From contig NZ_AHWA01000004.1 in assembly GCF_000247645.1 (NCBI RefSeq), forward strand, positions 620,001 through 684,000: 64,000 nt of DNA, given 5' to 3'. Made by a program: the position numbers and the translations under genes. Positions 1 to 64,000 of the stretch are shown here, in pieces. Numbering within the stretch: position 1 is the stretch's first letter; each line of letters opens with the position of its first letter. The DNA comes from Salinibacterium sp. PAMC 21357 (lineage in GTDB: Bacteria > Actinomycetota > Actinomycetes > Actinomycetales > Microbacteriaceae). The notes below the pieces were generated by a model that had not been told where the DNA came from, made no database searches, and saw only the letters and a list, made by a program, of their open reading frames with translations.

Positions 1-11
1 CCGCCCGGCGT

Positions 12-40
12 TTGACTTGTGCGCTCCAGAAGCGTCTAAT
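12..40 (+). promoter_or_regulatory. promoter of the csoR-copZ-copA operon
   Basis: A -35 element TTGACT (12-17) and a -10 element TCTAAT (35-40) are separated by 17 bp, close to the sigma-A consensus. Transcription would start near position 47, inside the CsoR operator at 45-61, so a bound repressor would block initiation. Seen directly; the start site is inferred. Confidence 0.75.
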
Positions 41-44
41 GGGA

Positions 45-61
45 ATACCCCTCAGGGGTAT
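45..61. promoter_or_regulatory. CsoR operator
   Basis: ATACCCC-TCA-GGGGTAT is a perfect 7+3+7 inverted repeat lying just downstream of the -10 box and 18 bp before the csoR start. It matches the known GC-rich palindromes bound by CsoR-family repressors, which argues for autoregulation of the copper operon. Confidence 0.8.
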
Positions 62-79
62 CCGGTTGGAGGGAATACT

Positions 80-361
80 ATGGTCGGTTACGTCGACAAC
101 AAAGAAGTGCTGCTCAAGCGCCTGCGTCGCGCCGAAGGGCAAGTTCGCGGCATCCACCGCATGATCGAAGAAGACACCTACTGCATCGATGTGCTCACTC
201 AGGTGTCTGCCGCGACGAAGGCCTTGGAGTCCGTTGCCCTGGCCCTGCTCGATGACCACCTCAGCCACTGTGTCGCCGAAGCGAGCCGCGAAGGTGGCCC
301 TGTCGCCGACGAAAAGCTTCGCGAAGCGAGTGCCGCGATCGCGCGCCTCGTTCGTTCCTAG
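80..361 (+). CDS. csoR: CsoR copper-sensing transcriptional repressor
   Basis: This 93-residue, all-helical CsoR/RcnR-family protein represses copper efflux genes until it binds Cu(I). The three Cu(I) ligands of the family are present: Cys35 (TYC), His60 and Cys64 (DHLSHC, an H-x3-C pair). The ATG at 80 is chosen over an in-frame upstream ATG because GGAGGG (68-73) sits six bases before it and the upstream extension would run through the promoter. It is the first gene of csoR-copZ-copA and has a perfect operator at 45-61. The full His-containing triad separates it from the CstR-type paralogue at 47016, which lacks the His. Confidence 0.92.
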   Translation: MVGYVDNKEVLLKRLRRAEGQVRGIHRMIEEDTYCIDVLTQVSAATKALESVALALLDDHLSHCVAEASREGGPVADEKLREASAAIARLVRS

Positions 362-436
362 CTCACACCCCGCACTACCCGCGGCCCGCGCCACGCACCA
401 AATGCCCGTCGCCCGCCGCAATCGAAGGAGAAACTA

Positions 437-661
437 ATGTCAACCACCGCCGAATACCTAGTCGAGGGCATGACCTGCAGCCACTGTGTCAGCAGCGTCA
501 CCGAAGAACTCAGTGAAGTGGATGGCGTCACCGCCGTCTCCGTCGACCTCACCTCTGGCCTGCCATCGATCGTCTCTGTGACCTCCGATGCTCCCCTCGA
601 CGACGCCACCGTTGACGCCGCAATCGAGGAGGCCGGCTACACGCTCGTCAAGAGCCTCTGA
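437..661 (+). CDS. copZ: CopZ-like copper chaperone (HMA domain)
   Basis: This 74-residue single heavy-metal-associated domain has the metal site M-T-C-S-H-C (Cys14, Cys17) on the first loop. Proteins of this kind carry Cu(I) in the cytoplasm and hand it to CopA or CsoR. A ribosome site (GGAG) precedes the ATG. The stop codon TGA overlaps the copA start (ATGA-type junction at 659-663), so translation is probably coupled. The 75-bp gap after csoR holds no obvious promoter, which fits one transcript. Confidence 0.9.
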
Positions 662-2949
662 TGACCGCCGAACCCCTCGCATCCGGCAACATCAACCTCC
701 TGGATGTCGAACTCGACATCACCGGAATGACCTGCGCGTCGTGCGCTGGCCGCATCGAGCGCAAGCTCAACAAACTTCCCGGCGTCGAGGCAACGGTCAA
801 TTACGCCACCGAGAAGGCTCGTGTTCGCGCCCCCGAGGGTGCCGACCCTGAGCAGTTCTTGCAGGCGGTGAAGGCTGCCGGGTATAGCGCTGTCATCCCA
901 ACCCCAATTCGCGAACGTGACGAGAACGACGACGCGAGCCCCAAGAGCGGCGATGGTGATTGGGCTTCGCAATTGTTGCGCCGCCTGCTGATCTCGACAG
1001 CGCTGGCCGTGCCCGTTGTGTTGATGTCGATGATCCCGGTGCTGCAGTTCACGAACTGGCAGTGGCTTGCTCTCACCCTCACGGCTCCCGTCGTGGTGTG
1101 GGGTGCGTGGCCGTTCCACCGTGCCGCCGCTACGAACGCGCGCCATGGTGCTGCCACGATGGACACCCTCATCAGCTTGGGCGTCACGGCCGCCTTCGGT
1201 TGGTCGCTTTACGCGCTGTTCTTCGGCACCGCTGGCGAAGCGGGGATGCACATGACCATGACGTTGTTCGGCAATCCGGATGGCGGCTCGGGCGAAATCT
1301 ATCTCGAGGTCGCTGCCGCCGTGACCGTCTTTATCCTGCTCGGTAAGTACATCGAAGCGCGCGCCAGCCGCGAGTCAGGTGCCGCACTTCGCGCCCTGCT
1401 CGAGCTCGGCGCGAAGGATGCCACCGTTCTGCGCGGAACCTCTGAACAGCGCATCGCTGTCTCGTCCCTCATCGTTGGCGATCGTGTTGTCGTGCGTCCC
1501 GGCGAAAAAATTGCCAGCGACGGACTTGTTATTGAAGGCAATTCGGCCGTCGACGAAAGCATGCTCACGGGCGAATCAGTGCCCGTGGAAGTTGGACCAG
1601 ACAGCCGCGTCACTGGCGCCACTCTCAACGTCGGCGGACGACTCGTCGTCGAAGTCACCCGCATTGGCAGCGACACCGAACTGGCACGCCTCGGTCGCCT
1701 CGTCGAAGAAGCGCAAACCGGCAAAGCCGACATCCAACGTCTCGCCGATCGCGTTTCGGCGATCTTCGTTCCCGTTGTGCTCGTTCTCGCCGTGGTCGCA
1801 TTTGTCGGTTGGCTGATCGCCGGTGGCCCCATCGAACTCGCGTTCACGGCCGCCGTCACCACCCTCGTCATCGCGTGCCCCTGTGCGCTCGGACTCGCCA
1901 CCCCCACTGCGCTTCTCGTGGGAACGGGTCGAGGCTCGCAGCTCGGCATTCTCATCAGCGGCCCTCAGGTGCTCGAACGCACCCGCTCCGTTGACACGAT
2001 CGTGCTCGACAAGACCGGCACCGTCACGACCGGCGAAATGCGCCTCAGCAGCATCGAGGTGCTTGCGGGCGAAAACGAAGAGCTCGTACTAGCTCGGGCC
2101 GCCGCCGTTGAGGCCGGCTCGGAGCATCCAGTCGGCCGTGCCGTTGTTTCCGCAGCAGAACAACGCACCCTCGATCTGCCCGCCGTCACCGAATTCGCTG
2201 CCCACGCTGGCAGCGGAGTTCAGGCCACCATCGATGGCACCGTCGTGCTCGTCGGTAAGCCTGCCTGGCTCACCGCCGACCACAACCAGACAGTGTCGGA
2301 TGCTGCGCTCGCGTTAGTCGAGAACGCTGAAGCCGCCGGATCCACCGCGATGGTCATCGCATGGCAAGGTCAGGCGCGCGGCGTGCTGGTTGTCGGCGAC
2401 ACCGTCAAGGCGAGCAGTGCGGACGCCATCGCCGAGTTCGTGCGGCTCGGCCTGCGCCCCGTGCTCCTCACCGGCGACAATGCCGGCGCTGCGGCATCCG
2501 TCGCCTCCGTTGTGGGCATCACCGACGTGCACTCGGGCATCACGCCACAGGGAAAGCTCGACGTCATCCGCAGCTTGCAAGCTGAAGGTCGCGTTGTTGC
2601 GATGGTCGGTGACGGAGTGAACGACTCGGCCGCGCTTGCCGCAGCCGACCTCGGCATTGCCATGGGTGGCGGAACGGATGCGGCCATTGCCGCCAGCGAC
2701 ATCACCGTCGTGAGCGGTGACCTGCTGGTCGTGGCCGACGCCGTTCGGCTTGCCAAGCGCACCCTGGGCACGATTCGCGGCAACCTCTTTTGGGCCTTCG
2801 CCTACAACGTCGCTGCCCTGCCGATCGCCATGCTCGGCCTGCTCAACCCGCTCATTGCGGGCGCAGCAATGGCGTTCTCGTCGGTGTTCGTCGTGACCAA
2901 CAGCCTGCGGTTGCGCAGTTTTAAGGGCAGCACGCGCACCCTGAGCTGA
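661..2949 (+). CDS. copA: CopA Cu(I)-exporting P1B-type ATPase
   Basis: This is a 762-residue integral membrane ATPase that pumps Cu(I) out of the cell. In order: an N-terminal HMA domain with GMTCASC (Cys25, Cys28), membrane segments, the TGES actuator motif, the transmembrane CPC ion site (Cys406-Pro-Cys408) diagnostic of Cu/Ag pumps, the phosphorylation motif DKTGT (Asp450), the P1B-specific HP dipeptide (SEHPVG), and GDGVNDS near residue 650. The length is normal for the family and no core motif is missing. It follows csoR and copZ in one operon and is expected to be induced by copper through CsoR. Confidence 0.96.
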
Positions 2950-3026
2950 CTACCGGTAGCACCGGCAGTCTGTGGATACTGACGAACAACACCGACGGTG
3001 AGGGCAAACCCGGCTAAAGCGATCGC

Positions 3027-4049
3027 CTACTTCGGGCGCTGACGAATCTCAATCGCACCGGCCTCATCCGAAGCCTGACGCCGAGCCAGAATTAGATTGC
3101 GCGCTGTATCGCGCAACGGCAACTGCACCGTATTCTCCGCTTCAACCCCGGCGAGAAGCTGACGCAGTCGAGTGAACTCCGCATCGACTTCGATCCCCGC
3201 CACCAAGGCCAAATTGCTGATGTACAACCAAATGAGAAGGGCGAGCGCTCCCCCGAGCCAGCCATACGCCCGATCGTAATTCGCAATCGTTGAGACATAG
3301 AAACCGAAAGCCGCGGTCGCGAGACCCCACGTTACAATCGCGAACAGGGCACCCGTGCTGACCCACCGCATCCGCTCGTGTCGAACGTTAGGGGTGTAGT
3401 AGTAGAGCACCGCAATGATCATGGTGAGGATGGCGGCGAGCACCGGCCAGCGGCCGAACGACCACACCGCCACCCAGGGTTCACCGATATTCACCGCTTC
3501 ACCGATAGCTGTCGCCACGTTGGTGGTGGTGAGCAACAGCACCACCACGGCGGCAAAGGCGACGAGCAAGAAAGCGGAGAGAATCAGCATGAGTCCCCGG
3601 AACTTCACAAAACGGCGACCCTCTTGAACCTCATAAACGCTATTTGCGGCGCGGCCAAAGGCGGTGGCATAGCTCGACATCGACCACACACTGAAGGCAA
3701 GACCCAGCGCGAGGGCGATGCCCGGATTGTCGATCGAGAAGAGCTGCGTTAGAGGCTCATTGAGCAAATCGGCGGTATCGGGCTTCAAAACCTCGCGCGC
3801 AAGATCAAGCACAGTGTCGGCGGCTTGCTCTTTTCCCTGAGCGATTGCGATTGCCGAAACGACGCTCAGCGAGGCGGGAAGAATCGTCAGCGCGGCGAAG
3901 AAACCCAAGGTTGCCGCAGAGTCAATTCCGCGATGCAGCATGAAGCCGTGGTACGCGCGCCGAAAGGCATAACGCCATTCCGGCCGAGGACGAACAAAAG
4001 TGCGCGCGTGCTCATCATCGGAACGCACGGTGTCAGCTGCCATACCCAT
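3027..4049 (-). CDS. YihY/BrkB-family inner membrane protein
   Basis: This roughly 340-residue protein has about six hydrophobic helices and the YihY/BrkB pattern: an N-terminal SAATLGFFAALTILPASLS segment, the central SVWSMSSYATAFGRAAN region, and a late WLGGALALLIWLYISNLALVAGIEVDAEF helix. The family is often labelled ribonuclease BN by mistake; its true role is uncertain (envelope or transport function). The start is unclear: ATG codons at 4049 and 4043 and a TTG at 4070 are all in frame and none has a strong ribosome site. It stands alone between the copper operon and the acyl-CoA dehydrogenase gene. Confidence 0.85.
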   Translation of the reverse strand: MGMAADTVRSDDEHARTFVRPRPEWRYAFRRAYHGFMLHRGIDSAATLGFFAALTILPASLSVVSAIAIAQGKEQAADTVLDLAREVLKPDTADLLNEPLTQLFSIDNPGIALALGLAFSVWSMSSYATAFGRAANSVYEVQEGRRFVKFRGLMLILSAFLLVAFAAVVVLLLTTTNVATAIGEAVNIGEPWVAVWSFGRWPVLAAILTMIIAVLYYYTPNVRHERMRWVSTGALFAIVTWGLATAAFGFYVSTIANYDRAYGWLGGALALLIWLYISNLALVAGIEVDAEFTRLRQLLAGVEAENTVQLPLRDTARNLILARRQASDEAGAIEIRQRPK

Positions 4050-4082
4050 ATCGTAGGCGGAGCAGCACAACCGCCCGCAGCT

Positions 4083-5252
4083 TTAGCGGAACGCCGCGGT
4101 GTCGGTAAGGGCCCGCCCCAGCACTAGCGTGTGGATCTCGTCGGTGCCTTCGTAGGTGCGCACAGATTCCAAGTTGTTCATATGCCGCATGACCGAGAAA
4201 TCGCCGGTGATTCCGTCTCCCGCGAGGATGCTGCGCGACGTGGAGGCGATGCGGATCGCCTCACGCACGTTATTGAGCTTGCCGACGCTGATCTGTTCTG
4301 GCGTGAGCGCCCCGGCATCTTTGAGTTTCGCCAAGTGCAAGGACAGAAGCATCCCTTTCTCGTATTCCACAAAGGAGTCGGCAAGTTTCAACTGCGTGAG
4401 CTGCATGGCACCGATCGGCTTGCCAAAGGCCAACCGTGTCTTCGAACGCTCGATAGCCACATCGAGACAATCCCGGGCGGCCCCCATGACACCCCACACA
4501 ATTCCGTAGCGGGCATCGTTCAAACAGCGGAACGGAGCAGACAACCCGCTGGCGCCAGGCAACTGCGCCGACGCCGGAAGACGCACGTCGTCGAAGAACA
4601 AATCACACTGGATGGATGCTCGCAGAGAATGCTTGCTCTCAATGTTCTCGGCGCGAAAGCCAGGGGTGTCTGTCGGCACCACGAAGCCGCGCACACCGTC
4701 ATCGGTCTGAGCCCAGATGATGGCCACATCGGCAACGCTGCCCAGCCCGATCCACCGCTTCGATCCGGTCAGCACCCAGTCGTCGCCCGATTTCGTGGCG
4801 CGAGTCAGCATGCCGGCGGGATCGCTACCGCCGGTCGGCTCGGTGAGGCCAAAGCATCCGGTCGAGGTGCCGGCGGCCAACGCGGGCAGCCACTGCTGCT
4901 TCTGTTCTTCGGAACCGAAATAGGCCAGCGCGCTCATCGCCAGCGAGCCCTGCACCGAGACGAAAGTGCGCCATGCAGTGTCGGCCGCTTCGAGTTCGTA
5001 GCAAACGAGGCCATAGCTGGTGGCGTTAGCGCCCGCCGTTCCATAGCCGGTGAGGTGCATGCCGAGCATCCCCAGTGCGCCAAGTTCTGCCACAAATTCT
5101 CGACGGAACACGGCATCTTCAAAGTCTTTTTCGATTGTCGGGCTCACGCGCTCGGCAGCGAATGTTCTGGCTTTCGCTTGCCACCCGCGCTCCTCTTCAG
5201 TGAGTAGCGCGTCGAGACCGAGCAGGTTTTCTGAAACGGAATTCGAGATCAT
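4083..5252 (-). CDS. gcdH: acyl-CoA dehydrogenase, glutaryl-CoA dehydrogenase-like
   Basis: This 389-residue FAD flavoenzyme has the three-domain acyl-CoA dehydrogenase fold. The C-terminal R-T-Y-E-G-T-D-E-I-H...LGRA block carries the catalytic Glu (Glu368) in the arrangement used by glutaryl-CoA dehydrogenases, which oxidise and decarboxylate glutaryl-CoA to crotonyl-CoA. The FAD contacts CFGLTEPTGGSDP and KRWIG are also present. The start has AAAGGAA six bases upstream and overlaps the stop of the CoA-transferase gene by four bases (ATGA). This pairing strongly suggests glutarate activation followed by oxidation. Assignment to glutaryl-CoA, rather than another acyl-CoA, is by motif and context only. 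Confidence 0.82.
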   Translation of the reverse strand: MISNSVSENLLGLDALLTEEERGWQAKARTFAAERVSPTIEKDFEDAVFRREFVAELGALGMLGMHLTGYGTAGANATSYGLVCYELEAADTAWRTFVSVQGSLAMSALAYFGSEEQKQQWLPALAAGTSTGCFGLTEPTGGSDPAGMLTRATKSGDDWVLTGSKRWIGLGSVADVAIIWAQTDDGVRGFVVPTDTPGFRAENIESKHSLRASIQCDLFFDDVRLPASAQLPGASGLSAPFRCLNDARYGIVWGVMGAARDCLDVAIERSKTRLAFGKPIGAMQLTQLKLADSFVEYEKGMLLSLHLAKLKDAGALTPEQISVGKLNNVREAIRIASTSRSILAGDGITGDFSVMRHMNNLESVRTYEGTDEIHTLVLGRALTDTAAFR

Positions 5253-6421
5253 TGTGTTCCTTTGGTGGACAGCCAGTCGGCGCCCTGATGTTGCCCGAGA
5301 TCTGGCGGTACCAGTCGGTAGTGCGTGGGAGTGCGAGACAGAGTGATGGGGTTGCTGATCTGCTTGCTCGTGCGATCAGTTCCCGCGATTTCGGTGACCG
5401 TCCCGAGACCGAGACTGGTGGCGAACTCAATCGCTTGGCCGACATCATTCACGGGGCCCGCCGGGATTCCGACAGCGGTCATGGCGTCAACCCAGTGCGC
5501 AACAACCTCAGTGGTTAAGCGCTCCTGGAGGATGGCGCGCAACGGCAGGCGATTCGCGACCCGTTGCTCGTTTCGAGCAAAGCGAGGATCGTCGGCCAGT
5601 TCAGGCAATCCGAGAATCTCGCACAGCTTGACGAACTGGCCGTCGTTGCCGACCGCGATGACAAAGGGACCATCGTGAGCGTTGAACGTTTCGTAGGGCG
5701 AGATACTCGGATGCGCGTTGCCCATTCGCTGCGGTGACACTCCCGTGTTCAGCGCCGCCGATGATTGATTGACCAGGGCAGAGAGCAGTGTCGAGAGAAG
5801 ATTCACTTCGACGCGCTGACCTACTCCGGTGCGATCTCGCACGCGCAGCGCCGCTTGAATACCGACGACCGCGTTTTGCCCAGTGAGCACATCAACGAGC
5901 GCTACTCCTACTTTGGTGGGTTCAGCATCCGGGTCGCCCGTAATGCTCATCAGACCGCCGACCGCCTGCACGAGCAGGTCGTAGCCGGGCAGGTGCGCCC
6001 CATCGCCAGCACCGAATCCGGTCACCGAACAGTAAACGAGTGACGGATTCTCGGCAGCAAGTTCGGCGTAGCCCAGCCCGAAGCGTTCCATTGTTCCTGG
6101 ACGAAAGTTCTCGATGACCACATCGGCACTGAGCGCGAGTCGGCGGGCCTCAGCGATGCCGTCTGGCTGACGCAGATCACACACCACCGACCGCTTGTTG
6201 CGGTTAACGCTCTCAAAGTAGGTGCCGCGGCCCGAGGCATCAACCGGCGGTGTCCACGCCCGGGTGTCATCGCCCGCTGGCGACTCGATCTTAATGACAT
6301 CGGCGCCTAAGTCGGCGAGCATCATTGACGCATACGGCCCTGCAAGCACCCGGGAGAAATCGGCGACGCGCACTCCCGTCAATGGGGCAGCGAGGTCAGT
6401 AGCGAGATTCTCTTGTGTCAC
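5249..6421 (-). CDS. CaiB/BaiF family III CoA-transferase (glutarate CoA-transferase candidate)
   Basis: This 390-residue family III CoA-transferase has the N-terminal GVRVADFSRVLAGPYASMMLADLGADVIKIE signature region and PGYDLLVQA, whose Asp is the residue that carries the acyl-enzyme intermediate. Such enzymes move CoA between carboxylic acids without ATP. Because it is translationally coupled to a glutaryl-CoA dehydrogenase-like gene, the likely acceptor is glutarate, as in the human SUGCT/GCDH pair. The GTG at 6421 is the chosen start. The dehydrogenase and transferase form a two-gene operon. Confidence 0.85.
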   Translation of the reverse strand: MTQENLATDLAAPLTGVRVADFSRVLAGPYASMMLADLGADVIKIESPAGDDTRAWTPPVDASGRGTYFESVNRNKRSVVCDLRQPDGIAEARRLALSADVVIENFRPGTMERFGLGYAELAAENPSLVYCSVTGFGAGDGAHLPGYDLLVQAVGGLMSITGDPDAEPTKVGVALVDVLTGQNAVVGIQAALRVRDRTGVGQRVEVNLLSTLLSALVNQSSAALNTGVSPQRMGNAHPSISPYETFNAHDGPFVIAVGNDGQFVKLCEILGLPELADDPRFARNEQRVANRLPLRAILQERLTTEVVAHWVDAMTAVGIPAGPVNDVGQAIEFATSLGLGTVTEIAGTDRTSKQISNPITLSRTPTHYRLVPPDLGQHQGADWLSTKGTQ

Positions 6422-6656
6422 AGCTTTCGCCGCTCTCTCAGTTGTGTTGCGCGTGAGTCAAGTATTTTTTTGCCAACGCTGGCACTAGAAGCCACAGCGC
6501 AATTGCCAGAATAGCGGCGAGAGCGCCCGCAGCGATCCCGGCTTGCCGCGCCGTGACGAGATCGTAAACAGGTTCTCGTGAATGCTGAACGTTGGGTTTA
6601 TACTCTGGGCATTAGCCGCCGCATGCCGCGACGATCGGGGTTCGAGGAGGAACACC

Positions 6657-7547
6657 ATGGGCTCGATTACTCCCTGTTTATGGTTCGACACTGTTGCTGA
6701 GGAAGCGGTTGCTTTTTACGCTGCAGCGTTCCCCGACGTGGTTGTGCACGCCACTAGTTGCTACCCCACCGAGGGTCTGGCTGATTTTCAGCAGCACCTT
6801 GCCGGCAAAGTGCTGACGATCGACTTTGAGATCGCGGGGCAGCGTTTGTTGGCGTTGAATGCTGGCGACAATTTCACCTTCAATGAATCAATCTCGTTTA
6901 TGGTCAATTTCGATCCCTCTGACAATCCGAATGCGCGACAGAGTCTCGATGCGTTGTGGGAGAAGCTCATCGACGGCGGCAGTGCCCTGATGCCGCTTGG
7001 CGAGTATGGGTTCAGCAAACGCTACGGCTGGGTTCGTGACCGCTTCGGCATGCACTGGCAGCTGATTTTGACGGATCCTGAAGGCGAGCCTCGCCCAATG
7101 ATCGTCCCGGCGCTGATGTTTGGCGGTCCTGCCCAGAATCGTGCTCGGGAGGCTGCGGAGTATTACGCGGCAACGTTTGATGACTCTCGATTGGCAACCG
7201 ATTTTCGCTATACCGAGCAGACCGGCCCCGCCAGCCCGGGCTCGGTGATGTTTTCTGATTTCCAGTTGCGCGATCAGTGGTTTGTGGCAATGGATGCGGG
7301 CAGCACGCAAGAGGTCACTTTCTCCGAGGCGGTCTCTTTTGTGGTGCCGTGCGCCGACCAGTCGGAGCTCGACCGGTTCTGGGCTGCGCTGTCTGCGGTT
7401 CCCGCGGCCGAACAGTGTGGTTGGTGCAAAGACAAGTTCGGTGTCAGTTGGCAGATCACTCCGGTGAATATTGCGCAGCTAATGAAGCGACCGGGGGGCT
7501 ACGAAAAATTGATGGAGATGAAGAAGATCGAGATCGACAAGTTCTAG
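6657..7547 (+). CDS. tandem VOC-domain (PhnB-like) protein
   Basis: This 296-residue protein is made of two PhnB/3-demethylubiquinone-methyltransferase-like VOC repeats (about residues 3-150 and 150-290). Each repeat opens with a T/P-x-L-x-F/W...A-x-x-F/Y pattern and ends with WVRDRFGMHWQL or WCKDKFGVSWQITP. The start at 6657 is preferred over 6582 because GAGGA lies just upstream. A TATACT -10-like hexamer is at 6599-6604. The ligand or reaction is unknown. It is convergent with the GyrI-like gene, with a small hairpin (7548-7572) between them. Confidence 0.82.
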   Translation: MGSITPCLWFDTVAEEAVAFYAAAFPDVVVHATSCYPTEGLADFQQHLAGKVLTIDFEIAGQRLLALNAGDNFTFNESISFMVNFDPSDNPNARQSLDALWEKLIDGGSALMPLGEYGFSKRYGWVRDRFGMHWQLILTDPEGEPRPMIVPALMFGGPAQNRAREAAEYYAATFDDSRLATDFRYTEQTGPASPGSVMFSDFQLRDQWFVAMDAGSTQEVTFSEAVSFVVPCADQSELDRFWAALSAVPAAEQCGWCKDKFGVSWQITPVNIAQLMKRPGGYEKLMEMKKIEIDKF

Positions 7548-7572
7548 CAGCCCGGCGACTGGGCGCTGGGCT
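7548..7572. terminator. weak convergent hairpin
   Basis: AGCCCgGCG and CGCtGGGCT form a nine-step imperfect stem between two convergent genes. There is no clear U-tract, so function as a terminator is plausible but not shown. Confidence 0.35.
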
Positions 7573-8182
7573 AAATCTTCTCCACGGGTTGCCGCAGAAT
7601 TGTGCGGAGCTTGGATGCAGCGACTTTGCGAAAGTCGTTGAAGTAGATCTCGTGGTGCTTGCCCGTCATGCGCAGTCCATGCTCCGGGATGAACTCGTTG
7701 TGCATTGTCGCGAGAGTGTCGGCTTCGTAGTCGTACGGGCCGATGTGGAGGGTCTGCACGCACAACCCTTCATTCAGGGTTTCGAAGCGAACTTTGTCGA
7801 GACCAGCGGGGTTGCTTTTCGCGGCAACGGCGGCGACAGCGTCGGCGAACATCTGATCGGTGATCCAGTCGGGGGCGAGGATCATCGCTGTCCAGTCCCA
7901 CTGTGATTTATCGCGACCGGTGGTGAACGCCGCCATATCTTGGGCCCACCACAACGCTTCGAGGGGCGGCACTACATAGTCTTTGTCGAGGGCCTTGCTC
8001 GCGAATTTGAGCGTGTAGGCAACAGGGTAGAGAGCGGCAATCGCGGCGCTGTATTCGCTGTCTGCTCCGGGCGCCCCGTGGCCATCAATCATGAGGTATT
8101 GCTGGGGTGCAACATCCAGAATTCTGAAGGTGTCGTGGCTCGCTACATAGCAATCGAGAGTTTTCTTAACGTCAATCTTCAT
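7571..8182 (-). CDS. GyrI-like small-molecule-binding protein
   Basis: This 203-residue stand-alone GyrI-like (effector-binding, SOUL/BacR-type) domain has no DNA-binding part. Characteristic stretches are QQYLMIDGHG near residue 30, VPPLEALWW in the middle, and a late LHIGPYDYEADTL...HEIYF block. Related proteins bind or hydrolyse small electrophilic or drug-like molecules. It is a single gene with no operon partner. The upstream 150 bp hold three degenerate ~19-bp repeats (8201-8257). Confidence 0.75.
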   Translation of the reverse strand: MKIDVKKTLDCYVASHDTFRILDVAPQQYLMIDGHGAPGADSEYSAAIAALYPVAYTLKFASKALDKDYVVPPLEALWWAQDMAAFTTGRDKSQWDWTAMILAPDWITDQMFADAVAAVAAKSNPAGLDKVRFETLNEGLCVQTLHIGPYDYEADTLATMHNEFIPEHGLRMTGKHHEIYFNDFRKVAASKLRTILRQPVEKI

Positions 8183-8200
8183 TGCTTCATCCCTTCATGG

Positions 8201-8257
8201 TTGTTTCGTGATGTCGGCGCTGTTTCGTGTCGCCAGCGTTGTTTCGTGTTGTCGGTC
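8201..8257. repeat. three degenerate 19-bp tandem repeats
   Basis: Three copies of a unit starting TGTTTCGTG (8202, 8221, 8240) lie in the spacer between the GyrI-like gene (-) and mobA (+). The units drift in their second half (TGTCGGCG, TCGCCAGCG, TTGTCGGTC). No protein explains them. Confidence 0.5.
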
Positions 8258-8332
8258 TCTGCACGCAATACGTTAGAGGTAGCCTCCCACAGCAGTGGGT
8301 TCGGGGAATGGTCAGTCGCCTAGAGTGGCTGC

Positions 8333-9052
8333 ATGCTGATCGACGCTGCGGTACTTGCTGGCGGTCGCTCCTCTCGATTGGGCTATGTCGCGAAGGCCTC
8401 GCTTCTGGTGAACGGTCAGACCCTGCTGGAGCACACCGTTTCGGCAGCGTTGAGCGTTTCGCGTTCGTGCGTCGTTGTTGGTCCCGATGATGTAGCGCTT
8501 CGCGACGTCACGGTGCTGAGGGCGCGAGAGGATCCGCCGTTTTCTGGCCCGGCTGCCGCGCTGGCTGCCGGTGTTCGCGAACTCTCGACACGCGAGGCAA
8601 GCACCGGCACGGGCACGGGCACAGGCACGGGCACGGGCACGGGCACGGGCACGGGCACGGGCACGGGCACGATCGAGAGCGAGGCGATCCTGGTGCTCGC
8701 GTGCGACATGCCCGCTATCGGCGCTCAGGTAGCGCTACTGGTGGCTGCCCTTGCTGCTGCACCGACTGATGTGGATGGCGTCATTTCTGTTGATGAGTCT
8801 GGCTACCGCCAGCCTCTGGCCGGCCTGTACCGCTCCCGCGCACTGGTCAGCGCAGTCTCCCGCTTCACTGCTGCCGAGCTGAACGGGCTGTCGATGAAAC
8901 GACTCGTCGAACCGCTCGCCCTGGAGCCGGTTGCGGCAGCGCTCGGGGCCACCGATGATGTTGATACGTGGCACGATGCGGCTCGGCTTGGCGCCACCGC
9001 CTCAACGACAGACATGACAGAAAAGCCAGAAACGACGGAAGACACACCATGA
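8333..9052 (+). CDS. mobA: MobA molybdenum cofactor guanylyltransferase with Gly-Thr repeat
   Basis: This 239-residue nucleotidyltransferase attaches GMP to molybdopterin. The N-terminal GTP site LAGGRSSRLG with the downstream Lys (AKASLLVNG) is intact, and VLACDMPA supplies the metal-binding Asp. An inserted Gly-Thr repeat of about 22 residues (about residues 91-113) splits the first half of the domain at a likely surface loop. It is encoded by eleven GGCAC(G/A) hexamers at 8605-8670. The TGA stop overlaps the DUF6457 ATG (ATGA). It is first in mobA-DUF6457-moeZ-moaE. The hexamer tract is a multiple of three, so length changes keep the frame. Confidence 0.88.
   Translation: MLIDAAVLAGGRSSRLGYVAKASLLVNGQTLLEHTVSAALSVSRSCVVVGPDDVALRDVTVLRAREDPPFSGPAAALAAGVRELSTREASTGTGTGTGTGTGTGTGTGTGTGTIESEAILVLACDMPAIGAQVALLVAALAAAPTDVDGVISVDESGYRQPLAGLYRSRALVSAVSRFTAAELNGLSMKRLVEPLALEPVAAALGATDDVDTWHDAARLGATASTTDMTEKPETTEDTP
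8605..8670 (+). repeat. hexanucleotide microsatellite inside mobA
   Basis: Eleven consecutive six-base units fill 66 bp: nine GGGCAC, plus one CGGCAC at the left end and one AGGCAC in fourth position. They encode alternating Gly and Thr. The near-perfect identity of the units points to recent slippage expansion. Confidence 0.95.
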
Positions 9053-9408
9053 CTTCAGAAGAATACGAACGCCTGAGCGCGTGGGCCACTCAGCTGAGCG
9101 TTGACCTCGCAATCGACAGCGACGAGTTTCGTGCTGCACTGAACATCGACAACATTTTGGATCTCGCCGGAGTTGCGGCCCACACCGTGATTCGGCCAGC
9201 AGCCCCGGTCACGACATTTCTCGCCGGGTATGCCGCGGGGATGGCTGCAGCGGCGGGTACTTCTCCGGCGGCGGCGATCCACAGTGCCGACGAGGTTTCG
9301 CGAACGGCCCTGGCCGCCGAGAACCAGCCCGTCACGCCGAGCCACTCCGGTAATGCTGCCGAGCCCAAACAGCCGGGTTCCCCAGCCTCCGGAACGGTAG
9401 AATCGTAA
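9049..9408 (+). CDS. DUF6457 protein of the molybdopterin locus
   Basis: This 119-residue acidic, helical protein has the LDLAGVAAHTVIRPAAPVTTFLAGYAAGMAA core typical of the small proteins encoded next to mobA in Actinobacteria. The core is followed by a low-complexity tail. The start at 9049 overlaps the mobA stop by four bases, so it is probably co-translated with mobA. No enzyme motif is visible. A role in Moco nucleotide transfer is suggested only by this association. Confidence 0.75.
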   Translation: MTSEEYERLSAWATQLSVDLAIDSDEFRAALNIDNILDLAGVAAHTVIRPAAPVTTFLAGYAAGMAAAAGTSPAAAIHSADEVSRTALAAENQPVTPSHSGNAAEPKQPGSPASGTVES

Positions 9409-9442
9409 CGGTGCCGCTCCCGGCCTGGTAAGGATTATTCCT

Positions 9443-10645
9443 GTGACATCGACAGTTCGGCCCGACCGCCAACCGCTAGTGGAGCCGGGCGAACCACTTA
9501 GCCCGTCACGACTCATTCGCTATTCTCGGCAAATCGCTAATCCGAATTTTGGTGAGATCGCCCAGCGTCGACTCGCGCAGGCCAGGGTGCTTGTCGTGGG
9601 TGCTGGCGGGTTAGGCAGCGCGACCATTCCGGCATTGGCCGCGATGGGTGTCGGCACCATCGGCGTGATCGATACGGATGACGTTGAGCTGTCGAATCTG
9701 CACCGCCAGCAAGCCCACGGCGTGGCCGACATCGGGCGAAGCAAACTCGATTCTGTTGCCGAAACAGTGGCCCGTATCGACCCCGAGATTGGGGTCATTC
9801 GCCACAACGTCTGGCTCGATTCCCACAATGCTCTCGAGCTGTTTAGCAACTACGACCTCGTGCTCGATGGCAGCGACAACTTTGTCACGCGGTACTTAGT
9901 GAATGACGCCGCTGCCCTGTCGGACATTCCTCTGGTGTGGGGAGCGATTCTGGCATACGGCGGCCAAGCGGGTGTGGCGTGGGCCGGTCATGGCCCCACC
10001 TATCGCGACCTGTTCCCCGTTCCCCCAGCCCCCGGCACCGTGCCGTCCTGTGCCGAAGGCGGAGTTTTGCCCACCGTGTGCGCCATGATCGGCGCCATCA
10101 TGGGTTCCGAAACGATAAAGCTGATCACCGGGATCGGCGAACCTCTCGTCGGCAGAGTTACCACCTACGACGCACTGTCGGGCCGATTCCGCGAACTCGA
10201 ATATGCGGCAAGCGATGACGTGGCTCCCATCACGGAGCTCGTTGACTACGAAGCGTTCTGCGGTCTGCGCCCCGCCCAGAACTCTTCGCACGCCGCCACC
10301 GAGGGCGACGCCGCAAACGACACCGACACCGACACCATCGATTCCCGTGAGCTCGCGGCGCTTCTCCACTCAGGCTCTCCCGTGCAGCTGATTGACGTGC
10401 GCGAGCCGTTTGAGCGCGCCATCGTCACGATTGACTCGGCAGAACTGATTCCCCTGCGCGGACTGGAAGGCCATCTCGGCGACATCCGCACCGATGTTCC
10501 GGTGGTGCTGTATTGCCACCACGGCATGCGCAGCGAGCGCGCCCTTCGCGTGCTTCAGAGCGCTGGTTTCAGCAACATTCGCCATCTCCTTGGCGGCATC
10601 GACGACTACGCGCAGGTCAGTGACCCTGCACTGACGAGGTATTGA
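9443..10645 (+). CDS. moeZ: MoeZ/MoeB-type sulfurtransferase-adenylyltransferase with rhodanese domain
   Basis: This 400-residue fusion enzyme activates the C-terminus of MoaD and supplies sulfur. The N-terminal ThiF/E1 domain (about 20-265) has GAGGLGSA for ATP and DDVELSNLHRQ. The TYRDLFPVPPAPGTVPSCAEGGVLP block is typical of mycobacterial MoeZ and lacks the first CxxC zinc pair of E. coli MoeB. The C-terminal rhodanese (about 295-395) has active-site Cys in YCHHGMRS. The start is GTG. The moaE start overlaps its stop. It lies 34 bp after DUF6457. Confidence 0.92.
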   Translation: MTSTVRPDRQPLVEPGEPLSPSRLIRYSRQIANPNFGEIAQRRLAQARVLVVGAGGLGSATIPALAAMGVGTIGVIDTDDVELSNLHRQQAHGVADIGRSKLDSVAETVARIDPEIGVIRHNVWLDSHNALELFSNYDLVLDGSDNFVTRYLVNDAAALSDIPLVWGAILAYGGQAGVAWAGHGPTYRDLFPVPPAPGTVPSCAEGGVLPTVCAMIGAIMGSETIKLITGIGEPLVGRVTTYDALSGRFRELEYAASDDVAPITELVDYEAFCGLRPAQNSSHAATEGDAANDTDTDTIDSRELAALLHSGSPVQLIDVREPFERAIVTIDSAELIPLRGLEGHLGDIRTDVPVVLYCHHGMRSERALRVLQSAGFSNIRHLLGGIDDYAQVSDPALTRY

Positions 10646-11073
10646 TCGTGGACACTAACGGGCGCGTCAGCCTGGCAATAATTACGGATGCCGTGATCGA
10701 TGAATCGGCGATTCGACGTGCTGTGGAGTCCCCCGCGTCGGGCGCCGTTGTCGTATTTTCTGGCGTGGTGCGCAATCACGACGCTGGCCAGGAGGTGTGG
10801 TCGCTGGAGTATCAGGCCCACCCCGAAGCCCAGGCCCTTTTTGCCCAGTGCTGTGCCGAGGTGGCGGCCGAAACGGGGCTAGCGATCGCGGCGGCCCATC
10901 GGGTGGGGCTACTGGAGATTGGGGATGTCGCCCTGTCGGCGGCAGTATCCGCGGCACACCGCCGAGAAGCGTTCGATGCCTGCGAATTGCTCGTCGAACG
11001 CATCAAGTTGACGGTGCCCATTTGGAAACGTCAGAAGCTTGCGGGCGGCGCGACCGAATGGGTCGGGCTGTAA
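10642..11073 (+). CDS. moaE: MoaE molybdopterin synthase large subunit
   Basis: This 143-residue catalytic subunit inserts two sulfurs into precursor Z together with MoaD. The motifs FSGVVRNHDAG, AAHRVGLLEIGD and the C-terminal K-x3-PIWKRQ with active-site lysines are present. The start is a TTG overlapping the moeZ stop; a GTG at 10648 is an alternative two codons later. Its partner MoaD is encoded 35 bp away on the opposite strand, so the two subunits are convergent rather than co-operonic. Confidence 0.92.
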   Translation: MIVDTNGRVSLAIITDAVIDESAIRRAVESPASGAVVVFSGVVRNHDAGQEVWSLEYQAHPEAQALFAQCCAEVAAETGLAIAAAHRVGLLEIGDVALSAAVSAAHRREAFDACELLVERIKLTVPIWKRQKLAGGATEWVGL

Positions 11074-11108
11074 CCGCAGTTCTTCAGCCGCGAGCCGTCA
11101 GCCGCGAC

Positions 11109-11354
11109 CTAACCGCCAGCGAAGGGCGGCAAGACGTCGACGCGTGAGCCAACAACTTGCGCAGGATCACGCCGAACGACACCGTCGATGAGGAACGAGC
11201 CAGATTCGACGACGCGCTGCATGAGGGATCCATACTGTTCCACGAGCAGATTCTTGAGCGTGCCCAGAGTGGCATCGTTCTCAATCTGGAGGTGCTCTTC
11301 GTCTCGCCCAGCAGCATCGGCGGCGGCAGCGAAGTAACGGATGTGAAGGGTCAT
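11109..11354 (-). CDS. moaD: MoaD molybdopterin synthase small subunit
   Basis: This 81-residue ubiquitin-fold sulfur carrier ends in PPFAGG. The terminal Gly-Gly is adenylated by MoeZ and then thiocarboxylated. The start at 11354 lies one base from the moaA stop and gives a normal-length protein, whereas the longer open frame would run back into moaA. It is the last gene of the seven-gene minus-strand Moco operon. Confidence 0.9.
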   Translation of the reverse strand: MTLHIRYFAAAADAAGRDEEHLQIENDATLGTLKNLLVEQYGSLMQRVVESGSFLIDGVVRRDPAQVVGSRVDVLPPFAGG

Positions 11355-11355
11355 G

Positions 11356-12420
11356 TCAGCCACCAATGTACGACATTTCGATTCTTTTAGCGCCCGTTGA
11401 TGGGCCCGTGGTTGGTCGCTGGGTGTTGAGGGAACGCAACTCTGAATAACGATCGGTGCGATCGCGCCAGATCTGCGCCATGGCAGCCGACAGTTCATCG
11501 TCGGAGCATCCGTCTCGCATCAGGGCCCGCAGATCGTGACCGGAGCTGGCGAAAAGACACGTGTACAACTTGCCGTCGACCGAGATTCGCGCCCGGGAGC
11601 AGGTGTGGCAGAACGATTGCGTGACGCTGGAGATCACGCCGATCTCGCCGCCACCATCACGGTAACGCCACCGCTGTGAGGTCTCGCCGCTGTAGTTGGG
11701 TTCGATTTCCTCTAACGGCATTTCGGCGTTGATACGGGCAACGACCTCGGCCGACGGCACAACTTCGCCGAGTTGCCAGCCGTTGGTGGTGCCGACATCC
11801 ATGTATTCAATGAAGCGCAGGGTGAACGGGGTGTCTTTGAAGTGGCGGGCCATCGCGACGATGTCTTTGTCGTTGTGCCCCTTCTTGACGACCATATTTA
11901 TTTTGATGGGGCCGAGCCCGGCTGCGTGAGCGGCATCCAGCCCATCCAAGATTTTTTGCACCGGAAACTTGACGTCATTCATGGCTTGGAAGGTCTCATC
12001 GTCGAGCGAATCGAGCGACACCGTTACTCGTTTCAAGCCAGCGTCTTTGAGCGCAGGGGCGAGGCGCGCTAGGGCTGAACCGTTAGTGGTGATCGCCAAA
12101 TCGAGGGCGGTGCCGGCGGGAGTCCGTAGTTCAGAAAGCATCGCGATCAGCTCGGGAAGTCCCTTGCGCAGCAGCGGTTCGCCGCCTGTGAGCCGAATCT
12201 TTTCTACGCCATGAGTGGCGGCGATCGCGGCGAGCCGGGTGATTTCTTCAAAGCTCAACAATTCTTCGCGCGGCATGAACGCGTAGTCACGCCCGAAGAC
12301 TTCTTTGGGCATGCAGTACACGCAGCGAAAGTTGCAGCGATCAGTGACCGAGAAGCGAATGTCATGCAGCGGCCGGCCGCGCGTGTCCACAACGTGGGGC
12401 ACAATCGCGGAGGAACTCAT
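11356..12420 (-). CDS. moaA: MoaA GTP 3',8-cyclase (radical SAM)
   Basis: This 354-residue radical SAM enzyme catalyses the first step of Moco synthesis from GTP. The N-terminal cluster motif C-N-F-R-C-V-Y-C binds the SAM [4Fe-4S] cluster. A second, C-terminal cluster is given by [10 protein letters not shown] and YTCLF. The protein ends in SYIGG, the conserved GG tail needed for activity. It lies nine bases downstream of the MOSC gene and is followed immediately by moaD. Confidence 0.95.
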
Positions 12421-12429
12421 AGCGTCACA

Positions 12430-13257
12430 CTATCCCGCAGCCGACCCCGAAAGCTCCACGGTCGCCGCTTCGACCTGATCGCCCACGTGGATGCTCCCAC
12501 GATCAAGCGGGCTGAGCCGGATGCCGAACCACGTCTTGTGATCTCGCTGGCGGTGCACCGCCAAGGTTCGAATCGGTTCTTTGCCGCGTTCCAGAGTCGA
12601 AGGCTCGATGGTGGTCATGACGCAGCGGTCGCAGATCATGGTGACCCGAAATCGAACGTCGCCGATGGTCACGTGGGTCCAGCTTTCTTCGCCGAAGGGT
12701 TCCGCGCCATCGATGATGACGTTGGGGCGAAACCTGACCATGTCTAGTGGCGGGGTTTCGGGATCAGTCCATTCGTCGAGCTGCCGCAGTGACGATTCTG
12801 TGGCCAGGAGCAGGGGGCCGCCATCCGCCAGCGACATCACCTCACCGGGCTCGCCACCATCGTCGGGATCGATCGCCCGCACGGTGGGGTCGGGTTGCCA
12901 CACGAGTCTCACGTCGAGGCCGACCCGCTCGCTGAGCCAACGATTCACGTCGCCGCGAGCAGCAAGCGCGGTGCCCTGCCCGCTGTGGTCGACCGCAATG
13001 GTGTCACCGCCATCTCGCATGTCCGCGGTAACGCTGGCGCCGTCGCCATCGGAAAGCCGCACGGCAGTCTCGCTCAGAGCGCGGGCGGTCAAACCAAGCA
13101 AGTGGTTATGCTTCCGGGCGGTCAGTTTCTTTCCGTCACTATCAACGAGCCCCCAACGACGATCCTGATCGAGCCCCCACGGGTGTACGACAGCCGAATC
13201 GACGTCTTCGCCGGCAAAGGATTTCACTGGATACACTCTGAGTCGTGTCACGCGCAT
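12430..13257 (-). CDS. MOSC-domain protein, YcbX/mARC-like (candidate Moco enzyme)
   Basis: This 275-residue protein starts with the MOSC N-terminal beta-barrel (VTRLRVYPVKSFAGE) and has a MOSC core about 130-265. The C-D-R-C-V-M-T-T-I-E-P motif (Cys209, Cys212) matches the Cys-containing loop that holds the molybdenum cofactor in YcbX and mARC enzymes, which reduce N-hydroxylated substrates. It sits inside the mod-moa operon, 27 bp after modC and 9 bp before moaA. It is the only likely molybdoenzyme in the window. Substrate and redox partner are unknown. Confidence 0.78.
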   Translation of the reverse strand: MRVTRLRVYPVKSFAGEDVDSAVVHPWGLDQDRRWGLVDSDGKKLTARKHNHLLGLTARALSETAVRLSDGDGASVTADMRDGGDTIAVDHSGQGTALAARGDVNRWLSERVGLDVRLVWQPDPTVRAIDPDDGGEPGEVMSLADGGPLLLATESSLRQLDEWTDPETPPLDMVRFRPNVIIDGAEPFGEESWTHVTIGDVRFRVTMICDRCVMTTIEPSTLERGKEPIRTLAVHRQRDHKTWFGIRLSPLDRGSIHVGDQVEAATVELSGSAAG

Positions 13258-13284
13258 GCGCGAATTCTAGCAACCGCAGCAGCG

Positions 13285-14412
13285 TCACGAAACGGCTGAT
13301 TCCACCCGCCGTGGATACACGGTGACGAAGGCCGGATCGACGGATGCCGTAACCCGATCGTCGGGAGAAATGTCGTGTTCCAATAATTCAGCTGCCGTCG
13401 CTTCGGCAACGACGGTGTCGCCACGGAACGTCACGCGGATGCCTCTGACCCCGGGCTCGAGGAGTCCGACTGTCGCGGGCCACGAGTTCGCTGCGGGGTC
13501 GTGGCCCACGCGACGTACCGTCACGGCGGATGGTGGGAACGCGACAGAAACCTCAGAACCCACGGGAGGCACTAGGTTGGCGGAGACGACACCGCTGCCA
13601 TCGGGCATCCGCACCAGCTGCGGTGTTTCCACGATGCCGTGCAAAAGATTGAGGCCAACCAGCGTTGCCGCAAACAGGTTCGCCGGCTGACCGAGCACCC
13701 GGCTGACCTCACCGACATCGATGATTCGCCCGTGCTCTACGATCGCGACGCGGTCGGCTAAGACCATCGCATCCACGACGTCATGAGTGACCACAATCGT
13801 CGCCGGTAGCGCGGCACTCTGACGGTCGCTCCCGGCGGAAACGCGGGCGGTGAGACACTCCCGCAACAGCGTGCGAATGAGAGAAGCATTCTGCACATCG
13901 AGGGCCGCCATCGGCTCATCGAAGAGAAGCACGTCGGGCTCGGTCGCCAACACACGGGCAATAGCGACGCGCTGCTGTTGACCTCCCGATAGTGCGGTGG
14001 GGCGGCGATCGGCGAACGAACTCATCCCGACCGCAGCGATCCATTCCGCAGCACGGCCGCGCGCTTCGGCAGCATTCAGGCCCTGCGCTCGAAGCCCAAA
14101 AGCAACATTGTCGAGCGCGGTGAGGTGCGGGAACAGCAACGGATCTTGGCCAAGAAGCCCGATGCGGCGACGATGTGCCGGCACCACGGTCATCCGACCA
14201 GCACCAGATTTGGGCACCTCAGTGAGTACCCGTCCGTTGACCGCAATAATGCCGCCATCGGGCACCAAAAGTCCGGCGATCACGGAAAGCATCGTCGATT
14301 TTCCTGAGCCATTCGGGCCAAGCACCGCAAGAGTTTCTCCGGCAGCGACCGTGACACTCGCATCAAGATTGAATGAGCCTCGGCTCAACAGAATGTTGGC
14401 ATCCAACGTCAT
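13285..14412 (-). CDS. modC: ModC molybdate ABC transporter ATPase
   Basis: This 375-residue ATPase subunit powers molybdate import. Walker A is GPNGSGKST, the signature is LSGGQQQRV, Walker B is VLLFDEPMAALD, and the switch His is in VVTHD. The region after about residue 250 forms the TOBE/Mop-type regulatory domain typical of ModC. It is three bases downstream of modB. Confidence 0.93.
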   Translation of the reverse strand: MTLDANILLSRGSFNLDASVTVAAGETLAVLGPNGSGKSTMLSVIAGLLVPDGGIIAVNGRVLTEVPKSGAGRMTVVPAHRRRIGLLGQDPLLFPHLTALDNVAFGLRAQGLNAAEARGRAAEWIAAVGMSSFADRRPTALSGGQQQRVAIARVLATEPDVLLFDEPMAALDVQNASLIRTLLRECLTARVSAGSDRQSAALPATIVVTHDVVDAMVLADRVAIVEHGRIIDVGEVSRVLGQPANLFAATLVGLNLLHGIVETPQLVRMPDGSGVVSANLVPPVGSEVSVAFPPSAVTVRRVGHDPAANSWPATVGLLEPGVRGIRVTFRGDTVVAEATAAELLEHDISPDDRVTASVDPAFVTVYPRRVESAVS

Positions 14413-14415
14413 GGG

Positions 14416-15240
14416 TCAGAGCTCCGGAGTCGTGCGCCAACTGCGCAGCAGGAGAAGGATGACGATGCCAACGACCACCAGCAGCAGCGAGAGAGCGATG
14501 GCAGAATCTTGACTCACTCCGGCGCCGTTGAACGCGGTGTAGATCGCGAGAGGCATCGTGCGGGTGGTGCCCGCCGCATTACCCGCGAAGAGAGCGGTTG
14601 CCCCGAATTCACCGAGGGCACGCGCGAAGCAGAGCACCGTTCCCGCGACAACGCCAGGCATGATCAGCGGCAGCGTGACCCGGCGAAATACCGTCCACCG
14701 ATCAGCCCCGAGGGTCGCCGCGACCGACTCAAAACGCGTGCCCGCCGTTCGCAGCGCACCTTCAACCGAGATAACTAAAAACGGCAACGCCACGAACGAC
14801 TGCGCAATGACGACGGCAGCGGTCGTGAACGGAATACGGATGCCAAACGAAAGTTCGAGCACGCTGCCGATCAGCCCGTTTCGACCAAGAAGGTAGAGCA
14901 GGGCGATGCCGCCAACCAGCGGCGGCATCACCAGGGGCAGAGTCGTGAGCGCCCGAAGCAGCCCCGCTAACCGACTCCCCGACCGGGCAATCACGAGCGC
15001 AAGGGGAATACCAACAACGAGGCACAGCACCGTGGCCGCAAGCGCAGTCTGCATCGACAGCCGCAGCGCCGACAACGCCTCCTCAGAGACAATTGCCGCG
15101 GGAACACTCGGCCAGTCGGCTCGCAGAAAAAGACCAATGATCGGCAAGATCAGCAGCGCAAACCCGACGGCAGCGGGCAGGTACAGCAGTCGCGGAATCC
15201 CCGCCCCCGGCGCGACAGCGGTGCGTCTGACGACACTCAT
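14416..15240 (-). CDS. modB: ModB molybdate ABC transporter permease
   Basis: This 274-residue membrane subunit has about six helices and the coupling-helix EAA motif in the form ESVAATLGADRWTVFRRVTLPLIMPGV. It is coupled to modA by an ATGA overlap and is followed by modC. It forms the molybdate channel. A long first periplasmic loop precedes the second helix. Confidence 0.92.
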   Translation of the reverse strand: MSVVRRTAVAPGAGIPRLLYLPAAVGFALLILPIIGLFLRADWPSVPAAIVSEEALSALRLSMQTALAATVLCLVVGIPLALVIARSGSRLAGLLRALTTLPLVMPPLVGGIALLYLLGRNGLIGSVLELSFGIRIPFTTAAVVIAQSFVALPFLVISVEGALRTAGTRFESVAATLGADRWTVFRRVTLPLIMPGVVAGTVLCFARALGEFGATALFAGNAAGTTRTMPLAIYTAFNGAGVSQDSAIALSLLLVVVGIVILLLLRSWRTTPEL

Positions 15241-16100
15241 GGTTGCGAGAATCCGTAGCTCGCGAGAATGCTCTGGCCTCGTTCGGAAAGCACAAAGTTC
15301 ACGAACGCTGCGGCAATCTCCGGTTGGCGCGACTCCTCAAGAACCGCAATCGGGTACGTGTTACGGGCGAGTTCAGCACCGTCAATGGCGACGCCGCCGA
15401 CAGCTCCCGCCGCGGTCAGCACATCGGTCACATAGACGAGCCCCGCATCCACTTCCCCCAACTGCACCTTCGTGAGAACAGCCTTCACGTTCTGTTCCTC
15501 CGTGACAGGAACGACCTCAATGCCGTCATGATCGAGAAGGATGCGGGATGCCGCACCGCACGGCACCACTGGCGCACAGAGCGCGAGTTGCACACCCGGT
15601 TTCTCTAGGTCTGCGAGCGCCGCAATGTCGAGTGGGTTGCCCGGCTGCACTGCAATCTGCAGCTCGTTGCTGGCGAAGAGCGTTGGCGAGCCCAACAGTT
15701 CGTCACTGAGCTGCCGCATCGTCGCCTCATCCGCTGAGGCGAAAACATCGGCCGGTGCCCCCTCGCTGATTTGAGTGGCGAGAGTGGAGGATCCGTCGAA
15801 GGAAATCGGGGCAATAGTGACGCCAGGGTTCTCGGTGCTAAACGCGTCGGCCAATTCCGTAAACGCTCCGGCGAGTGACGCTGCCGCGAAAATGGTGAGC
15901 TCACCCTGAAGTGTTCCGGCTGAAGCAACGGATGCTGGCGCCGGCGCCGTTGTCGAGCATCCGGTCACCCCCAGCACGGCCGCCACTGCCAGAATCGCGA
16001 TTGTGGTCCTGAACGGGGTTCTGATCGCGGTCGCGGTCGTCGTGGTGGTCGCCGTCGTCACGCGAAGCCTGCCGCGATCGTGCCGAGCACGCCTCAACAC
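15237..16100 (-). CDS. modA: ModA molybdate-binding lipoprotein
   Basis: This protein has an unusually long N-terminal basic, Thr-rich stretch, a hydrophobic segment and the lipobox LGVTGC, so the mature protein is membrane-anchored. The binding fold follows: LTIFAAASLAGAF with the oxyanion Ser residues, ISEGAPADVFASAD, and VPCGAASRILLD. The GTG at 16100 overlaps the TOBE regulator stop by one base. A GTG at 16061 would give a shorter, more usual signal peptide and cannot be excluded. Confidence 0.9.
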   Translation of the reverse strand: MLRRARHDRGRLRVTTATTTTTATAIRTPFRTTIAILAVAAVLGVTGCSTTAPAPASVASAGTLQGELTIFAAASLAGAFTELADAFSTENPGVTIAPISFDGSSTLATQISEGAPADVFASADEATMRQLSDELLGSPTLFASNELQIAVQPGNPLDIAALADLEKPGVQLALCAPVVPCGAASRILLDHDGIEVVPVTEEQNVKAVLTKVQLGEVDAGLVYVTDVLTAAGAVGGVAIDGAELARNTYPIAVLEESRQPEIAAAFVNFVLSERGQSILASYGFSQP

Positions 16101-16513
16101 TAGGAGTTGTCTTTCGGCGCCTCAACAATGACCATCGTCGCCTTGACGACGGCGACCGCGAGCGACCCGATTTCGAGCTTCAGATCGCGCACGGCTTCGG
16201 TCGACATGAGTGACACGATGCGGTGCGGCCCACACTGCAGCTCGACCTGCGACATGACGGTGTCGCTGAGGATGCTGGTGACCAACCCCACCATCCGGTT
16301 GCGGGCGCTGCTCGCCGACTCGGATGCCGCTGCCCGCTGTTGGGCTTGTTGCGCCCGCTCTTGGGCACGCTGCGCGAGGTCGGCGCCCTCGACTACTTGG
16401 CGCCCGGCGTCATCCAGCGAGACGGGAAGGCCGTCGGAGGCGATCCAGCGTCGCAGAGTGTCATCGCTGACCCCCAGAAGACTCGCCGCCTCACTGATCC
16501 GATATTGCGCCAT
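16100..16513 (-). CDS. TOBE-domain molybdate-responsive DNA-binding protein
   Basis: This 137-residue protein joins an excisionase/MerR-like helix-turn-helix (YRISEAASLLGVSDDTLRRWI, about 4-30) to a single TOBE/Mop domain (about 70-135) of the kind that binds molybdate. An Ala/Gln/Arg-rich linker lies between them. It heads the modABC-MOSC-moaA-moaD operon and diverges from moeA, so it is the likely molybdate sensor of the island. It is not ModE, which has a winged helix and two Mop domains. Its operator is unknown; TATCC-N6-GGATA at 16566-16581 is a candidate. Confidence 0.8.
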   Translation of the reverse strand: MAQYRISEAASLLGVSDDTLRRWIASDGLPVSLDDAGRQVVEGADLAQRAQERAQQAQQRAAASESASSARNRMVGLVTSILSDTVMSQVELQCGPHRIVSLMSTEAVRDLKLEIGSLAVAVVKATMVIVEAPKDNS

Positions 16514-16565
16514 GGTTCGCAGTTTATCACCGCAGATACGGATGATCGAGAGATTTTGCGCCGAT

Positions 16566-16581
16566 TATCCGCCCGAGGATA
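16566..16581. promoter_or_regulatory. inverted repeat in the TOBE-regulator/moeA divergent spacer
   Basis: TATCC-GCCCGA-GGATA is a perfect 5+6+5 inverted repeat in the 95-bp spacer between the divergent regulator operon and moeA. By position it is a candidate operator. No experimental consensus is known to me for this regulator type. Confidence 0.4.
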
Positions 16582-16608
16582 GAGATGGCCTTTCGCTAGG
16601 CTGAGAAC

Positions 16609-17928
16609 ATGGCACACGAAACACCCGCAGAGTCCGCAACACCAGCGCCACTCCCAACACCGGCGCCACTCCCGACACCGGCCTCGCTCCCGACACCGGC
16701 CGCGATCAGCATTGAGCAACATCTGACTCGCGTTCTCGCCAGCGTGACTGCGCTGCCACCAATCTCGGTGCCGGTCGCCGAGGCGCTGAACCTCACCCTT
16801 GCCCACGATGTGCACGCCGCGGTGGATGTTCCGAATTTCGACAACTCCGCCATGGACGGTTACGCCCTCCGCCAGACCGATGCCGCCACCGCGACCGCCG
16901 AGACGCCGGTGACCCTGACGGTGGTCGCCGACCTTCCGGCAGGATCAGCAGACAACCCTCCGTTGAAGCCCGGCGAGACCGCCCGAATCATGACCGGTGC
17001 CCCGCTACCGGATGACGCTGATTGCGTCGCGCCCATCGAAGATACCGATGAGGGTGTCGATACCGTGAACATCTTTCGGGCCCCTACCGCTGCCGCCCAC
17101 ATCCGCCGAACGGCCACTGATGTTCGCACCGGTGACCCTGTGCTGACGGCGGGGCGGGTTCTCGGCGCCCGCGATCTGGCGGCCGCTGCAGCATCCGGAA
17201 TCAGCAGGCTGTCGGTTCATCGGGCACCGCGCGTCGGCGTGCTCTCGACCGGCACAGAACTTCGCGCCCCCGGTGAACCCTTAGCCCGCGGACAGATCCA
17301 TGACTCAAATTCGCTGTTGCTGGCCGCGATGATTACCGAATGCGGGGGCATCCCCGTGCAGCTGGGTTCGGTGCCCGACGACGACAACGCCCTGCGCTCG
17401 ATGCTCGAAAAGCACGCTCACGTCGTGGATGCTTTCGTTACGTCGGGAGGGGTGAGCGTCGGCGCCTACGACGTCGTGAAAGCCGTGTTGGCACCGCTCG
17501 GCGTCTGGTTCGGGCCGGTGCGGATGCAGCCCGGCAAGCCCCAAGGGTTCGGCCGCTTACCTGTCACCGACGGCAGCGGCCCCGCAATTTTTGCTTTACC
17601 CGGCAACCCGGTGAGCGTCTTTGTCTCCTTCGAAACCTTCGTACGCCCCGCTCTGCTGACCCTGGCCGGGCGATCAGTCGTTGCGCGACCGACCCAGACC
17701 GCGACCGTTGCGATGGGCTGGCGAAGCCCCGCTGGCCGCGCCCAGTACATGCCCGCGATCGTGGAGCTCGACGAGGCGGGGGCCGCATCCGTTCGCCCTG
17801 CCAGTGCTGGCGGGGCTGGCTCCTACCTCGTCGCAAGCCTCGCTAATGCCAACGCGCTGGCCTTCGTGCCGGAAGACGTGACGGACGTGCGCGAAGGAGA
17901 CCTGCTGGCTGTCACACTGGTGTCATGA
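16609..17928 (+). CDS. moeA: MoeA molybdopterin molybdenumtransferase
   Basis: This 439-residue enzyme inserts molybdate into adenylated molybdopterin. The conserved blocks FDNSAMDGYALR, MTGAPLP, GVLSTGTEL, HDSNS, TSGGVSVGAYD and LPGNPVSVFVSFETFVRP are in order. The first about 28 residues are a Pro/Thr/Ala/Leu-rich extension built from three 18-bp repeats (about 16645-16700) and precede the normal MoeA start. The MoaC start overlaps its stop (ATGA). Confidence 0.94.
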   Translation: MAHETPAESATPAPLPTPAPLPTPASLPTPAAISIEQHLTRVLASVTALPPISVPVAEALNLTLAHDVHAAVDVPNFDNSAMDGYALRQTDAATATAETPVTLTVVADLPAGSADNPPLKPGETARIMTGAPLPDDADCVAPIEDTDEGVDTVNIFRAPTAAAHIRRTATDVRTGDPVLTAGRVLGARDLAAAAASGISRLSVHRAPRVGVLSTGTELRAPGEPLARGQIHDSNSLLLAAMITECGGIPVQLGSVPDDDNALRSMLEKHAHVVDAFVTSGGVSVGAYDVVKAVLAPLGVWFGPVRMQPGKPQGFGRLPVTDGSGPAIFALPGNPVSVFVSFETFVRPALLTLAGRSVVARPTQTATVAMGWRSPAGRAQYMPAIVELDEAGAASVRPASAGGAGSYLVASLANANALAFVPEDVTDVREGDLLAVTLVS

Positions 17929-18404
17929 GCGATCAGCCTTTCACGCACCTCAATTCCGCTGGCCAAGCCCGGATGGTGGATGTCACCGCCAAGACCCCGA
18001 CCGTGCGTGAAGCAACGGCGGAGGGTTTCGTTCGCTGCTCCCCCGTGATCATCGAGGCGCTGCGCTCGGGCAACGCTCCCAAGGGCGACGTTCTGGCGGT
18101 CGCACGCATCGCTGGCATCCAAGCCGCGAAGCGCACCGCCGAACTCTTGCCGCTCGCGCACATCATCGGGGTGCACGGCGCGACCGTCGATCTTGAAGTG
18201 ACGGATGACGGAGTCGCCGTCACCGCGACCGTGCGCACCGCCGACCGCACGGGCGTCGAAATGGAAGCCATGACCGCGGTGTCCGTTGCGGCTCTCGCAA
18301 TCGTCGACATGGTCAAGGGCATGGACAAGACCGTGCAGATTGAGAACGTGCGGTTGCTCGCGAAATCCGGCGGGCGTTCTGGCGATTGGCGTCGCCCGGA
18401 GTAG
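17925..18404 (+). CDS. moaC: MoaC cyclic pyranopterin monophosphate synthase
   Basis: This 159-residue enzyme turns the MoaA product into cPMP. The N-terminal HLNSAGQARMVDV, the catalytic region KGDVLAVARIAGIQAAKRT, and the C-terminal DMVKGMDK...KSGGRSGDW with the active-site lysines are all present. The usual LCHPL stretch reads LAHIIG here; it keeps the His and loses the Cys and Pro. It is translationally coupled to moeA. A small GC stem (18410-18431) follows, before the convergent mogA. Confidence 0.93.
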   Translation: MSDQPFTHLNSAGQARMVDVTAKTPTVREATAEGFVRCSPVIIEALRSGNAPKGDVLAVARIAGIQAAKRTAELLPLAHIIGVHGATVDLEVTDDGVAVTATVRTADRTGVEMEAMTAVSVAALAIVDMVKGMDKTVQIENVRLLAKSGGRSGDWRRPE

Positions 18405-18409
18405 GTGGC

Positions 18410-18431
18410 TGCGAGCACGCGCGCGCTCGCA
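18410..18431. terminator. short hairpin between convergent moaC and mogA
   Basis: TGCGAGC and GCTCGCA form a perfect seven-bp stem with an eight-base GC-rich loop. There is no U-tract, so a terminator role is tentative. Confidence 0.35.
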
Positions 18432-18472
18432 CTCGGTACTCGCACCACTCGGCGCGATGCGAAAGTCTCGAG

Positions 18473-18955
18473 CTAGTGATCTCCACCGTCGAGCTGCTCC
18501 AGAATGTGACCGATCAGCGGCGCGACCACCGACAGTCCCTCTTCGACCGCCTTCATTGAGCCCGGCAAATTCACGACGAGAGCATTACCCGCGATGCCGA
18601 CGAGCCCACGGCTCAGCACCGCCATTTTCGTATGGCGAGCTCCCTCCCGCCGCAGTTCTTCCGCGATGCCGGGAATCTCTCGAGTGAGCACGGGCCGGGT
18701 TCCTTCGGGCGTGAGATCCCGGGGCGCCACTCCGGTTCCGCCACTCGTGATGACAATGCGGGCACCGGCGGCGAGCGCGGCCCGGATGCCGGCAGTGACT
18801 GATTCCGCGCCATCCGGAATCACTGTCAACGACACCGCATAGCCCTGCGCCGTGAGCAGCTCGACTGCGCGCGGGCCCGAGGTGTCGGCCCGCTCGCCGC
18901 GAGCGCTGCGGTCGGACACGGTGATGACGGCGGCGGGGATGAGAGCGTGATCCAT
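18473..18955 (-). CDS. mogA: MogA/MoaB molybdopterin adenylyltransferase
   Basis: This 160-residue MoCF-biosynthesis-domain enzyme adenylates molybdopterin before metal insertion by MoeA. VITVSDRSARGERADTSGP and TSGGTGVAPRDLTPEGTRPV are the signature segments of the fold, and the Asp of the second binds the substrate. It is alone on the minus strand, convergent with moaC. It completes the set mobA, moaA, moaC, moaD, moaE, moeA, moeZ and mogA in one 10.6-kb island. Confidence 0.92.
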   Translation of the reverse strand: MDHALIPAAVITVSDRSARGERADTSGPRAVELLTAQGYAVSLTVIPDGAESVTAGIRAALAAGARIVITSGGTGVAPRDLTPEGTRPVLTREIPGIAEELRREGARHTKMAVLSRGLVGIAGNALVVNLPGSMKAVEEGLSVVAPLIGHILEQLDGGDH

Positions 18956-19003
18956 ACTCGCAACCGTACGGCAGGCTGCGGGCGCCCACCCGAACCATTG
19001 CCC

Positions 19004-19597
19004 CTAAAGGGAACGGAACAGCCTCACGAACTGAACCTCGGCATCACCCTCATTGCGATAGGAGTATGCCCCGAGCGCACGAAAAACTGTCGTAGCGCCC
19101 GAGGGCACATCGATCGCGCTGGCCGAGTCGCTCACAGAGAGGGTGCCCGACAGCACATGAATAACAGCTTCAGTGGCATCCGCATCCGGCGCCGATTCGT
19201 AACCGTGACCCGCCGTAAGCGTCCAGCGCCAGAGCTCTGAACGAGGGCGGGTGCTCGACGCGCCCAGCAGTTCTGCCGCGCTGCCGGCATCGTCTTGCCA
19301 GACGCGAGCGGGTTGGGTGAGCTCAGCGGCGGAACCATCGCCAGGAGACCCGTCGACGGGAGTGACGGCGAGCGCCAGCCCTGGAAAGTCGGTGCCGAGG
19401 GCGGTCGCGATGCGGTCGACGGTGGTGAGGCTGGGGTTGGCCTGGCCGAGCTCGATGAGGGTGAGCATCCGCCGGCTTACTCCCGCGTTGTCGGCAAGTT
19501 GTTGCACTGTCCAGCCCGTGCGCTGCCGCAGTTCGCGTATGCGCGTGCCGACGGCGGCGACCCAGGCCGGAACTGCTGCGCTCTCGTCGTTCGTCAC
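19004..19597 (-). CDS. XRE-family regulator with cupin domain
   Basis: This 197-residue protein has an N-terminal Cro/CI-type helix-turn-helix (TVQQLADNAGVSRRMLTLIELG, about 20-75) and a C-terminal cupin ligand-binding domain (about 120-195). The GTG at 19597 is chosen because the upstream open frame runs through the divergent promoter region and into the cyclodeaminase gene. It is divergent from the ornithine-cyclodeaminase-family gene 78 bp away and probably controls it. Ligand unknown; cupin regulators of this class commonly sense amino-acid or amine metabolites. Confidence 0.82.
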   Translation of the reverse strand: MTNDESAAVPAWVAAVGTRIRELRQRTGWTVQQLADNAGVSRRMLTLIELGQANPSLTTVDRIATALGTDFPGLALAVTPVDGSPGDGSAAELTQPARVWQDDAGSAAELLGASSTRPRSELWRWTLTAGHGYESAPDADATEAVIHVLSGTLSVSDSASAIDVPSGATTVFRALGAYSYRNEGDAEVQFVRLFRSL

Positions 19598-19675
19598 TGT
19601 GCTCCCTTGTGCCCCGCACCCGTGATGGGTAATATATTGCGCATACCATCCAGTATCGCTGATCAGGGAGCCAGT

Positions 19676-20647
19676 ATGACATTGCACGTCCGAACACTGA
19701 GCGAACGAGAAGCCCTCAACGCCCTCAATCTCGCCGACGCCAAGAGCGCATTGCGGTCGGCGTTCGCCGGGCTCGCGACGGGCAGCACTGTACAGCCCGC
19801 TCAAACTGTGACCGTATTCCCGGATGATCGTGGTGACTGCATCTTCTATCCCGGAGTACTCCACGACCTCGACCTCGTCGGCGTAAAGCTATCGCCCTAT
19901 ATCGCGCAAAAGGCCGCCGCCGGAGACTCACCCGTCACCGCCTACACCCTCCTTCTTTCTGCCAGCACCGGAGAACCCGTGCTGCTCGTCGACTCGCTCG
20001 CCCTCACAACCGCGCGCACCGCTGCCACGACCGCCCTCGCCGTTGACCATCTTGCCGCACCGGATGCCCGCCGCCTCGCCCTCATCGGTTCGGGCTCCGT
20101 TGCACTCGAGCACCTCCGGCACCTGACAGCCGACCGCGACTGGGATGCCATCACCATCTACAGCCCCTCGCTCGTGAGTGCCGCGCAGGATCCGAGCGCC
20201 GAAGATTCGACCGCCGACACTGCGGCTCGACTGGCCACCATCACCGCCATCGCACCCCACGCCACCGTCGCGAAGTCGGCCGCCGAAGCCGTTGCCGGCG
20301 CGGACGTCGTACTGCTGTGCACGTCATCCGGCCAGCCCGTCATCGACCTTGCTGACATCACCCCCGGTGCACTCATCACCTCGATCAGCACCAACTCGAA
20401 GAACGCGCACGAGATCGACCCGAGTGCCCTGGCCGAGCTCGACGTGTACTGCGACTACCGCGCGACCGCCACGGTGACGGCAGGCGAAATGATCCTCGCC
20501 GCCGAAAACGGGTGGAGCGCCGATGCCATCGTCGCCGATCTCAGCGAACTCATCGGCGGGCACTCCCCCGATACCTCGCGCACCCGCTTCTTCCGCTCTA
20601 CGGGTCTCGGAATCGAAGACCTCGCCATCGCCAGCCTGCTTCGCTGA
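19676..20647 (+). CDS. ornithine cyclodeaminase / mu-crystallin family protein
   Basis: This 323-residue NAD(P)-dependent enzyme has an N-terminal substrate domain (FAGLATGSTVQPAQTV...FYPGVLHD with VGVKLSPYIA) and a Rossmann segment LIGSGSVALEHL (about 130-140). Family members include ornithine cyclodeaminase, alanine dehydrogenase, ketimine reductase and amino-acid dehydrogenases; the exact reaction is not readable from sequence. ATG 19676 follows GGGAG. It precedes a D-cysteine desulfhydrase-like gene by 21 bp, so both likely act on amino acids under the XRE-cupin regulator. Confidence 0.8.
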   Translation: MTLHVRTLSEREALNALNLADAKSALRSAFAGLATGSTVQPAQTVTVFPDDRGDCIFYPGVLHDLDLVGVKLSPYIAQKAAAGDSPVTAYTLLLSASTGEPVLLVDSLALTTARTAATTALAVDHLAAPDARRLALIGSGSVALEHLRHLTADRDWDAITIYSPSLVSAAQDPSAEDSTADTAARLATITAIAPHATVAKSAAEAVAGADVVLLCTSSGQPVIDLADITPGALITSISTNSKNAHEIDPSALAELDVYCDYRATATVTAGEMILAAENGWSADAIVADLSELIGGHSPDTSRTRFFRSTGLGIEDLAIASLLR

Positions 20648-20668
20648 CCCACAGAAACGACATCCATC

Positions 20669-21721
20669 ATGACTACGACCGCAATCGCCACCCTCCGCGC
20701 CGCCCTCGGCGAGCAGGCTCGAGCACCGCTCGCGCTACTGCCCACGCCGATCCACCGTCTCGACAATTTCGCTCGCGCGCTCGACGGCCCCGAGCTGTGG
20801 ATCAAGCGGGACGATCTCACCGGTCTGGAAGGCGGAGGTAACAAGACCCGCAAGCTTGAGTATCTGGTCGGCGACGCCATTGCCTCCGGCGCAGACATGC
20901 TCGTGACCGTCGGCGCCATTCAGTCGAACCACACCCGCCAAACTGCCGCTGCCGCCGCCCGCCACAATCTCAAATGCGCCCTTTTGCACTTCGGCTGGAC
21001 CGAGGATGCCGGCCCCATTTACCGCCAGACGGGCAACATCCTGCTCAGCAGCCTGATGGGGGCCGACCTCTACCTCGATGAAACGGTTCGGCCGATCGAA
21101 GACCAAAGCCCGCTCGTCGACTTCGTGGAGAAATTGCGCAGCCAAGGTCACAAGCCGTACCTGATTCCGGGCGGAGCTTCCGAGCACCCGCTCGGCAGCC
21201 TCGGCTACATGAACGCGGCCGCCGAAATCGTCGAACAGAGTGAGGCAATCGGTGAGCGCTTCGATCACATCGTGCACTGCACCGGAAGCAGTAGCACCCA
21301 GGCTGGCCTGCTGGCGGGCTTCGCCCACCTCGGCGAGCGCTACTCCGTGATCGGTGTTGCGGACGACGACGAGACCGACATCAAACGAGAGCGCGTGCTC
21401 ACCCTCGCCAATGAGGCCCTCGCGCTCGTCGGCTCCGAAGCCCGAGTCAGCCCCACCGACGTCGAGATCATTTCTGCCGACCAGAGCCTCTACGGCAAGG
21501 CCGAGCCCGAAACCTTGGAGATCATTCGTCAGCTCGCGCGAACCGAAGGCATCGTCGCCGACCCCGTCTACGAAGGAAAGGCGCTTCGTGGACTGCAGAA
21601 GCTGATCGTCGATGGTCGGTTTGCCGCCGATGCGAAAGTGCTCCTCATGCACCTCGGCGGCACTCCCGCGATCCACGCCTACGGCAACCAGTTCGGGATG
21701 CCGGTGTTCCAGCAGCCGTAG
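20669..21721 (+). CDS. D-cysteine desulfhydrase / ACC deaminase family PLP enzyme
   Basis: This 350-residue fold-type II PLP enzyme has the Schiff-base lysine in EGGGNKTRKLEYL (near residue 55), the QSNHTRQTAAAAARH segment, and the phosphate loop CTGSSSTQAGLLAG. It most resembles D-cysteine desulfhydrase (pyruvate, H2S and ammonia from D-cysteine); ACC deaminase is the alternative. It follows the cyclodeaminase gene directly in the same operon. Confidence 0.83.
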   Translation: MTTTAIATLRAALGEQARAPLALLPTPIHRLDNFARALDGPELWIKRDDLTGLEGGGNKTRKLEYLVGDAIASGADMLVTVGAIQSNHTRQTAAAAARHNLKCALLHFGWTEDAGPIYRQTGNILLSSLMGADLYLDETVRPIEDQSPLVDFVEKLRSQGHKPYLIPGGASEHPLGSLGYMNAAAEIVEQSEAIGERFDHIVHCTGSSSTQAGLLAGFAHLGERYSVIGVADDDETDIKRERVLTLANEALALVGSEARVSPTDVEIISADQSLYGKAEPETLEIIRQLARTEGIVADPVYEGKALRGLQKLIVDGRFAADAKVLLMHLGGTPAIHAYGNQFGMPVFQQP

Positions 21722-21774
21722 CCGCCGACGTAACCGCACTCGCCGTCCCTGCTGACAGAACTAGACTCCGAGAC

Positions 21775-22284
21775 ATGCGCGCGCCAGAATTTACGATCCG
21801 TCGAACTACCGCCGACGACTGGCGCGAGGTGCGCACACTGCGGCTCGAGATGCTCGCGGACACCCCGATCGGCTTTGCCGAGCGCCTCGATAGCGCCCGC
21901 AACGCCACGGAAGCAGACTGGCGTTTTCGAGCGGTTCGCGGTCAGAATCCGCGCGGCATCGCGATTGCGGCGATCACGACCGACGGGCGTTGGATTGGCA
22001 CGATGGGAGGCTACGTCCCTGACGCCACCACGGGCCCACTCCTGGTTGGTGTGTATGTCACGCCCGACTTCCGCGGCCGCAAGGCTGGCGTGACGGATGC
22101 CCTGCTCACGACTATCGAGGAGTGGGCCGCCACCTACGGCAGCACCCTCACGCTCGGCGTGCACGAAGATAACGCGCGGGCGCGCGCTGCCTATGAGCGT
22201 CGTGGCTACGCGCTCACGCGGCACTCGGTCCCTTACATACTCGACAAGTCCCGGCGCGAACTCGAGATGATCAAGCAGCTCTAG
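21775..22284 (+). CDS. GNAT-family N-acetyltransferase
   Basis: This 169-residue acetyltransferase of the Gcn5 fold has IRRTTADDWREVRTLRLEML at the N-terminus, the acetyl-CoA loop region VGVYVTPDFRGRKAGVTDALL, and the late TLGVHEDNARARAAYERRGY helix. Substrate unknown. It lies 53 bp after the desulfhydrase gene on the same strand and could be the last gene of that operon. Confidence 0.85.
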   Translation: MRAPEFTIRRTTADDWREVRTLRLEMLADTPIGFAERLDSARNATEADWRFRAVRGQNPRGIAIAAITTDGRWIGTMGGYVPDATTGPLLVGVYVTPDFRGRKAGVTDALLTTIEEWAATYGSTLTLGVHEDNARARAAYERRGYALTRHSVPYILDKSRRELEMIKQL

Positions 22285-22367
22285 CTCGCAGCGTGGCAGC
22301 GGATTCGGCCGTGCCGCTCCGGCGGGTGCGAGGCGAGTGTCAATGCTCGCCAGCGCGCCCCAACCGC

Positions 22368-24122
22368 CTAGTCACTCAGCGGCGGCGTGCGCGGCGGCGC
22401 CACCCGACGCTGCGACACCGCTTCATACGCGACGCCGATGCGCAGCAGGTCGAGGTCGGAGTACGCGGCACCGGCGAAGGTGATTCCCACGGGCATCCGG
22501 ATGTCGTCCATGAGCCCCATGGGAACAGTCACGGTCGGAATGCCCAGGTGCCGAATCGCGAGATTGCCGTTCGCGACCCAGACACCGTTTCGCCAGCCGG
22601 CCGCTGCCGTGGCGGGGTTGGTGCCCATATCTGCAGCGCCCACATCGGCGACCGCGGGGAAAGCTACGGCGTCGAGCTGGAGCTCCCGCATCCACTCTTC
22701 AAGGTCGACGCGGCGGGTTTCTTCGAGACCGCGCACGCCGCTTTCGAGTTCGGGGATGTCGGTGAATGACGCGTACGGGTGGTCGCGCACCTGCGTCGGA
22801 TACACCGCAATGTCGTCTTCGAACCCGTCGTAGTGATCGTGCGGAGTGCCCGGTGTCACAGGGAAGATCGTGCTGCCGTCGACACCGACGATCGTGGAGA
22901 AGTTCGGGTCGCCGTTGGCCTGCAAAAAGTCTTCCCACGCCCACGCCGACAGGTCGACGATTTCGCGCTTCAAGAACTCGGGGCTCACGAGACCGCGGGT
23001 GGCGATCGTGGGGGCGCCGGCGCGGTCGGCTTCGTAATTCGAAACGGCCGGAAAGTCGACCTCGACCACGGTGGCGCCGGCGGCTTCGAGATCGCGACGC
23101 GCTTGGTCGAACAGAGTCAGGATGCTCGGGCGGGTGTCAATCGCGGTTCCTGTCGGACCGCCGACTCCGCGCGTGCCCGAGCCCGCCTCGGTGTCGCGGT
23201 TGATGTACATCCGGGGAACGCCGAAGCGCTTTCCCGCCAACGGCAGCGCGGCCGCAGCATCAGCGGGGTCAGCCGCGGCATCCGCTGCAGCCGCCGCATC
23301 CGCAATAAGCGACAAATACGTCTCTGGTCTCCCACTCGACGCCGCCGGAATCTCGACCCACGGCTGCGAGCGCCAAAAGTCGCCCCGAGTATCCGCATCG
23401 TCGAACACGATCACGTCGAGCACGGCGAGCAGGTCGGCCATGGTGCGGGTGTGCGGCACGACGACATCCATCGTCGGCACGAGCGGCCAGTTTCCCCGAA
23501 CCGAGATGACTCCGCGCGAGGGCGTGTAAGCGCACAATGCGTTGTTGGATGCCGGGGCCCGGCCGCTCGACCAGGTCTCTTCGCCGAGGCCGAAGGCGGC
23601 GAAACTCGCGGCCGTTGCGGTGCCCGATCCGTTCGACGACCCCGAGCCATAGGCGGCGGTCAGGTACTCAGCGTTGTACGGGCTCTCGGCGCGGCCGTAG
23701 ACGCCGGGCTGCATTCCGCCATTGGCCATCGGGGGCATGTTGGTGAGGCCGAGGCAGATCGCTCCGGCATCGCGCAGGGCACCAATCGTGGCGGCATCCC
23801 GCATCGCCATCAGGTCGGCGAAGGCCGGGCTTCCTGCCGCAGCGGTAAGTCCGCGATGCAGGTAGCTGTCTTTGGCCGTGTACGGGATGCCGTCGAGCGG
23901 CCCGCGCAGCTGGCCGGCGGCCCGGCGTGCATCCGATTCGCGCGCTTCGGCGAGCGCCTCGGCGTTGGGCACCACGACGGCGTTGAGTAGCGGCCCGCTG
24001 CGGTCATAGCGATCAATCCGCTCGAGGTACGCAGCAACAAGCGCTTCACTCGTGAGGGTGCCCGCGGCGAGCGCTTCTTGCAATTCGGCGATGGACGCTT
24101 CTACGACGTCGAAGGTGCTCAT
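22368..24122 (-). CDS. amidase-signature (AS) family amidase
   Basis: This 584-residue AS-family hydrolase has the catalytic Lys in YTAKDS (near residue 77) and a GSGSSNGSGTATAA region supplying the Ser-cisSer-Lys triad. It is longer than a typical amidase owing to an insertion near residues 270-340. The start at 24122 overlaps the agmatine deiminase stop (ATGA). The amidase, deiminase and amine oxidase form a tight three-gene operon, so it probably acts on an amide intermediate of amine breakdown. The substrate is not identifiable. Confidence 0.85.
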   Translation of the reverse strand: MSTFDVVEASIAELQEALAAGTLTSEALVAAYLERIDRYDRSGPLLNAVVVPNAEALAEARESDARRAAGQLRGPLDGIPYTAKDSYLHRGLTAAAGSPAFADLMAMRDAATIGALRDAGAICLGLTNMPPMANGGMQPGVYGRAESPYNAEYLTAAYGSGSSNGSGTATAASFAAFGLGEETWSSGRAPASNNALCAYTPSRGVISVRGNWPLVPTMDVVVPHTRTMADLLAVLDVIVFDDADTRGDFWRSQPWVEIPAASSGRPETYLSLIADAAAAADAAADPADAAAALPLAGKRFGVPRMYINRDTEAGSGTRGVGGPTGTAIDTRPSILTLFDQARRDLEAAGATVVEVDFPAVSNYEADRAGAPTIATRGLVSPEFLKREIVDLSAWAWEDFLQANGDPNFSTIVGVDGSTIFPVTPGTPHDHYDGFEDDIAVYPTQVRDHPYASFTDIPELESGVRGLEETRRVDLEEWMRELQLDAVAFPAVADVGAADMGTNPATAAAGWRNGVWVANGNLAIRHLGIPTVTVPMGLMDDIRMPVGITFAGAAYSDLDLLRIGVAYEAVSQRRVAPPRTPPLSD

Positions 24123-25198
24123 ACGATCGCTCCGGGTTCGAGCGCGGCAGCAGCATCGTCGCCGAGGCCGGGCAGCAGCGGTTGTTGTTGGGTGATGCAG
24201 TGAATGCCTCCCCCGCGCGCAAAGATCTCGCGCGAGTCGACCATACGAACATCGCGGTCGGGATAGGCGTCGCCCAGAATCTCGGCGGCACGAGCATCCG
24301 CAGCGCTGTCTCCGAAGCCGCAACCAATTACTCCCCCGTTGACGACGAGGTGGTTAACGTAGCTGTAGTCGACGAAGCCGTGGTCGTCGCGCAGCACGGC
24401 GGGCGCTGGCAGCTCGACGATCTCAAAGGCACGACCGGCGGCATCCCGCTGGCTCTCAAGGCTGGCCCGAATCTCGGCCATGACCTGGTGGTCTGGATGC
24501 TCGGGGTTGGGTTGGGCGTGCAGCAACACGCGCCCCGGCGAGGCGATCGTCGCCACAATATCGACGTGGCCGTTCGTGCCGAAGTCGTCGTAGTCGCGCG
24601 TGAGACCGCGCGGCAGCCACACCGCGTGAGTCGCGCCGATCGTGCGCAGCATTTCGCTTTCGACGCGAGCCCGGTCGGCGAGCGGATTACGGCGCGGGTC
24701 GAGCTGCACGGTGTCAGTGAGCAGCACGGTGCCCTCGCCATCGACGTGAAGCCCGCCGCCCTCGGCAACGAGAAGGGAACTCACGAGCTCGGCGCCGGTG
24801 GCCTCAGCCACTACCCGCGCAATCTTGGCCGACTGTTCCCACTCGGCCCACTCGGGAGCACCCCAGCCATTGAAGATCCAGTCGACTGCGCCGAGCACGC
24901 CGGGGCGGTGATCGTCGAGCACGAACGTGGGACCGATGTCGCGCATCCAAAACTCATCGAGCGGTGCTTCAAGCAGCTCGATGCTGCTGGCGAGCATCCG
25001 CCGGGCACGAATCATCTCGGTGGGGTCAACAACCATCGACACCGGCTCGAACTCGGCGACGACATTCGCGACATCAGCCCAGGCGGCATAGCCGAGCTCG
25101 CGTTCAGCGTCAGTCGCACCGAGCGTCTCGCCGATGCGCGGGAATGCCATCCAGGTGCGCTCGTGGGCGGCCGTTTCCGATGGCATTCTCCAGCGCAT
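24119..25198 (-). CDS. agmatine deiminase-family protein (AguA-like)
   Basis: This 359-residue guanidino-group-modifying enzyme of the pentein fold carries the active-site pieces of agmatine deiminases: EFWMRDIGP, GGGLHVDGEG, FGTNGHVD with its His, and the C-terminal ARGGGIHC nucleophile Cys. The expected reaction is agmatine to N-carbamoylputrescine plus ammonia. Two bases separate it from the amine oxidase stop, and its stop overlaps the amidase start. Substrate by homology only; other guanidino compounds are possible. Confidence 0.85.
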   Translation of the reverse strand: MRWRMPSETAAHERTWMAFPRIGETLGATDAERELGYAAWADVANVVAEFEPVSMVVDPTEMIRARRMLASSIELLEAPLDEFWMRDIGPTFVLDDHRPGVLGAVDWIFNGWGAPEWAEWEQSAKIARVVAEATGAELVSSLLVAEGGGLHVDGEGTVLLTDTVQLDPRRNPLADRARVESEMLRTIGATHAVWLPRGLTRDYDDFGTNGHVDIVATIASPGRVLLHAQPNPEHPDHQVMAEIRASLESQRDAAGRAFEIVELPAPAVLRDDHGFVDYSYVNHLVVNGGVIGCGFGDSAADARAAEILGDAYPDRDVRMVDSREIFARGGGIHCITQQQPLLPGLGDDAAAALEPGAIV

Positions 25199-25200
25199 AG

Positions 25201-26562
25201 TTAGCCCTTCGACGCGTCAATAATGGTGGATGCCAGTCGTTTGCCCACGCGAATGGCGCCGTCAACGTGCTGGTAGCCTTCCGCCGCAAGGTCGCTGGAG
25301 CCAAACTGAATCGGGCCAACGGGTTCAAGTTGAAGTGCGCCGTAGCGGCTAAGCCCACCGAGGTCGAAGCTGGCAGCGTAGGCGCCGCGAGTCCACTCTT
25401 CCGAGGCCCAATCGCTTTCGTAATAGACGACCGGCGCGAGCGCTGCATCGCCATAAAACACGGCGAACGATTCGAGGATGCGGCGCTTGCGGTCTTCGGG
25501 AGAAAGCGCGAGAAGTTCGTCGGCCTTTTCGCTCGCGACAAATCCTACGAGGGTGCCCCGATCCTCTTCATAGTTCGTGTTGTCGTAGGCCTCGTGCACC
25601 AGCTGGTACGGGCTGAAAGCAGTGCCCGAGAGCCCCGCTTCTCGCCAGAACGGCGTCTCGTAGGTGGCGTGAACCTTGATGACCAGACCGAGCGACGAGT
25701 GCTGCTGCATCTGCTGGCGCAGGTGTGGCAGCGCCGGAACGTAGTCGATGCGGTCGTACAGGTTCGGGGGTACCGCCACAATGACGTGCTGCGCGGTGAC
25801 CGTGAGTTCGTCGGTCGAGACAGTGGCCGCCGCCCCATCCCAACGGATTTCGCGCACCGGTTGGGAAAGCTGAACGACATCATCGCCGAGTGCCTGTGCC
25901 AGCAAAAGGGGAACCTGCTGCAGACCGCCGACAACGCGCTTGTCGAGAATGAAGTCGGCATCGACAAGGTTGCTGAAGCTACCGGCGCTTGCCGCCATTA
26001 ACAGAGCTTGTAGCAACGAGAAAGCGTGAGCGGGTTTGGTCAGCATCGCATCGGCGACGTACAGCGCGATGTTGTCGACAGCTTCGGCATCGGCGCTCTG
26101 GCTTTCGAGCCACGCCAGGTAGGTCACGCTGTCGAACTCAGCTGCCCGCGGATGAGCCCACGGAGCTTGGAGATCGATCTCGGCGACGAGAGCGTCGAGA
26201 ACATTGATCAGTCGAGTGATTTCGGCTTCTGTCTCTTTACCCACCGGGAAAATGTCACCGGTGAAGCGACGAAGCTGTCCGTCGCGAGAAACGTAAACGT
26301 TGTCGCCTTCGCGGTAGCGCGAATACGTTTCGAGGCCTAATTCGTCGAGGGTCTCGAGGAGTGCGGTTTGGTCGGGCGAGACCCACTGGCCGCCCAGCTC
26401 GAACATCTGGCCCTCGATAGAGTTCGTCCAGAGTCGCCCGCCGATGCGATCGCGCGCTTCGAGCACGACAACACTCTTGCCCGCGTTCGCGAGTTCTTTG
26501 GCTGCGGTGAGGCCGGTGGCGCCGGCCCCGACAATTACGACGTCGCGGTTGATTGTTCTCAT
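25201..26562 (-). CDS. flavin monoamine oxidase (putrescine oxidase-like)
   Basis: This 453-residue FAD amine oxidase has the dinucleotide fold VIVGAGATGLTAAKELANAGKSVVVLEARDRIGGRLWT at the N-terminus, GGQWVSPDQ, and a C-terminal FAD contact E-G-Y-Q-H-V-D-G-A-I-R-V-G-K-R. This layout matches actinobacterial putrescine oxidases, which make 4-aminobutanal, ammonia and H2O2. It is first in a three-gene operon, 54 bp from a divergent TetR gene. Confidence 0.86.
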   Translation of the reverse strand: MRTINRDVVIVGAGATGLTAAKELANAGKSVVVLEARDRIGGRLWTNSIEGQMFELGGQWVSPDQTALLETLDELGLETYSRYREGDNVYVSRDGQLRRFTGDIFPVGKETEAEITRLINVLDALVAEIDLQAPWAHPRAAEFDSVTYLAWLESQSADAEAVDNIALYVADAMLTKPAHAFSLLQALLMAASAGSFSNLVDADFILDKRVVGGLQQVPLLLAQALGDDVVQLSQPVREIRWDGAAATVSTDELTVTAQHVIVAVPPNLYDRIDYVPALPHLRQQMQQHSSLGLVIKVHATYETPFWREAGLSGTAFSPYQLVHEAYDNTNYEEDRGTLVGFVASEKADELLALSPEDRKRRILESFAVFYGDAALAPVVYYESDWASEEWTRGAYAASFDLGGLSRYGALQLEPVGPIQFGSSDLAAEGYQHVDGAIRVGKRLASTIIDASKG

Positions 26563-26581
26563 AAGCTCTAATTTACCACCT

Positions 26582-26594
26582 ACTCAATAAGAGT
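26582..26594. promoter_or_regulatory. candidate TetR operator between amine oxidase and tetR
   Basis: ACTC-AATAA-GAGT is a perfect 4+5+4 inverted repeat near the centre of the 54-bp divergent spacer, within the AT-rich stretch that must hold both promoters. A repressor bound there would control both directions. Position-based inference. Confidence 0.45.
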
Positions 26595-26616
26595 CAATAC
26601 CGGCTAGACTTTTGGC

Positions 26617-27267
26617 ATGGGAGCACGCACCGCACGACGACGCGACCCCGCTGAACGCGCGCTCGAAGTTCGAGACGCCGCCAAAACGATCGCGCTCACT
26701 CGAGGCTTAGCCGCGATCTCGCTCCGCAACCTCGCCGCCCACTGCGGCGTAACTTCCCCGCTCATCGCCCACTACGTGCCCACCATGGATGCTCTCGTCG
26801 CCAACACGTTCTCGGCTATCGCCGAGCAAGAAATCTCCGAAGTTACGCGTCACGCCCACACACCAACCGAACCGCTCGAGCAGTTTCGGGCACTTCTCGA
26901 CGCCCTCGCCGACCCCAGCCGCGACAACGTCGGCGAAGTGTGGTGCGACGCCTGGAGCGTGGGGCGCAGAAACGACGCCCTCGCGGCAGCGGCTCGCGAC
27001 GCCATGGACTCGTGGATCGCGCTCGCCACCGGCATCATCCAAGCCGGGCAAGAGCGGGGACAATTCGCGCCGGCGAGACCAGAACGCGCCGCCCTTGTGC
27101 TCTTTGCGCTGGTCGATGCCACCGCTTCGTACCAACTGGTGAGCTATCGGAGCCGCCTCGAGCGTGAATCGCTCGTGCGCGAAACGCTCGAAGACATTCT
27201 CAAAGTCTCGCTGCAGCCCATAGCCAATGTCGGGCCGATCAGGCCCGATGCCAGCAGCACGACCTGA
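26617..27267 (+). CDS. TetR-family transcriptional regulator
   Basis: This 216-residue TetR protein has an N-terminal helix-turn-helix (LAAISLRNLAAHCGVTSPLIAHYVPTMDALV, about 30-60) and a ligand domain behind it. The arrangement resembles BetI/PuuR-like amine-responsive repressors. It is divergent from the amine oxidase operon with an inverted repeat (26582-26594) between them. It is convergent with the nitrilase-family gene, and a shared hairpin (27287-27330) follows. Confidence 0.87.
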   Translation: MGARTARRRDPAERALEVRDAAKTIALTRGLAAISLRNLAAHCGVTSPLIAHYVPTMDALVANTFSAIAEQEISEVTRHAHTPTEPLEQFRALLDALADPSRDNVGEVWCDAWSVGRRNDALAAAARDAMDSWIALATGIIQAGQERGQFAPARPERAALVLFALVDATASYQLVSYRSRLERESLVRETLEDILKVSLQPIANVGPIRPDASSTT

Positions 27268-27286
27268 TCAACGGTTCTTACTGAGC

Positions 27287-27330
27287 GGCCGCTAAGGAAC
27301 CCCTCCTTATTGGAGCCTTCTTTAGCGGCC
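27287..27330. terminator. bidirectional terminator hairpin
   Basis: GGCCGCTAAGGAA (27287-27299) pairs with TTCTTTAGCGGCC (27318-27330) with one mismatch, and an inner CTCC/GGAG extends the stem. It lies between convergent tetR and the nitrilase-family gene and covers the latter's stop codon. Confidence 0.7.
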
Positions 27331-28179
27331 CTCTTGAGCGGCGCGAGAGTCGGCTTCCCAAGCCGCATAAACCTCGGGGCGGCGATCGCCCAGGTAATCT
27401 GCTGAGTCGGCAACCCGACCAGATTCGGGAACGTCAACGATGAGCATCTCGGGAGCTGCCGCAGCCTGCGCAAGGCGAACGCCTTCCGGGCCAACCGCGA
27501 CGCTGCCACCCAGAAAGTCGCTGACATCGCCGGTCAACGACGCATGGTTTACGTAGGCGACGTAGATTCCGTTTTCGGCGGCGCGAGCCGGCACGATAGT
27601 TTCGGCGACATAGCGCCCTCCCGCATCGATGGCGGTGGGCACGAAGAGTATTTCCGCGCCGCGACTGGCCAGAGCACGCGCTGGTTCCGCGAACTCGATG
27701 TCGTAACAAATCTGGAGGGCCACTCGTCGCCCGTGAAGGACCACGATCTCTGAGAGTGCATTCGCGGGCTGAAACACGGCGTGCTCGGATGCCGACCAGA
27801 GGTGCACTTTGGCGTACTCCACAAGCTTCTTGCCCGCGTCATCCCACAGACCGGCACGGATCTCGTAGTCAGTTTCTGAGTCGTCACCGGCTGCACTAGT
27901 AGTCGAGCGGGTGACCGCGCGCGCTGCCGGGTAGCTGCCGACGATAGCGATGCCCGACGCCCGAGCGATCGCCGCGAAACGCTCCGCAAAACCGGCAATC
28001 TTCTCGCGGGCGAGCCAAGCGCCCAATTGCTCGGGAACGTACCCCGTGGCGAACAGCTCTGGCGTGATGAGCACCTGAGCCCCCGCAGCGGCGGCGCGTT
28101 CGGCGGCGACCATCAACGCGTCAAAATTCGTGTCAGGGTTCAACGCGCTGCTCACACTTTGAAGAAGTGCGATCCTCAT
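27322..28179 (-). CDS. carbon-nitrogen hydrolase (nitrilase superfamily)
   Basis: This 285-residue hydrolase has the complete Glu-Lys-Cys triad: Glu41 (ITPELFATGY), Lys124 (YAKVHLW) and Cys158 (LQICYDIEF). The family includes N-carbamoylputrescine amidase, which would act right after the agmatine deiminase encoded 2 kb away; deaminated-glutathione-type amidases are an alternative. It is on the same strand as the alcohol dehydrogenase-permease operon, with a 116-bp spacer holding degenerate repeats. The stop lies inside the terminator hairpin. Confidence 0.84.
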   Translation of the reverse strand: MRIALLQSVSSALNPDTNFDALMVAAERAAAAGAQVLITPELFATGYVPEQLGAWLAREKIAGFAERFAAIARASGIAIVGSYPAARAVTRSTTSAAGDDSETDYEIRAGLWDDAGKKLVEYAKVHLWSASEHAVFQPANALSEIVVLHGRRVALQICYDIEFAEPARALASRGAEILFVPTAIDAGGRYVAETIVPARAAENGIYVAYVNHASLTGDVSDFLGGSVAVGPEGVRLAQAAAAPEMLIVDVPESGRVADSADYLGDRRPEVYAAWEADSRAAQEGR

Positions 28180-28216
28180 GTGACCTCCGCTACGGGTACT
28201 TGGCTGGTGCTACTCG

Positions 28217-28265
28217 GCTATTGCTCTGGGGCTACTGTTCTGTGGCTACCGCTCTGGGGCTGCGG
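28217..28265. repeat. degenerate repeats GGCTAYYGYTCTGKG
   Basis: Imperfect ~15-bp units (ggctattgctctggg, gctactgttctgt, ggctaccgctctggg) fill the spacer between the Zn-alcohol dehydrogenase stop and the nitrilase-family start. No hairpin with a U-tract is visible. Confidence 0.4.
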
Positions 28266-28295
28266 CGATTCAGCGATTCAGCTCTCGACCTCCGG

Positions 28296-29417
28296 TTACG
28301 GCGTGGTCTCGTCGTCGAAGACAATAACGCGTCGACCGTTGTCCCCATCGCGCAACGCACGGAACGCATCATCCACATCGTCTAAAGCAATGTTGGCACC
28401 GATCATGCTCTCTATGGGCAACTGCCCATCGAGGTAAGCCTTAGCGATGCGCGGGAAGTCTCGCGCCGGCACAAGGCCACCATAGTTCGACCCAATGATC
28501 GTCTTGCCGTCGTATGCCAACTGAAGTGCGTCGAGCTCCACTCGCGTATTCTCCGGAGGCAACCCGACATAAACTGCACGCCCACCAGGACGGATGAGGT
28601 CAGGAAGCAGTTCCATCGTCGCAATTCGACCGATCGCTTCGAAAGCCACATTGGCTCCACCATTGGTCAGCGCGTTAATCTTCTCAACGAGATGCTCATC
28701 GCTCAAGAAACCATGAGTCGCTCCCATCAGGGCGGCCTGAGCGAGCTTCTCTTCTGAGACGTCGACCGCAATCACGGGGCTGGCCCCGGCAAGCCGCAGG
28801 GCGGCCACGATCGAGAGTCCAACGCCACCGACACCGATGACGACGGCGCTCTCACCGGCAGTGACTTTGGCGTTATTGACGACGGCTCCATACCCAGTGC
28901 CGACCGAGCATCCGATGAGACTGGCGACCGCAAAAGGAACATCATGCGGAATCGGGATCGCCGCAAATTCCGGCACGACGATGTACTCGCTCATGGCACC
29001 CACGGCGAGATACGGGTGCATCTCAACGCCATCAGAGTCGTGCCACCGCGTGGTTCCATCCGGGAGCATCGAGTCGTTGGACCGAACGAAACGGCAGGCC
29101 CAGGGAGCCCCGCTGGTGCATTCTGCACAGCGCTGGCAGGCCTGGTGCCACGCCACCACAACATGATCGCCCTCTGCGATGTTGCGAACTTCGGCACCAA
29201 CCGACTCGACTACCCCGGCCGCCTCGTGCCCCATGATGGCGGGCATCGGCACATTCCACTCACCGTCTACAACGTGACGGTCCGAGCCACATACTCCCGC
29301 TGCGCGCACCTGAATGCGCACCTCGGAGGCTTTCGGATCATCCAGCTGCAAGGTTTCGACGGCAACGTGTTTTTCTACGCCGCGATAGACGGCGGCACGC
29401 ACTGATCGTTTGCTCAT
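28296..29417 (-). CDS. zinc-dependent alcohol dehydrogenase
   Basis: This 373-residue MDR-family dehydrogenase has the catalytic zinc ligands CGSD and GHEAAG, the structural zinc loop C-Q-R-C-A-E-C...C (about 95-110), and the cofactor loop GVGGVGLS. The start at 29417 overlaps the permease stop (ATGA), so the two are coupled. In this neighbourhood it may reduce or oxidise the aldehyde or alcohol formed after amine oxidation. This is inference from context. Confidence 0.85.
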   Translation of the reverse strand: MSKRSVRAAVYRGVEKHVAVETLQLDDPKASEVRIQVRAAGVCGSDRHVVDGEWNVPMPAIMGHEAAGVVESVGAEVRNIAEGDHVVVAWHQACQRCAECTSGAPWACRFVRSNDSMLPDGTTRWHDSDGVEMHPYLAVGAMSEYIVVPEFAAIPIPHDVPFAVASLIGCSVGTGYGAVVNNAKVTAGESAVVIGVGGVGLSIVAALRLAGASPVIAVDVSEEKLAQAALMGATHGFLSDEHLVEKINALTNGGANVAFEAIGRIATMELLPDLIRPGGRAVYVGLPPENTRVELDALQLAYDGKTIIGSNYGGLVPARDFPRIAKAYLDGQLPIESMIGANIALDDVDDAFRALRDGDNGRRVIVFDDETTP

Positions 29418-30895
29418 TTGGTTCCTGCATTCTCGAAAGTGTCTTGGGCGGTGTATCCGCCACGATTTCCGCGGATGTTGAGCACCCAACTCATGAGCAG
29501 GTAGACGAGCATCGCCAGAACCACAGCGGGAACCGTTGCGGTCGTCCAGCTAAACATCGGCTGAGTTTCTAAAGTGATCGGGTTGTAGACCCAGAAATAG
29601 AACGTGGCGGATGCCGCGATAGCGATCATGGCCGCAATGTTTAGGCCGCCGTGGAACCGGAAAGGGGCTCCCGTTCCGGACGCGTACAGTGCCCGCAGCT
29701 GGATCCGCTGACGCCTCAAGAGGAAGTAGTCAGCAATGATGACGCCACAGATCGCCGCGACGAAAGCACCACTGATAATCACGAAGGTCTGGAATTGGCC
29801 GTAGAGGAAATCGGGGAAGAAGACCAAGACTGCCGGGAGGGCTAAGAATAGTGCGCACAGAACCGGCCAGCTAAAGCGCTCGAGAACGCGTCCGCTCGAC
29901 TGCTTCAGGGCGAGCACTGTCGAGTAGGCGATGGCCGCCATGCTGGTTACGTTGGCAAAGCCGACGAACAACAGTGTGAGCACGCCAAGAATCGGGCCTG
30001 CCACGGGAACCATCCACGCGGTGGGGTCGGACTCACCGATGAGCAGCGCCGCTGCCATTCCAACAATCTGGGCCACGACGGTGCCGAGCAAGATTCCCAA
30101 GTAGGTGGGCCAGAGCGCACTCTTGGGGCTGCGGGTGAGGCGCGCGAGCGTGCCCATCACCGGCCACCAGGAGAGTCCGGCACCAATATTGAACTCGATA
30201 GCAATAGCGAAGTTCAGCTGGTCGTCATCGAAGGGCGCAATCGGTGGGGCCTCAAGCAACTCTTGGAAAGAGTGCTGGCTCATGAGCAGCGCCATCATGA
30301 TGACGACGACAACGATCAGCCCGGGGGCGACGAACCTGTTGAGCTTGCTAATGGTGACGGGCCCACGGGAGAGCAGGTACCAGCCGGCCGCCAAAGCGAG
30401 AAGTGCGAAGGCAATCACGATCGGGCCGCCAGCAGCAAAATCGGTGCCGAAGGCCTGATTCGAGATCTGGGCGATCGCTCGACCGAACATCACACCGAGA
30501 AGGGAGGTCCACCCGGCTTCAACGAGAAGAACGATGGTGAAGACGACGATGACGACGCCGATTCCGCCGAAGACGGAGCGGAGGGTTCGGTACTGTTCAA
30601 CACCGAGGCGTTGGCTCAGCACAACACTGCCGAGGGCCATCACCGACAATCCGATGCTGTTGCCGATAAGCATCGCAGCGATTCCGTCCATAAAGCCGAC
30701 GAGAAGCACGGTGGAACCACCAATGAGGAACGCCCACGTCGCGATCGCGAGGCTCACGTTCACCCACGTGAAATCGGTCGCTTTCCAGACCCGCTCAGAC
30801 TTGAGCAGCGGCATAGAACTGTAGGTCGCTTCGTCAGCTACCGACGCGGCAACCTTCTGCGACCGTGTCTGGGTGTCCGGCTCCGACGCGCTCAT
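29414..30895 (-). CDS. NCS1-family permease (purine/cytosine permease-like)
   Basis: This 493-residue transporter has about twelve membrane helices and the NCS1 pattern of cytosine/allantoin/hydantoin permeases: WVNVSLAIATWAFLIGGS in the first helix, an IGAGLSWWPVMG central segment, and the DYFLLRRQ end of a late helix. The expected mode is Na+ or H+ symport of a small nitrogen compound. It lies between a 56-residue membrane protein and an alcohol dehydrogenase, with four-base overlaps on both sides. The substrate could be the amine or guanidine compound broken down by the neighbours. Confidence 0.84.
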   Translation of the reverse strand: MSASEPDTQTRSQKVAASVADEATYSSMPLLKSERVWKATDFTWVNVSLAIATWAFLIGGSTVLLVGFMDGIAAMLIGNSIGLSVMALGSVVLSQRLGVEQYRTLRSVFGGIGVVIVVFTIVLLVEAGWTSLLGVMFGRAIAQISNQAFGTDFAAGGPIVIAFALLALAAGWYLLSRGPVTISKLNRFVAPGLIVVVVIMMALLMSQHSFQELLEAPPIAPFDDDQLNFAIAIEFNIGAGLSWWPVMGTLARLTRSPKSALWPTYLGILLGTVVAQIVGMAAALLIGESDPTAWMVPVAGPILGVLTLLFVGFANVTSMAAIAYSTVLALKQSSGRVLERFSWPVLCALFLALPAVLVFFPDFLYGQFQTFVIISGAFVAAICGVIIADYFLLRRQRIQLRALYASGTGAPFRFHGGLNIAAMIAIAASATFYFWVYNPITLETQPMFSWTTATVPAVVLAMLVYLLMSWVLNIRGNRGGYTAQDTFENAGTK

Positions 30896-31062
30896 AGCAG
30901 CACCGTGAGCGCGAGAGGAAGAATGACGACTGTAGCCGCAATGGCGAGGAACACCGTTAGGGTTCGCGCGCTGAGTGGCGCGTGCACCGCGTCACCGGCC
31001 TCGTTCTTTTCGATTTCCTGGAGACGACGTTCGAGCTCGTCGCGGTTTGGGTCGGTGGTCAT
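30892..31062 (-). CDS. 56-residue single-helix membrane protein
   Basis: The start at 31062 has AGGACGA upstream. The product begins MTTDPNRDELERRLQEIEKN, a charged and probably coiled soluble part, followed by a single hydrophobic helix (TVFLAIAATVVILPLALTVLL) to the end. Its stop overlaps the permease ATG by four bases. The operon position and topology suggest an accessory subunit of the NCS1 permease, like the small partners of other transporters. No family is recognised. Confidence 0.75.
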   Translation of the reverse strand: MTTDPNRDELERRLQEIEKNEAGDAVHAPLSARTLTVFLAIAATVVILPLALTVLL

Positions 31063-31407
31063 GAGTTCGTCCTGCTTCCTTGCATTGCGAAAATTGGGTG
31101 AGCGCTAGAGAGAGGGCCAGCGAAAACTCGCCTGACCGTACGCTTATTCGGGTTTTAGGCGGTGTTGCCTATTTGTAAACCTTTTATGTTCTTAGGAAAA
31201 CTTTCGGCAAGACTACAAGTCTTTGTCTCGCCGTGTCAAAACTGCGAGAGGGCGGCAGATCTAGACGGACTTTTCTGCCCAACAGCGAAATTTGCTCAAA
31301 CGGAATCACAAAAGGCGAGTGCCTGTCGCGGCCAGTGATGTCACTGGATAGCGCGGGTACTCGCCTTGTGTGGGGGAAAACTAGCGAAGATCTTCCACTG
31401 CTGCGCC
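31063..31407. other. spacer with permease-operon promoter
   Basis: This 345-bp gap separates the 56-residue gene from the amidohydrolase stop. Its left part holds the minus-strand promoter (31152-31179). The rest shows no coding region or clear hairpin. Confidence 0.6.
31152..31179 (-). promoter_or_regulatory. permease-operon promoter with inverted repeat in the spacer
   Basis: Read on the minus strand, TTTACA (31174-31179) and TAAAAC (31152-31157) are 16 bp apart. Between them lies TAGGC-AACACC-GCCTA (31156-31171), a perfect 5+6+5 inverted repeat, the classical position for a repressor. Confidence 0.55.
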
Positions 31408-32646
31408 CTAACGATCTACAACGTGACCAGCCTTGAGAATCAGATCGATAGAAGTCTCTGGTTCCGACAGCACCGTCACGTCGTCCAATGGGTTCTTGTT
31501 CAGCACCAGCAGGTCCGCGAAGGCACCCGGCGCGATGACCCCGACTTGACCCTCCATGCCCATCAGCTCCGCCGCCGTCAGAGTGGCTGAACGCAAGATT
31601 TCCCAGGAACTCTGCACTTGAGCCCGCACACTGAATTCCTCACTCTGGTGTTGCTGCATATCCCCGAGCAAATCTGTGCCAAAGACGACGTTGACCCCGC
31701 CCCGGGTCGCGCGCGCCAGCGCTTCTAACCCAGCGTTGAGCACAAGGTCCACCTTCTCGTGGCTTGACTCAGAGAGACCGTTCTTTACGCCGTCGATCTT
31801 GAGGCGCTGATAGGTAATGAGCGTCGGAACCAAGTAGGCATTGTTCTCGACGAATAAGGCGACACTCTCGTCGTCGATGAGATTGCCATGTTCGATGCAC
31901 CTGACCCCTAGCTTGAGACCACGGTTTACGGCCCGAGCCGTGTATGCGTGCCCGGTTACGTAGCGGTTCACCGCACGCGCTTCCTCTACAACGGCAACGA
32001 TTTCTTCGTCTGAGAACTGGGTCGAATCCACCCGGTCGGTCGGTGAGGCCACTCCCCCAGACAACATGATCTTTACGTGGTTGGCTCCCGTTCGCAGTTG
32101 ATCTCGGGCACCCTTGCGAACAGCGTCGGCACCATCGCAGATGATGCTGATTGATGGACAGCATTGGTGGTCGTCCTGGAACGACGAGCCTGGCCCGCGC
32201 ATATCGCCATGACCGCCGGTCTGAGAGAGCGCTTTGCCCCCAAAGACGACACGTGGCCCGACAAAGAGCCCTTCCTCTACGGCTTGTGCCAGACCATAAT
32301 CTGCACCGGCGACGTCGCGCACGGTCGTGAATCCGCGGTGCAGCATGTCTTTCATGAGGCGCGCGGATTGTGCGGCGGCATAGTTTGGCGACCACGAGGA
32401 CAATCCGCCGAGATCTGCAGTGCCCGCCATGACATGCACGTGGCCATCGATGAGCCCCGGCATCACAATCTTGCCCGCAACGTCGAGGAGCTCTTCGCCC
32501 GGAAACAGCTCTCCCGTGACGGCCGAATCGCTAACCTCAGCGATTAGCCCGTCACGGATGGCGATTGTGCGCCCGGGAAGGATCGTGCCCGTCGCTATAT
32601 CGAGGACGGATGCATTAATAATGCGAAGTGAGTTCATGTGCGACAT
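31408..32646 (-). CDS. amidohydrolase (imidazolonepropionase/prolidase-like)
   Basis: This 412-residue metal-dependent amidohydrolase has the metal-binding HxH in MPGLIDGHVHVMAG (about 60-75), a GHAYTA His, an EHGNLIDDE block and the FGTDLLGD Asp. The family is broad and includes Xaa-Pro and N-acyl hydrolases and isoaspartyl peptidases, so the substrate is unknown. It is divergent from the RpiR regulator and close to a sodium:solute symporter gene, which together look like uptake and hydrolysis of one compound. Confidence 0.84.
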   Translation of the reverse strand: MSHMNSLRIINASVLDIATGTILPGRTIAIRDGLIAEVSDSAVTGELFPGEELLDVAGKIVMPGLIDGHVHVMAGTADLGGLSSWSPNYAAAQSARLMKDMLHRGFTTVRDVAGADYGLAQAVEEGLFVGPRVVFGGKALSQTGGHGDMRGPGSSFQDDHQCCPSISIICDGADAVRKGARDQLRTGANHVKIMLSGGVASPTDRVDSTQFSDEEIVAVVEEARAVNRYVTGHAYTARAVNRGLKLGVRCIEHGNLIDDESVALFVENNAYLVPTLITYQRLKIDGVKNGLSESSHEKVDLVLNAGLEALARATRGGVNVVFGTDLLGDMQQHQSEEFSVRAQVQSSWEILRSATLTAAELMGMEGQVGVIAPGAFADLLVLNKNPLDDVTVLSEPETSIDLILKAGHVVDR

Positions 32647-32720
32647 ACCGCGGCTTCCATGATCGAGAATGAGTCAGTGAGAAGTATCTTGAGGTAAATC
32701 ATCACAGAGTGCGACCGAAA

Positions 32721-32736
32721 TGCAAAGTTTTTTGCA
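32721..32736. promoter_or_regulatory. candidate RpiR operator (amidohydrolase/rpiR spacer)
   Basis: TGCAAA-GTTT-TTTGCA is a perfect 6+4+6 inverted repeat 15 bp before the regulator start, in the spacer shared with the divergent amidohydrolase. Related TTGCAAAA words occur before the symporter gene (33629-33650). Confidence 0.5.
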
Positions 32737-32751
32737 GGATTGTGAAGTGCC

Positions 32752-33600
32752 ATGCACCAGCTCAACGATTGGTTAGAGTCGCTCACCCTTGATCGCAAGG
32801 TCAGTTCGGGCACACGTTTCGTGGTGGCCGCGATCAAAGCTGATCCGGGTGCAGCGTCTTACCTTTCGGCGCAGAAACTGGCCGATCAAGCATCAGTCAA
32901 CGTTGCAACCGTAGTGAGGGCTGCCCAATTCTTGGGATTTTCAGGCTGGCCTTCGATGAAGTCAGAACTTCGCCACCGCTACCTCGCAACGATGACAAGT
33001 GAGGGGCTACTCGCCGAACATTCCACGTCAACTACGAGCCTCACCCAGGCCGCCATGGCTGCCGACTTGCGCAACTTGAATGTCATTGCGCGCTCAATCG
33101 ATGAAGACCAGGTGAAACGTGTCGCCGGCATCCTTGCCAATGCCCGACGTACCGCAGTTGTTGCTACTGGCAGCTATGCAGCCCCGGGAATCCAGCTCAG
33201 TCACATGGGACAGATGATGGGCTACGACATCGAACTGCTCACATCCTCCGGCACAAGTTTGGTAAATCGCATCAAGTTATTGGGCGAAGGCGACTGTCTA
33301 CTGACCTGCAATCTTTGGAGATCAAGCAAGTTCGTCCACAGTGTCGCAGAGATCGCGAAGAGTCGTGGTGCACACATCGTTGTGTTGGCGGATCGGCGTT
33401 CGTCGCTCTCCGATCTGGCTGAAGAAGCCTTCTTGGTGCCCAGCGAGGGGGTAAGTTTTGTGCCCTCGATCGTGGGCGCCATCTCGGTCGTGCAGGCGAT
33501 TCTCGCCGAGCTGGCAACGATAAACCCCCAGCAGACCACAGCTTCTCTTCGCGAGGTCGAAGCATTGTGGGCCGCTCTAGATTTGGTCGAACCTGTATAG
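32752..33600 (+). CDS. MurR/RpiR-family transcriptional regulator
   Basis: This 282-residue regulator has an N-terminal RpiR helix-turn-helix (LADQASVNVATVVRAAQFLGFSGWPSMK, about 45-70) and a C-terminal SIS sugar-phosphate-binding domain (about 130-260). RpiR proteins sense phosphorylated sugars or related metabolites. It sits between the divergent amidohydrolase and the downstream symporter and faces matching TGCAAA-type palindromes on both sides. Confidence 0.86.
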   Translation: MHQLNDWLESLTLDRKVSSGTRFVVAAIKADPGAASYLSAQKLADQASVNVATVVRAAQFLGFSGWPSMKSELRHRYLATMTSEGLLAEHSTSTTSLTQAAMAADLRNLNVIARSIDEDQVKRVAGILANARRTAVVATGSYAAPGIQLSHMGQMMGYDIELLTSSGTSLVNRIKLLGEGDCLLTCNLWRSSKFVHSVAEIAKSRGAHIVVLADRRSSLSDLAEEAFLVPSEGVSFVPSIVGAISVVQAILAELATINPQQTTASLREVEALWAALDLVEPV

Positions 33601-33628
33601 ATTTCTTGCATGTTACGAGCCGAAACTA

Positions 33629-33650
33629 TTTTGCAAAAAATATTGCAAAA
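33629..33650. promoter_or_regulatory. candidate RpiR operator upstream of the symporter
   Basis: The palindrome TTTTGCAAAA (33629-33638) and the related TATTGCAAAA (33641-33650) lie 69-90 bp before the symporter ATG. They share the TTGCAAA core with 32721-32736. They could bind the same regulator. Confidence 0.45.
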
Positions 33651-33718
33651 TGTAGATTCTCTCGTCAGAATGTTGAAACCCCTACGCACGCTTCCAGGGC
33701 TGACGAAGAGAGATATAC

Positions 33719-35146
33719 ATGCAAACGACACACGTCGTCATCTTGGTGGTCTACATCGCCCTCATGATCGCGATCGGGATCTGGTTCTCCCGCTCTAAGG
33801 CAGTTAGCGATGGCGACGACTTCGTCCTGGCCGGTCGCAGCCTGCCCGCACCAGTGCTCACTGGAACGCTACTTGCCACGTTTGTAGGCTCCGGCTCAAT
33901 CATCGGCGGTGCCAACTTCGTCTACAGTCACGGCCCACTTGCCGGCTTTGTTTTCTTTGGGGGCACGTTCCTCGGCATTATCTGCCTGTATTTCTTAGCG
34001 ACAAAGGTTCGACGAATGTCCCATTACACGATCCCCCAGCTACTGGAGGCGCGGTTTGGAAAGCGTGTTCGGGTATTGGGGACAGTGATCGTATTAGTCG
34101 CCTATATCGGCATCACGGCCTACCAATTTACCGGTGCTGGCTATATTTTCAGCTTGATTACACCGCTATCACCGGTGCAAGGAACCATCGTGGCAGCCCT
34201 CCTGATCACCTTCCTTGCGATGGGTGGCGGGCTTAAGTCCGTCGCATGGACGGACTTCTTCTCCGCTTTCGTTGTGGCGATCGCGCTTATCGCGTCTGTC
34301 TTTTTCGTCTTCATCAACGACGTTGGCGGCTGGGGTAGCTACGTCAATCAGCTCGACCCCGCCCTGCGATCCATTACCGGCGGCCTGACATCGATTCAGA
34401 TGCTGGGATTCTTCTTGCCGCTCTTCTTGCTTATTTTGGGCGACCAAAATATGCATCAGCGTCTGGCGGCGGCTAAGTCTGAGCGCGCCGCCCGCACGGC
34501 AACGATCGGCTTCTTCTTCGGGGCGATACTCATTATCGGCCCCATTATTTTGCTCGCGTCTGCATCGTCATTCCTGCAGCCTGATGTCACCGCAGACATG
34601 GCCGTGATCTCTCTCGGTGCCAACGGTTACACGCCGGCGGGCATCGGTGGCATGTTGCTGGCAGGAGCATTCGCACTCATCATCACGACCGGGTCATCGT
34701 ATCTACTCTCGTGCTCCGGCAACATCGTGCACGATCTCGTGTTTCAGTTCAAACACGTCAAGGTCGACAAGAGGCGAGCACTCGTACTCGGTCGCTGGTC
34801 CGTTCTCGGCGTCGCAGTACTCGCCTATGTGATGGTGCAGTTCTTCCCCAGCGTGCTCGCCCTCCAAATGTACGCCTACACGATGTACGGGGTCTCGATC
34901 ACGCCCGTGGTCTTAGCAGCTCTCTTCTGGAAGCGGGCAACTCCCGCTGGCGCCATCTCCGGAATGATCGCCGGTGGCCTAATGACAGTGATTTGGCAGC
35001 TCAGTAGCATGTCAGAGGAAATTAACGCCGTCGTAGTGTCGCTACCAGTGGCTCTCGTCGCGCTCATCGGAGTGAGTTTGGTAACCAAGAATCCGAAGGC
35101 TGACACCGAAGCGGAGCCGGCACCCACCGTCAGCACGTCGGCCTAA
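33719..35146 (+). CDS. sodium:solute symporter (SSS family)
   Basis: This 475-residue symporter has about 12-13 membrane helices. SSS hallmarks are the early GRSLPAPVLTGTLLATFVGSGSIIGGA segment, the GGGLKSVAWTDFF loop, and the GDQNMHQRLAAAKSERAAR cytoplasmic loop with the conserved Q-R. AGAGAG before the ATG is a modest ribosome site. The TTGCAAAA palindromes lie upstream and a strong terminator (35228-35275) follows. Substrate not identifiable; it probably feeds the amidohydrolase. Confidence 0.88.
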   Translation: MQTTHVVILVVYIALMIAIGIWFSRSKAVSDGDDFVLAGRSLPAPVLTGTLLATFVGSGSIIGGANFVYSHGPLAGFVFFGGTFLGIICLYFLATKVRRMSHYTIPQLLEARFGKRVRVLGTVIVLVAYIGITAYQFTGAGYIFSLITPLSPVQGTIVAALLITFLAMGGGLKSVAWTDFFSAFVVAIALIASVFFVFINDVGGWGSYVNQLDPALRSITGGLTSIQMLGFFLPLFLLILGDQNMHQRLAAAKSERAARTATIGFFFGAILIIGPIILLASASSFLQPDVTADMAVISLGANGYTPAGIGGMLLAGAFALIITTGSSYLLSCSGNIVHDLVFQFKHVKVDKRRALVLGRWSVLGVAVLAYVMVQFFPSVLALQMYAYTMYGVSITPVVLAALFWKRATPAGAISGMIAGGLMTVIWQLSSMSEEINAVVVSLPVALVALIGVSLVTKNPKADTEAEPAPTVSTSA

Positions 35147-35227
35147 GCCGAGAGTCAACTCCTACTAGCGTCACAACAGACAAGATCGAGCTGAATAGGC
35201 AACATCGCGGCGAGCATGCTGGAATAC

Positions 35228-35275
35228 AAAATGCCTCTTACTCCCTTGCAATTAAAAGGGAGTAAGAGGCATTTT
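35228..35275 (+). terminator. Rho-independent terminator after the symporter
   Basis: A perfect 20-bp stem (35228-35247 with 35256-35275) closes an eight-base loop and ends in a T-run, TTTTT. It ends symporter transcription and, being symmetric in its A/T flanks, may also stop transcripts from the right. Confidence 0.88.
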
Positions 35276-35409
35276 TGTACCGGAAGGTTCTCAAATCAAC
35301 TGGCCAGCTGAATCCTCAAGCGCATGCGCAAAGGCAGCGCATTCGGCAGCCGTCGACGACGGTATGGTGGCGCGCGGCCGGATCGCCTGATCGCCTGATC
35401 GAGCACGGC

Positions 35410-36099
35410 CTACTCGGTAGAGGCCCCGCTCAAGGCTCTAGATTTAACAGACTCTAGGTGCACTGTCATCGCTGCGCGTGCCGCTACCGCGTCTCCGGTT
35501 CTAAACGCTTCCAATATGCTGGTGTGCTCAGCGATTGTCTTAGCTGCGTCGCTTCCATCCTGCCAATTGAAAAACCGAAGCCGCTGAACTTGGCCACCGA
35601 GCGAGTTAAACGCAGCTAGGAGAAACTGGTTGCCGCCGTTTTCGGCAATCAATTGATGAAACAGCTCGTCGGCCTCCCAGTAGGCTCGCAACTCCGCATA
35701 TGAACCACCCAGCGGAGTAGCGCGCAGGCCGTCTATCGATTTCTCGAGAGCGGTAGTCAGCTCTGCGGTGCCCCTCTGACACGCCTCTTGCGTGATCACT
35801 GATTCGATTACCAGCCGCGCATCCATCCATTCGGCTAACTCAACGGGCGTAAACAGCGGTGCTACCCGGTAGCCCTTTAGCGCGACCCTGTGCACCATTG
35901 AGGTGGCCTCGAGTCTCGTCAATGCTTCTCGAACCGGAGTCGGAGATACCCCGAGTTCGCGCGCGACTCCGTCGATGCTTATGCTCGCTCCGGCCTCACG
36001 CTCACCGTTGAGCAAGGTCTGCAGGATGGCCTCATACACGTGATCGGCGAGCACCTCCCGGACAAGTGTTTTTGACTTCGGCGTCAAGTTGTCAGGCAT
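35410..36099 (-). CDS. GntR/FCD-family transcriptional regulator
   Basis: This 229-residue protein has an N-terminal GntR winged helix (SIDGVARELGVSPTPVREALTRLEATSMV, about 40-70) and a C-terminal FCD domain (about 85-220) of the kind that binds organic acids. It is last in the pdxA2-tctCBA-gntR minus-strand series, 50 bp after tctA. The start is preceded at once by CCTATAG (36106-36117), repeated twice in the pdxA2/kinase spacer, so autoregulation is likely. Confidence 0.87.
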   Translation of the reverse strand: MPDNLTPKSKTLVREVLADHVYEAILQTLLNGEREAGASISIDGVARELGVSPTPVREALTRLEATSMVHRVALKGYRVAPLFTPVELAEWMDARLVIESVITQEACQRGTAELTTALEKSIDGLRATPLGGSYAELRAYWEADELFHQLIAENGGNQFLLAAFNSLGGQVQRLRFFNWQDGSDAAKTIAEHTSILEAFRTGDAVAARAAMTVHLESVKSRALSGASTE

Positions 36100-36105
36100 A
36101 TTCGC

Positions 36106-36117
36106 ATTCTATAGGTT
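36106..36117 (-). promoter_or_regulatory. CCTATAG motif upstream of gntR
   Basis: On the minus strand it reads AACCTATAGAAT, matching N2-CCTATAG-N-AT seen at 40368-40379 and 40494-40505. It is seven bases before the gntR ATG and also resembles a -10 hexamer (TATAGA), so it may be a promoter element rather than an operator. Confidence 0.45.
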
Positions 36118-36149
36118 GAACGTTGCTCGCTAAAGGGCAGCATTTCGGG

Positions 36150-37718
36150 CTACTTCTCGCGATGATCAGTATCGCCACTATCGCGTCCAGCGAACTTTTC
36201 CGCTAGCGACGTTTCTGGGTTCTCGATACCCAGTCCCGAGGCCCCTTTCTTGCCACGGATCAGAGCGACGATCTTGGGCCCAACCAAAAGCAGCAGAGCT
36301 GCTGTCAGGATCACGACGGCGGTCGGACTCTGCAAAATTACCGATGAATCGCCGCTTGTGAGAGCGGATGTCTGCACCAGCGCTTTCTCGAACAGCGGGC
36401 CGATAACTAGTCCGAGCACGAGTGGAGCAATCGGAAAATTCAGTCGCTTCATCAAATAGCCGATGACGCCAAATACGAGCACGACCCAAAGGCTGAATGA
36501 GTTGTTGGAGATAGCGTAGGCGCCGATGAATGACGTAAAGATGATCAGCGGATACAAGTAGCCGTAGCGCAAACGCAACAGCTGGGCGAACACTGGGGCC
36601 ATGGGCAAATTCAGCACCAGAAGAAAGAACTGGCCGATAAGGAACGAGACTAGCAATCCCCACACCAGCACCGGTTGCTGTTCAAATAGCAACGGTCCTG
36701 GCGTGATGCCGTACAGCAGGAAGGCCCCCAGCAACACGGCCGTGGTGGCACCACCTGGCACCCCGAGGGTGAGCGTGGGAACGAACGCACCATTTGTGGC
36801 CGCGCTGGTGGCCGCGTCCGGTGCGGCAACGCCTTCGATTGCTCCACTACCCATCTCACTGCGGTGTTTAGAAAAACGCTTCTCGCTCCCGTAGGCCAGA
36901 AATGATGCCAGTGTCGAACCGGCTCCGGGCAAGATCCCTACGGCAAAACCGATAACCATGCCACGGAACGTTGCGGGCGTCGCGCGTCGAATGTCTTCTT
37001 TGGTCAGCAACATGTCTTTGAACCGGGCACGGATCGGGGCTGGAGCCCCCTTATCCAACTGGCTGAGCAGTTCCCCGAGAGCAAACAGTCCGATCATAAC
37101 TTCGACAAACGGAATCCCAGAGAACAAGTCGACACTGCCGAACGTGTATCGAGCTACTCCTGTGCCCATGTCGATCCCGACACATGCCAAGAGCACGCCG
37201 ACGGTACTCATCGCTAGCCCGAGAAGCACATTACCAGCAGCAAAGACTGAGATGGTCGCGAACCCAAACACCATAATGGCGAGGATTTCGATGGGGCCAA
37301 ATCCCAATGCAATATCGGCAAAGACTTGAGAGAGAGAAAACAGCAGGAGTACCGAGACGATAGCGCTCGCGAATGAGGACACGGCGGATATCGCAAGAGC
37401 AGGACCTGCCCGTCCGTTGCGGGCCATCTGATAGCCGTCCAAGGTCGAGACGACCGAGGATGCCTCTCCGGGGGTCGCAATCAAAATTGCGGTAATCGTG
37501 GCTCCATACTGCGAACCGTGATAGATCCCGGCAAGCATGATGAGTCCGGTCAGCGGATCAAAAGCGAGAGTCAAGGGGAGCAGGATTGCCACTCCAGTCG
37601 CGGACCCCAGCCCTGGCAAAATGCCGATGACGGTTCCCAGCAGGACCCCGACGAAACACCAGATGAGGTTCTCGACCGAAAGGGCGGCTTGGAACCCGAT
37701 AATCAAATTGTCGATCAT
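36150..37718 (-). CDS. tctA: TctA large membrane subunit of a tripartite tricarboxylate transporter
   Basis: This 522-residue permease has the TctA hallmark LLGTVIGILPGLGSATGVAILLPLT at the start and a second PGAGSTLASFLAYGSEK repeat near residue 260, with about twelve helices. TctA/TctB/TctC systems import carboxylates by sodium or proton coupling. The ATG overlaps the tctB stop by one base (TAATG). In this cluster the substrate is likely a sugar acid such as threonate rather than citrate. Confidence 0.92.
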   Translation of the reverse strand: MIDNLIIGFQAALSVENLIWCFVGVLLGTVIGILPGLGSATGVAILLPLTLAFDPLTGLIMLAGIYHGSQYGATITAILIATPGEASSVVSTLDGYQMARNGRAGPALAISAVSSFASAIVSVLLLFSLSQVFADIALGFGPIEILAIMVFGFATISVFAAGNVLLGLAMSTVGVLLACVGIDMGTGVARYTFGSVDLFSGIPFVEVMIGLFALGELLSQLDKGAPAPIRARFKDMLLTKEDIRRATPATFRGMVIGFAVGILPGAGSTLASFLAYGSEKRFSKHRSEMGSGAIEGVAAPDAATSAATNGAFVPTLTLGVPGGATTAVLLGAFLLYGITPGPLLFEQQPVLVWGLLVSFLIGQFFLLVLNLPMAPVFAQLLRLRYGYLYPLIIFTSFIGAYAISNNSFSLWVVLVFGVIGYLMKRLNFPIAPLVLGLVIGPLFEKALVQTSALTSGDSSVILQSPTAVVILTAALLLLVGPKIVALIRGKKGASGLGIENPETSLAEKFAGRDSGDTDHREK

Positions 37719-38242
37719 TAGAGGATCCCCTCGAGAATGCCCATGGGTAGGCGGAATTGGAGAGCGACGACAAAGAGAAGATAGGCAACCACTCCGGCAG
37801 AAACCGTGATGATGATTGAAGGAATGCGGGGCATTCGCTCCACGAACATCGTCAAGACGAACACCAGAATCGTGAGAGACACGATCAGCCCTAGGAACGG
37901 AACCACGAGCAGCGTTACCGTAATCAGACCGAAGACGGTGGCAAGCTTGCGCACCGTCTTACGGCTCGGTTTGGCGGAATCCGCAGCTACGCCAGAGTCG
38001 CCGACGAGAAGCGAACCCCGCAGCGCCTCCTGCAGGATCAGGAGTACAGAGAGAATCACCAAAATCAGCCCGCTGACACGAGGCAGGAGCCCCGGCCCGA
38101 CGAGCCCACGGGAGTTCGTAAAATCGAACTGGAAAGAGAAAGCGAAGAACGCTGCGCCGACCAGCGCGAGCACTGAATAGGCAACGAGAACCTCGATACG
38201 TGCGCGAGGCTTTGGCTCAGCGCTGGTCAGCGAGCTGGTCAT
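37718..38242 (-). CDS. tctB: TctB small membrane subunit
   Basis: This 174-residue protein has four predicted helices and is typical of TctB. The ATG at 38242 is chosen because it lies one base from the tctC stop, whereas the longer frame would run into tctC. It stabilises TctA in the membrane. It is tightly packed between tctC and tctA. Confidence 0.88.
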   Translation of the reverse strand: MTSSLTSAEPKPRARIEVLVAYSVLALVGAAFFAFSFQFDFTNSRGLVGPGLLPRVSGLILVILSVLLILQEALRGSLLVGDSGVAADSAKPSRKTVRKLATVFGLITVTLLVVPFLGLIVSLTILVFVLTMFVERMPRIPSIIITVSAGVVAYLLFVVALQFRLPMGILEGIL

Positions 38243-38243
38243 T

Positions 38244-39218
38244 CTAGGAAGTGAAGTATGTCTGGATGGTGGCGTCATACTCGTCAAGGTATGTCGCAAA
38301 TTCGTCACCGTAGATCTGCTTCGGGATTAGCAGGTCGGACTCAAGATAGGCCGCGTAGGCCGGATCAGTGAACGCTTCCTTGAGCTGGTCAATCCAGAAG
38401 TCACGCTCACCATCGGTGATTCCCGCGGGAGCGAGCACGCCACGCCATAAGACGACGGTTGCATCGATTCCTTGCTCCTGAGCAGTTTCAATATCGGCAA
38501 GCAACGGATCAGATTCGTAGCGCTCGGCGGAGAAAGTGCAGAGCCCCTTGAAGTCGCCGCTCTCAATGTATGGCTTAACCGCGGCCGCACTGGCTGGCGC
38601 AAAATCAATCTGTCCTCCAAGCAAACCCGTCACGACTTCCCCAGTCGATCCATACGGCACTCGGTCTGCCACAAGCCCGGCATCTTCCATGGACGAGAGC
38701 ACCATGCCGTCAGGCCCGAACGTGCCGCTGATGCCCGAAAGCAGGCTGACGGAAGCACCGGCGTCGATGAGCTCGGAACACGTGTTGTACGGCGATCCGA
38801 TGGGAGCTACTACCATGCGGGAGTCTTCCGCGAACAATGCGATCGGGGTGAAATCTTTGTAAGTGAATGGCACATCTACGCCCTCTTGAAGAGGAAGAGT
38901 ATGCAGAGCGGTCTCGGCCACGAGCAGGTTATCCGGCTGACCCGTAAGAGCAGAGAAGTATGACCAACCCACCGCACCGCCGCCGCCTTCACGGTTCTCA
39001 ACCACGGTGGAATACCCAGCCTCGTTATCGTTCAGAATCTGCGAAATGATCCGACCGGAGCGGTCGCTTCCGCCGCCGGCTGCCATTGCAACAACGATGC
39101 GATTGACCCCGCTGGCCGAGTACTCATCAGATTCGCTGTCAGCGCCCCCAGCGCTGCAACCGGCGAGCACCAAGCCCGAGGTGATGGTGATTGCTGCTAA
39201 TCGAAATACTGACTTCAT
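38244..39218 (-). CDS. tctC: TctC-type solute-binding lipoprotein
   Basis: This roughly 324-residue tripartite tricarboxylate-family binding protein has a signal peptide ending in the lipobox VLAGC (Cys near 20) and the family blocks VAMAAGGGSDRSGRII, VENREGGGGAVGW and PYGSTGEVVTGLLGGQIDFAPAS. The ATG at 39218 has AAAGG well placed upstream; the ATG at 39233 has no ribosome site. It is followed by tctB and tctA. The ligand is probably a four-carbon acid sugar, by context. Confidence 0.9.
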   Translation of the reverse strand: MKSVFRLAAITITSGLVLAGCSAGGADSESDEYSASGVNRIVVAMAAGGGSDRSGRIISQILNDNEAGYSTVVENREGGGGAVGWSYFSALTGQPDNLLVAETALHTLPLQEGVDVPFTYKDFTPIALFAEDSRMVVAPIGSPYNTCSELIDAGASVSLLSGISGTFGPDGMVLSSMEDAGLVADRVPYGSTGEVVTGLLGGQIDFAPASAAAVKPYIESGDFKGLCTFSAERYESDPLLADIETAQEQGIDATVVLWRGVLAPAGITDGERDFWIDQLKEAFTDPAYAAYLESDLLIPKQIYGDEFATYLDEYDATIQTYFTS

Positions 39219-39290
39219 TGTCGTACCTTTCATTGTTCATTTGATTGGTGCTAGTTCGCTAGTGAGGCCCTAGTCAGGCCGGGGACTGCA

Positions 39291-40295
39291 TCACCGCTGC
39301 GCTTCGAGCGAGGCCATCCTGCGTCCGGCCACGGCTACCGCCACGTCGAAGGCGTTCTGCGTGGACGCTAGGTTCACGGTGCCTGTTCCAACAATGTCGA
39401 AAGCTGTACCGTGAGCAGGCGTTGCGATCACGACAGGCAGCCCGCCCTGAACCGTCACGCCGCCCTCAAACCCGAGAAGCTTCATCGCGATCTGACCTTG
39501 GTCGTGGTACTGGGTGACGATGCCATCGAACTTGTGGCGTGCTAGAAAAATAGTGTCGGACGGGAAGGGACCGCTAGCGTCAAGACCGAGTTCTCGGGCA
39601 GTTGCTACCCCCGGGGCGATTTCGTCGATCTCTTCTCGGCCAAACAGTCCGTTCTCGCCGTTGTGCGGGTTTAGCGCAGCAACACCAATTCGAGGAGCGG
39701 CGACTCCTGAGTCGCGCAGAACATCATGGAGGAGCTGGATAGCCGCAGTTACTGCGCGAGCATTCACGCGTTCCGCGACCTCTTTCAGCGAGACGTGGGA
39801 AGTGACCCGGGCGGTCCAAAGACGGTCAAGAACGTTTAGTTCGGAGGTGGTTCCCTCGTAACTCAGCTGTTGAGCAAACCAACGCAACTCATCTTCTTGG
39901 TCCATCCCGCCCAAATGCAGGCTGGTCTTATTCAGCGGAGTGAAAACAATGGCCTCGACTTCTCCCGCGTTAGCAAGCGCCACCGCCCTGCGCAGCTGGT
40001 GCATAGCGCGACTGCCTGCAGCCTCGGAAACGACCCCCTTGAGGATAGGCTCCGTGGACTCGGTGTGATCATCGAGCAGCGTGGCAAAACCAGGCTTGGG
40101 CACATCGCTTAAAGCAACCGCAACTCCAGCGTCGTTGCACGCCGCCTCGAGTTCCGACGCAGAGGCCAAGATGTAGACCTCAGCCTTGTGAAGGTTGGCC
40201 TCTACAGCTAAGAGCATGGCGCCCAGTTCCGGCCCAACGCCCGCCGGATCTCCCAAAGTGAGCGCCAACCTGGGGCGTTTTGTGTGAGCAGCCAT
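39291..40295 (-). CDS. pdxA2: PdxA2-type 4-phospho-D-threonate dehydrogenase
   Basis: This 334-residue protein belongs to the PdxA family (LALTLGDPAGVGPELGAMLL, ALNPHNGENGLFGREE, HDQGQIAMK with metal-binding His residues). Housekeeping PdxA acts in vitamin B6 synthesis. PdxA2 paralogues next to DUF1537 kinases oxidise and decarboxylate 4-phospho-D-threonate to dihydroxyacetone phosphate, and this context favours PdxA2. The start at 40295 has AAGGAG; the longer frame lacks one. It is first in the minus-strand operon and divergent from the kinase. Confidence 0.85.
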   Translation of the reverse strand: MAAHTKRPRLALTLGDPAGVGPELGAMLLAVEANLHKAEVYILASASELEAACNDAGVAVALSDVPKPGFATLLDDHTESTEPILKGVVSEAAGSRAMHQLRRAVALANAGEVEAIVFTPLNKTSLHLGGMDQEDELRWFAQQLSYEGTTSELNVLDRLWTARVTSHVSLKEVAERVNARAVTAAIQLLHDVLRDSGVAAPRIGVAALNPHNGENGLFGREEIDEIAPGVATARELGLDASGPFPSDTIFLARHKFDGIVTQYHDQGQIAMKLLGFEGGVTVQGGLPVVIATPAHGTAFDIVGTGTVNLASTQNAFDVAVAVAGRRMASLEAQR

Positions 40296-40367
40296 GAGGG
40301 AGATCTCCTTCGATCGAACGTTACGGGCGGAAGCATGATCGGGAACCAAGCTATGACCCTTTCATAC

Positions 40368-40379
40368 TTCCTATAGCAT
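40368..40379 (+). promoter_or_regulatory. CCTATAG motif, copy A
   Basis: TTCCTATAGCAT lies 73 bp upstream of the pdxA2 start and shares N2-CCTATAG-N-AT with the other two copies. It is a candidate GntR operator; the CTATAG core is itself palindromic. Confidence 0.45.
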
Positions 40380-40493
40380 CTACGATTGCTATTCCGCTGT
40401 CAAGCGAGCTCCGCGCGGCGAGATCATCGGCTTTCGCGCCGCCTAGAGCAATTAGTTCGTCGACGGGCAGCACGTATGGCCAATGAATCGTGT

Positions 40494-40505
40494 TTCCTAT
40501 AGGAT
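40494..40505 (+). promoter_or_regulatory. CCTATAG motif, copy B
   Basis: TTCCTATAGGAT lies 127 bp before the kinase leader ORF. Its ATCCTATAGGAA-type symmetry makes it the most palindromic of the three copies. Confidence 0.45.
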
Positions 40506-40631
40506 TATCCTGAGTCGACCCCGCCTGCCACCACCTGGCTCAGCGGCGGCATGCTTTTGACACCTGATTGCCATTGACCGCCTCACACGATTCGACGCAG
40601 ATGTCCCCTATCGCGATAACGAGGAACCACC

Positions 40632-40775
40632 ATGAATTTCACATGCTTTGAGCCAAGCAACACCGACATACTGTCGCGGCCCGCCTTCTCTCTGGCAATC
40701 GGACGCCCTCAACGCACCGCAAATTTTGCCCTGAGCTCCCCCATCAACTTTCATACCGAGCCGCGAGCCTCATGA
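40632..40775 (+). CDS. possible 47-residue leader ORF coupled to the kinase
   Basis: ATG 40632 has GAGGAA five bases upstream. The 47-residue product has no recognised domain or signal. Its TGA stop overlaps the kinase ATG (ATGA at 40772-40775), while the kinase itself has only a weak ribosome site, so the small ORF may couple translation. The coding nature is uncertain because composition is unremarkable and the ORF is short. Confidence 0.3.
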   Translation: MNFTCFEPSNTDILSRPAFSLAIGRPQRTANFALSSPINFHTEPRAS

Positions 40776-42250
40776 GCCCCGACGCGCTCGTTCCCTCATC
40801 AACTGCCTCGCGCCCTCAACTCGCCGAGAGAGTGTTGGCTGCATTTCCGCCAGAGGTTCAGGTGAGCCCCGCGACGGTAGCGAACGCCGCCAACGGTCGG
40901 GTTCTCATCGTCCTCGATGACGATCCCACCGGGACCCAGTCTGTCGCAGACCTGCCGGTGTTGACGCAGTGGCAGCCTCAGGATTTTCGCTGGGCATTCG
41001 ACTTGCGAGTTCCGGCGATCTACGTCCTCACCAACACTCGCGGTCTATCGGCGGACGAAGCCGCTGAGCGCAATAGACAAGTTGTTACCAACGCGACGAA
41101 AGCCTCAAAAGGCACCCCTCTAGCCTTCGTGAGCCGCGGAGACTCAACCCTGCGGGGGCATTTTCCGCTAGAAACTGATGTTATTGCTCAAACTTCACAG
41201 CGACTGAATGCGGTCAAAGTCGACGGCATCGTCATCGTGCTAGCTTTTCCCGAAGCTGGCAGGTTAACTATCGACGGCGTGCACTACATGCGCTCGTTGA
41301 GCGACGAACTCACCCCCGTAGCCGACACCGAGTTCGCTCGTGATGCGACCTTCGGCTTTTCTCACTCCCGGATAGCCGACTATGTCGACGAGAAAAGCGC
41401 GGGACGCGTTCCAGCAACTTCAGTGATCGAAATCAACCTTGCCGTCGTGCGCGCGGGGTCACTCGCGATCGCGGACGCACTGGAGGCGGCGACAGAGGGT
41501 GCCCACGTTGCTGTTGACGCCGTCACCGAGAATGACTTACGAATGCTCGCTCTCGGTCTCGCCGAGTCCGAGCGTCGCGGAAAGAACTTCGTTTATCGGG
41601 CCGGACCGCCCTTTGTGCGCGCCCGCATCGGACAAGCGGTGCGCGCCCCCCTGACTAGTGCTGAGGTGTTTGGGAAAAAAGACGTGGTGCATGGTGGCGG
41701 CCTCATCGTCGTGGGTTCACACGTCAGCACCACGACTCGACAACTGTCGCACCTCAAAGAAAACCATGCGTCCGCCTTCGTGGTGGAACTGAATGTTGAA
41801 AAGTTGCTGTCGACTCAATCTCCAGCGGAAGCCAGCGGCTACCTCGACTTAGTTGTTGATCAGATCGTAAACGCCCTGACCGATGCCGACGTCATTCTGC
41901 ACACCAGCCGCACGGTCGTGAGGACCAACGACCCGACGCGAAGCTTGGAAATCGCTCGCACTGTCTCTGCGGCGGTCGTCGACGTCGTCCAACGCATCTT
42001 GGCTCGCGCCCGGCCGAGGTTCGTCATCGCCAAGGGCGGTATTACCTCGTCAGACGTAGCGACCCACGGTCTCGCAATTCGTCACGCCATCGTTCGCGGG
42101 CCGCTGCTGCCTGGGATCGTGTCAGTCTGGGAGCCCGTCGGGGGCCCCGCAATGGGAATCCCCTACGTTGTCTTCGCCGGCAACGTAGGCGACGACTACT
42201 CACTGCTCTTAGCCGTGCGCACTCTCAGCGCATTCGCGCCGGGATCATGA
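40772..42250 (+). CDS. four-carbon acid sugar kinase (DUF1537 family, D-threonate kinase-like)
   Basis: This 492-residue ATP-dependent kinase of the DUF1537/OtnK/DtnK family has the N-terminal VLIVLDDDPTGTQS substrate motif, GDSTLRGHFPLE, the C-terminal AKGGITSSDVA nucleotide segment, and a late FAGNVGDD loop. These enzymes phosphorylate D-threonate, L-threonate, D-erythronate or oxo-tetronates. Its partner PdxA2 points to 4-phospho-D-threonate as product. It is divergent from the pdxA2-tct operon and probably co-regulated by the GntR protein. Confidence 0.87.
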   Translation: MSPDALVPSSTASRPQLAERVLAAFPPEVQVSPATVANAANGRVLIVLDDDPTGTQSVADLPVLTQWQPQDFRWAFDLRVPAIYVLTNTRGLSADEAAERNRQVVTNATKASKGTPLAFVSRGDSTLRGHFPLETDVIAQTSQRLNAVKVDGIVIVLAFPEAGRLTIDGVHYMRSLSDELTPVADTEFARDATFGFSHSRIADYVDEKSAGRVPATSVIEINLAVVRAGSLAIADALEAATEGAHVAVDAVTENDLRMLALGLAESERRGKNFVYRAGPPFVRARIGQAVRAPLTSAEVFGKKDVVHGGGLIVVGSHVSTTTRQLSHLKENHASAFVVELNVEKLLSTQSPAEASGYLDLVVDQIVNALTDADVILHTSRTVVRTNDPTRSLEIARTVSAAVVDVVQRILARARPRFVIAKGGITSSDVATHGLAIRHAIVRGPLLPGIVSVWEPVGGPAMGIPYVVFAGNVGDDYSLLLAVRTLSAFAPGS

Positions 42251-42340
42251 GAACGTGAATTTCCTCCGAGCTGCTCTCTGCCCAACTGCGCGCGAACAAT
42301 GACGAAGACCAACTTGCGACTAGTAACCGATTAGCAAAAA

Positions 42341-42378
42341 AATAACCCGAACCCAACAATCCGTGGGTTCGGGTTATT
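42341..42378 (-). terminator. strong terminator, likely the native tRNA-Ser terminator
   Basis: A perfect 15-bp stem (42341-42355 with 42364-42378) closes an eight-base loop. On the minus strand it is followed by seven T residues, so it terminates leftward transcription, such as that of tRNA-Ser. On the plus strand the tract is poor. An insertion element now separates it from the tRNA gene. Confidence 0.8.
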
Positions 42379-42399
42379 CCGATGTCTTGCGACATCACA

Positions 42400-42414
42400 T
42401 GGCGGTACCGGTGG
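42400..42414. repeat. 15-bp target-site duplication, left copy
   Basis: TGGCGGTACCGGTGG abuts the left end of the element and is identical to 43709-43723, where it is the 3' end of tRNA-Ser (CCA plus the last 12 tRNA bases, read on the minus strand). It contains the palindrome CGGTACCG. Confidence 0.85.
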
Positions 42415-42482
42415 TGTGTTCGTTCAGGACATAGGAAACGCATCTCTCGGGACATGGGAAACTTCTCAGCCACGATCAGAGT

Positions 42483-43673
42483 GTGTCCAAAGCCAAGCTC
42501 GTCATCACTGCCGTCACCCTCGAGGGTCGAACCCAAGCCGAAGTGGCCCGAACCTACGGCGTCTCAAAAGGTTGGGTGTCCAAACTCGTCGCCCGCTACC
42601 GCGCCGAGGGCGAGGCCGCGTTCGAGCCCCGCTCCAGACGACCACACAGCAACCCGAACCAAACTCCCACAACAACCATTGAGCTGATCACGACCCTGCG
42701 CAAAACCCTCGCAGCCGCAGGACTCGACGCCGGCCCAGACACCATTCGCTGGCACCTTCACCACCACCACAACGTCACCGTCTCCTCAGCAACAATCAGT
42801 CGCCACCTCACCCGTGCGGGCCTGGTGACCCCCGAGCCGAAGAAGAAACCCCGCTCCTCTTACATTCGTTTCGAAGCCGCGATGCCCAACGAAACGTGGC
42901 AATCCGACTTCACCCACTACCGCCTCGCAAACGGACACGACACCGAGATCCTGCCCTGGATTGATGACTGCACCCGCTATGCGATCCGCATCACCGCCCA
43001 CACCCGCGTCACTACCTCGATCGTGCTGGCCGAGTTCCGACAAGCCACCACAACCCACGGAATCCCGGCCTCCACGCTCACCGATAACGGCATGGTCTTC
43101 ACCACCCGCCTCTCCGGCCTCGGCCGCCAAGGCGGCCGCAATGCCTTCGAAACAGAACTCCGCCGCCTCCACATCACCCAGAAAAATGGCAGACCCAACC
43201 ACCCCACGACCCAGGGCAAAGTCGAACGCTTCCAACAAACACTAAAGAAATGGCTTCGCGCACGATCACCCCAGCCCACCACTATCGCCGAACTGCAAAC
43301 CCTGCTCGACGAGTTCACCGACGAATACAACCACCGGCGACCCCACCGCTCGCTACCTCACCAAGCAACCCCGGCCACCCTTTACTCGAGCATGCCAAAA
43401 GCCCAACCATCCGGAAGCCGCGACAACGACACCCACAACCGAATACGACACGACCGGATCGACGACTCCGGCGTCGTCACCCTGCGCATCAACTCCAGAA
43501 TGCACCACATCGGCATCGGACGAACCCACGCCCGAACCCACGTAATCCTGCTCATCCAGGACCACGAAGTCAGAATCGTCAACGCCACCACAGGGGAACT
43601 TCTCCGCGAGCTCACCATCAACCCCGAACGCGACTACCAACCCCAGAAACAAAGAAAACTCCCGAACCCCTGA
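42483..43673 (+). CDS. IS481-family DDE transposase
   Basis: This 396-residue transposase has an N-terminal helix-turn-helix pair (EGRTQAEVARTYGVSKGWVSKLVARY) and an rve/DDE integrase core: first Asp in TWQSDFTHY, second in TLTDNGM, Glu in GKVERFQQTLKKWL, then the EYNHRRPHRSL tail common to the family. The start is GTG. The stop codon lies in the loop of the hairpin at 43656-43687. The frame is intact, so the element may be active. Confidence 0.92.
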   Translation: MSKAKLVITAVTLEGRTQAEVARTYGVSKGWVSKLVARYRAEGEAAFEPRSRRPHSNPNQTPTTTIELITTLRKTLAAAGLDAGPDTIRWHLHHHHNVTVSSATISRHLTRAGLVTPEPKKKPRSSYIRFEAAMPNETWQSDFTHYRLANGHDTEILPWIDDCTRYAIRITAHTRVTTSIVLAEFRQATTTHGIPASTLTDNGMVFTTRLSGLGRQGGRNAFETELRRLHITQKNGRPNHPTTQGKVERFQQTLKKWLRARSPQPTTIAELQTLLDEFTDEYNHRRPHRSLPHQATPATLYSSMPKAQPSGSRDNDTHNRIRHDRIDDSGVVTLRINSRMHHIGIGRTHARTHVILLIQDHEVRIVNATTGELLRELTINPERDYQPQKQRKLPNP

Positions 43674-43687
43674 GGGTTCGAGAGTTT
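43656..43687. terminator. hairpin at the right end of the insertion sequence
   Basis: AAACTCCCGAACCC (43656-43669) pairs with GGGTTCGAGAGTTT (43674-43687) with one mismatch around a four-base loop. On the minus strand it is followed by TTTTCTTT, so it can terminate the tRNA-Ser transcript that has lost its native terminator. It also holds the transposase stop. Confidence 0.75.
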
Positions 43688-43708
43688 CCTATGTCTTGCG
43701 AGATCACA

Positions 43709-43723
43709 TGGCGGTACCGGTGG
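43709..43723. repeat. 15-bp target-site duplication, right copy
   Basis: Identical to 42400-42414. It restores CCA and the acceptor 3' strand of tRNA-Ser next to the insertion sequence. Confidence 0.85.
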
Positions 43724-43798
43724 GATTTGAACCCACGGTGCGCTTTCACACACACAACTTTTCGAGAGTTGCACCTTCGGCCGCTCGGACACGGTACC
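43709..43798 (-). tRNA. tRNA-Ser (CGA)
   Basis: Read on the minus strand, the acceptor stem GGTACCG/CGGTACC, discriminator G and encoded CCA frame a class II tRNA. The anticodon stem CAACT/AGTTG holds loop CTCGAAA, giving anticodon CGA for UCG. The long variable arm and the T-arm GGGTTCAAATCCC are intact. Its last 12 bases plus CCA are the element target duplication, so the mature 3' end is preserved. Confidence 0.93.
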
Positions 43799-43834
43799 GG
43801 GACAGAGTTTAGTACAGATCTAGAGGCAGTGCGT

Positions 43835-44500
43835 TCACGGGTTCTTGCGCATCCAGTTGAGGGCATGAACGAGCAGCGCAAAACCGACAGACATGGCCCC
43901 GAGTTGAGTGAGGTACGGGGAAACCGCCTGCAGCGCCTGCACCCAGTCGAAGTTTCCGAGCGAAGGAGAATTCGAACGATAGTAGACCGCATACGTCCAC
44001 ACCTGGATTCCGGCACCGAATACCAGCCCGAGCACCCCCACGATCCAGAGCACCCAGATCCAGGGGTTGCGAACGAAGCTCTTGACGCGGGCATCCGGAA
44101 CAATCTCGGCCAAGGAGCCAGCGTCATCCACATAGTGAGACTGCGGCGCTAATCCGTTCTGCCCCATGACGTGAGTGTCGGTTGGGGATTCCTGGCCACC
44201 ATTGGACTGCGTCGTAGGGGCGAAACCAGCATCCGCGGTTCGCGTCGCCGGGGCCGGGGCTGGGGCTGGGGCACCAACACTGGCGCTAACCCCGGGAGCG
44301 GGACTGGGGGCAGGAACAGAACCCTGGCGAGGTTGCTGTTGCGGACGAGAGTATTGAGAACCTGCAACGTCATCGCGAAGGGCGTCTACGGTATTGGCCG
44401 CTCGAACGGCATCGGAGTGGGCGCCCTGTTGACCTTCGGTATAGCCGCGCTGAAAGGCCGGATCAAACCGGGGGTCAATGTTTTTGCTGCCAGTTGCCAC
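43835..44500 (-). CDS. hypothetical membrane protein with Pro/Ala-rich N-terminal half
   Basis: About 221 residues: a disordered, Pro-, Gln- and Ala-rich cytoplasmic region (about 45-125) is followed by two hydrophobic helices (WVLWIVGVLGLVFGAG and LGAMSVGFALLVHAL). The GTG at 44500 has GGGAGC upstream and the N-terminus NIDPRFDPAFQRGY resembles conserved actinobacterial membrane proteins. No function is recognised. Confidence 0.68.
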   Translation of the reverse strand: MATGSKNIDPRFDPAFQRGYTEGQQGAHSDAVRAANTVDALRDDVAGSQYSRPQQQPRQGSVPAPSPAPGVSASVGAPAPAPAPATRTADAGFAPTTQSNGGQESPTDTHVMGQNGLAPQSHYVDDAGSLAEIVPDARVKSFVRNPWIWVLWIVGVLGLVFGAGIQVWTYAVYYRSNSPSLGNFDWVQALQAVSPYLTQLGAMSVGFALLVHALNWMRKNP

Positions 44501-44660
44501 TTTTGCTCCCTTGTTCGACTTTCCATCGTAGGGACTCGGCCCACAAAAATCGCGCATTCCTCACAAAACGCTTACGGTCAGGCTAGCCTGAGATGATCTA
44601 AGCAAGGTGGTGACCTGTCGACTATGACGCCAATGCCGCTAACGTCAGTTCGCGTGCACC

Positions 44661-44676
44661 ATACCCCCACGGGTAT
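44661..44676. promoter_or_regulatory. CstR/CsoR-type operator of the persulfide operon
   Basis: ATACCC-CCAC-GGGTAT is a perfect 6+4+6 inverted repeat ending nine bases before the CoA-disulfide reductase ATG. It overlaps TATAGT (44674-44679), a -10-like hexamer seven bases from the ATG that would give an almost leaderless mRNA. Confidence 0.78.
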
Positions 44677-44685
44677 AGTGTCGAG

Positions 44686-46341
44686 ATGAGCACTACCACC
44701 ACAAACTACCCCCGCCGCATCCTCGTAATCGGTGGAGTCGCCGCCGGAATGTCCTTCGCCACCCGCATGCGCCGCCGCGACGAGCACGCCGAAATCATCA
44801 TCTTCGAACGCAGCGGGCACGTTTCTTTCGCCAACTGCGGCCTCGCGTACTACCTCGGTGGCGTTATCACTGACCGCGACGAACTGCTCCTCCAAACCCC
44901 GGCCAGCCTCGGCAGCCGCTTCGGCCTCGATGTTCGTGTCAACCACAACGTCACCGCCATCAACCCCGGCGAGCGCACCATCACCGTGCACAACAGCGTC
45001 GACGACACCACAAACACTGAACGTTTCGACGAACTCGTCATTGCCACTGGTGCCAGCGCCACGCTTCCGGCGATCCCCGGCAGTGAGCGGATGCTCGTGC
45101 TCCGCAACATCGAAGACGTCGATGCCCTCCACACTTCCCTTGGCGACCTCGACACCACGACCGCGAACGTAGTCGTGTTGGGTGCCGGGTACATCGGCGT
45201 GGAGATGGCCGAGAACCTCGCCAAGCGCGGCCTCAAGGTCACCCTCGTGCAGCGCCCAGCCCACGTTCTCAGCACCCTCGACTCCGAAATGGTCACCCCC
45301 ATCGAAGCGCACCTGCGCGAGCATGGCGTCGACCTGCGCGTGGGTACCGAAGCTGTTGCCGTTAGTGACTCCAGCGTGAAGCTCAGCGATGGCTCAAGCG
45401 TGGCCGCTGATGTCGTTGTTGCGGCTGTTGGGGTGCGACCCGACAATGGGCTCGCAGTCCACGCGGGTCTCGCTGTGGGCGCCGCTGGCGGCATCCGCGT
45501 CACTGCTGGCTACCAGACCAGCGAGCCCCATATCTATGCGGTCGGCGATGTGGCTGAGAAGCTCGGCGCGATCAGTGGCGAGCACGAGCTCGTTGCGCTC
45601 GCTGGTCCCGCCAACCGTGACGGACGCTACCTTGCCGACACTCTCGCCGGCGATCAGGTGCACTCCAAGCCTGCTCTCGGCACCGCCATTGTCGGGGTCT
45701 TTGAGCTCACCGTCGCCAGCCTCGGCTCAACCGAGCGTGCGCTGCGGGCTGCTGGTCGCGCTATCCGCGTCATCCACACTCACCCCGTCTCGCACGCGGG
45801 CTACTACCCCGGTGCCGAGTCGCTCTCGCTCAAGCTCATCGTCGACGCCGACACCGATCTCATTCTTGGCGCCCAGGCCGTTGGCCGTGACGGTGTCGAT
45901 AAGCGGATGGATGTTCTCGCCACAGCAGTGAGCGCCGGCCTTACCGCTAGCGCCCTTGCGGATCTCGAGCTCGCCTACGCACCGCAGTACGGGTCAGCCA
46001 AAGATCCCATCAATCACCTCGGGTATGTTGCCAAAAACCTGCGCGACGGCCTGAGCGCCTCGATTCAGTGGCACGAGATTGATGCGGAACTCGCGGCAGG
46101 AACCCTGCTGGTGGATGTTCGAACCGCCGCCGAATTCGGGCGCGGCGCCATCCCCCACGCTGTCAACATTCCCCTCGACGACCTTCGCAGCCGCCTGACC
46201 GAAATCGGCGACCGCCGCGTCATCGTGCACTGCCAAGTCGGCCAGCGCGGTCATACCGCCGTGCGCATCCTCACCCAACATGGCTACGACGCCGTCAACC
46301 TAGACGGCGGCTACCGCACGTGGGTAGCGGCAACCGCCTAA
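44686..46341 (+). CDS. CoA-disulfide/polysulfide reductase with C-terminal rhodanese
   Basis: This 551-residue pyridine-nucleotide-disulfide oxidoreductase has FAD fold LVIGGVAAGMSFATRMRR, the single active-site Cys in SFANCGLAYYLGG (as in CoA-disulfide reductases), NAD fold LGAGYIGVEMAENL, and VGDVAEK. A rhodanese domain (about 465-550) with active Cys in VHCQVGQRG is fused at the end. Such CoADR-rhodanese fusions reduce CoA persulfides and polysulfides in sulfide tolerance. It leads the operon of rhodaneses and the CstR regulator. Confidence 0.9.
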   Translation: MSTTTTNYPRRILVIGGVAAGMSFATRMRRRDEHAEIIIFERSGHVSFANCGLAYYLGGVITDRDELLLQTPASLGSRFGLDVRVNHNVTAINPGERTITVHNSVDDTTNTERFDELVIATGASATLPAIPGSERMLVLRNIEDVDALHTSLGDLDTTTANVVVLGAGYIGVEMAENLAKRGLKVTLVQRPAHVLSTLDSEMVTPIEAHLREHGVDLRVGTEAVAVSDSSVKLSDGSSVAADVVVAAVGVRPDNGLAVHAGLAVGAAGGIRVTAGYQTSEPHIYAVGDVAEKLGAISGEHELVALAGPANRDGRYLADTLAGDQVHSKPALGTAIVGVFELTVASLGSTERALRAAGRAIRVIHTHPVSHAGYYPGAESLSLKLIVDADTDLILGAQAVGRDGVDKRMDVLATAVSAGLTASALADLELAYAPQYGSAKDPINHLGYVAKNLRDGLSASIQWHEIDAELAAGTLLVDVRTAAEFGRGAIPHAVNIPLDDLRSRLTEIGDRRVIVHCQVGQRGHTAVRILTQHGYDAVNLDGGYRTWVAATA

Positions 46342-46396
46342 CCCAGCAAAAACCTCATCCGGCCTCCCCACCAGCACAACGCAAAAGGATCACACA

Positions 46397-46699
46397 ATGA
46401 ACACCATCGACGCTCACGCACTTTCCGCACTGACCAACCCCATCATCATCGACGTACGCGAACCCTTCGAATACGTTTCGGGGCATGCGCCAACCGCCGA
46501 CAGCATTCCCCTCGGAGAACTTGTTGCCCGGGTTGAAGAACTCGATCGCGATAACACCGTCTATGTCATCTGCGAGAGTGGCGGTCGCAGCAGCCAGGCC
46601 GTCGAATGGCTGAGCACGCAAGGCTTCGACGCCGTCAACGTCGAAGGCGGCACTTCAGGTTGGCGCAATTCCGGCCTGCCCATCACGAAAGAGAACTAG
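46397..46699 (+). CDS. single-domain rhodanese
   Basis: This 100-residue sulfurtransferase has the domain start IIIDVREPFEYVSGHAPTADSIPL and active-site loop V-I-C-E-S-G-G-R-S with the catalytic Cys. AAAGGA precedes the ATG. It takes sulfur from a persulfide in the pathway of the preceding CoA-disulfide reductase. Confidence 0.9.
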   Translation: MNTIDAHALSALTNPIIIDVREPFEYVSGHAPTADSIPLGELVARVEELDRDNTVYVICESGGRSSQAVEWLSTQGFDAVNVEGGTSGWRNSGLPITKEN

Positions 46700-46701
46700 C
46701 C

Positions 46702-47019
46702 TTGGCTTTCTTATCCAGCATCTTCGGTAAGAAGTTCGACACCGTATCGCCAGCCGTGGCTCGCGCCCGCATCGCCTCCGGAGCGAACTTCATTGATGTG
46801 CGAACCAAAGCAGAGTTTTCCCGCGGCCACGCCACGGGAGCGCGCAACATTCCCCTCGACACCCTCGAGGCGAACGTTTCACGTCTTAACGCTGATACCG
46901 AAGTTGTCATTATTTGCCACACCGGAATGCGCTCCGCCAGCGCCGCCCGAACCCTCATGGGATTGGGATACCGCGTCGCGAATGTTCGCGGCGGAACGAT
47001 TGCCTGGGACCGCTCATGA
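46702..47019 (+). CDS. second single-domain rhodanese
   Basis: This 105-residue sulfurtransferase starts at a TTG three bases after the previous stop and has the ribosome site AAAGAGA. The domain FIDVRTKAEFSRGHATGARNIPL and active loop I-I-C-H-T-G-M-R-S are intact. Its stop overlaps the cstR start (ATGA), so all genes from the reductase to cstR are probably one transcript. Confidence 0.87.
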   Translation: MAFLSSIFGKKFDTVSPAVARARIASGANFIDVRTKAEFSRGHATGARNIPLDTLEANVSRLNADTEVVIICHTGMRSASAARTLMGLGYRVANVRGGTIAWDRS

Positions 47020-47369
47020 GTACCAACACAGGAACAACCGCACAGACCGACACTGATGCCAACGCTGAGGCTGGTGTCGTCACAGGGACAGGCCACGGCC
47101 ACAACCCCGAATCCATGCGCAAGGTCATGAATCGTCTCAAGCGGGCAGAGGGCCAACTGCGTGCCCTCACCGAATCCATCGGCCCGGACTCCAACTGCAA
47201 GGATGTCGTTACGCAGCTCGCCGCCGTCAGCAAAGCACTTGACCGCGCTGGCTACCTAATCATCGCCAACGCTATGCAGTCCTGCGCGGTCGATGATGCG
47301 GATGGCGAAGGCAACCATGACGGCATGTCGGCCGACGACATCGAGAAACTCTTTCTGAGCCTCGCCTAG
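47016..47369 (+). CDS. cstR: CstR-type persulfide-sensing CsoR-family repressor
   Basis: This 117-residue CsoR/CstR-fold protein has a charged, low-complexity N-terminal arm and then MRKVMNRLKRAEGQLRALTES. It keeps two Cys residues (SNCKDVV and MQSCAV) but lacks the His four residues before the second Cys, present in the Cu-type paralogue at 80-361. This is the CstR pattern, where the two Cys sense persulfides. It is last in the operon headed by the operator at 44661-44676. Confidence 0.87.
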   Translation: MSTNTGTTAQTDTDANAEAGVVTGTGHGHNPESMRKVMNRLKRAEGQLRALTESIGPDSNCKDVVTQLAAVSKALDRAGYLIIANAMQSCAVDDADGEGNHDGMSADDIEKLFLSLA

Positions 47370-47465
47370 AAGGGCACTGCTCCGCGAACGTCAACGGAAG
47401 GCCGCACTAGTAACGAACCCTCGTCGTCGCCCCAGAGTGTCAGTCGCCGCACTTAGGGTTGAAGC

Positions 47466-48815
47466 ATGGCCCGACCCGTAAGTAATTTTCGCTGCACTGA
47501 GTGCGGCTGGACAAGCATCAAATGGGTTGGTCGCTGCGGCGAATGCCAACAGTGGGGCACCGTAACCGACGCAGCCACCGGCATCACCAAACGTGTCGCT
47601 ACCGTTGCGGTGTCAGGCAATAGTGGCGCGCGTTCCATCACCGAGATCGGTGCCGAATCTGTGGCCCACTGGCCCAGCGGCATCAACGAGTTCGACCGGG
47701 TGCTTGGCGGGGGCGTTGTTCCCGGTGCCGCCATTCTGTTGAGCGGCGAACCCGGTGTCGGCAAATCCACCCTGCTGCTCGAAGTGGCTTCACGCGCTGC
47801 GGCATCCGGTCAGCGGGTGCTGTACGTTACCGCTGAAGAATCCGTCAGCCAAGTGCGCTTGCGAGCTGAACGCACCAACGCCCTGCACCCCTCACTCTTT
47901 CTCGCCGCCGAAACCGATCTCGGCACCATCCTCGGGCAAATCGATCACGTCAAACCCCAACTGGTGATCGTTGACTCCGTGCAGACCGTAGCGTCCGCAG
48001 CAACGGAAGGCATCGCCGGTGGCCCCTCGCAAGTACGCGAAGTTGCCTCCACCCTGATTCGTGTCAGCAAAGATCGCAACCTTCCCGTGCTTCTCGTCGG
48101 CCATGTCACCAAAGACGGCACCATCGCTGGCCCCCGACTGCTCGAACACCTCGTGGATGTCGTGCTGCAGTTCGAAGGCGACCGCCAGACAGCCCTGCGC
48201 TTCGTTCGCGCACACAAGAACCGTTTCGGCTCCACCGACGAGGTCGGGTGTTTCGAAATGACCGGCGAAGGTATTGCCGAAGTTTCCGACCCCAGCGGCC
48301 TCTTTCTCTCCCACGCCCGCCGCCCCGTCAGCGGCACCTGCGTCACCATCGCCCTCGAAGGCCGGCGCGCACTCCCGGTGGAAGTACAAGCCCTCATCGT
48401 CAAGTCGCAAGCCCCGCAGCCACGTCGCGTCGTCAACGGCGTCGACGCGTCACGAGTTGCCATGCTGCTCGCGGTGCTGGAGCGGCGAGCCGGAATCCCG
48501 CTCTCGGGCTTCGACGTTTATGTTTCTACCGTTGGCGGCATCCGGGTCACTGAACCTGGCGCCGACCTCGCCATCGCGTTGGCTATTGCCAGCGCCTACA
48601 AAGACAAGGCTTATCCGGCAGCGATGGCCGTCGTGGGCGAGATCAGTCTTGCCGGAGAGATCCGGCCAGCCTCGTCGTCGAAGCAACGACTTGCCGAGGC
48701 GGCACGACTTGGCTTTGGCACCGTGATCGATTCCGAAGCATCCCACATTCGTGAGGCATTGCGGTTGGCGTTTGCTGGCGCCATCGACGAACGCATCGAG
48801 ATCCCTGAGTTCTAG
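47466..48815 (+). CDS. radA: RadA DNA recombination/repair ATPase
   Basis: This 449-residue RecA-like helicase of recombination has the N-terminal zinc finger C-T-E-C...C-G-E-C, Walker A GEPGVGKST, the RadA-specific K-N-R-F-G motif, and a C-terminal Lon-protease-like domain. Its size matches E. coli RadA. It ends at a terminator hairpin (48887-48922) shared with the convergent DUF2510 gene. Confidence 0.95.
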   Translation: MARPVSNFRCTECGWTSIKWVGRCGECQQWGTVTDAATGITKRVATVAVSGNSGARSITEIGAESVAHWPSGINEFDRVLGGGVVPGAAILLSGEPGVGKSTLLLEVASRAAASGQRVLYVTAEESVSQVRLRAERTNALHPSLFLAAETDLGTILGQIDHVKPQLVIVDSVQTVASAATEGIAGGPSQVREVASTLIRVSKDRNLPVLLVGHVTKDGTIAGPRLLEHLVDVVLQFEGDRQTALRFVRAHKNRFGSTDEVGCFEMTGEGIAEVSDPSGLFLSHARRPVSGTCVTIALEGRRALPVEVQALIVKSQAPQPRRVVNGVDASRVAMLLAVLERRAGIPLSGFDVYVSTVGGIRVTEPGADLAIALAIASAYKDKAYPAAMAVVGEISLAGEIRPASSSKQRLAEAARLGFGTVIDSEASHIREALRLAFAGAIDERIEIPEF

Positions 48816-48886
48816 CCGTCGGGGCGCACACAGCTGGCCCCACGCCCAGCGATGCCCAGTTATGCCAAAACGCGGCCGAGCACACA

Positions 48887-48922
48887 GCAACGGCGGCCCG
48901 TCTAGAGACGAGCCGCCGTTGC
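48887..48922. terminator. bidirectional terminator after radA
   Basis: GCAACGGCGGC pairs perfectly with GCCGCCGTTGC, and an inner CGTCT/AGACG continues the stem. It lies between convergent radA and the DUF2510 gene. There is no long U-tract, as is common in actinobacteria. Confidence 0.7.
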
Positions 48923-48946
48923 GACAAACTTGTTGTTGGGCTGGTG

Positions 48947-50047
48947 TTAGCCGAACAGGGTCCAGAGGCCCCAGTCTTCTACACGCCAACTGATCCAGCC
49001 GTTTTCGCGTTGCAGGCTGACCAAGATGGAGTCGCGCTGACCGTTAGACGGCTTCACTGCACGGCAGGTGAAGTTTTCACCGATGAGCACTGGCGGCGTC
49101 GCCGGGCATTCAAGAACGATGTCAGCACCAAGCGTTGCGGCCTGTGCCTGCACCGACTGCTCAATCTGAGTACTAAAGGTTTGCGGAATCAGCGAGATAA
49201 CGAGACCCGGGAGCACCAGCATGCCGATGACCAGCGAAACCACAGCACCCGCCCACGTAGCGATCGGAGCGATTCCCTTCCCGGTCTCACGCATTGTGCG
49301 GATGCCACGAATAACCAGGTAGACCGGTGCGGTGAGAAAGGCCCACGCTGCATTCGCGGGGCGTTCGTGGCCCCACACCTGCAGAAGTAGGTTGTCGTAC
49401 GCGGCGAGGCCAAGAACAACAACGTAGGGTGCGAGCCACACCACGAGCAGCAGTGGCAAGTTATTGCCCAAGCCCGCATATGCGATCAAGAACATACTCG
49501 TCAGCAATTGGACGAGAGGAAGAACGGCGATGAGCCACACAGCCGGGTTATAAGTACGGTGCTGGCGAATTTCGCGCTTGGGGGCTTCTTCTTCTTCGGC
49601 GTAAGCGCTCAGCGTCGATGCACCGGGCATCGAATTAGCGTGCCCTGCCGCCGATTTAGGAAGAAGCTGAGGCTCATTGGCCTCTTGAGTAGTTTCGACG
49701 GGGGCTTCGAGCTCGCGCAGCGTCATCGCTAGCAGCGGCTGTGCACTCAGTTCGTCGTGGACGGCCGCAGTGTCGGGCTCTGGCTCGGGGCGAGTCTCAG
49801 CGAATGCGTAGTCGCCGCTGTCGCCACGCTCGCGATCTCGCTGATCGCGACGCGTCGGAAGCTCGTCCATGTCGTCGTCATAGTCGTCATCGGCAAAAGC
49901 CAACTTCGTATTCGGTTGCACGACGATGGGGGCACGGGCATCTGAGGTGTGCTCAGTCCAAGCTTGGGCATCCCACCATCGCAACTGGGGCAAGCCCAGT
50001 GGGTCTGGGTACCATCCCGCTGGCACTCCGAAACTGTTGTCTTCCAC
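48947..50047 (-). CDS. DUF2510/DUF4333-like membrane protein
   Basis: This 366-residue protein begins with the DUF2510 motif PAGWYPDPLGLPQLRWWDAQAWTEHT, has an acidic disordered middle, then about five hydrophobic helices (about 170-290). It ends in a secreted domain with two Cys residues (ECPATPP, FTCRAV) resembling DUF4333. The start is GTG. Function unknown; this architecture is common in Actinobacteria. Confidence 0.72.
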   Translation of the reverse strand: MEDNSFGVPAGWYPDPLGLPQLRWWDAQAWTEHTSDARAPIVVQPNTKLAFADDDYDDDMDELPTRRDQRDRERGDSGDYAFAETRPEPEPDTAAVHDELSAQPLLAMTLRELEAPVETTQEANEPQLLPKSAAGHANSMPGASTLSAYAEEEEAPKREIRQHRTYNPAVWLIAVLPLVQLLTSMFLIAYAGLGNNLPLLLVVWLAPYVVVLGLAAYDNLLLQVWGHERPANAAWAFLTAPVYLVIRGIRTMRETGKGIAPIATWAGAVVSLVIGMLVLPGLVISLIPQTFSTQIEQSVQAQAATLGADIVLECPATPPVLIGENFTCRAVKPSNGQRDSILVSLQRENGWISWRVEDWGLWTLFG

Positions 50048-50255
50048 GTTGAACAGAGTAACCGTCGCACACGCGGGATAGAAAGCCCTGTTTATAACAT
50101 TGATGTCTGCACTTAGCTGGATGTAACCCTAAAGAGTGCCGAATCTGGGCAATATTGGACCTTTTGGGGCCCTTTGTCCCCTGAACTGGGACGTCTACCA
50201 CAGTCGGGCAGATCGAGAAAAAATTCGCGCGGTTGTGACAAAAACGATCGAATTC

Positions 50256-50693
50256 TCACGAAAGTGTAAGAGCATCCAGAATGTCATCGGGCGAGGCCTG
50301 CATTGTGTGCGGCCCAGCAACGTCGAACCACACTGATTCCAAAACGCCACGATTCGTCTCGAGGAAGCCACGAAGGTCGTCGGCCTGGTAGGCAACCACC
50401 TGATGATCTGTCTCGTCCGGCAACATCGCAACGTAGGTGTCCACCGACGAAAACAGCAACAGCATGTATTTGTCGGCCTCGCCCCGGCGGAACACGCGCA
50501 CTTGCGCTTCGCTGCCCCCGCCGTCGTTGCTGCCCTCCGCCACGTCTGCAGCGTCACCGCTCAGCATGGGCACAATGACGCGGTCATTGCGCAGCGCTAA
50601 AGCCACGGCAACCGGGTCACCGGTTTCCAATGCTTGCGCGAGCATCGGCGAGCTAAAGTCGGCGCTCTGCGCCGCTGAGGATGAAGATTCCAT
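50256..50693 (-). CDS. SseB-like protein
   Basis: This 145-residue protein resembles the SseB N-terminal domain (LEALETGD-like start, ALRNDRVIVPML core, and FSSVDTYVAMLP). In Enterobacteria SseB is a chaperone or regulatory factor; in Actinobacteria the role is unknown. It follows the lipid-facing membrane protein gene by 12 bp on the same strand and may share its transcript. Confidence 0.7.
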   Translation of the reverse strand: MESSSSAAQSADFSSPMLAQALETGDPVAVALALRNDRVIVPMLSGDAADVAEGSNDGGGSEAQVRVFRRGEADKYMLLLFSSVDTYVAMLPDETDHQVVAYQADDLRGFLETNRGVLESVWFDVAGPHTMQASPDDILDALTLS

Positions 50694-50705
50694 GACTGAT
50701 CCTGG

Positions 50706-51320
50706 CTAGTTCAACAAGAACTGCTTGGTGCTATCTGACTCGATGTCTCCGACGGAGACTTCGAGGTGGTAACTAGCGCCACCTGCCGACACAACGGGGC
50801 GATCAGACTCGCAGGTGTCTGCCGCTGATCGGGTGCGATCCCATTCGATTGAGCTTGACTGCACGGGCACTCCCGGCTGCAAAACTACCGAACGAGCTTC
50901 GCCATCGGTCTGGCAATGCGTTGAGTTCCAAATTTCGTCACTACCGCTAGTGACCACAAACTTTTGGATGTCGCTGCCGGCATCTACAACACACGGTTCT
51001 GTCATGGTGCTCTTCAGCGAGAACGACAATTGCGGTCGCTGACCCTCGGCGTAGCTGGTCGCATCGGTAATAGCTTCGAGCGTGAGCTTGGCCGGATCGC
51101 AAACAACTGATCCGCTAGCGTCGGTGGCCACCGGAGCACTCGACTCGGTGTCCGTCGTCTCCGACGGCGCAGTGGCGGTGGGCTCATTTGAGGCCTTGGG
51201 CCCGAAAACGATCAACAAGATGATCACGATCACGGCAAGCAACCCCAGCCCGAGGATCAAGCGTCGGCGCCAGTAGACGCTGCTTGACTGCGGGCCGACT
51301 GGATTCCGAAACGTCGACAT
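50706..51320 (-). CDS. single-pass membrane protein with extracytoplasmic domain
   Basis: This 204-residue protein has a short N-terminus, one helix (LILGLGLLAVIVIILLIVF, about 20-40), a Thr/Ser/Ala-rich stalk and an extracytoplasmic domain with four Cys residues (VCDPAK, EPCVV, THCQT, DTCES) likely to form disulfides. No family is recognised. It precedes the SseB-like gene. Confidence 0.72.
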   Translation of the reverse strand: MSTFRNPVGPQSSSVYWRRRLILGLGLLAVIVIILLIVFGPKASNEPTATAPSETTDTESSAPVATDASGSVVCDPAKLTLEAITDATSYAEGQRPQLSFSLKSTMTEPCVVDAGSDIQKFVVTSGSDEIWNSTHCQTDGEARSVVLQPGVPVQSSSIEWDRTRSAADTCESDRPVVSAGGASYHLEVSVGDIESDSTKQFLLN

Positions 51321-51346
51321 ACGGTAAGGCTAAGCGCCGCGGGCCG

Positions 51347-51850
51347 CTAAAGGCGCTTCAGCATGCGCGTGTTGCCGAGGGTATTGGGTTTCACACGGGA
51401 AAGATCGAGGAATTCGGCCACTCCTTCGTCGGGAGACAGCGATAGCTGAGCGAAGACAGCGGGGTCGACAAGCTCGTCGCTCACCGGTTCAAAACCGTGA
51501 CGAGTGAAAAATGCGGTCTCAAAAGTGAGGCAAAAGAGTCGCTCAAGGCCGAGCGTGTGGGCGTCGTGCTCGATCTGGTCGAGTAAGGCGTGGCCGACGC
51601 CTTTCCCTAACCAATCGGATGCCACGGCCAACGTTCGCACTTCGGCAAGGTCTTGCCACATAACGTGCAGGGCACCGCATCCGATGACCTGGCCTTCAGG
51701 CGTCACGGCAACGCGAAACTCTTGCACCGCTTCGTAGAAGACGACGAGGTCTTTTCCGAGCAGGATGCGCTGGTTGACGAGCGGCTCCACGAGCCCTTGA
51801 ATGACCCGAACGTCGGATGTCGTTGCCGGCCGGATAGTGAATGTGGTCAC
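51347..51850 (-). CDS. argA: amino-acid N-acetyltransferase (ArgA/NAGS-like GNAT)
   Basis: This 167-residue stand-alone GNAT protein has IRPATTSDVRVIQGLVEPL, a VAVTPEGQVIGCGALHVMWQDLAEVRTLAV core with the acetyl-CoA site GKGVGHALLD, and FFTRHGFEPV. It closely resembles the short N-acetylglutamate synthase of mycobacteria (arginine synthesis, first step). No other arg genes are nearby. Confidence 0.75.
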   Translation of the reverse strand: MTTFTIRPATTSDVRVIQGLVEPLVNQRILLGKDLVVFYEAVQEFRVAVTPEGQVIGCGALHVMWQDLAEVRTLAVASDWLGKGVGHALLDQIEHDAHTLGLERLFCLTFETAFFTRHGFEPVSDELVDPAVFAQLSLSPDEGVAEFLDLSRVKPNTLGNTRMLKRL

Positions 51851-51859
51851 GCGCTAACG

Positions 51860-52627
51860 CTACCGCTCCGTGAACAACCGATCCATCACCTTCAGGGAGT
51901 CATCGAGGATGTCGGTCTGCGGATACCAGCGCCGTTCGTACTCGAGAATCCATGGCCCCGCGAAACCGATCGCGCGCAGTTTGTGAACAAATTCAGGGAG
52001 CGGCAAAGAACCCGTGCCCGGCAACACCGGTGTCAGATCTTCGAGCGAGGCGACATCTTTGAGTTGAGCCTCTCGGATCCAGCCATTCAAGTGTTCTGCC
52101 GTCTCGTCCAAAGTTTCCCCGGCGCGCAGCGGGTGAAGGAGATCCCAAATTGCTCCGTGCCGCACATGGCTGGCGCCAAACGCCTCGGTCAGTACGCGGC
52201 CAACCGCTTCACCAGACGAATGTTCATCGTGCGTTTCGAGCAGGATGCTGATGGGGGTGTCACTGATGGCGTCGGCGGCGCTCGCGAGCCTGGCGGCCAG
52301 CACCGCATCCTGCGAGCGCGGAGCGCCAGCAAAGATACGGAGCGCCGGCGCTCCAAGTGCGCCCGCGATTTCTGCGCTCCGCTGGATGTCATCGACCGCA
52401 CTGTGCGCTCCGAGCTTCACATAGGTTGCAAGCCCGCTGATGGTGACGCCCGCCAGAACATCCGCTATTTCGGCGAGCTCCCGGGCAGAACTTGTTGGCG
52501 TAACAGGTTCGTCAGCAGCAACTCGAAGCTCAACCGAAGCGCCAAACGTGCGGGCGAGATCAGCGACCTCAGAAAGAGGCATCTCTGGGCAACCTAAAGT
52601 CGAGAATCCCCATTTTTCTGCACTCAT
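51860..52627 (-). CDS. sugar-phosphate isomerase/epimerase (xylose-isomerase-like TIM barrel)
   Basis: This 255-residue TIM-barrel protein of the AP-endonuclease-2/hexulose-isomerase type has candidate metal ligands in LLETHDEH and AIWDLLH. It overlaps the 2-hydroxyacid dehydrogenase stop by four bases and ends the minus-strand carbohydrate operon. It probably isomerises a sugar or uronate intermediate; the exact reaction is unknown. Confidence 0.8.
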   Translation of the reverse strand: MSAEKWGFSTLGCPEMPLSEVADLARTFGASVELRVAADEPVTPTSSARELAEIADVLAGVTISGLATYVKLGAHSAVDDIQRSAEIAGALGAPALRIFAGAPRSQDAVLAARLASAADAISDTPISILLETHDEHSSGEAVGRVLTEAFGASHVRHGAIWDLLHPLRAGETLDETAEHLNGWIREAQLKDVASLEDLTPVLPGTGSLPLPEFVHKLRAIGFAGPWILEYERRWYPQTDILDDSLKVMDRLFTER

Positions 52628-53631
52628 GCCAGCCTCGCTATTTCTTCGACGCGCACTGAGTGGGCGAAGGGTTCGCCGTGCACATGACGCTCAAGTTCCG
52701 AAACAGCGAGGGCACCAAGTCGACTGACTTCGTTACCTAAGGCTCCGGCCAAATGCGGTGTGAGAACAACATTGGGCAGGTCGTAGAGGCATGACTCCGG
52801 GGCCGGAATCCACGGAACGGTGGTATCAATCACCGCATTGATTCGACCCTGAATCAGCTCTCTTTCGAACGCATCCTGATCGACGATGGCACCACGTGAG
52901 GTGTTGATTACTGTTGCGCCGTCGCGGAGCAGGGCAAGACGTCGCGCATCGATGGTGCCTCGTGTCTCTTCTGTTAGCGGGGCGTGCAGGCTCAGGATGT
53001 CTGATCGCTCGAGCAGATCATCCAAGCTCACCAACTCAGCGCCAATGCTTTCTGCATCGTGAGAGCTCAGGTAAGGATCGGCAACCAATACGTGAAAATC
53101 GAAGGGCTTGAGGAGCTCGATGACGCGACGACCGATCCTAGAGGCGCCCATGATGCCGACAACCCTGCCGTTGTTGCCGATATCCAAATATTCAGATTCC
53201 CAGTCAATCGCGCTTCGACGCAACCGGTATTCCCTGGTCAAATCAATGACCTTTTTACCGGAAAGCAGAATCATCGCGAGGGTGTATTCGGCGACGGGCA
53301 CAGCATTCGCTGTTACCGCACTCGACACGAGAATTCCCCGCGACCAGCACGCTTCAGTGATGTGGCCCTTCACTGATCCTGCAGCGTGGATTACGGCACG
53401 AAGCTGAGGAGCTGACTCAAGCACGCTGGCATCGACGACAGGACAACCCCAGCTCGTGATCAGCAGGTCCGCATCGCGAAGTGCGATCTTGGCTGCTGCG
53501 GAGGTGAACTCGCTGAGTACAACGGCGTCATCGAGGTCGACGATTTCGTGCGCACGCGCGAGATCCGCAGGGGCGAACAGGCGCTGCGGCATGTCTTCGC
53601 TCATCGCAAGAACTGCCTTCAGTCGTTTCAT
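52624..53631 (-). CDS. D-2-hydroxyacid dehydrogenase family protein
   Basis: This 335-residue oxidoreductase has a nucleotide-fold G-A-S-R-I-G variant of GxGxxG (the second Gly is Ser), the catalytic Arg in NTSRGAIVD, and the catalytic His in LTPHLAGA. The family reduces or oxidises 2-oxo/2-hydroxy acids. It overlaps the hydrolase gene before it and the isomerase after it by four bases, so the three are translated together. Confidence 0.82.
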   Translation of the reverse strand: MKRLKAVLAMSEDMPQRLFAPADLARAHEIVDLDDAVVLSEFTSAAAKIALRDADLLITSWGCPVVDASVLESAPQLRAVIHAAGSVKGHITEACWSRGILVSSAVTANAVPVAEYTLAMILLSGKKVIDLTREYRLRRSAIDWESEYLDIGNNGRVVGIMGASRIGRRVIELLKPFDFHVLVADPYLSSHDAESIGAELVSLDDLLERSDILSLHAPLTEETRGTIDARRLALLRDGATVINTSRGAIVDQDAFERELIQGRINAVIDTTVPWIPAPESCLYDLPNVVLTPHLAGALGNEVSRLGALAVSELERHVHGEPFAHSVRVEEIARLA

Positions 53632-55517
53632 GCGCGCACCTCTGGTTTGATCGGAATGTTCTGCTGAAGAGAGAGTTCGTAAATAATTGCTTGCGCAGTG
53701 AAGGCTGATGAGTAGGTGCAGGCCTGACGGAACCAGTGGCGATAAGCAATTCCGGACTGCGGGCCAATACCTACGATGCCACCCATAGCCTCATCTTTTT
53801 CGTCCCGACGCAGACGCGACCTCGACCATGCTGCCGCCGCGCGGGCAGATTCGAGATGGCGGTCCTCGCCAGTTTCAGAGTGGAGACGGTACATGAGCAC
53901 TGACCAGAGCGGAGTGCCCTTGTCACTAAAGCCCACATCAGCTAGATCACGATCGAACTGGAAGGTCCAGGCGCCGTCTTCTCGTTGCCACTTCATCATG
54001 TGCTCGGCCATCTTCTTTGCCAAGTCGAGATAGCGCTCGTCACGGGTAGCTCGATGACAGGCCAAGAGCCCTTCCATTGCCCAGCCGAGCCCCCGGGTCA
54101 TACTCTCTGACTCGGTGACAGCATCAGCGTCGACATAGAAGAAGCGATCCCACAGGCCGTCGTCGCGGCCTAGTCGTTCAATGAGCGGGTCCATGTAGCC
54201 ACGAATGAGGTCAAGAACCTGGGGATCCCCGGTGATCCGATAGTGCTCAGCGAGTCCTTCGGTTCCGAATCCCGCCTCGTCGAGGATGCGCTCGAGCCAA
54301 CGCTCGCGCTCGAAGAGCCAGTCCTGCTGGACCACACCGTAGGTCTCGATCTGCCGGGTTGCTGCGCGCGCGAGACGAGCGAGTGCTTCCGCGTACCGAG
54401 GATCCCCCGTCGCGTCGTGAAGCGACGACCAGCCCCAACCACCGAGGAAGAGTGCATCGGCGAGCGACGCGAACTTCTCTGACCCGCGGTTCGTGTGAGG
54501 CAATGGATCCCACCGTGCGATCGCGGTGTCCGCCGCCGGATGTTCCTCGCCGTCGATGAAAATGTCGAGAGTAAGTTCACCTAAACGGTTGGCGAGGGCG
54601 GCGTAGCGTTCGCGCGCACCCCGCAAACTTGGTGCAACATCGGGAGCCTCAAGAAGCACCTTGATCGCTGGCGACCATGTCCACGTCCAGTTGGGGGTGC
54701 GCCACATCCGACCGTCAAGATCGTAAAAGAGGAACAGCCCGCCGCTGAAGCGCGAGTCTGGCGACGTGTTCTCAGACGCCTCGATGAAGTCGAGGCACAG
54801 AGCAAGGTCAGTCTCAAGTTCAGAGGGCTCGTTACTAATTTTGCGTTGGACCGCACCGATATCGGTTGCCAATGCCTGAGGGTAGGGGCCGCGCGCATTG
54901 ACAGCGCTGATCCCGTGTTTGCTTTCCAAGACGATCCGACCTTCGAGCGGTTCGCGAACCGATACCTCGATGCTGCCGGCCCACGCCTTGCCGAGCCACG
55001 GCACCGTCAGGGTGACCTGACCATCGTCGATTGCCGGGCGGAATTCGAGCGCAAATTCTTGATCGCCGAACTCGCTTTCCTGGGCGCCAATCGCGAGCAC
55101 CCAGTTCTCCCAGTGTTCTAATTCCGATGCAGGCACTCTGCTCAATCCTGAGCTGTCGGCCTCAATGAAGCCGGTAGTGCGCCATGAATTCACGGTATGA
55201 AGGTGCGCTCCAGGTGTGCGGATGAGGGCGACTGGTTTAGTCGAGCACGCACCAAGGTCAAGGTCGATTGCCGGGTAGAACAGGTCACGGGTCTGCGTTG
55301 ATGCCGCCTCGGCCCACACCAACGAAAAGTTGGCTTTCTCAACACCGCGCTGTGATTGCGGTGTCAGTGGCGACACGTCAGAATCTCGCGTGACTCGCTG
55401 GTTGCGGTCGCTTCTGATCGTCACGACAACGACTTCTTCGCCGGTTAAACCGTCGACCCGCACCGTCAGTTGGTGGTCTGCATTCGTCACGGTGGAGTGT
55501 GGTGTTAGTTCATTCAT
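53628..55517 (-). CDS. GH88/GH105-like glycan hydrolase candidate
   Basis: This 629-residue protein has an N-terminal beta-rich part and a C-terminal alpha-helical toroid (about 240-610). The toroid holds TRGLGWAMEGLLACHRATRDERYLDLAKKMAEHM, a segment like the unsaturated glucuronyl/galacturonyl hydrolases (GH88/GH105). These remove the unsaturated terminal residue of oligosaccharides produced by lyases. The family is uncertain; another six-hairpin glycosidase is possible. It lies between the ABC permeases and the dehydrogenase. Confidence 0.6.
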   Translation of the reverse strand: MNELTPHSTVTNADHQLTVRVDGLTGEEVVVVTIRSDRNQRVTRDSDVSPLTPQSQRGVEKANFSLVWAEAASTQTRDLFYPAIDLDLGACSTKPVALIRTPGAHLHTVNSWRTTGFIEADSSGLSRVPASELEHWENWVLAIGAQESEFGDQEFALEFRPAIDDGQVTLTVPWLGKAWAGSIEVSVREPLEGRIVLESKHGISAVNARGPYPQALATDIGAVQRKISNEPSELETDLALCLDFIEASENTSPDSRFSGGLFLFYDLDGRMWRTPNWTWTWSPAIKVLLEAPDVAPSLRGARERYAALANRLGELTLDIFIDGEEHPAADTAIARWDPLPHTNRGSEKFASLADALFLGGWGWSSLHDATGDPRYAEALARLARAATRQIETYGVVQQDWLFERERWLERILDEAGFGTEGLAEHYRITGDPQVLDLIRGYMDPLIERLGRDDGLWDRFFYVDADAVTESESMTRGLGWAMEGLLACHRATRDERYLDLAKKMAEHMMKWQREDGAWTFQFDRDLADVGFSDKGTPLWSVLMYRLHSETGEDRHLESARAAAAWSRSRLRRDEKDEAMGGIVGIGPQSGIAYRHWFRQACTYSSAFTAQAIIYELSLQQNIPIKPEVRA

Positions 55518-55519
55518 GG

Positions 55520-56371
55520 CTATCCCTTAAGTCCTGTAGTGGCGATGCCGTCGATAATCCGACGTTGAAAGATGAGGAAGAGAACGACAACCGGAACCAG
55601 CGCGACGCTAGACATCGCGAGCACCGGACCCCACGCAGAGGACGACGTCGAGTCAATGAACTGTCGGAGTCCGAGTGGAACCGTGTAGTTCTCCGGCGAA
55701 TTGAGATAGATGAGCTGCGAGAAGAAGTCCTGATAAACCTGCACGAACGTGAGAATTGCCGTTGTGACGAGTGCAGGCGTGAGCAGAGGTACCACCACGC
55801 GCCAGAACACTCCGAACTCCGTGCAGCCGTCAACTCGCGCTGCTTCTTCCAGCTCCGGTGGTAGCCCCCTGATGAACTGCACCAGTAGGAAGATAAAGAA
55901 TCCGTCAATCGCGAGGAAGTGCGGAAGGATCAAGGGAACGAAGGTATCGATGAGGCCGATGTTGGCAAAACCGATGTACTCCGAAATTAGCCGCACGTGC
56001 TTGGGGAGCATGACGGTCAACAGCACGAGAGCGAACAGGACGTTCTTACCGCGAAAGTCGAACCGTGCGAATCCGTATGCCGTGAGCGTGCAGGCGATGA
56101 CGTTACCGACCACCGCTAATCCCGCGACGATTCCGGAGTTGATCAAGAAGACGCTGAATGGCACTCCCGCGCCAGCCCAACCGTCGACGTAGTTTTGCAA
56201 CGTCGGTGAGGCCGTGAACGGGCTCGGATTGGAGAAGATCTCATCGGCTGGCTTGATACTGCCGCCGAGCATCCACACGACCGGATAAATGGTGATGATG
56301 GTGAGCACCACCATCATCACGTAGGTGAAGACTCTGGGTTTCGCGCGTCGTGCGCGCAGCGTGCGGGTCAT
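55520..56371 (-). CDS. carbohydrate ABC transporter permease (MalG/LacG type)
   Basis: This 283-residue protein has six membrane helices and the EAA coupling motif PELEEAARVDGCTEFGVFWRVVVPLLTPALV. It starts at 56371, overlapping the other permease stop (ATGA). It is the second channel subunit of a CUT1-type importer. No ATPase gene is present, so a shared MsiK-like ATPase elsewhere is expected. Confidence 0.9.
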   Translation of the reverse strand: MTRTLRARRAKPRVFTYVMMVVLTIITIYPVVWMLGGSIKPADEIFSNPSPFTASPTLQNYVDGWAGAGVPFSVFLINSGIVAGLAVVGNVIACTLTAYGFARFDFRGKNVLFALVLLTVMLPKHVRLISEYIGFANIGLIDTFVPLILPHFLAIDGFFIFLLVQFIRGLPPELEEAARVDGCTEFGVFWRVVVPLLTPALVTTAILTFVQVYQDFFSQLIYLNSPENYTVPLGLRQFIDSTSSSAWGPVLAMSSVALVPVVVLFLIFQRRIIDGIATTGLKG

Positions 56372-57348
56372 GTGCGGTCCTCGTAGAACACCCAATACTT
56401 CTGGAGTGCGAAATTGACGGCTGTGACCAGTCCGACGACGATGACTAGGACCCATGCGAGTGCTGCGGCATAGCCCATGTCTAACGCCCCGAATCCTTGT
56501 TGGAACAGGTACAGCGTGATGAATAGATTGGAGTCTGCTGGGCCGCCACTGCCACCGCTGATGATGAAGGCGGGCGTGAACGCTTGAAAAGCGTTAATGA
56601 ATCCCAGTACAAGGTTGAAGAAGATGACCGGTGAGAGCAGCGGAAGGGTCACGTTGCGGAACACCTGAATCCGACTCGCACCATCAAGAGCTGCCGCATC
56701 GTAGAGGCTCTCGGGGATCTGCTTGAGCCCGGCAAGGAAGATCACCATCGGGCTTCCGAACTGCCAGATGGCGAGCAGGATGACTGTGCCTAAGGAGTAG
56801 TCGGGGTTGGACACCCAGGCCGGGCCGTCAATTCCGACCAGCGCGAGCAGCCCATTGATTAGGCCATCGCCGGAGAACATCTGACGCCAGACAACGGCAA
56901 TCGCGACGCTCGCCCCTAAGAGCGAGGGCAGATAGAACACTAGGCGGAAAAAGCTCAGCGCTTTCAAACCGCCCTTAAGCAACATCGCAACCGCCAACGA
57001 GGCGATTAACGTGAATGGTACCGAGAAGAGCACATAGGTGCCCGTAACTTTCATCGACTGCCAGAATCGGTCGTCGGTTGCCATGCGCTCGTAGTTGTCA
57101 AAACCAATGAAATTCGGGCGGGTTATCAGGTCGTAGTCGGTCAGCGAAAAGTACGCCGAGGCGATCAGCGGCGCAATAACCAGAAGCAGGATGCCAACAA
57201 ACCAGGGCGCAAGAAAGAGCAGCCCAATGCGGCCTCGTCGAGCGGAGTAACCCTGCCCTTGCCGTGGTTTCTTGGCGCTGCCGGCGTTGGCCGCCCTCGG
57301 GGAGAGGGCAGCCAACGGATTCGCTTCGGCAATTAGCTTTTTCGACAC
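56368..57348 (-). CDS. carbohydrate ABC transporter permease (MalF/UgpA type)
   Basis: This 326-residue protein has six helices, an Arg/Gly-rich N-terminus, the EAA-type motif PESLYDAAALDGASRIQVFRNVTLPLLSPV, and LTDYDLITRPNFIGFDNY in the first loop. It lies four bases after the binding-protein gene, and the second permease follows. Confidence 0.9.
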   Translation of the reverse strand: MSKKLIAEANPLAALSPRAANAGSAKKPRQGQGYSARRGRIGLLFLAPWFVGILLLVIAPLIASAYFSLTDYDLITRPNFIGFDNYERMATDDRFWQSMKVTGTYVLFSVPFTLIASLAVAMLLKGGLKALSFFRLVFYLPSLLGASVAIAVVWRQMFSGDGLINGLLALVGIDGPAWVSNPDYSLGTVILLAIWQFGSPMVIFLAGLKQIPESLYDAAALDGASRIQVFRNVTLPLLSPVIFFNLVLGFINAFQAFTPAFIISGGSGGPADSNLFITLYLFQQGFGALDMGYAAALAWVLVIVVGLVTAVNFALQKYWVFYEDRT

Positions 57349-57352
57349 AGCG

Positions 57353-58672
57353 TTACTTCTCCAGAATGGAGTTCGCTTCGGAGAAGAAATTATCTACACC
57401 CTCGCTGATTGTCAGTCGCCCGAACGAGATCTCCTCGTTGATTCGGCGCAACAACGCTTGCTGGATTTCTCCGGCGCGCGGCGGAAGCGGGGCTGGGGCT
57501 GGAGCGGCGAATTCAGCGAGCGAATCGATGTAGGTGATTCCTTTCGCCATCAGCTCCTCGTCGCTGAGCCCTGCCGCTGCGATGGCATTGAATGCAGGCG
57601 ATGGGGTGACTCCCCGCGTGAAACCCAGCGCGGTGACTGCGGCTTCGTCATTGATCAAGAAATCCAAGAGCTTGCCGGTGGCTTCTTTGTGGTCAGTCGT
57701 TGCGATGATGCTGAACGAAACCCCAAATGTCGGCGCTTGCCCCGAGTTGCTCGGGTCGTCGTAGGGCATGGCCCCGAAACCAAGTTCGTTGGTGACCATT
57801 CCGCTCAGCCCGGCAAAAATGGTCACGAAACTCGCGTCTAATGCCGCGATGCCGCGAATGAGGGGTAGCCCGTCTAGATTTTCTTGAAATACCGCTTGCT
57901 CTCCGGCTGAGACTGCAGCTCCCTTGCTCCGGAGATCTCCCCAGTAGCCAAAGTGGTCAGAAAGTTGCTTTTTCGTGAACCCTAGTTCGCCACCTTCAGT
58001 AAAGAACAGGCCGCCATCTTGACGCACCCAAGTTTCGAGGAACCCACGGTAGCCACCTCCGTCTGCCGAACCCCAGTAGCCGTCAGGGGTTGCCTCGGAG
58101 ATCGCGAGCGCCGTTTTCGCATAACCATCGAAGCCATCAGTGCTGTCGAATTCAATGCCGAGTTCGTTCAGCTTGGTGTTGTCGGTGAGGACGATTGGCG
58201 CGCTGAGCCCCATCGGAAGCGTCACTTGTTTGCCGTCACGCTCACCCTGCTTGAGTACTTCAGCGTCAAAGCTCGAGAGATCGAGCACTCCCGAGTCGAC
58301 GAGTTCGTTGAGGTCGAGCAACACGCCTTTGTCAGCGAGAGCGGGGTAACCGTCAACGCTCATTTGCACAAGGTCAGGCGCTTTTCGGCCAGCAAGCTGG
58401 GTGGATAGTTTCTCGAAGTAGTTTTCGTAGCCGCCATATTCGGCTCCGATGGTGACATCCGGATTCTTCTTCGTGAACAGATCGAGGGCCGCCTGTGTGG
58501 CCTCGTGCCGGGTGTCATCGCCCCACCAACCGACTCTTAGCTCCGTGGTTCCTGATCCCTCACCAGATGTAGTGCAACTTGCCAACAGCGGAACCGCTGC
58601 GACTGCAAACATCCCGCCTAACACTGTCCTCCGAGACAGCGATAGGTCGGTGACTGTGTTCAATGAGTTCAT
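57353..58672 (-). CDS. sugar ABC transporter solute-binding lipoprotein (Tat-type signal)
   Basis: This 439-residue extracytoplasmic binding protein has a twin-arginine-type signal SRRTVLGGMFAVAAVPLLASC whose last residue is the lipobox Cys, so it is exported folded and lipidated. The mature part has ELRVGWWGDDTRHEATQAALDLFTKKNPDV, typical of CUT1 binding proteins. The start at 58672 is supported by GAGGCGA. It is first in the LacI-controlled operon. Confidence 0.9.
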   Translation of the reverse strand: MNSLNTVTDLSLSRRTVLGGMFAVAAVPLLASCTTSGEGSGTTELRVGWWGDDTRHEATQAALDLFTKKNPDVTIGAEYGGYENYFEKLSTQLAGRKAPDLVQMSVDGYPALADKGVLLDLNELVDSGVLDLSSFDAEVLKQGERDGKQVTLPMGLSAPIVLTDNTKLNELGIEFDSTDGFDGYAKTALAISEATPDGYWGSADGGGYRGFLETWVRQDGGLFFTEGGELGFTKKQLSDHFGYWGDLRSKGAAVSAGEQAVFQENLDGLPLIRGIAALDASFVTIFAGLSGMVTNELGFGAMPYDDPSNSGQAPTFGVSFSIIATTDHKEATGKLLDFLINDEAAVTALGFTRGVTPSPAFNAIAAAGLSDEELMAKGITYIDSLAEFAAPAPAPLPPRAGEIQQALLRRINEEISFGRLTISEGVDNFFSEANSILEK

Positions 58673-58804
58673 GTGAATCGCCTCTTCTTTGAATGATTCC
58701 CGATACTTCACAACGGATCTGTTGCGCGAAGCTAGATCAGATGCGCTCGCAGTCTGGTCAACCGTGCCCATCAATTGGGCTCCGAACGCTAGTAAACAAC
58801 CATA

Positions 58805-58816
58805 GTAACCGTTATC
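58805..58816. promoter_or_regulatory. LacI-type operator, distal copy
   Basis: On the minus strand it reads GATAACGGTTAC, matching GTTATCGGTTAC at 58894-58905 at ten of twelve positions. It lies in the divergent spacer, 133 bp upstream of the binding-protein start. Confidence 0.5.
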
Positions 58817-58893
58817 TACGATTCCGATTATTGTGGCCGAGTTCATTGTTGTCAACCCGCCATTTGCTTGAGCAATGGCGACCATTGTTCATA

Positions 58894-58905
58894 GTTATCG
58901 GTTAC
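58894..58905. promoter_or_regulatory. LacI-type operator overlapping the lacI promoter
   Basis: GTTATCGGTTAC overlaps a -10-like TACAGT (58903-58908) seven bases before the LacI ATG, which has no ribosome site. This implies a leaderless, autoregulated mRNA. Confidence 0.5.
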
Positions 58906-58914
58906 AGTGAACCT

Positions 58915-59952
58915 ATGGAAGTGCATAGCAGCACCATTCGCGACGTTGCCCGTCTCGCCGACGTCTCTGTGGCGACTGTCTCCCGCGTGCTGGCGAATAA
59001 TTACCCCGTTGCCGCCGAAACTCGCCGCCGGGTGCTCAAAGCAATCGATGAACTCAACTACGTCGCCAACACGCACGCCCGTGCGCTCGCGGGGTCAGGC
59101 AAAAAGACCGTGGCCTTCATCCTCGACAATGTGCGTGGTGCTGCCTTCGGCGATGCCGCGCATGGTGTTGAGCAAGAAGCTGCCCGTCTCGGCAGGCTCT
59201 GCATCGTGGGGAGCACCCAGGCCGATCCTGCCCGCGAGCTCGAAATGCTCCAGCTCATGAGGGAGCAACAAGCCGAAGCCGTGATTGTGATCGGCGGGGT
59301 GACAGACACCGAGGAATACCGCACCAAAATGACCGCAGTCGCTTCGGGGATGAATGCTCGGGGCGCACAATTGGTGCTCTGCGGGCGCCCTCCGCTGGGT
59401 CCGGACACCCCGGTCATTGTCGTGGAATCAGACAATGAGGGCGGCGCTTACGCGATTACCAGCTACCTTCTCGCTCAAGGCCACCGCCGAGTGCTGATGT
59501 TGGCCGCAAGTGAACACCACACAACGACAGCAGCACGAGTCAAGGGCTACCAGCGCGCTCTCGTCGACTTTGGTGGGGAGATCGACAGCACCCTGCTCGA
59601 GAACGGTAGCTTCGCTCGTTCGTATGGCTACGAACGCACCGAGGCGCGAATCGCGCGCGGCATCGATTTCACCGCAATTTTTGCCGCCAGCGATGTGGTT
59701 GCCGCTGGCGCAATGTCAGCGCTAGCGGATGCCGGCCTCGACGTACCTGGCGACATTTCGGTGGTCGGCTTTGATGACATTGCCCTTGCTAGCGATTTAC
59801 GCCCACGGTTGACCACCGTGCATGTGCCTTATGAAGAACTCGGGCGCCTCGCTGTTCGCACAGCCCTCGAGGGCAATAAGCCCGATGAACACATCGTTTT
59901 GGCCACTCACGTAGTGATCCGCGATTCGGTGGCTCCGCCCCAAAAGGTCTAA
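58915..59952 (+). CDS. LacI-family transcriptional regulator
   Basis: This 345-residue regulator has the LacI helix-turn-helix TIRDVARLADVSVATVSRVLANN at the N-terminus and a periplasmic-binding-protein-like ligand domain (about 65-335). The start at 58915 matches the canonical helix-turn-helix position; the longer frame would add 74 residues without support. It is divergent from the sugar transporter operon and has repeated GTTATCGGTTAC-type sites. The inducer is probably a product of the GH88-like hydrolase. Confidence 0.88.
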   Translation: MEVHSSTIRDVARLADVSVATVSRVLANNYPVAAETRRRVLKAIDELNYVANTHARALAGSGKKTVAFILDNVRGAAFGDAAHGVEQEAARLGRLCIVGSTQADPARELEMLQLMREQQAEAVIVIGGVTDTEEYRTKMTAVASGMNARGAQLVLCGRPPLGPDTPVIVVESDNEGGAYAITSYLLAQGHRRVLMLAASEHHTTTAARVKGYQRALVDFGGEIDSTLLENGSFARSYGYERTEARIARGIDFTAIFAASDVVAAGAMSALADAGLDVPGDISVVGFDDIALASDLRPRLTTVHVPYEELGRLAVRTALEGNKPDEHIVLATHVVIRDSVAPPQKV

Positions 59953-59961
59953 TACCGCGTT

Positions 59962-60015
59962 AACGACGAAGTGGCTGAGCCGACACCTTTCGGTGCGGCT
60001 CAGCCACTTGTCGTT
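59962..60015. terminator. bidirectional terminator between lacI and clpC
   Basis: AACGACgAAGTGGCTGAGCCG pairs with CGGCTCAGCCACTTGTCGTT, with one bulged base and an inner CACC/GGTG. This large stem of about 24 bp lies between two convergent genes. Confidence 0.82.
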
Positions 60016-60026
60016 AGGCGTGAGGT

Positions 60027-62504
60027 TTAGGCCTCGACCTCAGCTGGTTCCTTTTCGGGGAGTCCAGGCTGGCGGCTGGTGGTGAACACGAACTTGTTGT
60101 CAATGAAGTCAACGTGCACGTGGTCGCCGGCGTTGAGTTCGCCGTGCAGAATCTTCTCGCTCAGGGCATCTTCCACTTCGTGCTGCACTGCGCGACGAAG
60201 CGGTCGGGCACCGAGGGCGGGGTCAAACCCGACATCAATGAGACGCTCCTTGGCAGGAACAGTGATCTCGACGGTGAGGTCGCGATCCATCATGCGCTCC
60301 GAGAGACGCTTGATAAAGAGGTCAACGATCTGCAGCAATTCAGGCTTGTTGAGCTGCGGGAACACGATGGTCTCGTCAACACGGTTGAGGAACTCAGGCT
60401 TGAAGTGCTTCTTGAGCTCTTCAACAACCTTGCCGCGCATGCGGTCGTAGCTTGTTGCCGAGTCGCCTTCCACCTGGAAGCCCATGGGGCCAGCGGTGAT
60501 GTCTTTCGTTCCCAAGTTCGTGGTCATGATGATGACGGTGTTCTTGAAGTCGATTACGCGACCCTGACCGTCGGTCAAGCGACCCTCTTCGAGGATCTGC
60601 AAGAGCGAGTTGAAGATGTCGGGGTGAGCCTTCTCGATCTCATCGAAGAGCACAACGCTGAACGGCTTGCGACGCACCTTTTCGGTGAGCTGGCCGCCCT
60701 CTTCGAATCCTACGAATCCGGGAGGGGCACCGAACAGGCGCGAAACGGTGTGCTTCTCGCCGTACTCGCTCATGTCGAGCGAGATCAGCGCGTTCTCGTC
60801 GTCGAAGAGGAACTCCGCGAGCGCCTTAGCAAGCTCGGTCTTACCCACACCGGTCGGACCGGCGAAGATAAACGAACCACTGGGACGGTTGGGGTCTTTA
60901 AGACCAGCACGGGTACGACGGATGGTCTTGGAGAGAACCGAAACGGCTTCCTCTTGACCAATGACGCGCATGTGAAGTGCCTTCTCCATGAAGATAAGGC
61001 GGCTGGACTCTTCTTCGGTGAGCTTGAACACGGGGATGCCGGTGGCTGCTGCCAGAACTTCGGCAATCAGACCTTCATCCACGATTCCGCTCGCGCCGAC
61101 GTCGCCAGACTTCCACTGCTTCTCGAGACGAAGGCGCTCTCCGAGCAGCTTCTTCTCTTCGTCGCGGAGGCTTGCAGCCTTCTCGAAGTCTTGGTCTTCG
61201 ATGGCGCCCTCTTTTTGGCCACGGACTTCGGCGATCTTGTCGTCGAATTCACGCAGCTCGGGGGGTGCCGAAAGGATGGAGAGTCGCAAACGTGCGCCCG
61301 CTTCATCCAGAAGGTCAATGGCCTTGTCTGGCAGGAACCGGTCGGCAACATAGCGGTCAGCAAGATTGGCCGCAGCAACGATCGCGCCGTCAGTGATCGA
61401 CACCTTGTGGAAGGACTCGTAGCGGTCGCGGAGCCCCTTCAGGATGTTGATGGTGTGCGGAAGGTTAGGTTCGTGAACCTGAACCGACTGGAAGCGACGC
61501 TCAAGCGCGGCATCCTTCTCGAAGTGCTTGCGGTACTCGTCGAGAGTCGTGGCACCGATGGTCTGGAGCTCACCACGAGCAAGCAGCGGCTTGAGGATAG
61601 AGGCAGCGTCGATTGCGCCCTCAGCGGCACCAGCACCAACGAGGGTGTGGATTTCGTCAATGAAGACGATGATGTCGCCGCGAGTGCGGATCTCCTTGGT
61701 GACCTTCTTGAGGCGCTCTTCGAAGTCACCGCGGTAGCGGCTACCGGCGATGAGTGAACCGAGGTCGAGCGAGTAGAGCTGCTTGTCTTTCAGAGTCTCG
61801 GGCACGTCACCATTCACGATGGCGATAGCGAGTCCCTCGACAACAGCGGTCTTACCCACGCCAGGTTCACCGATGAGTACGGGGTTGTTCTTGCTGCGAC
61901 GGGAGAGGATCTGCATAACGCGTTCCATCTCCTTCTCGCGGCCGATTACGGGGTCGAGCTTGCCGTCGCGAGCCGCCTGAGTGAGGTTGCGGCCGAACTG
62001 GTCGAGAACCTGCGAACCCTTATCGGGAGTCGCATCGTTGCCACCAACAGCGACAGCCTCTTTGCCCTGGAAGCTTCCGAGGAGCTGGATGACCTGCTGG
62101 CGAACCTTGTTGAGGTCAGCGCCGAGCTTCACGAGAACCTGAGCGGCAACGCCTTCACCTTCACGGATGAGACCCAACAGGATGTGCTCGGTGCCGATGT
62201 AGTTGTGACCAAGCTGCAGCGCTTCGCGCAGGCTCAGCTCAAGTACCTTCTTGGCACGCGGCGTAAAGGGGATGTGACCGGTCGGCTGCTGCTGACCCTG
62301 GCCAATAATGTCTTGCACTTGCTCGCGCACAGAGTCGAGTGAAATACCCAAAGACTCAAGCGCCTTTGCGGCAACACCTTCACCCTCATGGATGAGGCCA
62401 AGCAAAATGTGCTCTGTGCCGATGTAGTTGTGGTTGAGCATCTTGGCCTCTTCTTGGGCCAAGACGACTACACGACGGGCGCGGTCGGTAAATCTCTCAA
62501 ACAT
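60027..62504 (-). CDS. clpC: ClpC ATP-dependent Clp protease unfoldase subunit
   Basis: This 825-residue Hsp100 protein feeds unfolded substrates to ClpP. Two Clp_N repeats (about 1-70, 80-150) share [13 protein letters not shown]. The first AAA+ module has GEPGVGKT, the UVR-like middle [28 protein letters not shown] follows, and the second AAA+ module has GPTGVGKT. The C-terminus is a D2-small domain and an acidic tail. AAAGGAG precedes the ATG. A ClgR-type box lies 83 bp upstream. Confidence 0.96.
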
Positions 62505-62586
62505 CTCTTCACTCCTTTGATACCGCTACGAATTCGGTACCGATGTAAAGAGACTAACCAGAGAAATCGCGAAATAGTCCGCTGTT

Positions 62587-62597
62587 CGCCCTAGGCG
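62587..62597. promoter_or_regulatory. ClgR-like box upstream of clpC
   Basis: CGC-CCTAG-GCG is palindromic and fits the CGC-N5-GCG core of the actinobacterial clp-gene activator ClgR. It is 83 bp upstream of the clpC ATG. A match based on a short, degenerate consensus. Confidence 0.5.
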
Positions 62598-62610
62598 TGA
62601 CTGTGCTGGG

Positions 62611-63687
62611 CTACTGCTCAGGGATGCAGGCACCGGGGCCTGCGCCCGGCAGAAATTCTGCGCCGCCACTGAGCGCAGCATCGTAAAACGCTTGATCATC
62701 ACTCGACTCGTGAATCTCGCCAGCACACACCGAAGTGTGAACCTGAAATTGCTGCTCGCCTGCAACGTATCTGACCGTGAGATTGGGCACCCCTGCGGCG
62801 AGCGCCGCGACGACCAGAGCGGCATCCCAATCCGCCGTGCGGTACTCGCGCTGGAGGATCGCAACTTCGACACTCGTTGGTGCGTCATAAAAGGGTGTGT
62901 TCCAGCTCAGCAAGACGCCTTCGGGGTACTCGTAATCAGGGCCGGGGTTCTCCGGTAGTTGCGAATAGTCCACTAGGGCGATGGTGTCGCGGATGTCGTC
63001 GAGCAGGTCAATAGTCTCGGCAGACGGAAGCGAGGGATACGACCGCATTCCCGCAAACTGCCAGATCGTCGGGTTGTTGGTCTCATCCGGTACCGCCGCA
63101 AGCGCCGCAAAGTTTTCGATGATGTGTTCGGCGGCGGCAACAGCGTCCACGTCATCCGGTGCCGTGAACGTGCGCGTATACGAACCGGTGATCGATCCCT
63201 CGGTCAACGACATCGCGAGCTCGGTGCCGACAGCTTTTTCGCTCGCCCGCCAGTACGCGAAGTCCTCAGCGAACTGTTCGTCGGAATAGCGGAAGAAGCT
63301 GCGAGTGAGCACACTGTGCGCGTTGCCCTCGATACGAAGAGTGAGCAATGGCACGGCCTCAACCAACTCCACGCTGTCGAGCGCCTCAGAGGTTATCGTC
63401 GCGATTGACCACGCATGCTCCTTGTCGAACGATTCGCTCACGGTCACCTGGAGTTGAACTTCATCCCCTGCTGGGCCATCAGCGGAGAAGTCAGATGACG
63501 CTGACTCGACCCCATCAACGCCTTCGAGCGCGGAAACCACGCTGGCGAGTTTTCGTGTCTTCTCGGCATCGGAGGCAACAATTCCCCAAGCCTGGCCTGC
63601 GTCGCCGACGAAGGAACAGCCGCCGAGCGCGACGGTGAGCAGCGAGACGGATGCAACGACAGAAGCGAGCCGCTGGGAGAGTTTCAT
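62611..63687 (-). CDS. hypothetical lipoprotein, tandem paralogue A
   Basis: This 358-residue protein has a signal peptide ending in the lipobox ALGGC, so it is membrane-anchored. The exported part has no recognised enzyme motif. Its C-terminal end (YVAGEQQFQVHTSVCAGE, SSDDQAFYDAAL, GAGPGACIPEQ) is mirrored by the partial gene next to it, so this is one of a tandem pair. Function unknown. Confidence 0.8.
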   Translation of the reverse strand: MKLSQRLASVVASVSLLTVALGGCSFVGDAGQAWGIVASDAEKTRKLASVVSALEGVDGVESASSDFSADGPAGDEVQLQVTVSESFDKEHAWSIATITSEALDSVELVEAVPLLTLRIEGNAHSVLTRSFFRYSDEQFAEDFAYWRASEKAVGTELAMSLTEGSITGSYTRTFTAPDDVDAVAAAEHIIENFAALAAVPDETNNPTIWQFAGMRSYPSLPSAETIDLLDDIRDTIALVDYSQLPENPGPDYEYPEGVLLSWNTPFYDAPTSVEVAILQREYRTADWDAALVVAALAAGVPNLTVRYVAGEQQFQVHTSVCAGEIHESSDDQAFYDAALSGGAEFLPGAGPGACIPEQ

Positions 63688-63750
63688 GATTCGAACTTAC
63701 TTCTGACAGCTCCCGGTCGCGCTCCCCCATGCAGGGTGCACTCGCGTGAA

Positions 63751-64000
63751 TTAGAACTTCTGGAGACAGAGTCCGGGCGCAGCATCCGGCGCGAGTGGAG
63801 CGCCCGCGTCGCGCACTGCGTCAAAGAACTTCTCATCATCACTCGTTGTAGCGACGTTCCCCGCGCAGGCAGACGTGAGAAGGCGAAACTGGCTATTGCC
63901 AGCGATGTACTGAACGCTGACATCCGATTCTTCGCTTGCCCTGATGGCAACGTCGATGGCAGCACGCCAGTCAGGCTCGCGGAACTTGGCGCGGTTGATG
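63751..64000 (-). CDS. partial lipoprotein, tandem paralogue B (C-terminal part)
   Basis: The last about 83 codons of a gene running off the right edge read YIAGNSQFRLLTSACAGN, TSDDEKFFDAV and DAAPGLCLQKF, then TAA at 63751-63753. The match to the end of the gene at 62611-63687 (YVAGEQQFQVHTSVCAGE and SSDDQAFYDAA) shows a tandem duplication. The start lies outside the window. Confidence 0.75.
   Translation of the reverse strand, partial: INRAKFREPDWRAAIDVAIRASEESDVSVQYIAGNSQFRLLTSACAGNVATTSDDEKFFDAVRDAGAPLAPDAAPGLCLQKF

Follow-up and report, generated by a model that had tools for sequence, protein, structure and literature searches.

The 1294-bp insertion sequence described here lies in a 64,000-nucleotide stretch of the genome of Salinibacterium sp. 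PAMC 21357 (the whole stretch is called the window below) and, judging by its sequence, is a member of a clade of IS481-type elements, so far seen in Actinomycetota, that insert at a fixed point of tRNA genes. Our explanation as a whole is that this clade targets tRNA genes, rebuilds the tRNA 3′ end through its target duplication, brings a replacement terminator and regenerates its own insertion site; we regard it as very probable (roughly 0.87).

The element and its insertion site

The features of the site are as follows.

42335..42399, minus strand: right-end remnant of an older, related element, consisting of the tip TGTGATGTCGCAAGACATCGG and a terminator-like hairpin (assigned by its match to an element end from the same genus)
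42341..42378, minus strand: terminator-like hairpin with 15-bp perfect arms, followed by T7, within the older remnant
42400..42414, no strand assigned: left copy of the 15-bp target duplication
42415..43708, plus strand: IS481-type element, 1294 bp (assigned by repeat ends, termini and transposase profile)
42415..42439, plus strand: left end, terminal inverted repeat
42483..43673, plus strand: transposase, 396 aa, modelled with helical N-terminal DNA-binding parts, an RNase H-like DDE core and a C-terminal six-strand domain
43652..43690, minus strand: right-end hairpin with a T-rich stretch behind it as read from the tRNA; predicted to act as a replacement terminator
43684..43708, minus strand: right end, terminal inverted repeat, whose tip abuts the CCA of the tRNA
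43709..43723, minus strand: right copy of the target duplication, equal to the end of the T-stem, the acceptor strand, the discriminator and CCA
43709..43798, minus strand: tRNA-Ser(CGA), complete (ARAGORN; Rfam gives 43712-43798)
43724..43733, no strand assigned: GATTTGAACC, T-loop DNA beside the insertion point; putative recognition sequence

The inverted ends of the element are 25 bp long and imperfect, with the termini TGT...ACA, and they are flanked by a direct repeat, TGGCGGTACCGGTGG, which is exact at 42400-42414 and 43709-43723 and equals the last 15 nt of tRNA-Ser(CGA) (presumably tRNA positions 62-76). A preliminary description of this DNA had read the repeat as CCA plus the last 12 tRNA bases, and the exact match bears this out. 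Thanks to the perfect repeat the tRNA gene is whole through CCA, and the description was equally right in ascribing the intact 3′ end to the duplication, through which a DDE-type insertion sequence rebuilds it. The hairpin that it placed in the right end of the element, now just downstream of the tRNA, is real as well (-36.6 kcal/mol, z -6.5). Only one gene, that of the transposase, was recognised in the 1294 bp of the element, and a Pfam scan of its six overlapping frames gave no match.

A second copy in the same genome adjoins tRNA-Pro(CGG). The 15-bp repeat of this copy, CTGTCGGGGTAGCGG, likewise stands immediately before GATTTGAACC, which is the T-arm as read from the opposite strand. This copy is split over two contig ends (the end of C2 and the start of C1), which match in the duplication; the matching flanks suggest that the pieces, of 1184 and 131 bp and identical to the window copy, are parts of one copy. 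Since there are 45 tRNA genes in the 3.11 Mb of this genome, and yet both copies stand at the same T-arm base of two different tRNAs, the placement is not due to chance. The sequence GGTTCRANTC is present in 35 of the 46 distinct tRNAs called by ARAGORN in the fetched loci.

Relatives share the insertion point and orientation

Relatives were collected by keeping the best 80 of 143 transposase matches (79 loci) and by fetching extra stretches. Among these best 80 of 143, all records with a genus name are from Actinomycetota, and the others are MAGs. At E 1e-60, relatives of the transposase are found in 3 of 27 genomes of the genus and in 36 of 398 of the family. The clade set was made from 155 transposase matches of at least 40% identity, of which 5 duplicates were removed to leave 150, and the counts given below cover the fetched loci, which are part of all matches; the 40% cut was set after inspecting the data, where no match falls between 36 and 40.9%.

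Of these 150 elements, 119 have the T-arm motif at 14-17 bp, 14 have another element next to them (tandem), 9 are partial, 6 are cut by a contig end and 2 lie elsewhere. Among elements with a readable right end beside non-IS DNA, the T-arm is thus found 14-17 bp from the right tip, in one orientation, in 119 of 121. The motif is strict in 111 of the 119 and variant in 8, and its distance from the tip is 15 or 16 bp in 116 (15 bp in 69, 16 bp in 47, 14 bp in 2 and 17 bp in 1). In 95 of the 119 the neighbour is a complete tRNA gene on the opposite strand; these genes represent 26 anticodon classes and 12 isotypes in the naming of ARAGORN (Pro 22, Ser 19, Arg 14, Ala 12, Leu 9, Met 7, Tyr 4, Thr 3, Lys 2, and Gly, Phe and Asp 1 each). 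The other 24 lie at a T-arm that is not part of a complete ARAGORN tRNA; the six inspected by eye (L045, L057, L060, L078, L128 and L224) appear to be tRNA fragments. On a single Acidimicrobiales chromosome (OX638350), eight different tRNAs have a copy beside them. The duplication was located in 87 of the 109 elements with sufficient upstream sequence, being perfect over 15-17 bp in 63, and was not found in the other 22 of these 109; relatives at other tRNAs carry repeats of those tRNAs. The suggestion in the preliminary description that other copies might also sit in tRNA 3′ ends has therefore held, both for the second copy in the genome and for the relatives at the T-arm, and we did not observe the opposite outcome that it had considered, in which other copies would be scattered at random and their duplications unrelated.

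Outside chromosomes the protein search at E 1e-60 found a relative in 1 of 72,556 plasmid records, on an apparent tRNA fragment (L224), and a DNA search found one other plasmid record, with a 132-bp match at 79.7%. Relatives were present in 0 of 50,697 phage records; one was found in IMG/VR, adjoining tRNA-Pro in the same geometry. In L084 an insert of about 2.4 kb interrupts the transposase gene, and the part that adjoins tRNA-Arg retains the geometry.

The target is probably read as DNA

YGAAC is found at +5 to +9 in 115 of the 119 T-arm insertions. It is also found at +5 to +9 in the two non-tRNA sites, L012 CAACCGAACG and L124 CCATCGAACC, both of which have 16-bp duplications. Because both non-tRNA insertions keep YGAAC at the position of the T-loop, it is probably the DNA sequence that is read as target, and not the tRNA or its transcription, a reading to which the use of tRNA fragments also points. 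That the target is instead the tRNA molecule, its transcription or a bound protein appears unlikely to us: almost all sites are indeed tRNA genes, and PMC10132070 proposes that dif-hunting IS1202 relatives may contact XerC, but the two non-tRNA sites with YGAAC in register have been used too, as have the six tRNA fragments named above (one of them, L224, a plasmid locus; all judged by eye), where insertion may predate fragmentation.

The right-end hairpin as a predicted replacement terminator

When the right ends are scanned from the tRNA side, a hairpin with a T-rich stretch behind it is detected in 104 of the 119, compared with 33 of 357 shuffled sequences, and in 77 of those 104 the hairpin starts 15-29 nt behind the tip. 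Under a stricter energy limit, the scan was passed by 99 of 119 in the tRNA direction, by 14 of 119 in the transposase direction and, whichever of six offsets was used, by no more than 1 of 36 controls; for a less well placed stretch and a looser energy limit, the figures were 49 of 119 for the clade versus 4, 1 and 1 of 36 controls. T is commoner on the tRNA side of the hairpin in 109 of 110 right ends, with one tie. The scan was failed by 15 of 119 right ends (20 of 119 under the stricter limit), including all six of L177-L182.

Terminators behind transposase genes are common, and the transposase stop codon of the window element falls within the hairpin, as would be expected if the hairpin were the transposase gene's own terminator; this, or a role as an end-binding site, would make it unrelated to the tRNA. 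We consider such an origin quite improbable because of the side on which the Ts lie and the excess of the tRNA over the transposase direction in the scan, a directional bias to which, however, the constrained tip on the transposase side may add. Our preferred reading is that the native terminator has been displaced and that the right-end hairpin would now end the tRNA transcript instead; shielding the element from tRNA transcription would be an equivalent function.

An older element at the same site

The strong leftward hairpin beyond the element (42341-42378; -34.6 kcal/mol, z -7.4) had been taken in the preliminary description for the native terminator of the tRNA, but proves to belong to the right end of an element that had inserted at this site earlier. 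The stretch 42335-42400 matches the right end of L094/L236, an element at tRNA-Pro in another species of the genus, at 95.5% over 66 bp, and 42365-42414 is an 88% direct repeat of 43674-43723; from this repeat it follows that the left terminator, with the next 21 bases, is no ordinary flank but the right end of another, older element. In all 24 relatives from the genus with an identified tRNA-Ser(CGA), CCA is followed by other sequence, and most of them have a different hairpin soon past the CCA (by eye). The match to an element end, together with the absence from these 24 relatives, rules out 42341-42378 as the native terminator of tRNA-Ser. The further proposal that the tRNA transcript ended at this hairpin before insertion may well hold for the time just before the latest insertion, but the hairpin would not have been the tRNA's own. 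The comparison with empty sites in relatives, suggested at the same time, did reveal such sites, but none with the same left neighbour, a sugar kinase-like gene (40772-42250), to which there was no match among 26 relative loci. A search by blastx for transposase remnants left of the older tip (42201-42415) gave only matches of E 0.08 or worse. The likely order of events, as reconstructed from these remains, is that element 1 displaced the native terminator, that it was then cut down to its right end, and that element 2 inserted into the regenerated site.

Such successions are seen in other members of the clade. An older tip stands directly before the left duplication in 14 of the 87 elements with a located left end, and in 7 of these 14 transposase remains lie no more than 1.7 kb away. 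Counted from the opposite side, another element is next in 14 of 150, a set that overlaps with these 14 of 87. Only the tRNA-adjacent copy adjoins the T-arm, and stacks should therefore grow there alone, with the innermost copy the youngest.

Right ends that are not followed by a full element are present behind tRNA-Pro or tRNA-Leu in four other genomes of the genus.

G014: solo right end at tRNA-Pro
G015: solo right end at tRNA-Pro (no complete tRNA called)
G022: solo right end at tRNA-Pro
G025: solo right end at tRNA-Leu, with a transposase stump

In G014, G015 and G022 a transposase match was absent from the 0.7-1.5 kb fetched. The genome of the window has a solo right end too, behind a tRNA-Pro fragment. 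At this locus (L322; G000:C5:24900-29700) an intact tRNA-Pro(GGG) with a hairpin is followed, about 4 kb on, by a tRNA-Pro 3′ fragment and then by the solo right end, an arrangement that looks as if an element had integrated between a tRNA and the IS-derived terminator it once had; four frames of L322 gave no Pfam match, and an integrase was not recognised among them. Among the matches listed, tips similar to that of the clade occur at 31 places (3 repeats), 6 of which lie beside a tRNA or the 3′ part of one, while one more is a stacked copy. The others seem to belong to other IS481 elements; any transposase detected beside them is mostly 32-37% identical and outside the clade. Retained solo right ends may serve as adopted tRNA terminators.

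Controls and sister branches

As controls we used 41 IS481-type transposases of less than 40% identity, including canonical members, from a family search, with extra stretches, treated in the same way. The geometry of the clade was found in 0 of the 41. The strict motif lies within 400 nt downstream in two (L160 at 264, L193 at 87), and these distant IS481s near a tRNA have neither the CA tip nor a copy of the repeat in the register of the clade. In L193 the transposase (1562-2506; 27% identity) ends about 75 bp from tRNA-Arg. A tree was built from 118 proteins including that of the window, leaving out L002 (doubtful reading frame), L190, L192, L194 and L195, with long-branch controls removed. 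The clade is separated in it from other IS481 proteins by one branch with an SH-aLRT of 100 (88 versus 30 rows), and the clade side holds the tRNA-targeting rows plus L012 and L124.

These comparisons bear on the possibility that insertion is random and that only insertions at tRNA 3′ ends survive. Harmful insertions are lost, and many mobile elements find safe harbour in tRNA genes, but survival cannot fix a single position and orientation in 119 of 121 elements, and other IS481s of the same phylum, including the two controls with the strict motif, are not so placed, which makes random insertion highly improbable. Integrases commonly use tRNA 3′ ends, but that a tyrosine integrase left the 15-bp repeat behind as an att-like core, with the insertion sequence merely a passenger, can be practically dismissed, because the repeat directly abuts the TGT/ACA transposon ends, the Pfam scan of the transposase and the six overlapping frames found no integrase, and relatives at other tRNAs have repeats of their own tRNA.

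A sister IS481 branch (L270=L173, L271, L276, L279=L166, L282 and L288) is found behind tRNAs the opposite way round, with its left end 7-9 bp past the called tRNA 3′ end and the transposase in the same direction as the tRNA; the duplications are of 15 and 16 bp in the two cases where they were located (L271 and L279). L283 is not so placed, and about half of the 22 loci have no tRNA nearby. Another branch, with a frame of 617-626 aa (L277, L278, L289 and L290), has 15-bp duplications and, by eye, a common motif like TTGnnnnnGTAGGGAAAGT in the left flank, some 28 bp ahead of the insertion, and probably has a further specific target that is not a tRNA. L183/L286, an element of the nearest non-tRNA sister branch, lies in the palindrome CCAACCGCCGGTTGG with a 14-bp duplication.

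The transposase

The window transposase scores 237.6 bits against the IS481 model NF033577 (cut-off 224), and all 38 aligned members match this model at E up to 1e-20, on an E-value basis. Pfam recognises integrase core domains, and D142, D201 and E248, which we take to be the DDE catalytic triad, are invariant in the 38 of 38 aligned members. The TGT...ACA ends and the target duplication are as in IS481, where 15-16 bp is at the upper end of the range. Canonical IS481 members are usually devoid of a C-terminal domain, and the clade departs from their length: its proteins end near 390-420, and 27 of the 41 controls are at 300-339. We treat the clade as an IS481 variant because a sister branch also has longer proteins. 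The ISNCY_2 model, used here for IS1202 in place of IS1202 reference proteins, gave 95.7 bits against a cut-off of 250.

An AlphaFold2 model (mean pLDDT 81, pTM 0.64) has helical N-terminal parts, an RNase H-like core and a C-terminal domain of six strands (strands 319-378). The top Foldseek matches are IstA of IS21 (E 6e-16) and TnsB of a CAST (E 4e-14), with query-based TM of 0.39 and 0.36, respectively; the domains agree, whereas their arrangement does not. The modelled C-terminal domain, which most distant IS481 proteins lack by length, is possibly involved in target reading, and we regard it as a candidate, no more. TnsC, TniQ/TnsD, a Cas effector, a tyrosine recombinase and Cas1 were not found in the element, as judged from its frames and the Pfam scan.

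Discussion

As the sequences show, the elements of the clade are inserted beside the T-loop (GGTTCRA), with the same end towards the tRNA. The duplication of about 15 bp, spanning tRNA positions 62 to 76, rebuilds the whole tRNA 3′ end, and the right end presents a directional, terminator-like hairpin to the tRNA. With the site regenerated, further elements have come to stand before older ones, leaving stacks or solo right ends. The transposase itself, its gene being the only one recognised in the element, may recognise the T-loop as a DNA sequence, perhaps through the C-terminal domain; the right-end hairpin would terminate the tRNA transcript instead of the native terminator, and solo right ends may be adopted as terminators. 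More probable than not, in our judgement, is the broader proposition of a clade of single-protein DDE transposases for which the universal T-loop is a DNA address, in which the length of the staggered cut restores the gene, a directional terminator is supplied and the site is reopened, giving ordered stacks and IS-derived tRNA terminators, with the sister branch (left end 7-9 bp behind the tRNA) arriving at the same solution from the other side.

With the IS481 family the clade shares a transposase above the curated cut-off, the DDE core, TGT/ACA ends and a single recognised gene; it differs in the specificity for the tRNA T-arm and for orientation, in the extra C-terminal part and in the directional terminator-like hairpin of the right end. 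Among other mobile elements the eukaryotic transposon Ty3 also targets tRNA genes, and Tn7-like elements and CASTs have the further proteins TnsC and TniQ/TnsD. Tn7-like elements and CASTs with tRNA att sites, as described in PMC11406308, are likewise DDE transposons with TGT/ACA ends that use tRNA genes, but they need a guide RNA or further proteins, whereas one gene was recognised in the window element. The 'dif hunters' of the ISAjo2 type in the IS1202 family are, according to PMC10132070, also single-transposase insertion sequences at a fixed distance and orientation to a conserved chromosomal site, but their target is dif/pdif, their duplication is 5 bp and no gene is rebuilt; according to the same paper, IS1202 members with long duplications did not appear to target specific sites. 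Casposons, according to PMC4046053, have long duplications (median 15), some of which overlap tRNA 3′ ends, but these large archaeal elements use a Cas1 integrase, an enzyme unrelated to the window transposase. The eukaryotic tRNA-gene transposon Dada, named in PMC4046053, has tRNA targets too, but near the anticodon loop. Both Dada and Ty3 differ from the clade in enzymes, hosts and positions. Our search of the open literature found no published account of IS481 elements at tRNA genes; ISfinder, where an entry is possible, and subscription journals lay outside its scope.

The rebuilt tRNA and the apparent replacement stop signal suggest a way in which an essential gene can host a selfish element without harm. 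Transposition here is site-specific with apparently a single gene: a DDE enzyme aims at a motif common to most tRNA genes and leaves them intact, so that target choice by a lone DDE transposase becomes directly testable, and the system may offer a compact tool for insertion at safe sites. The ends of insertion sequences would be a source of new tRNA terminators and, for annotation, an apparently native tRNA terminator may turn out to be the fossil end of a transposon.
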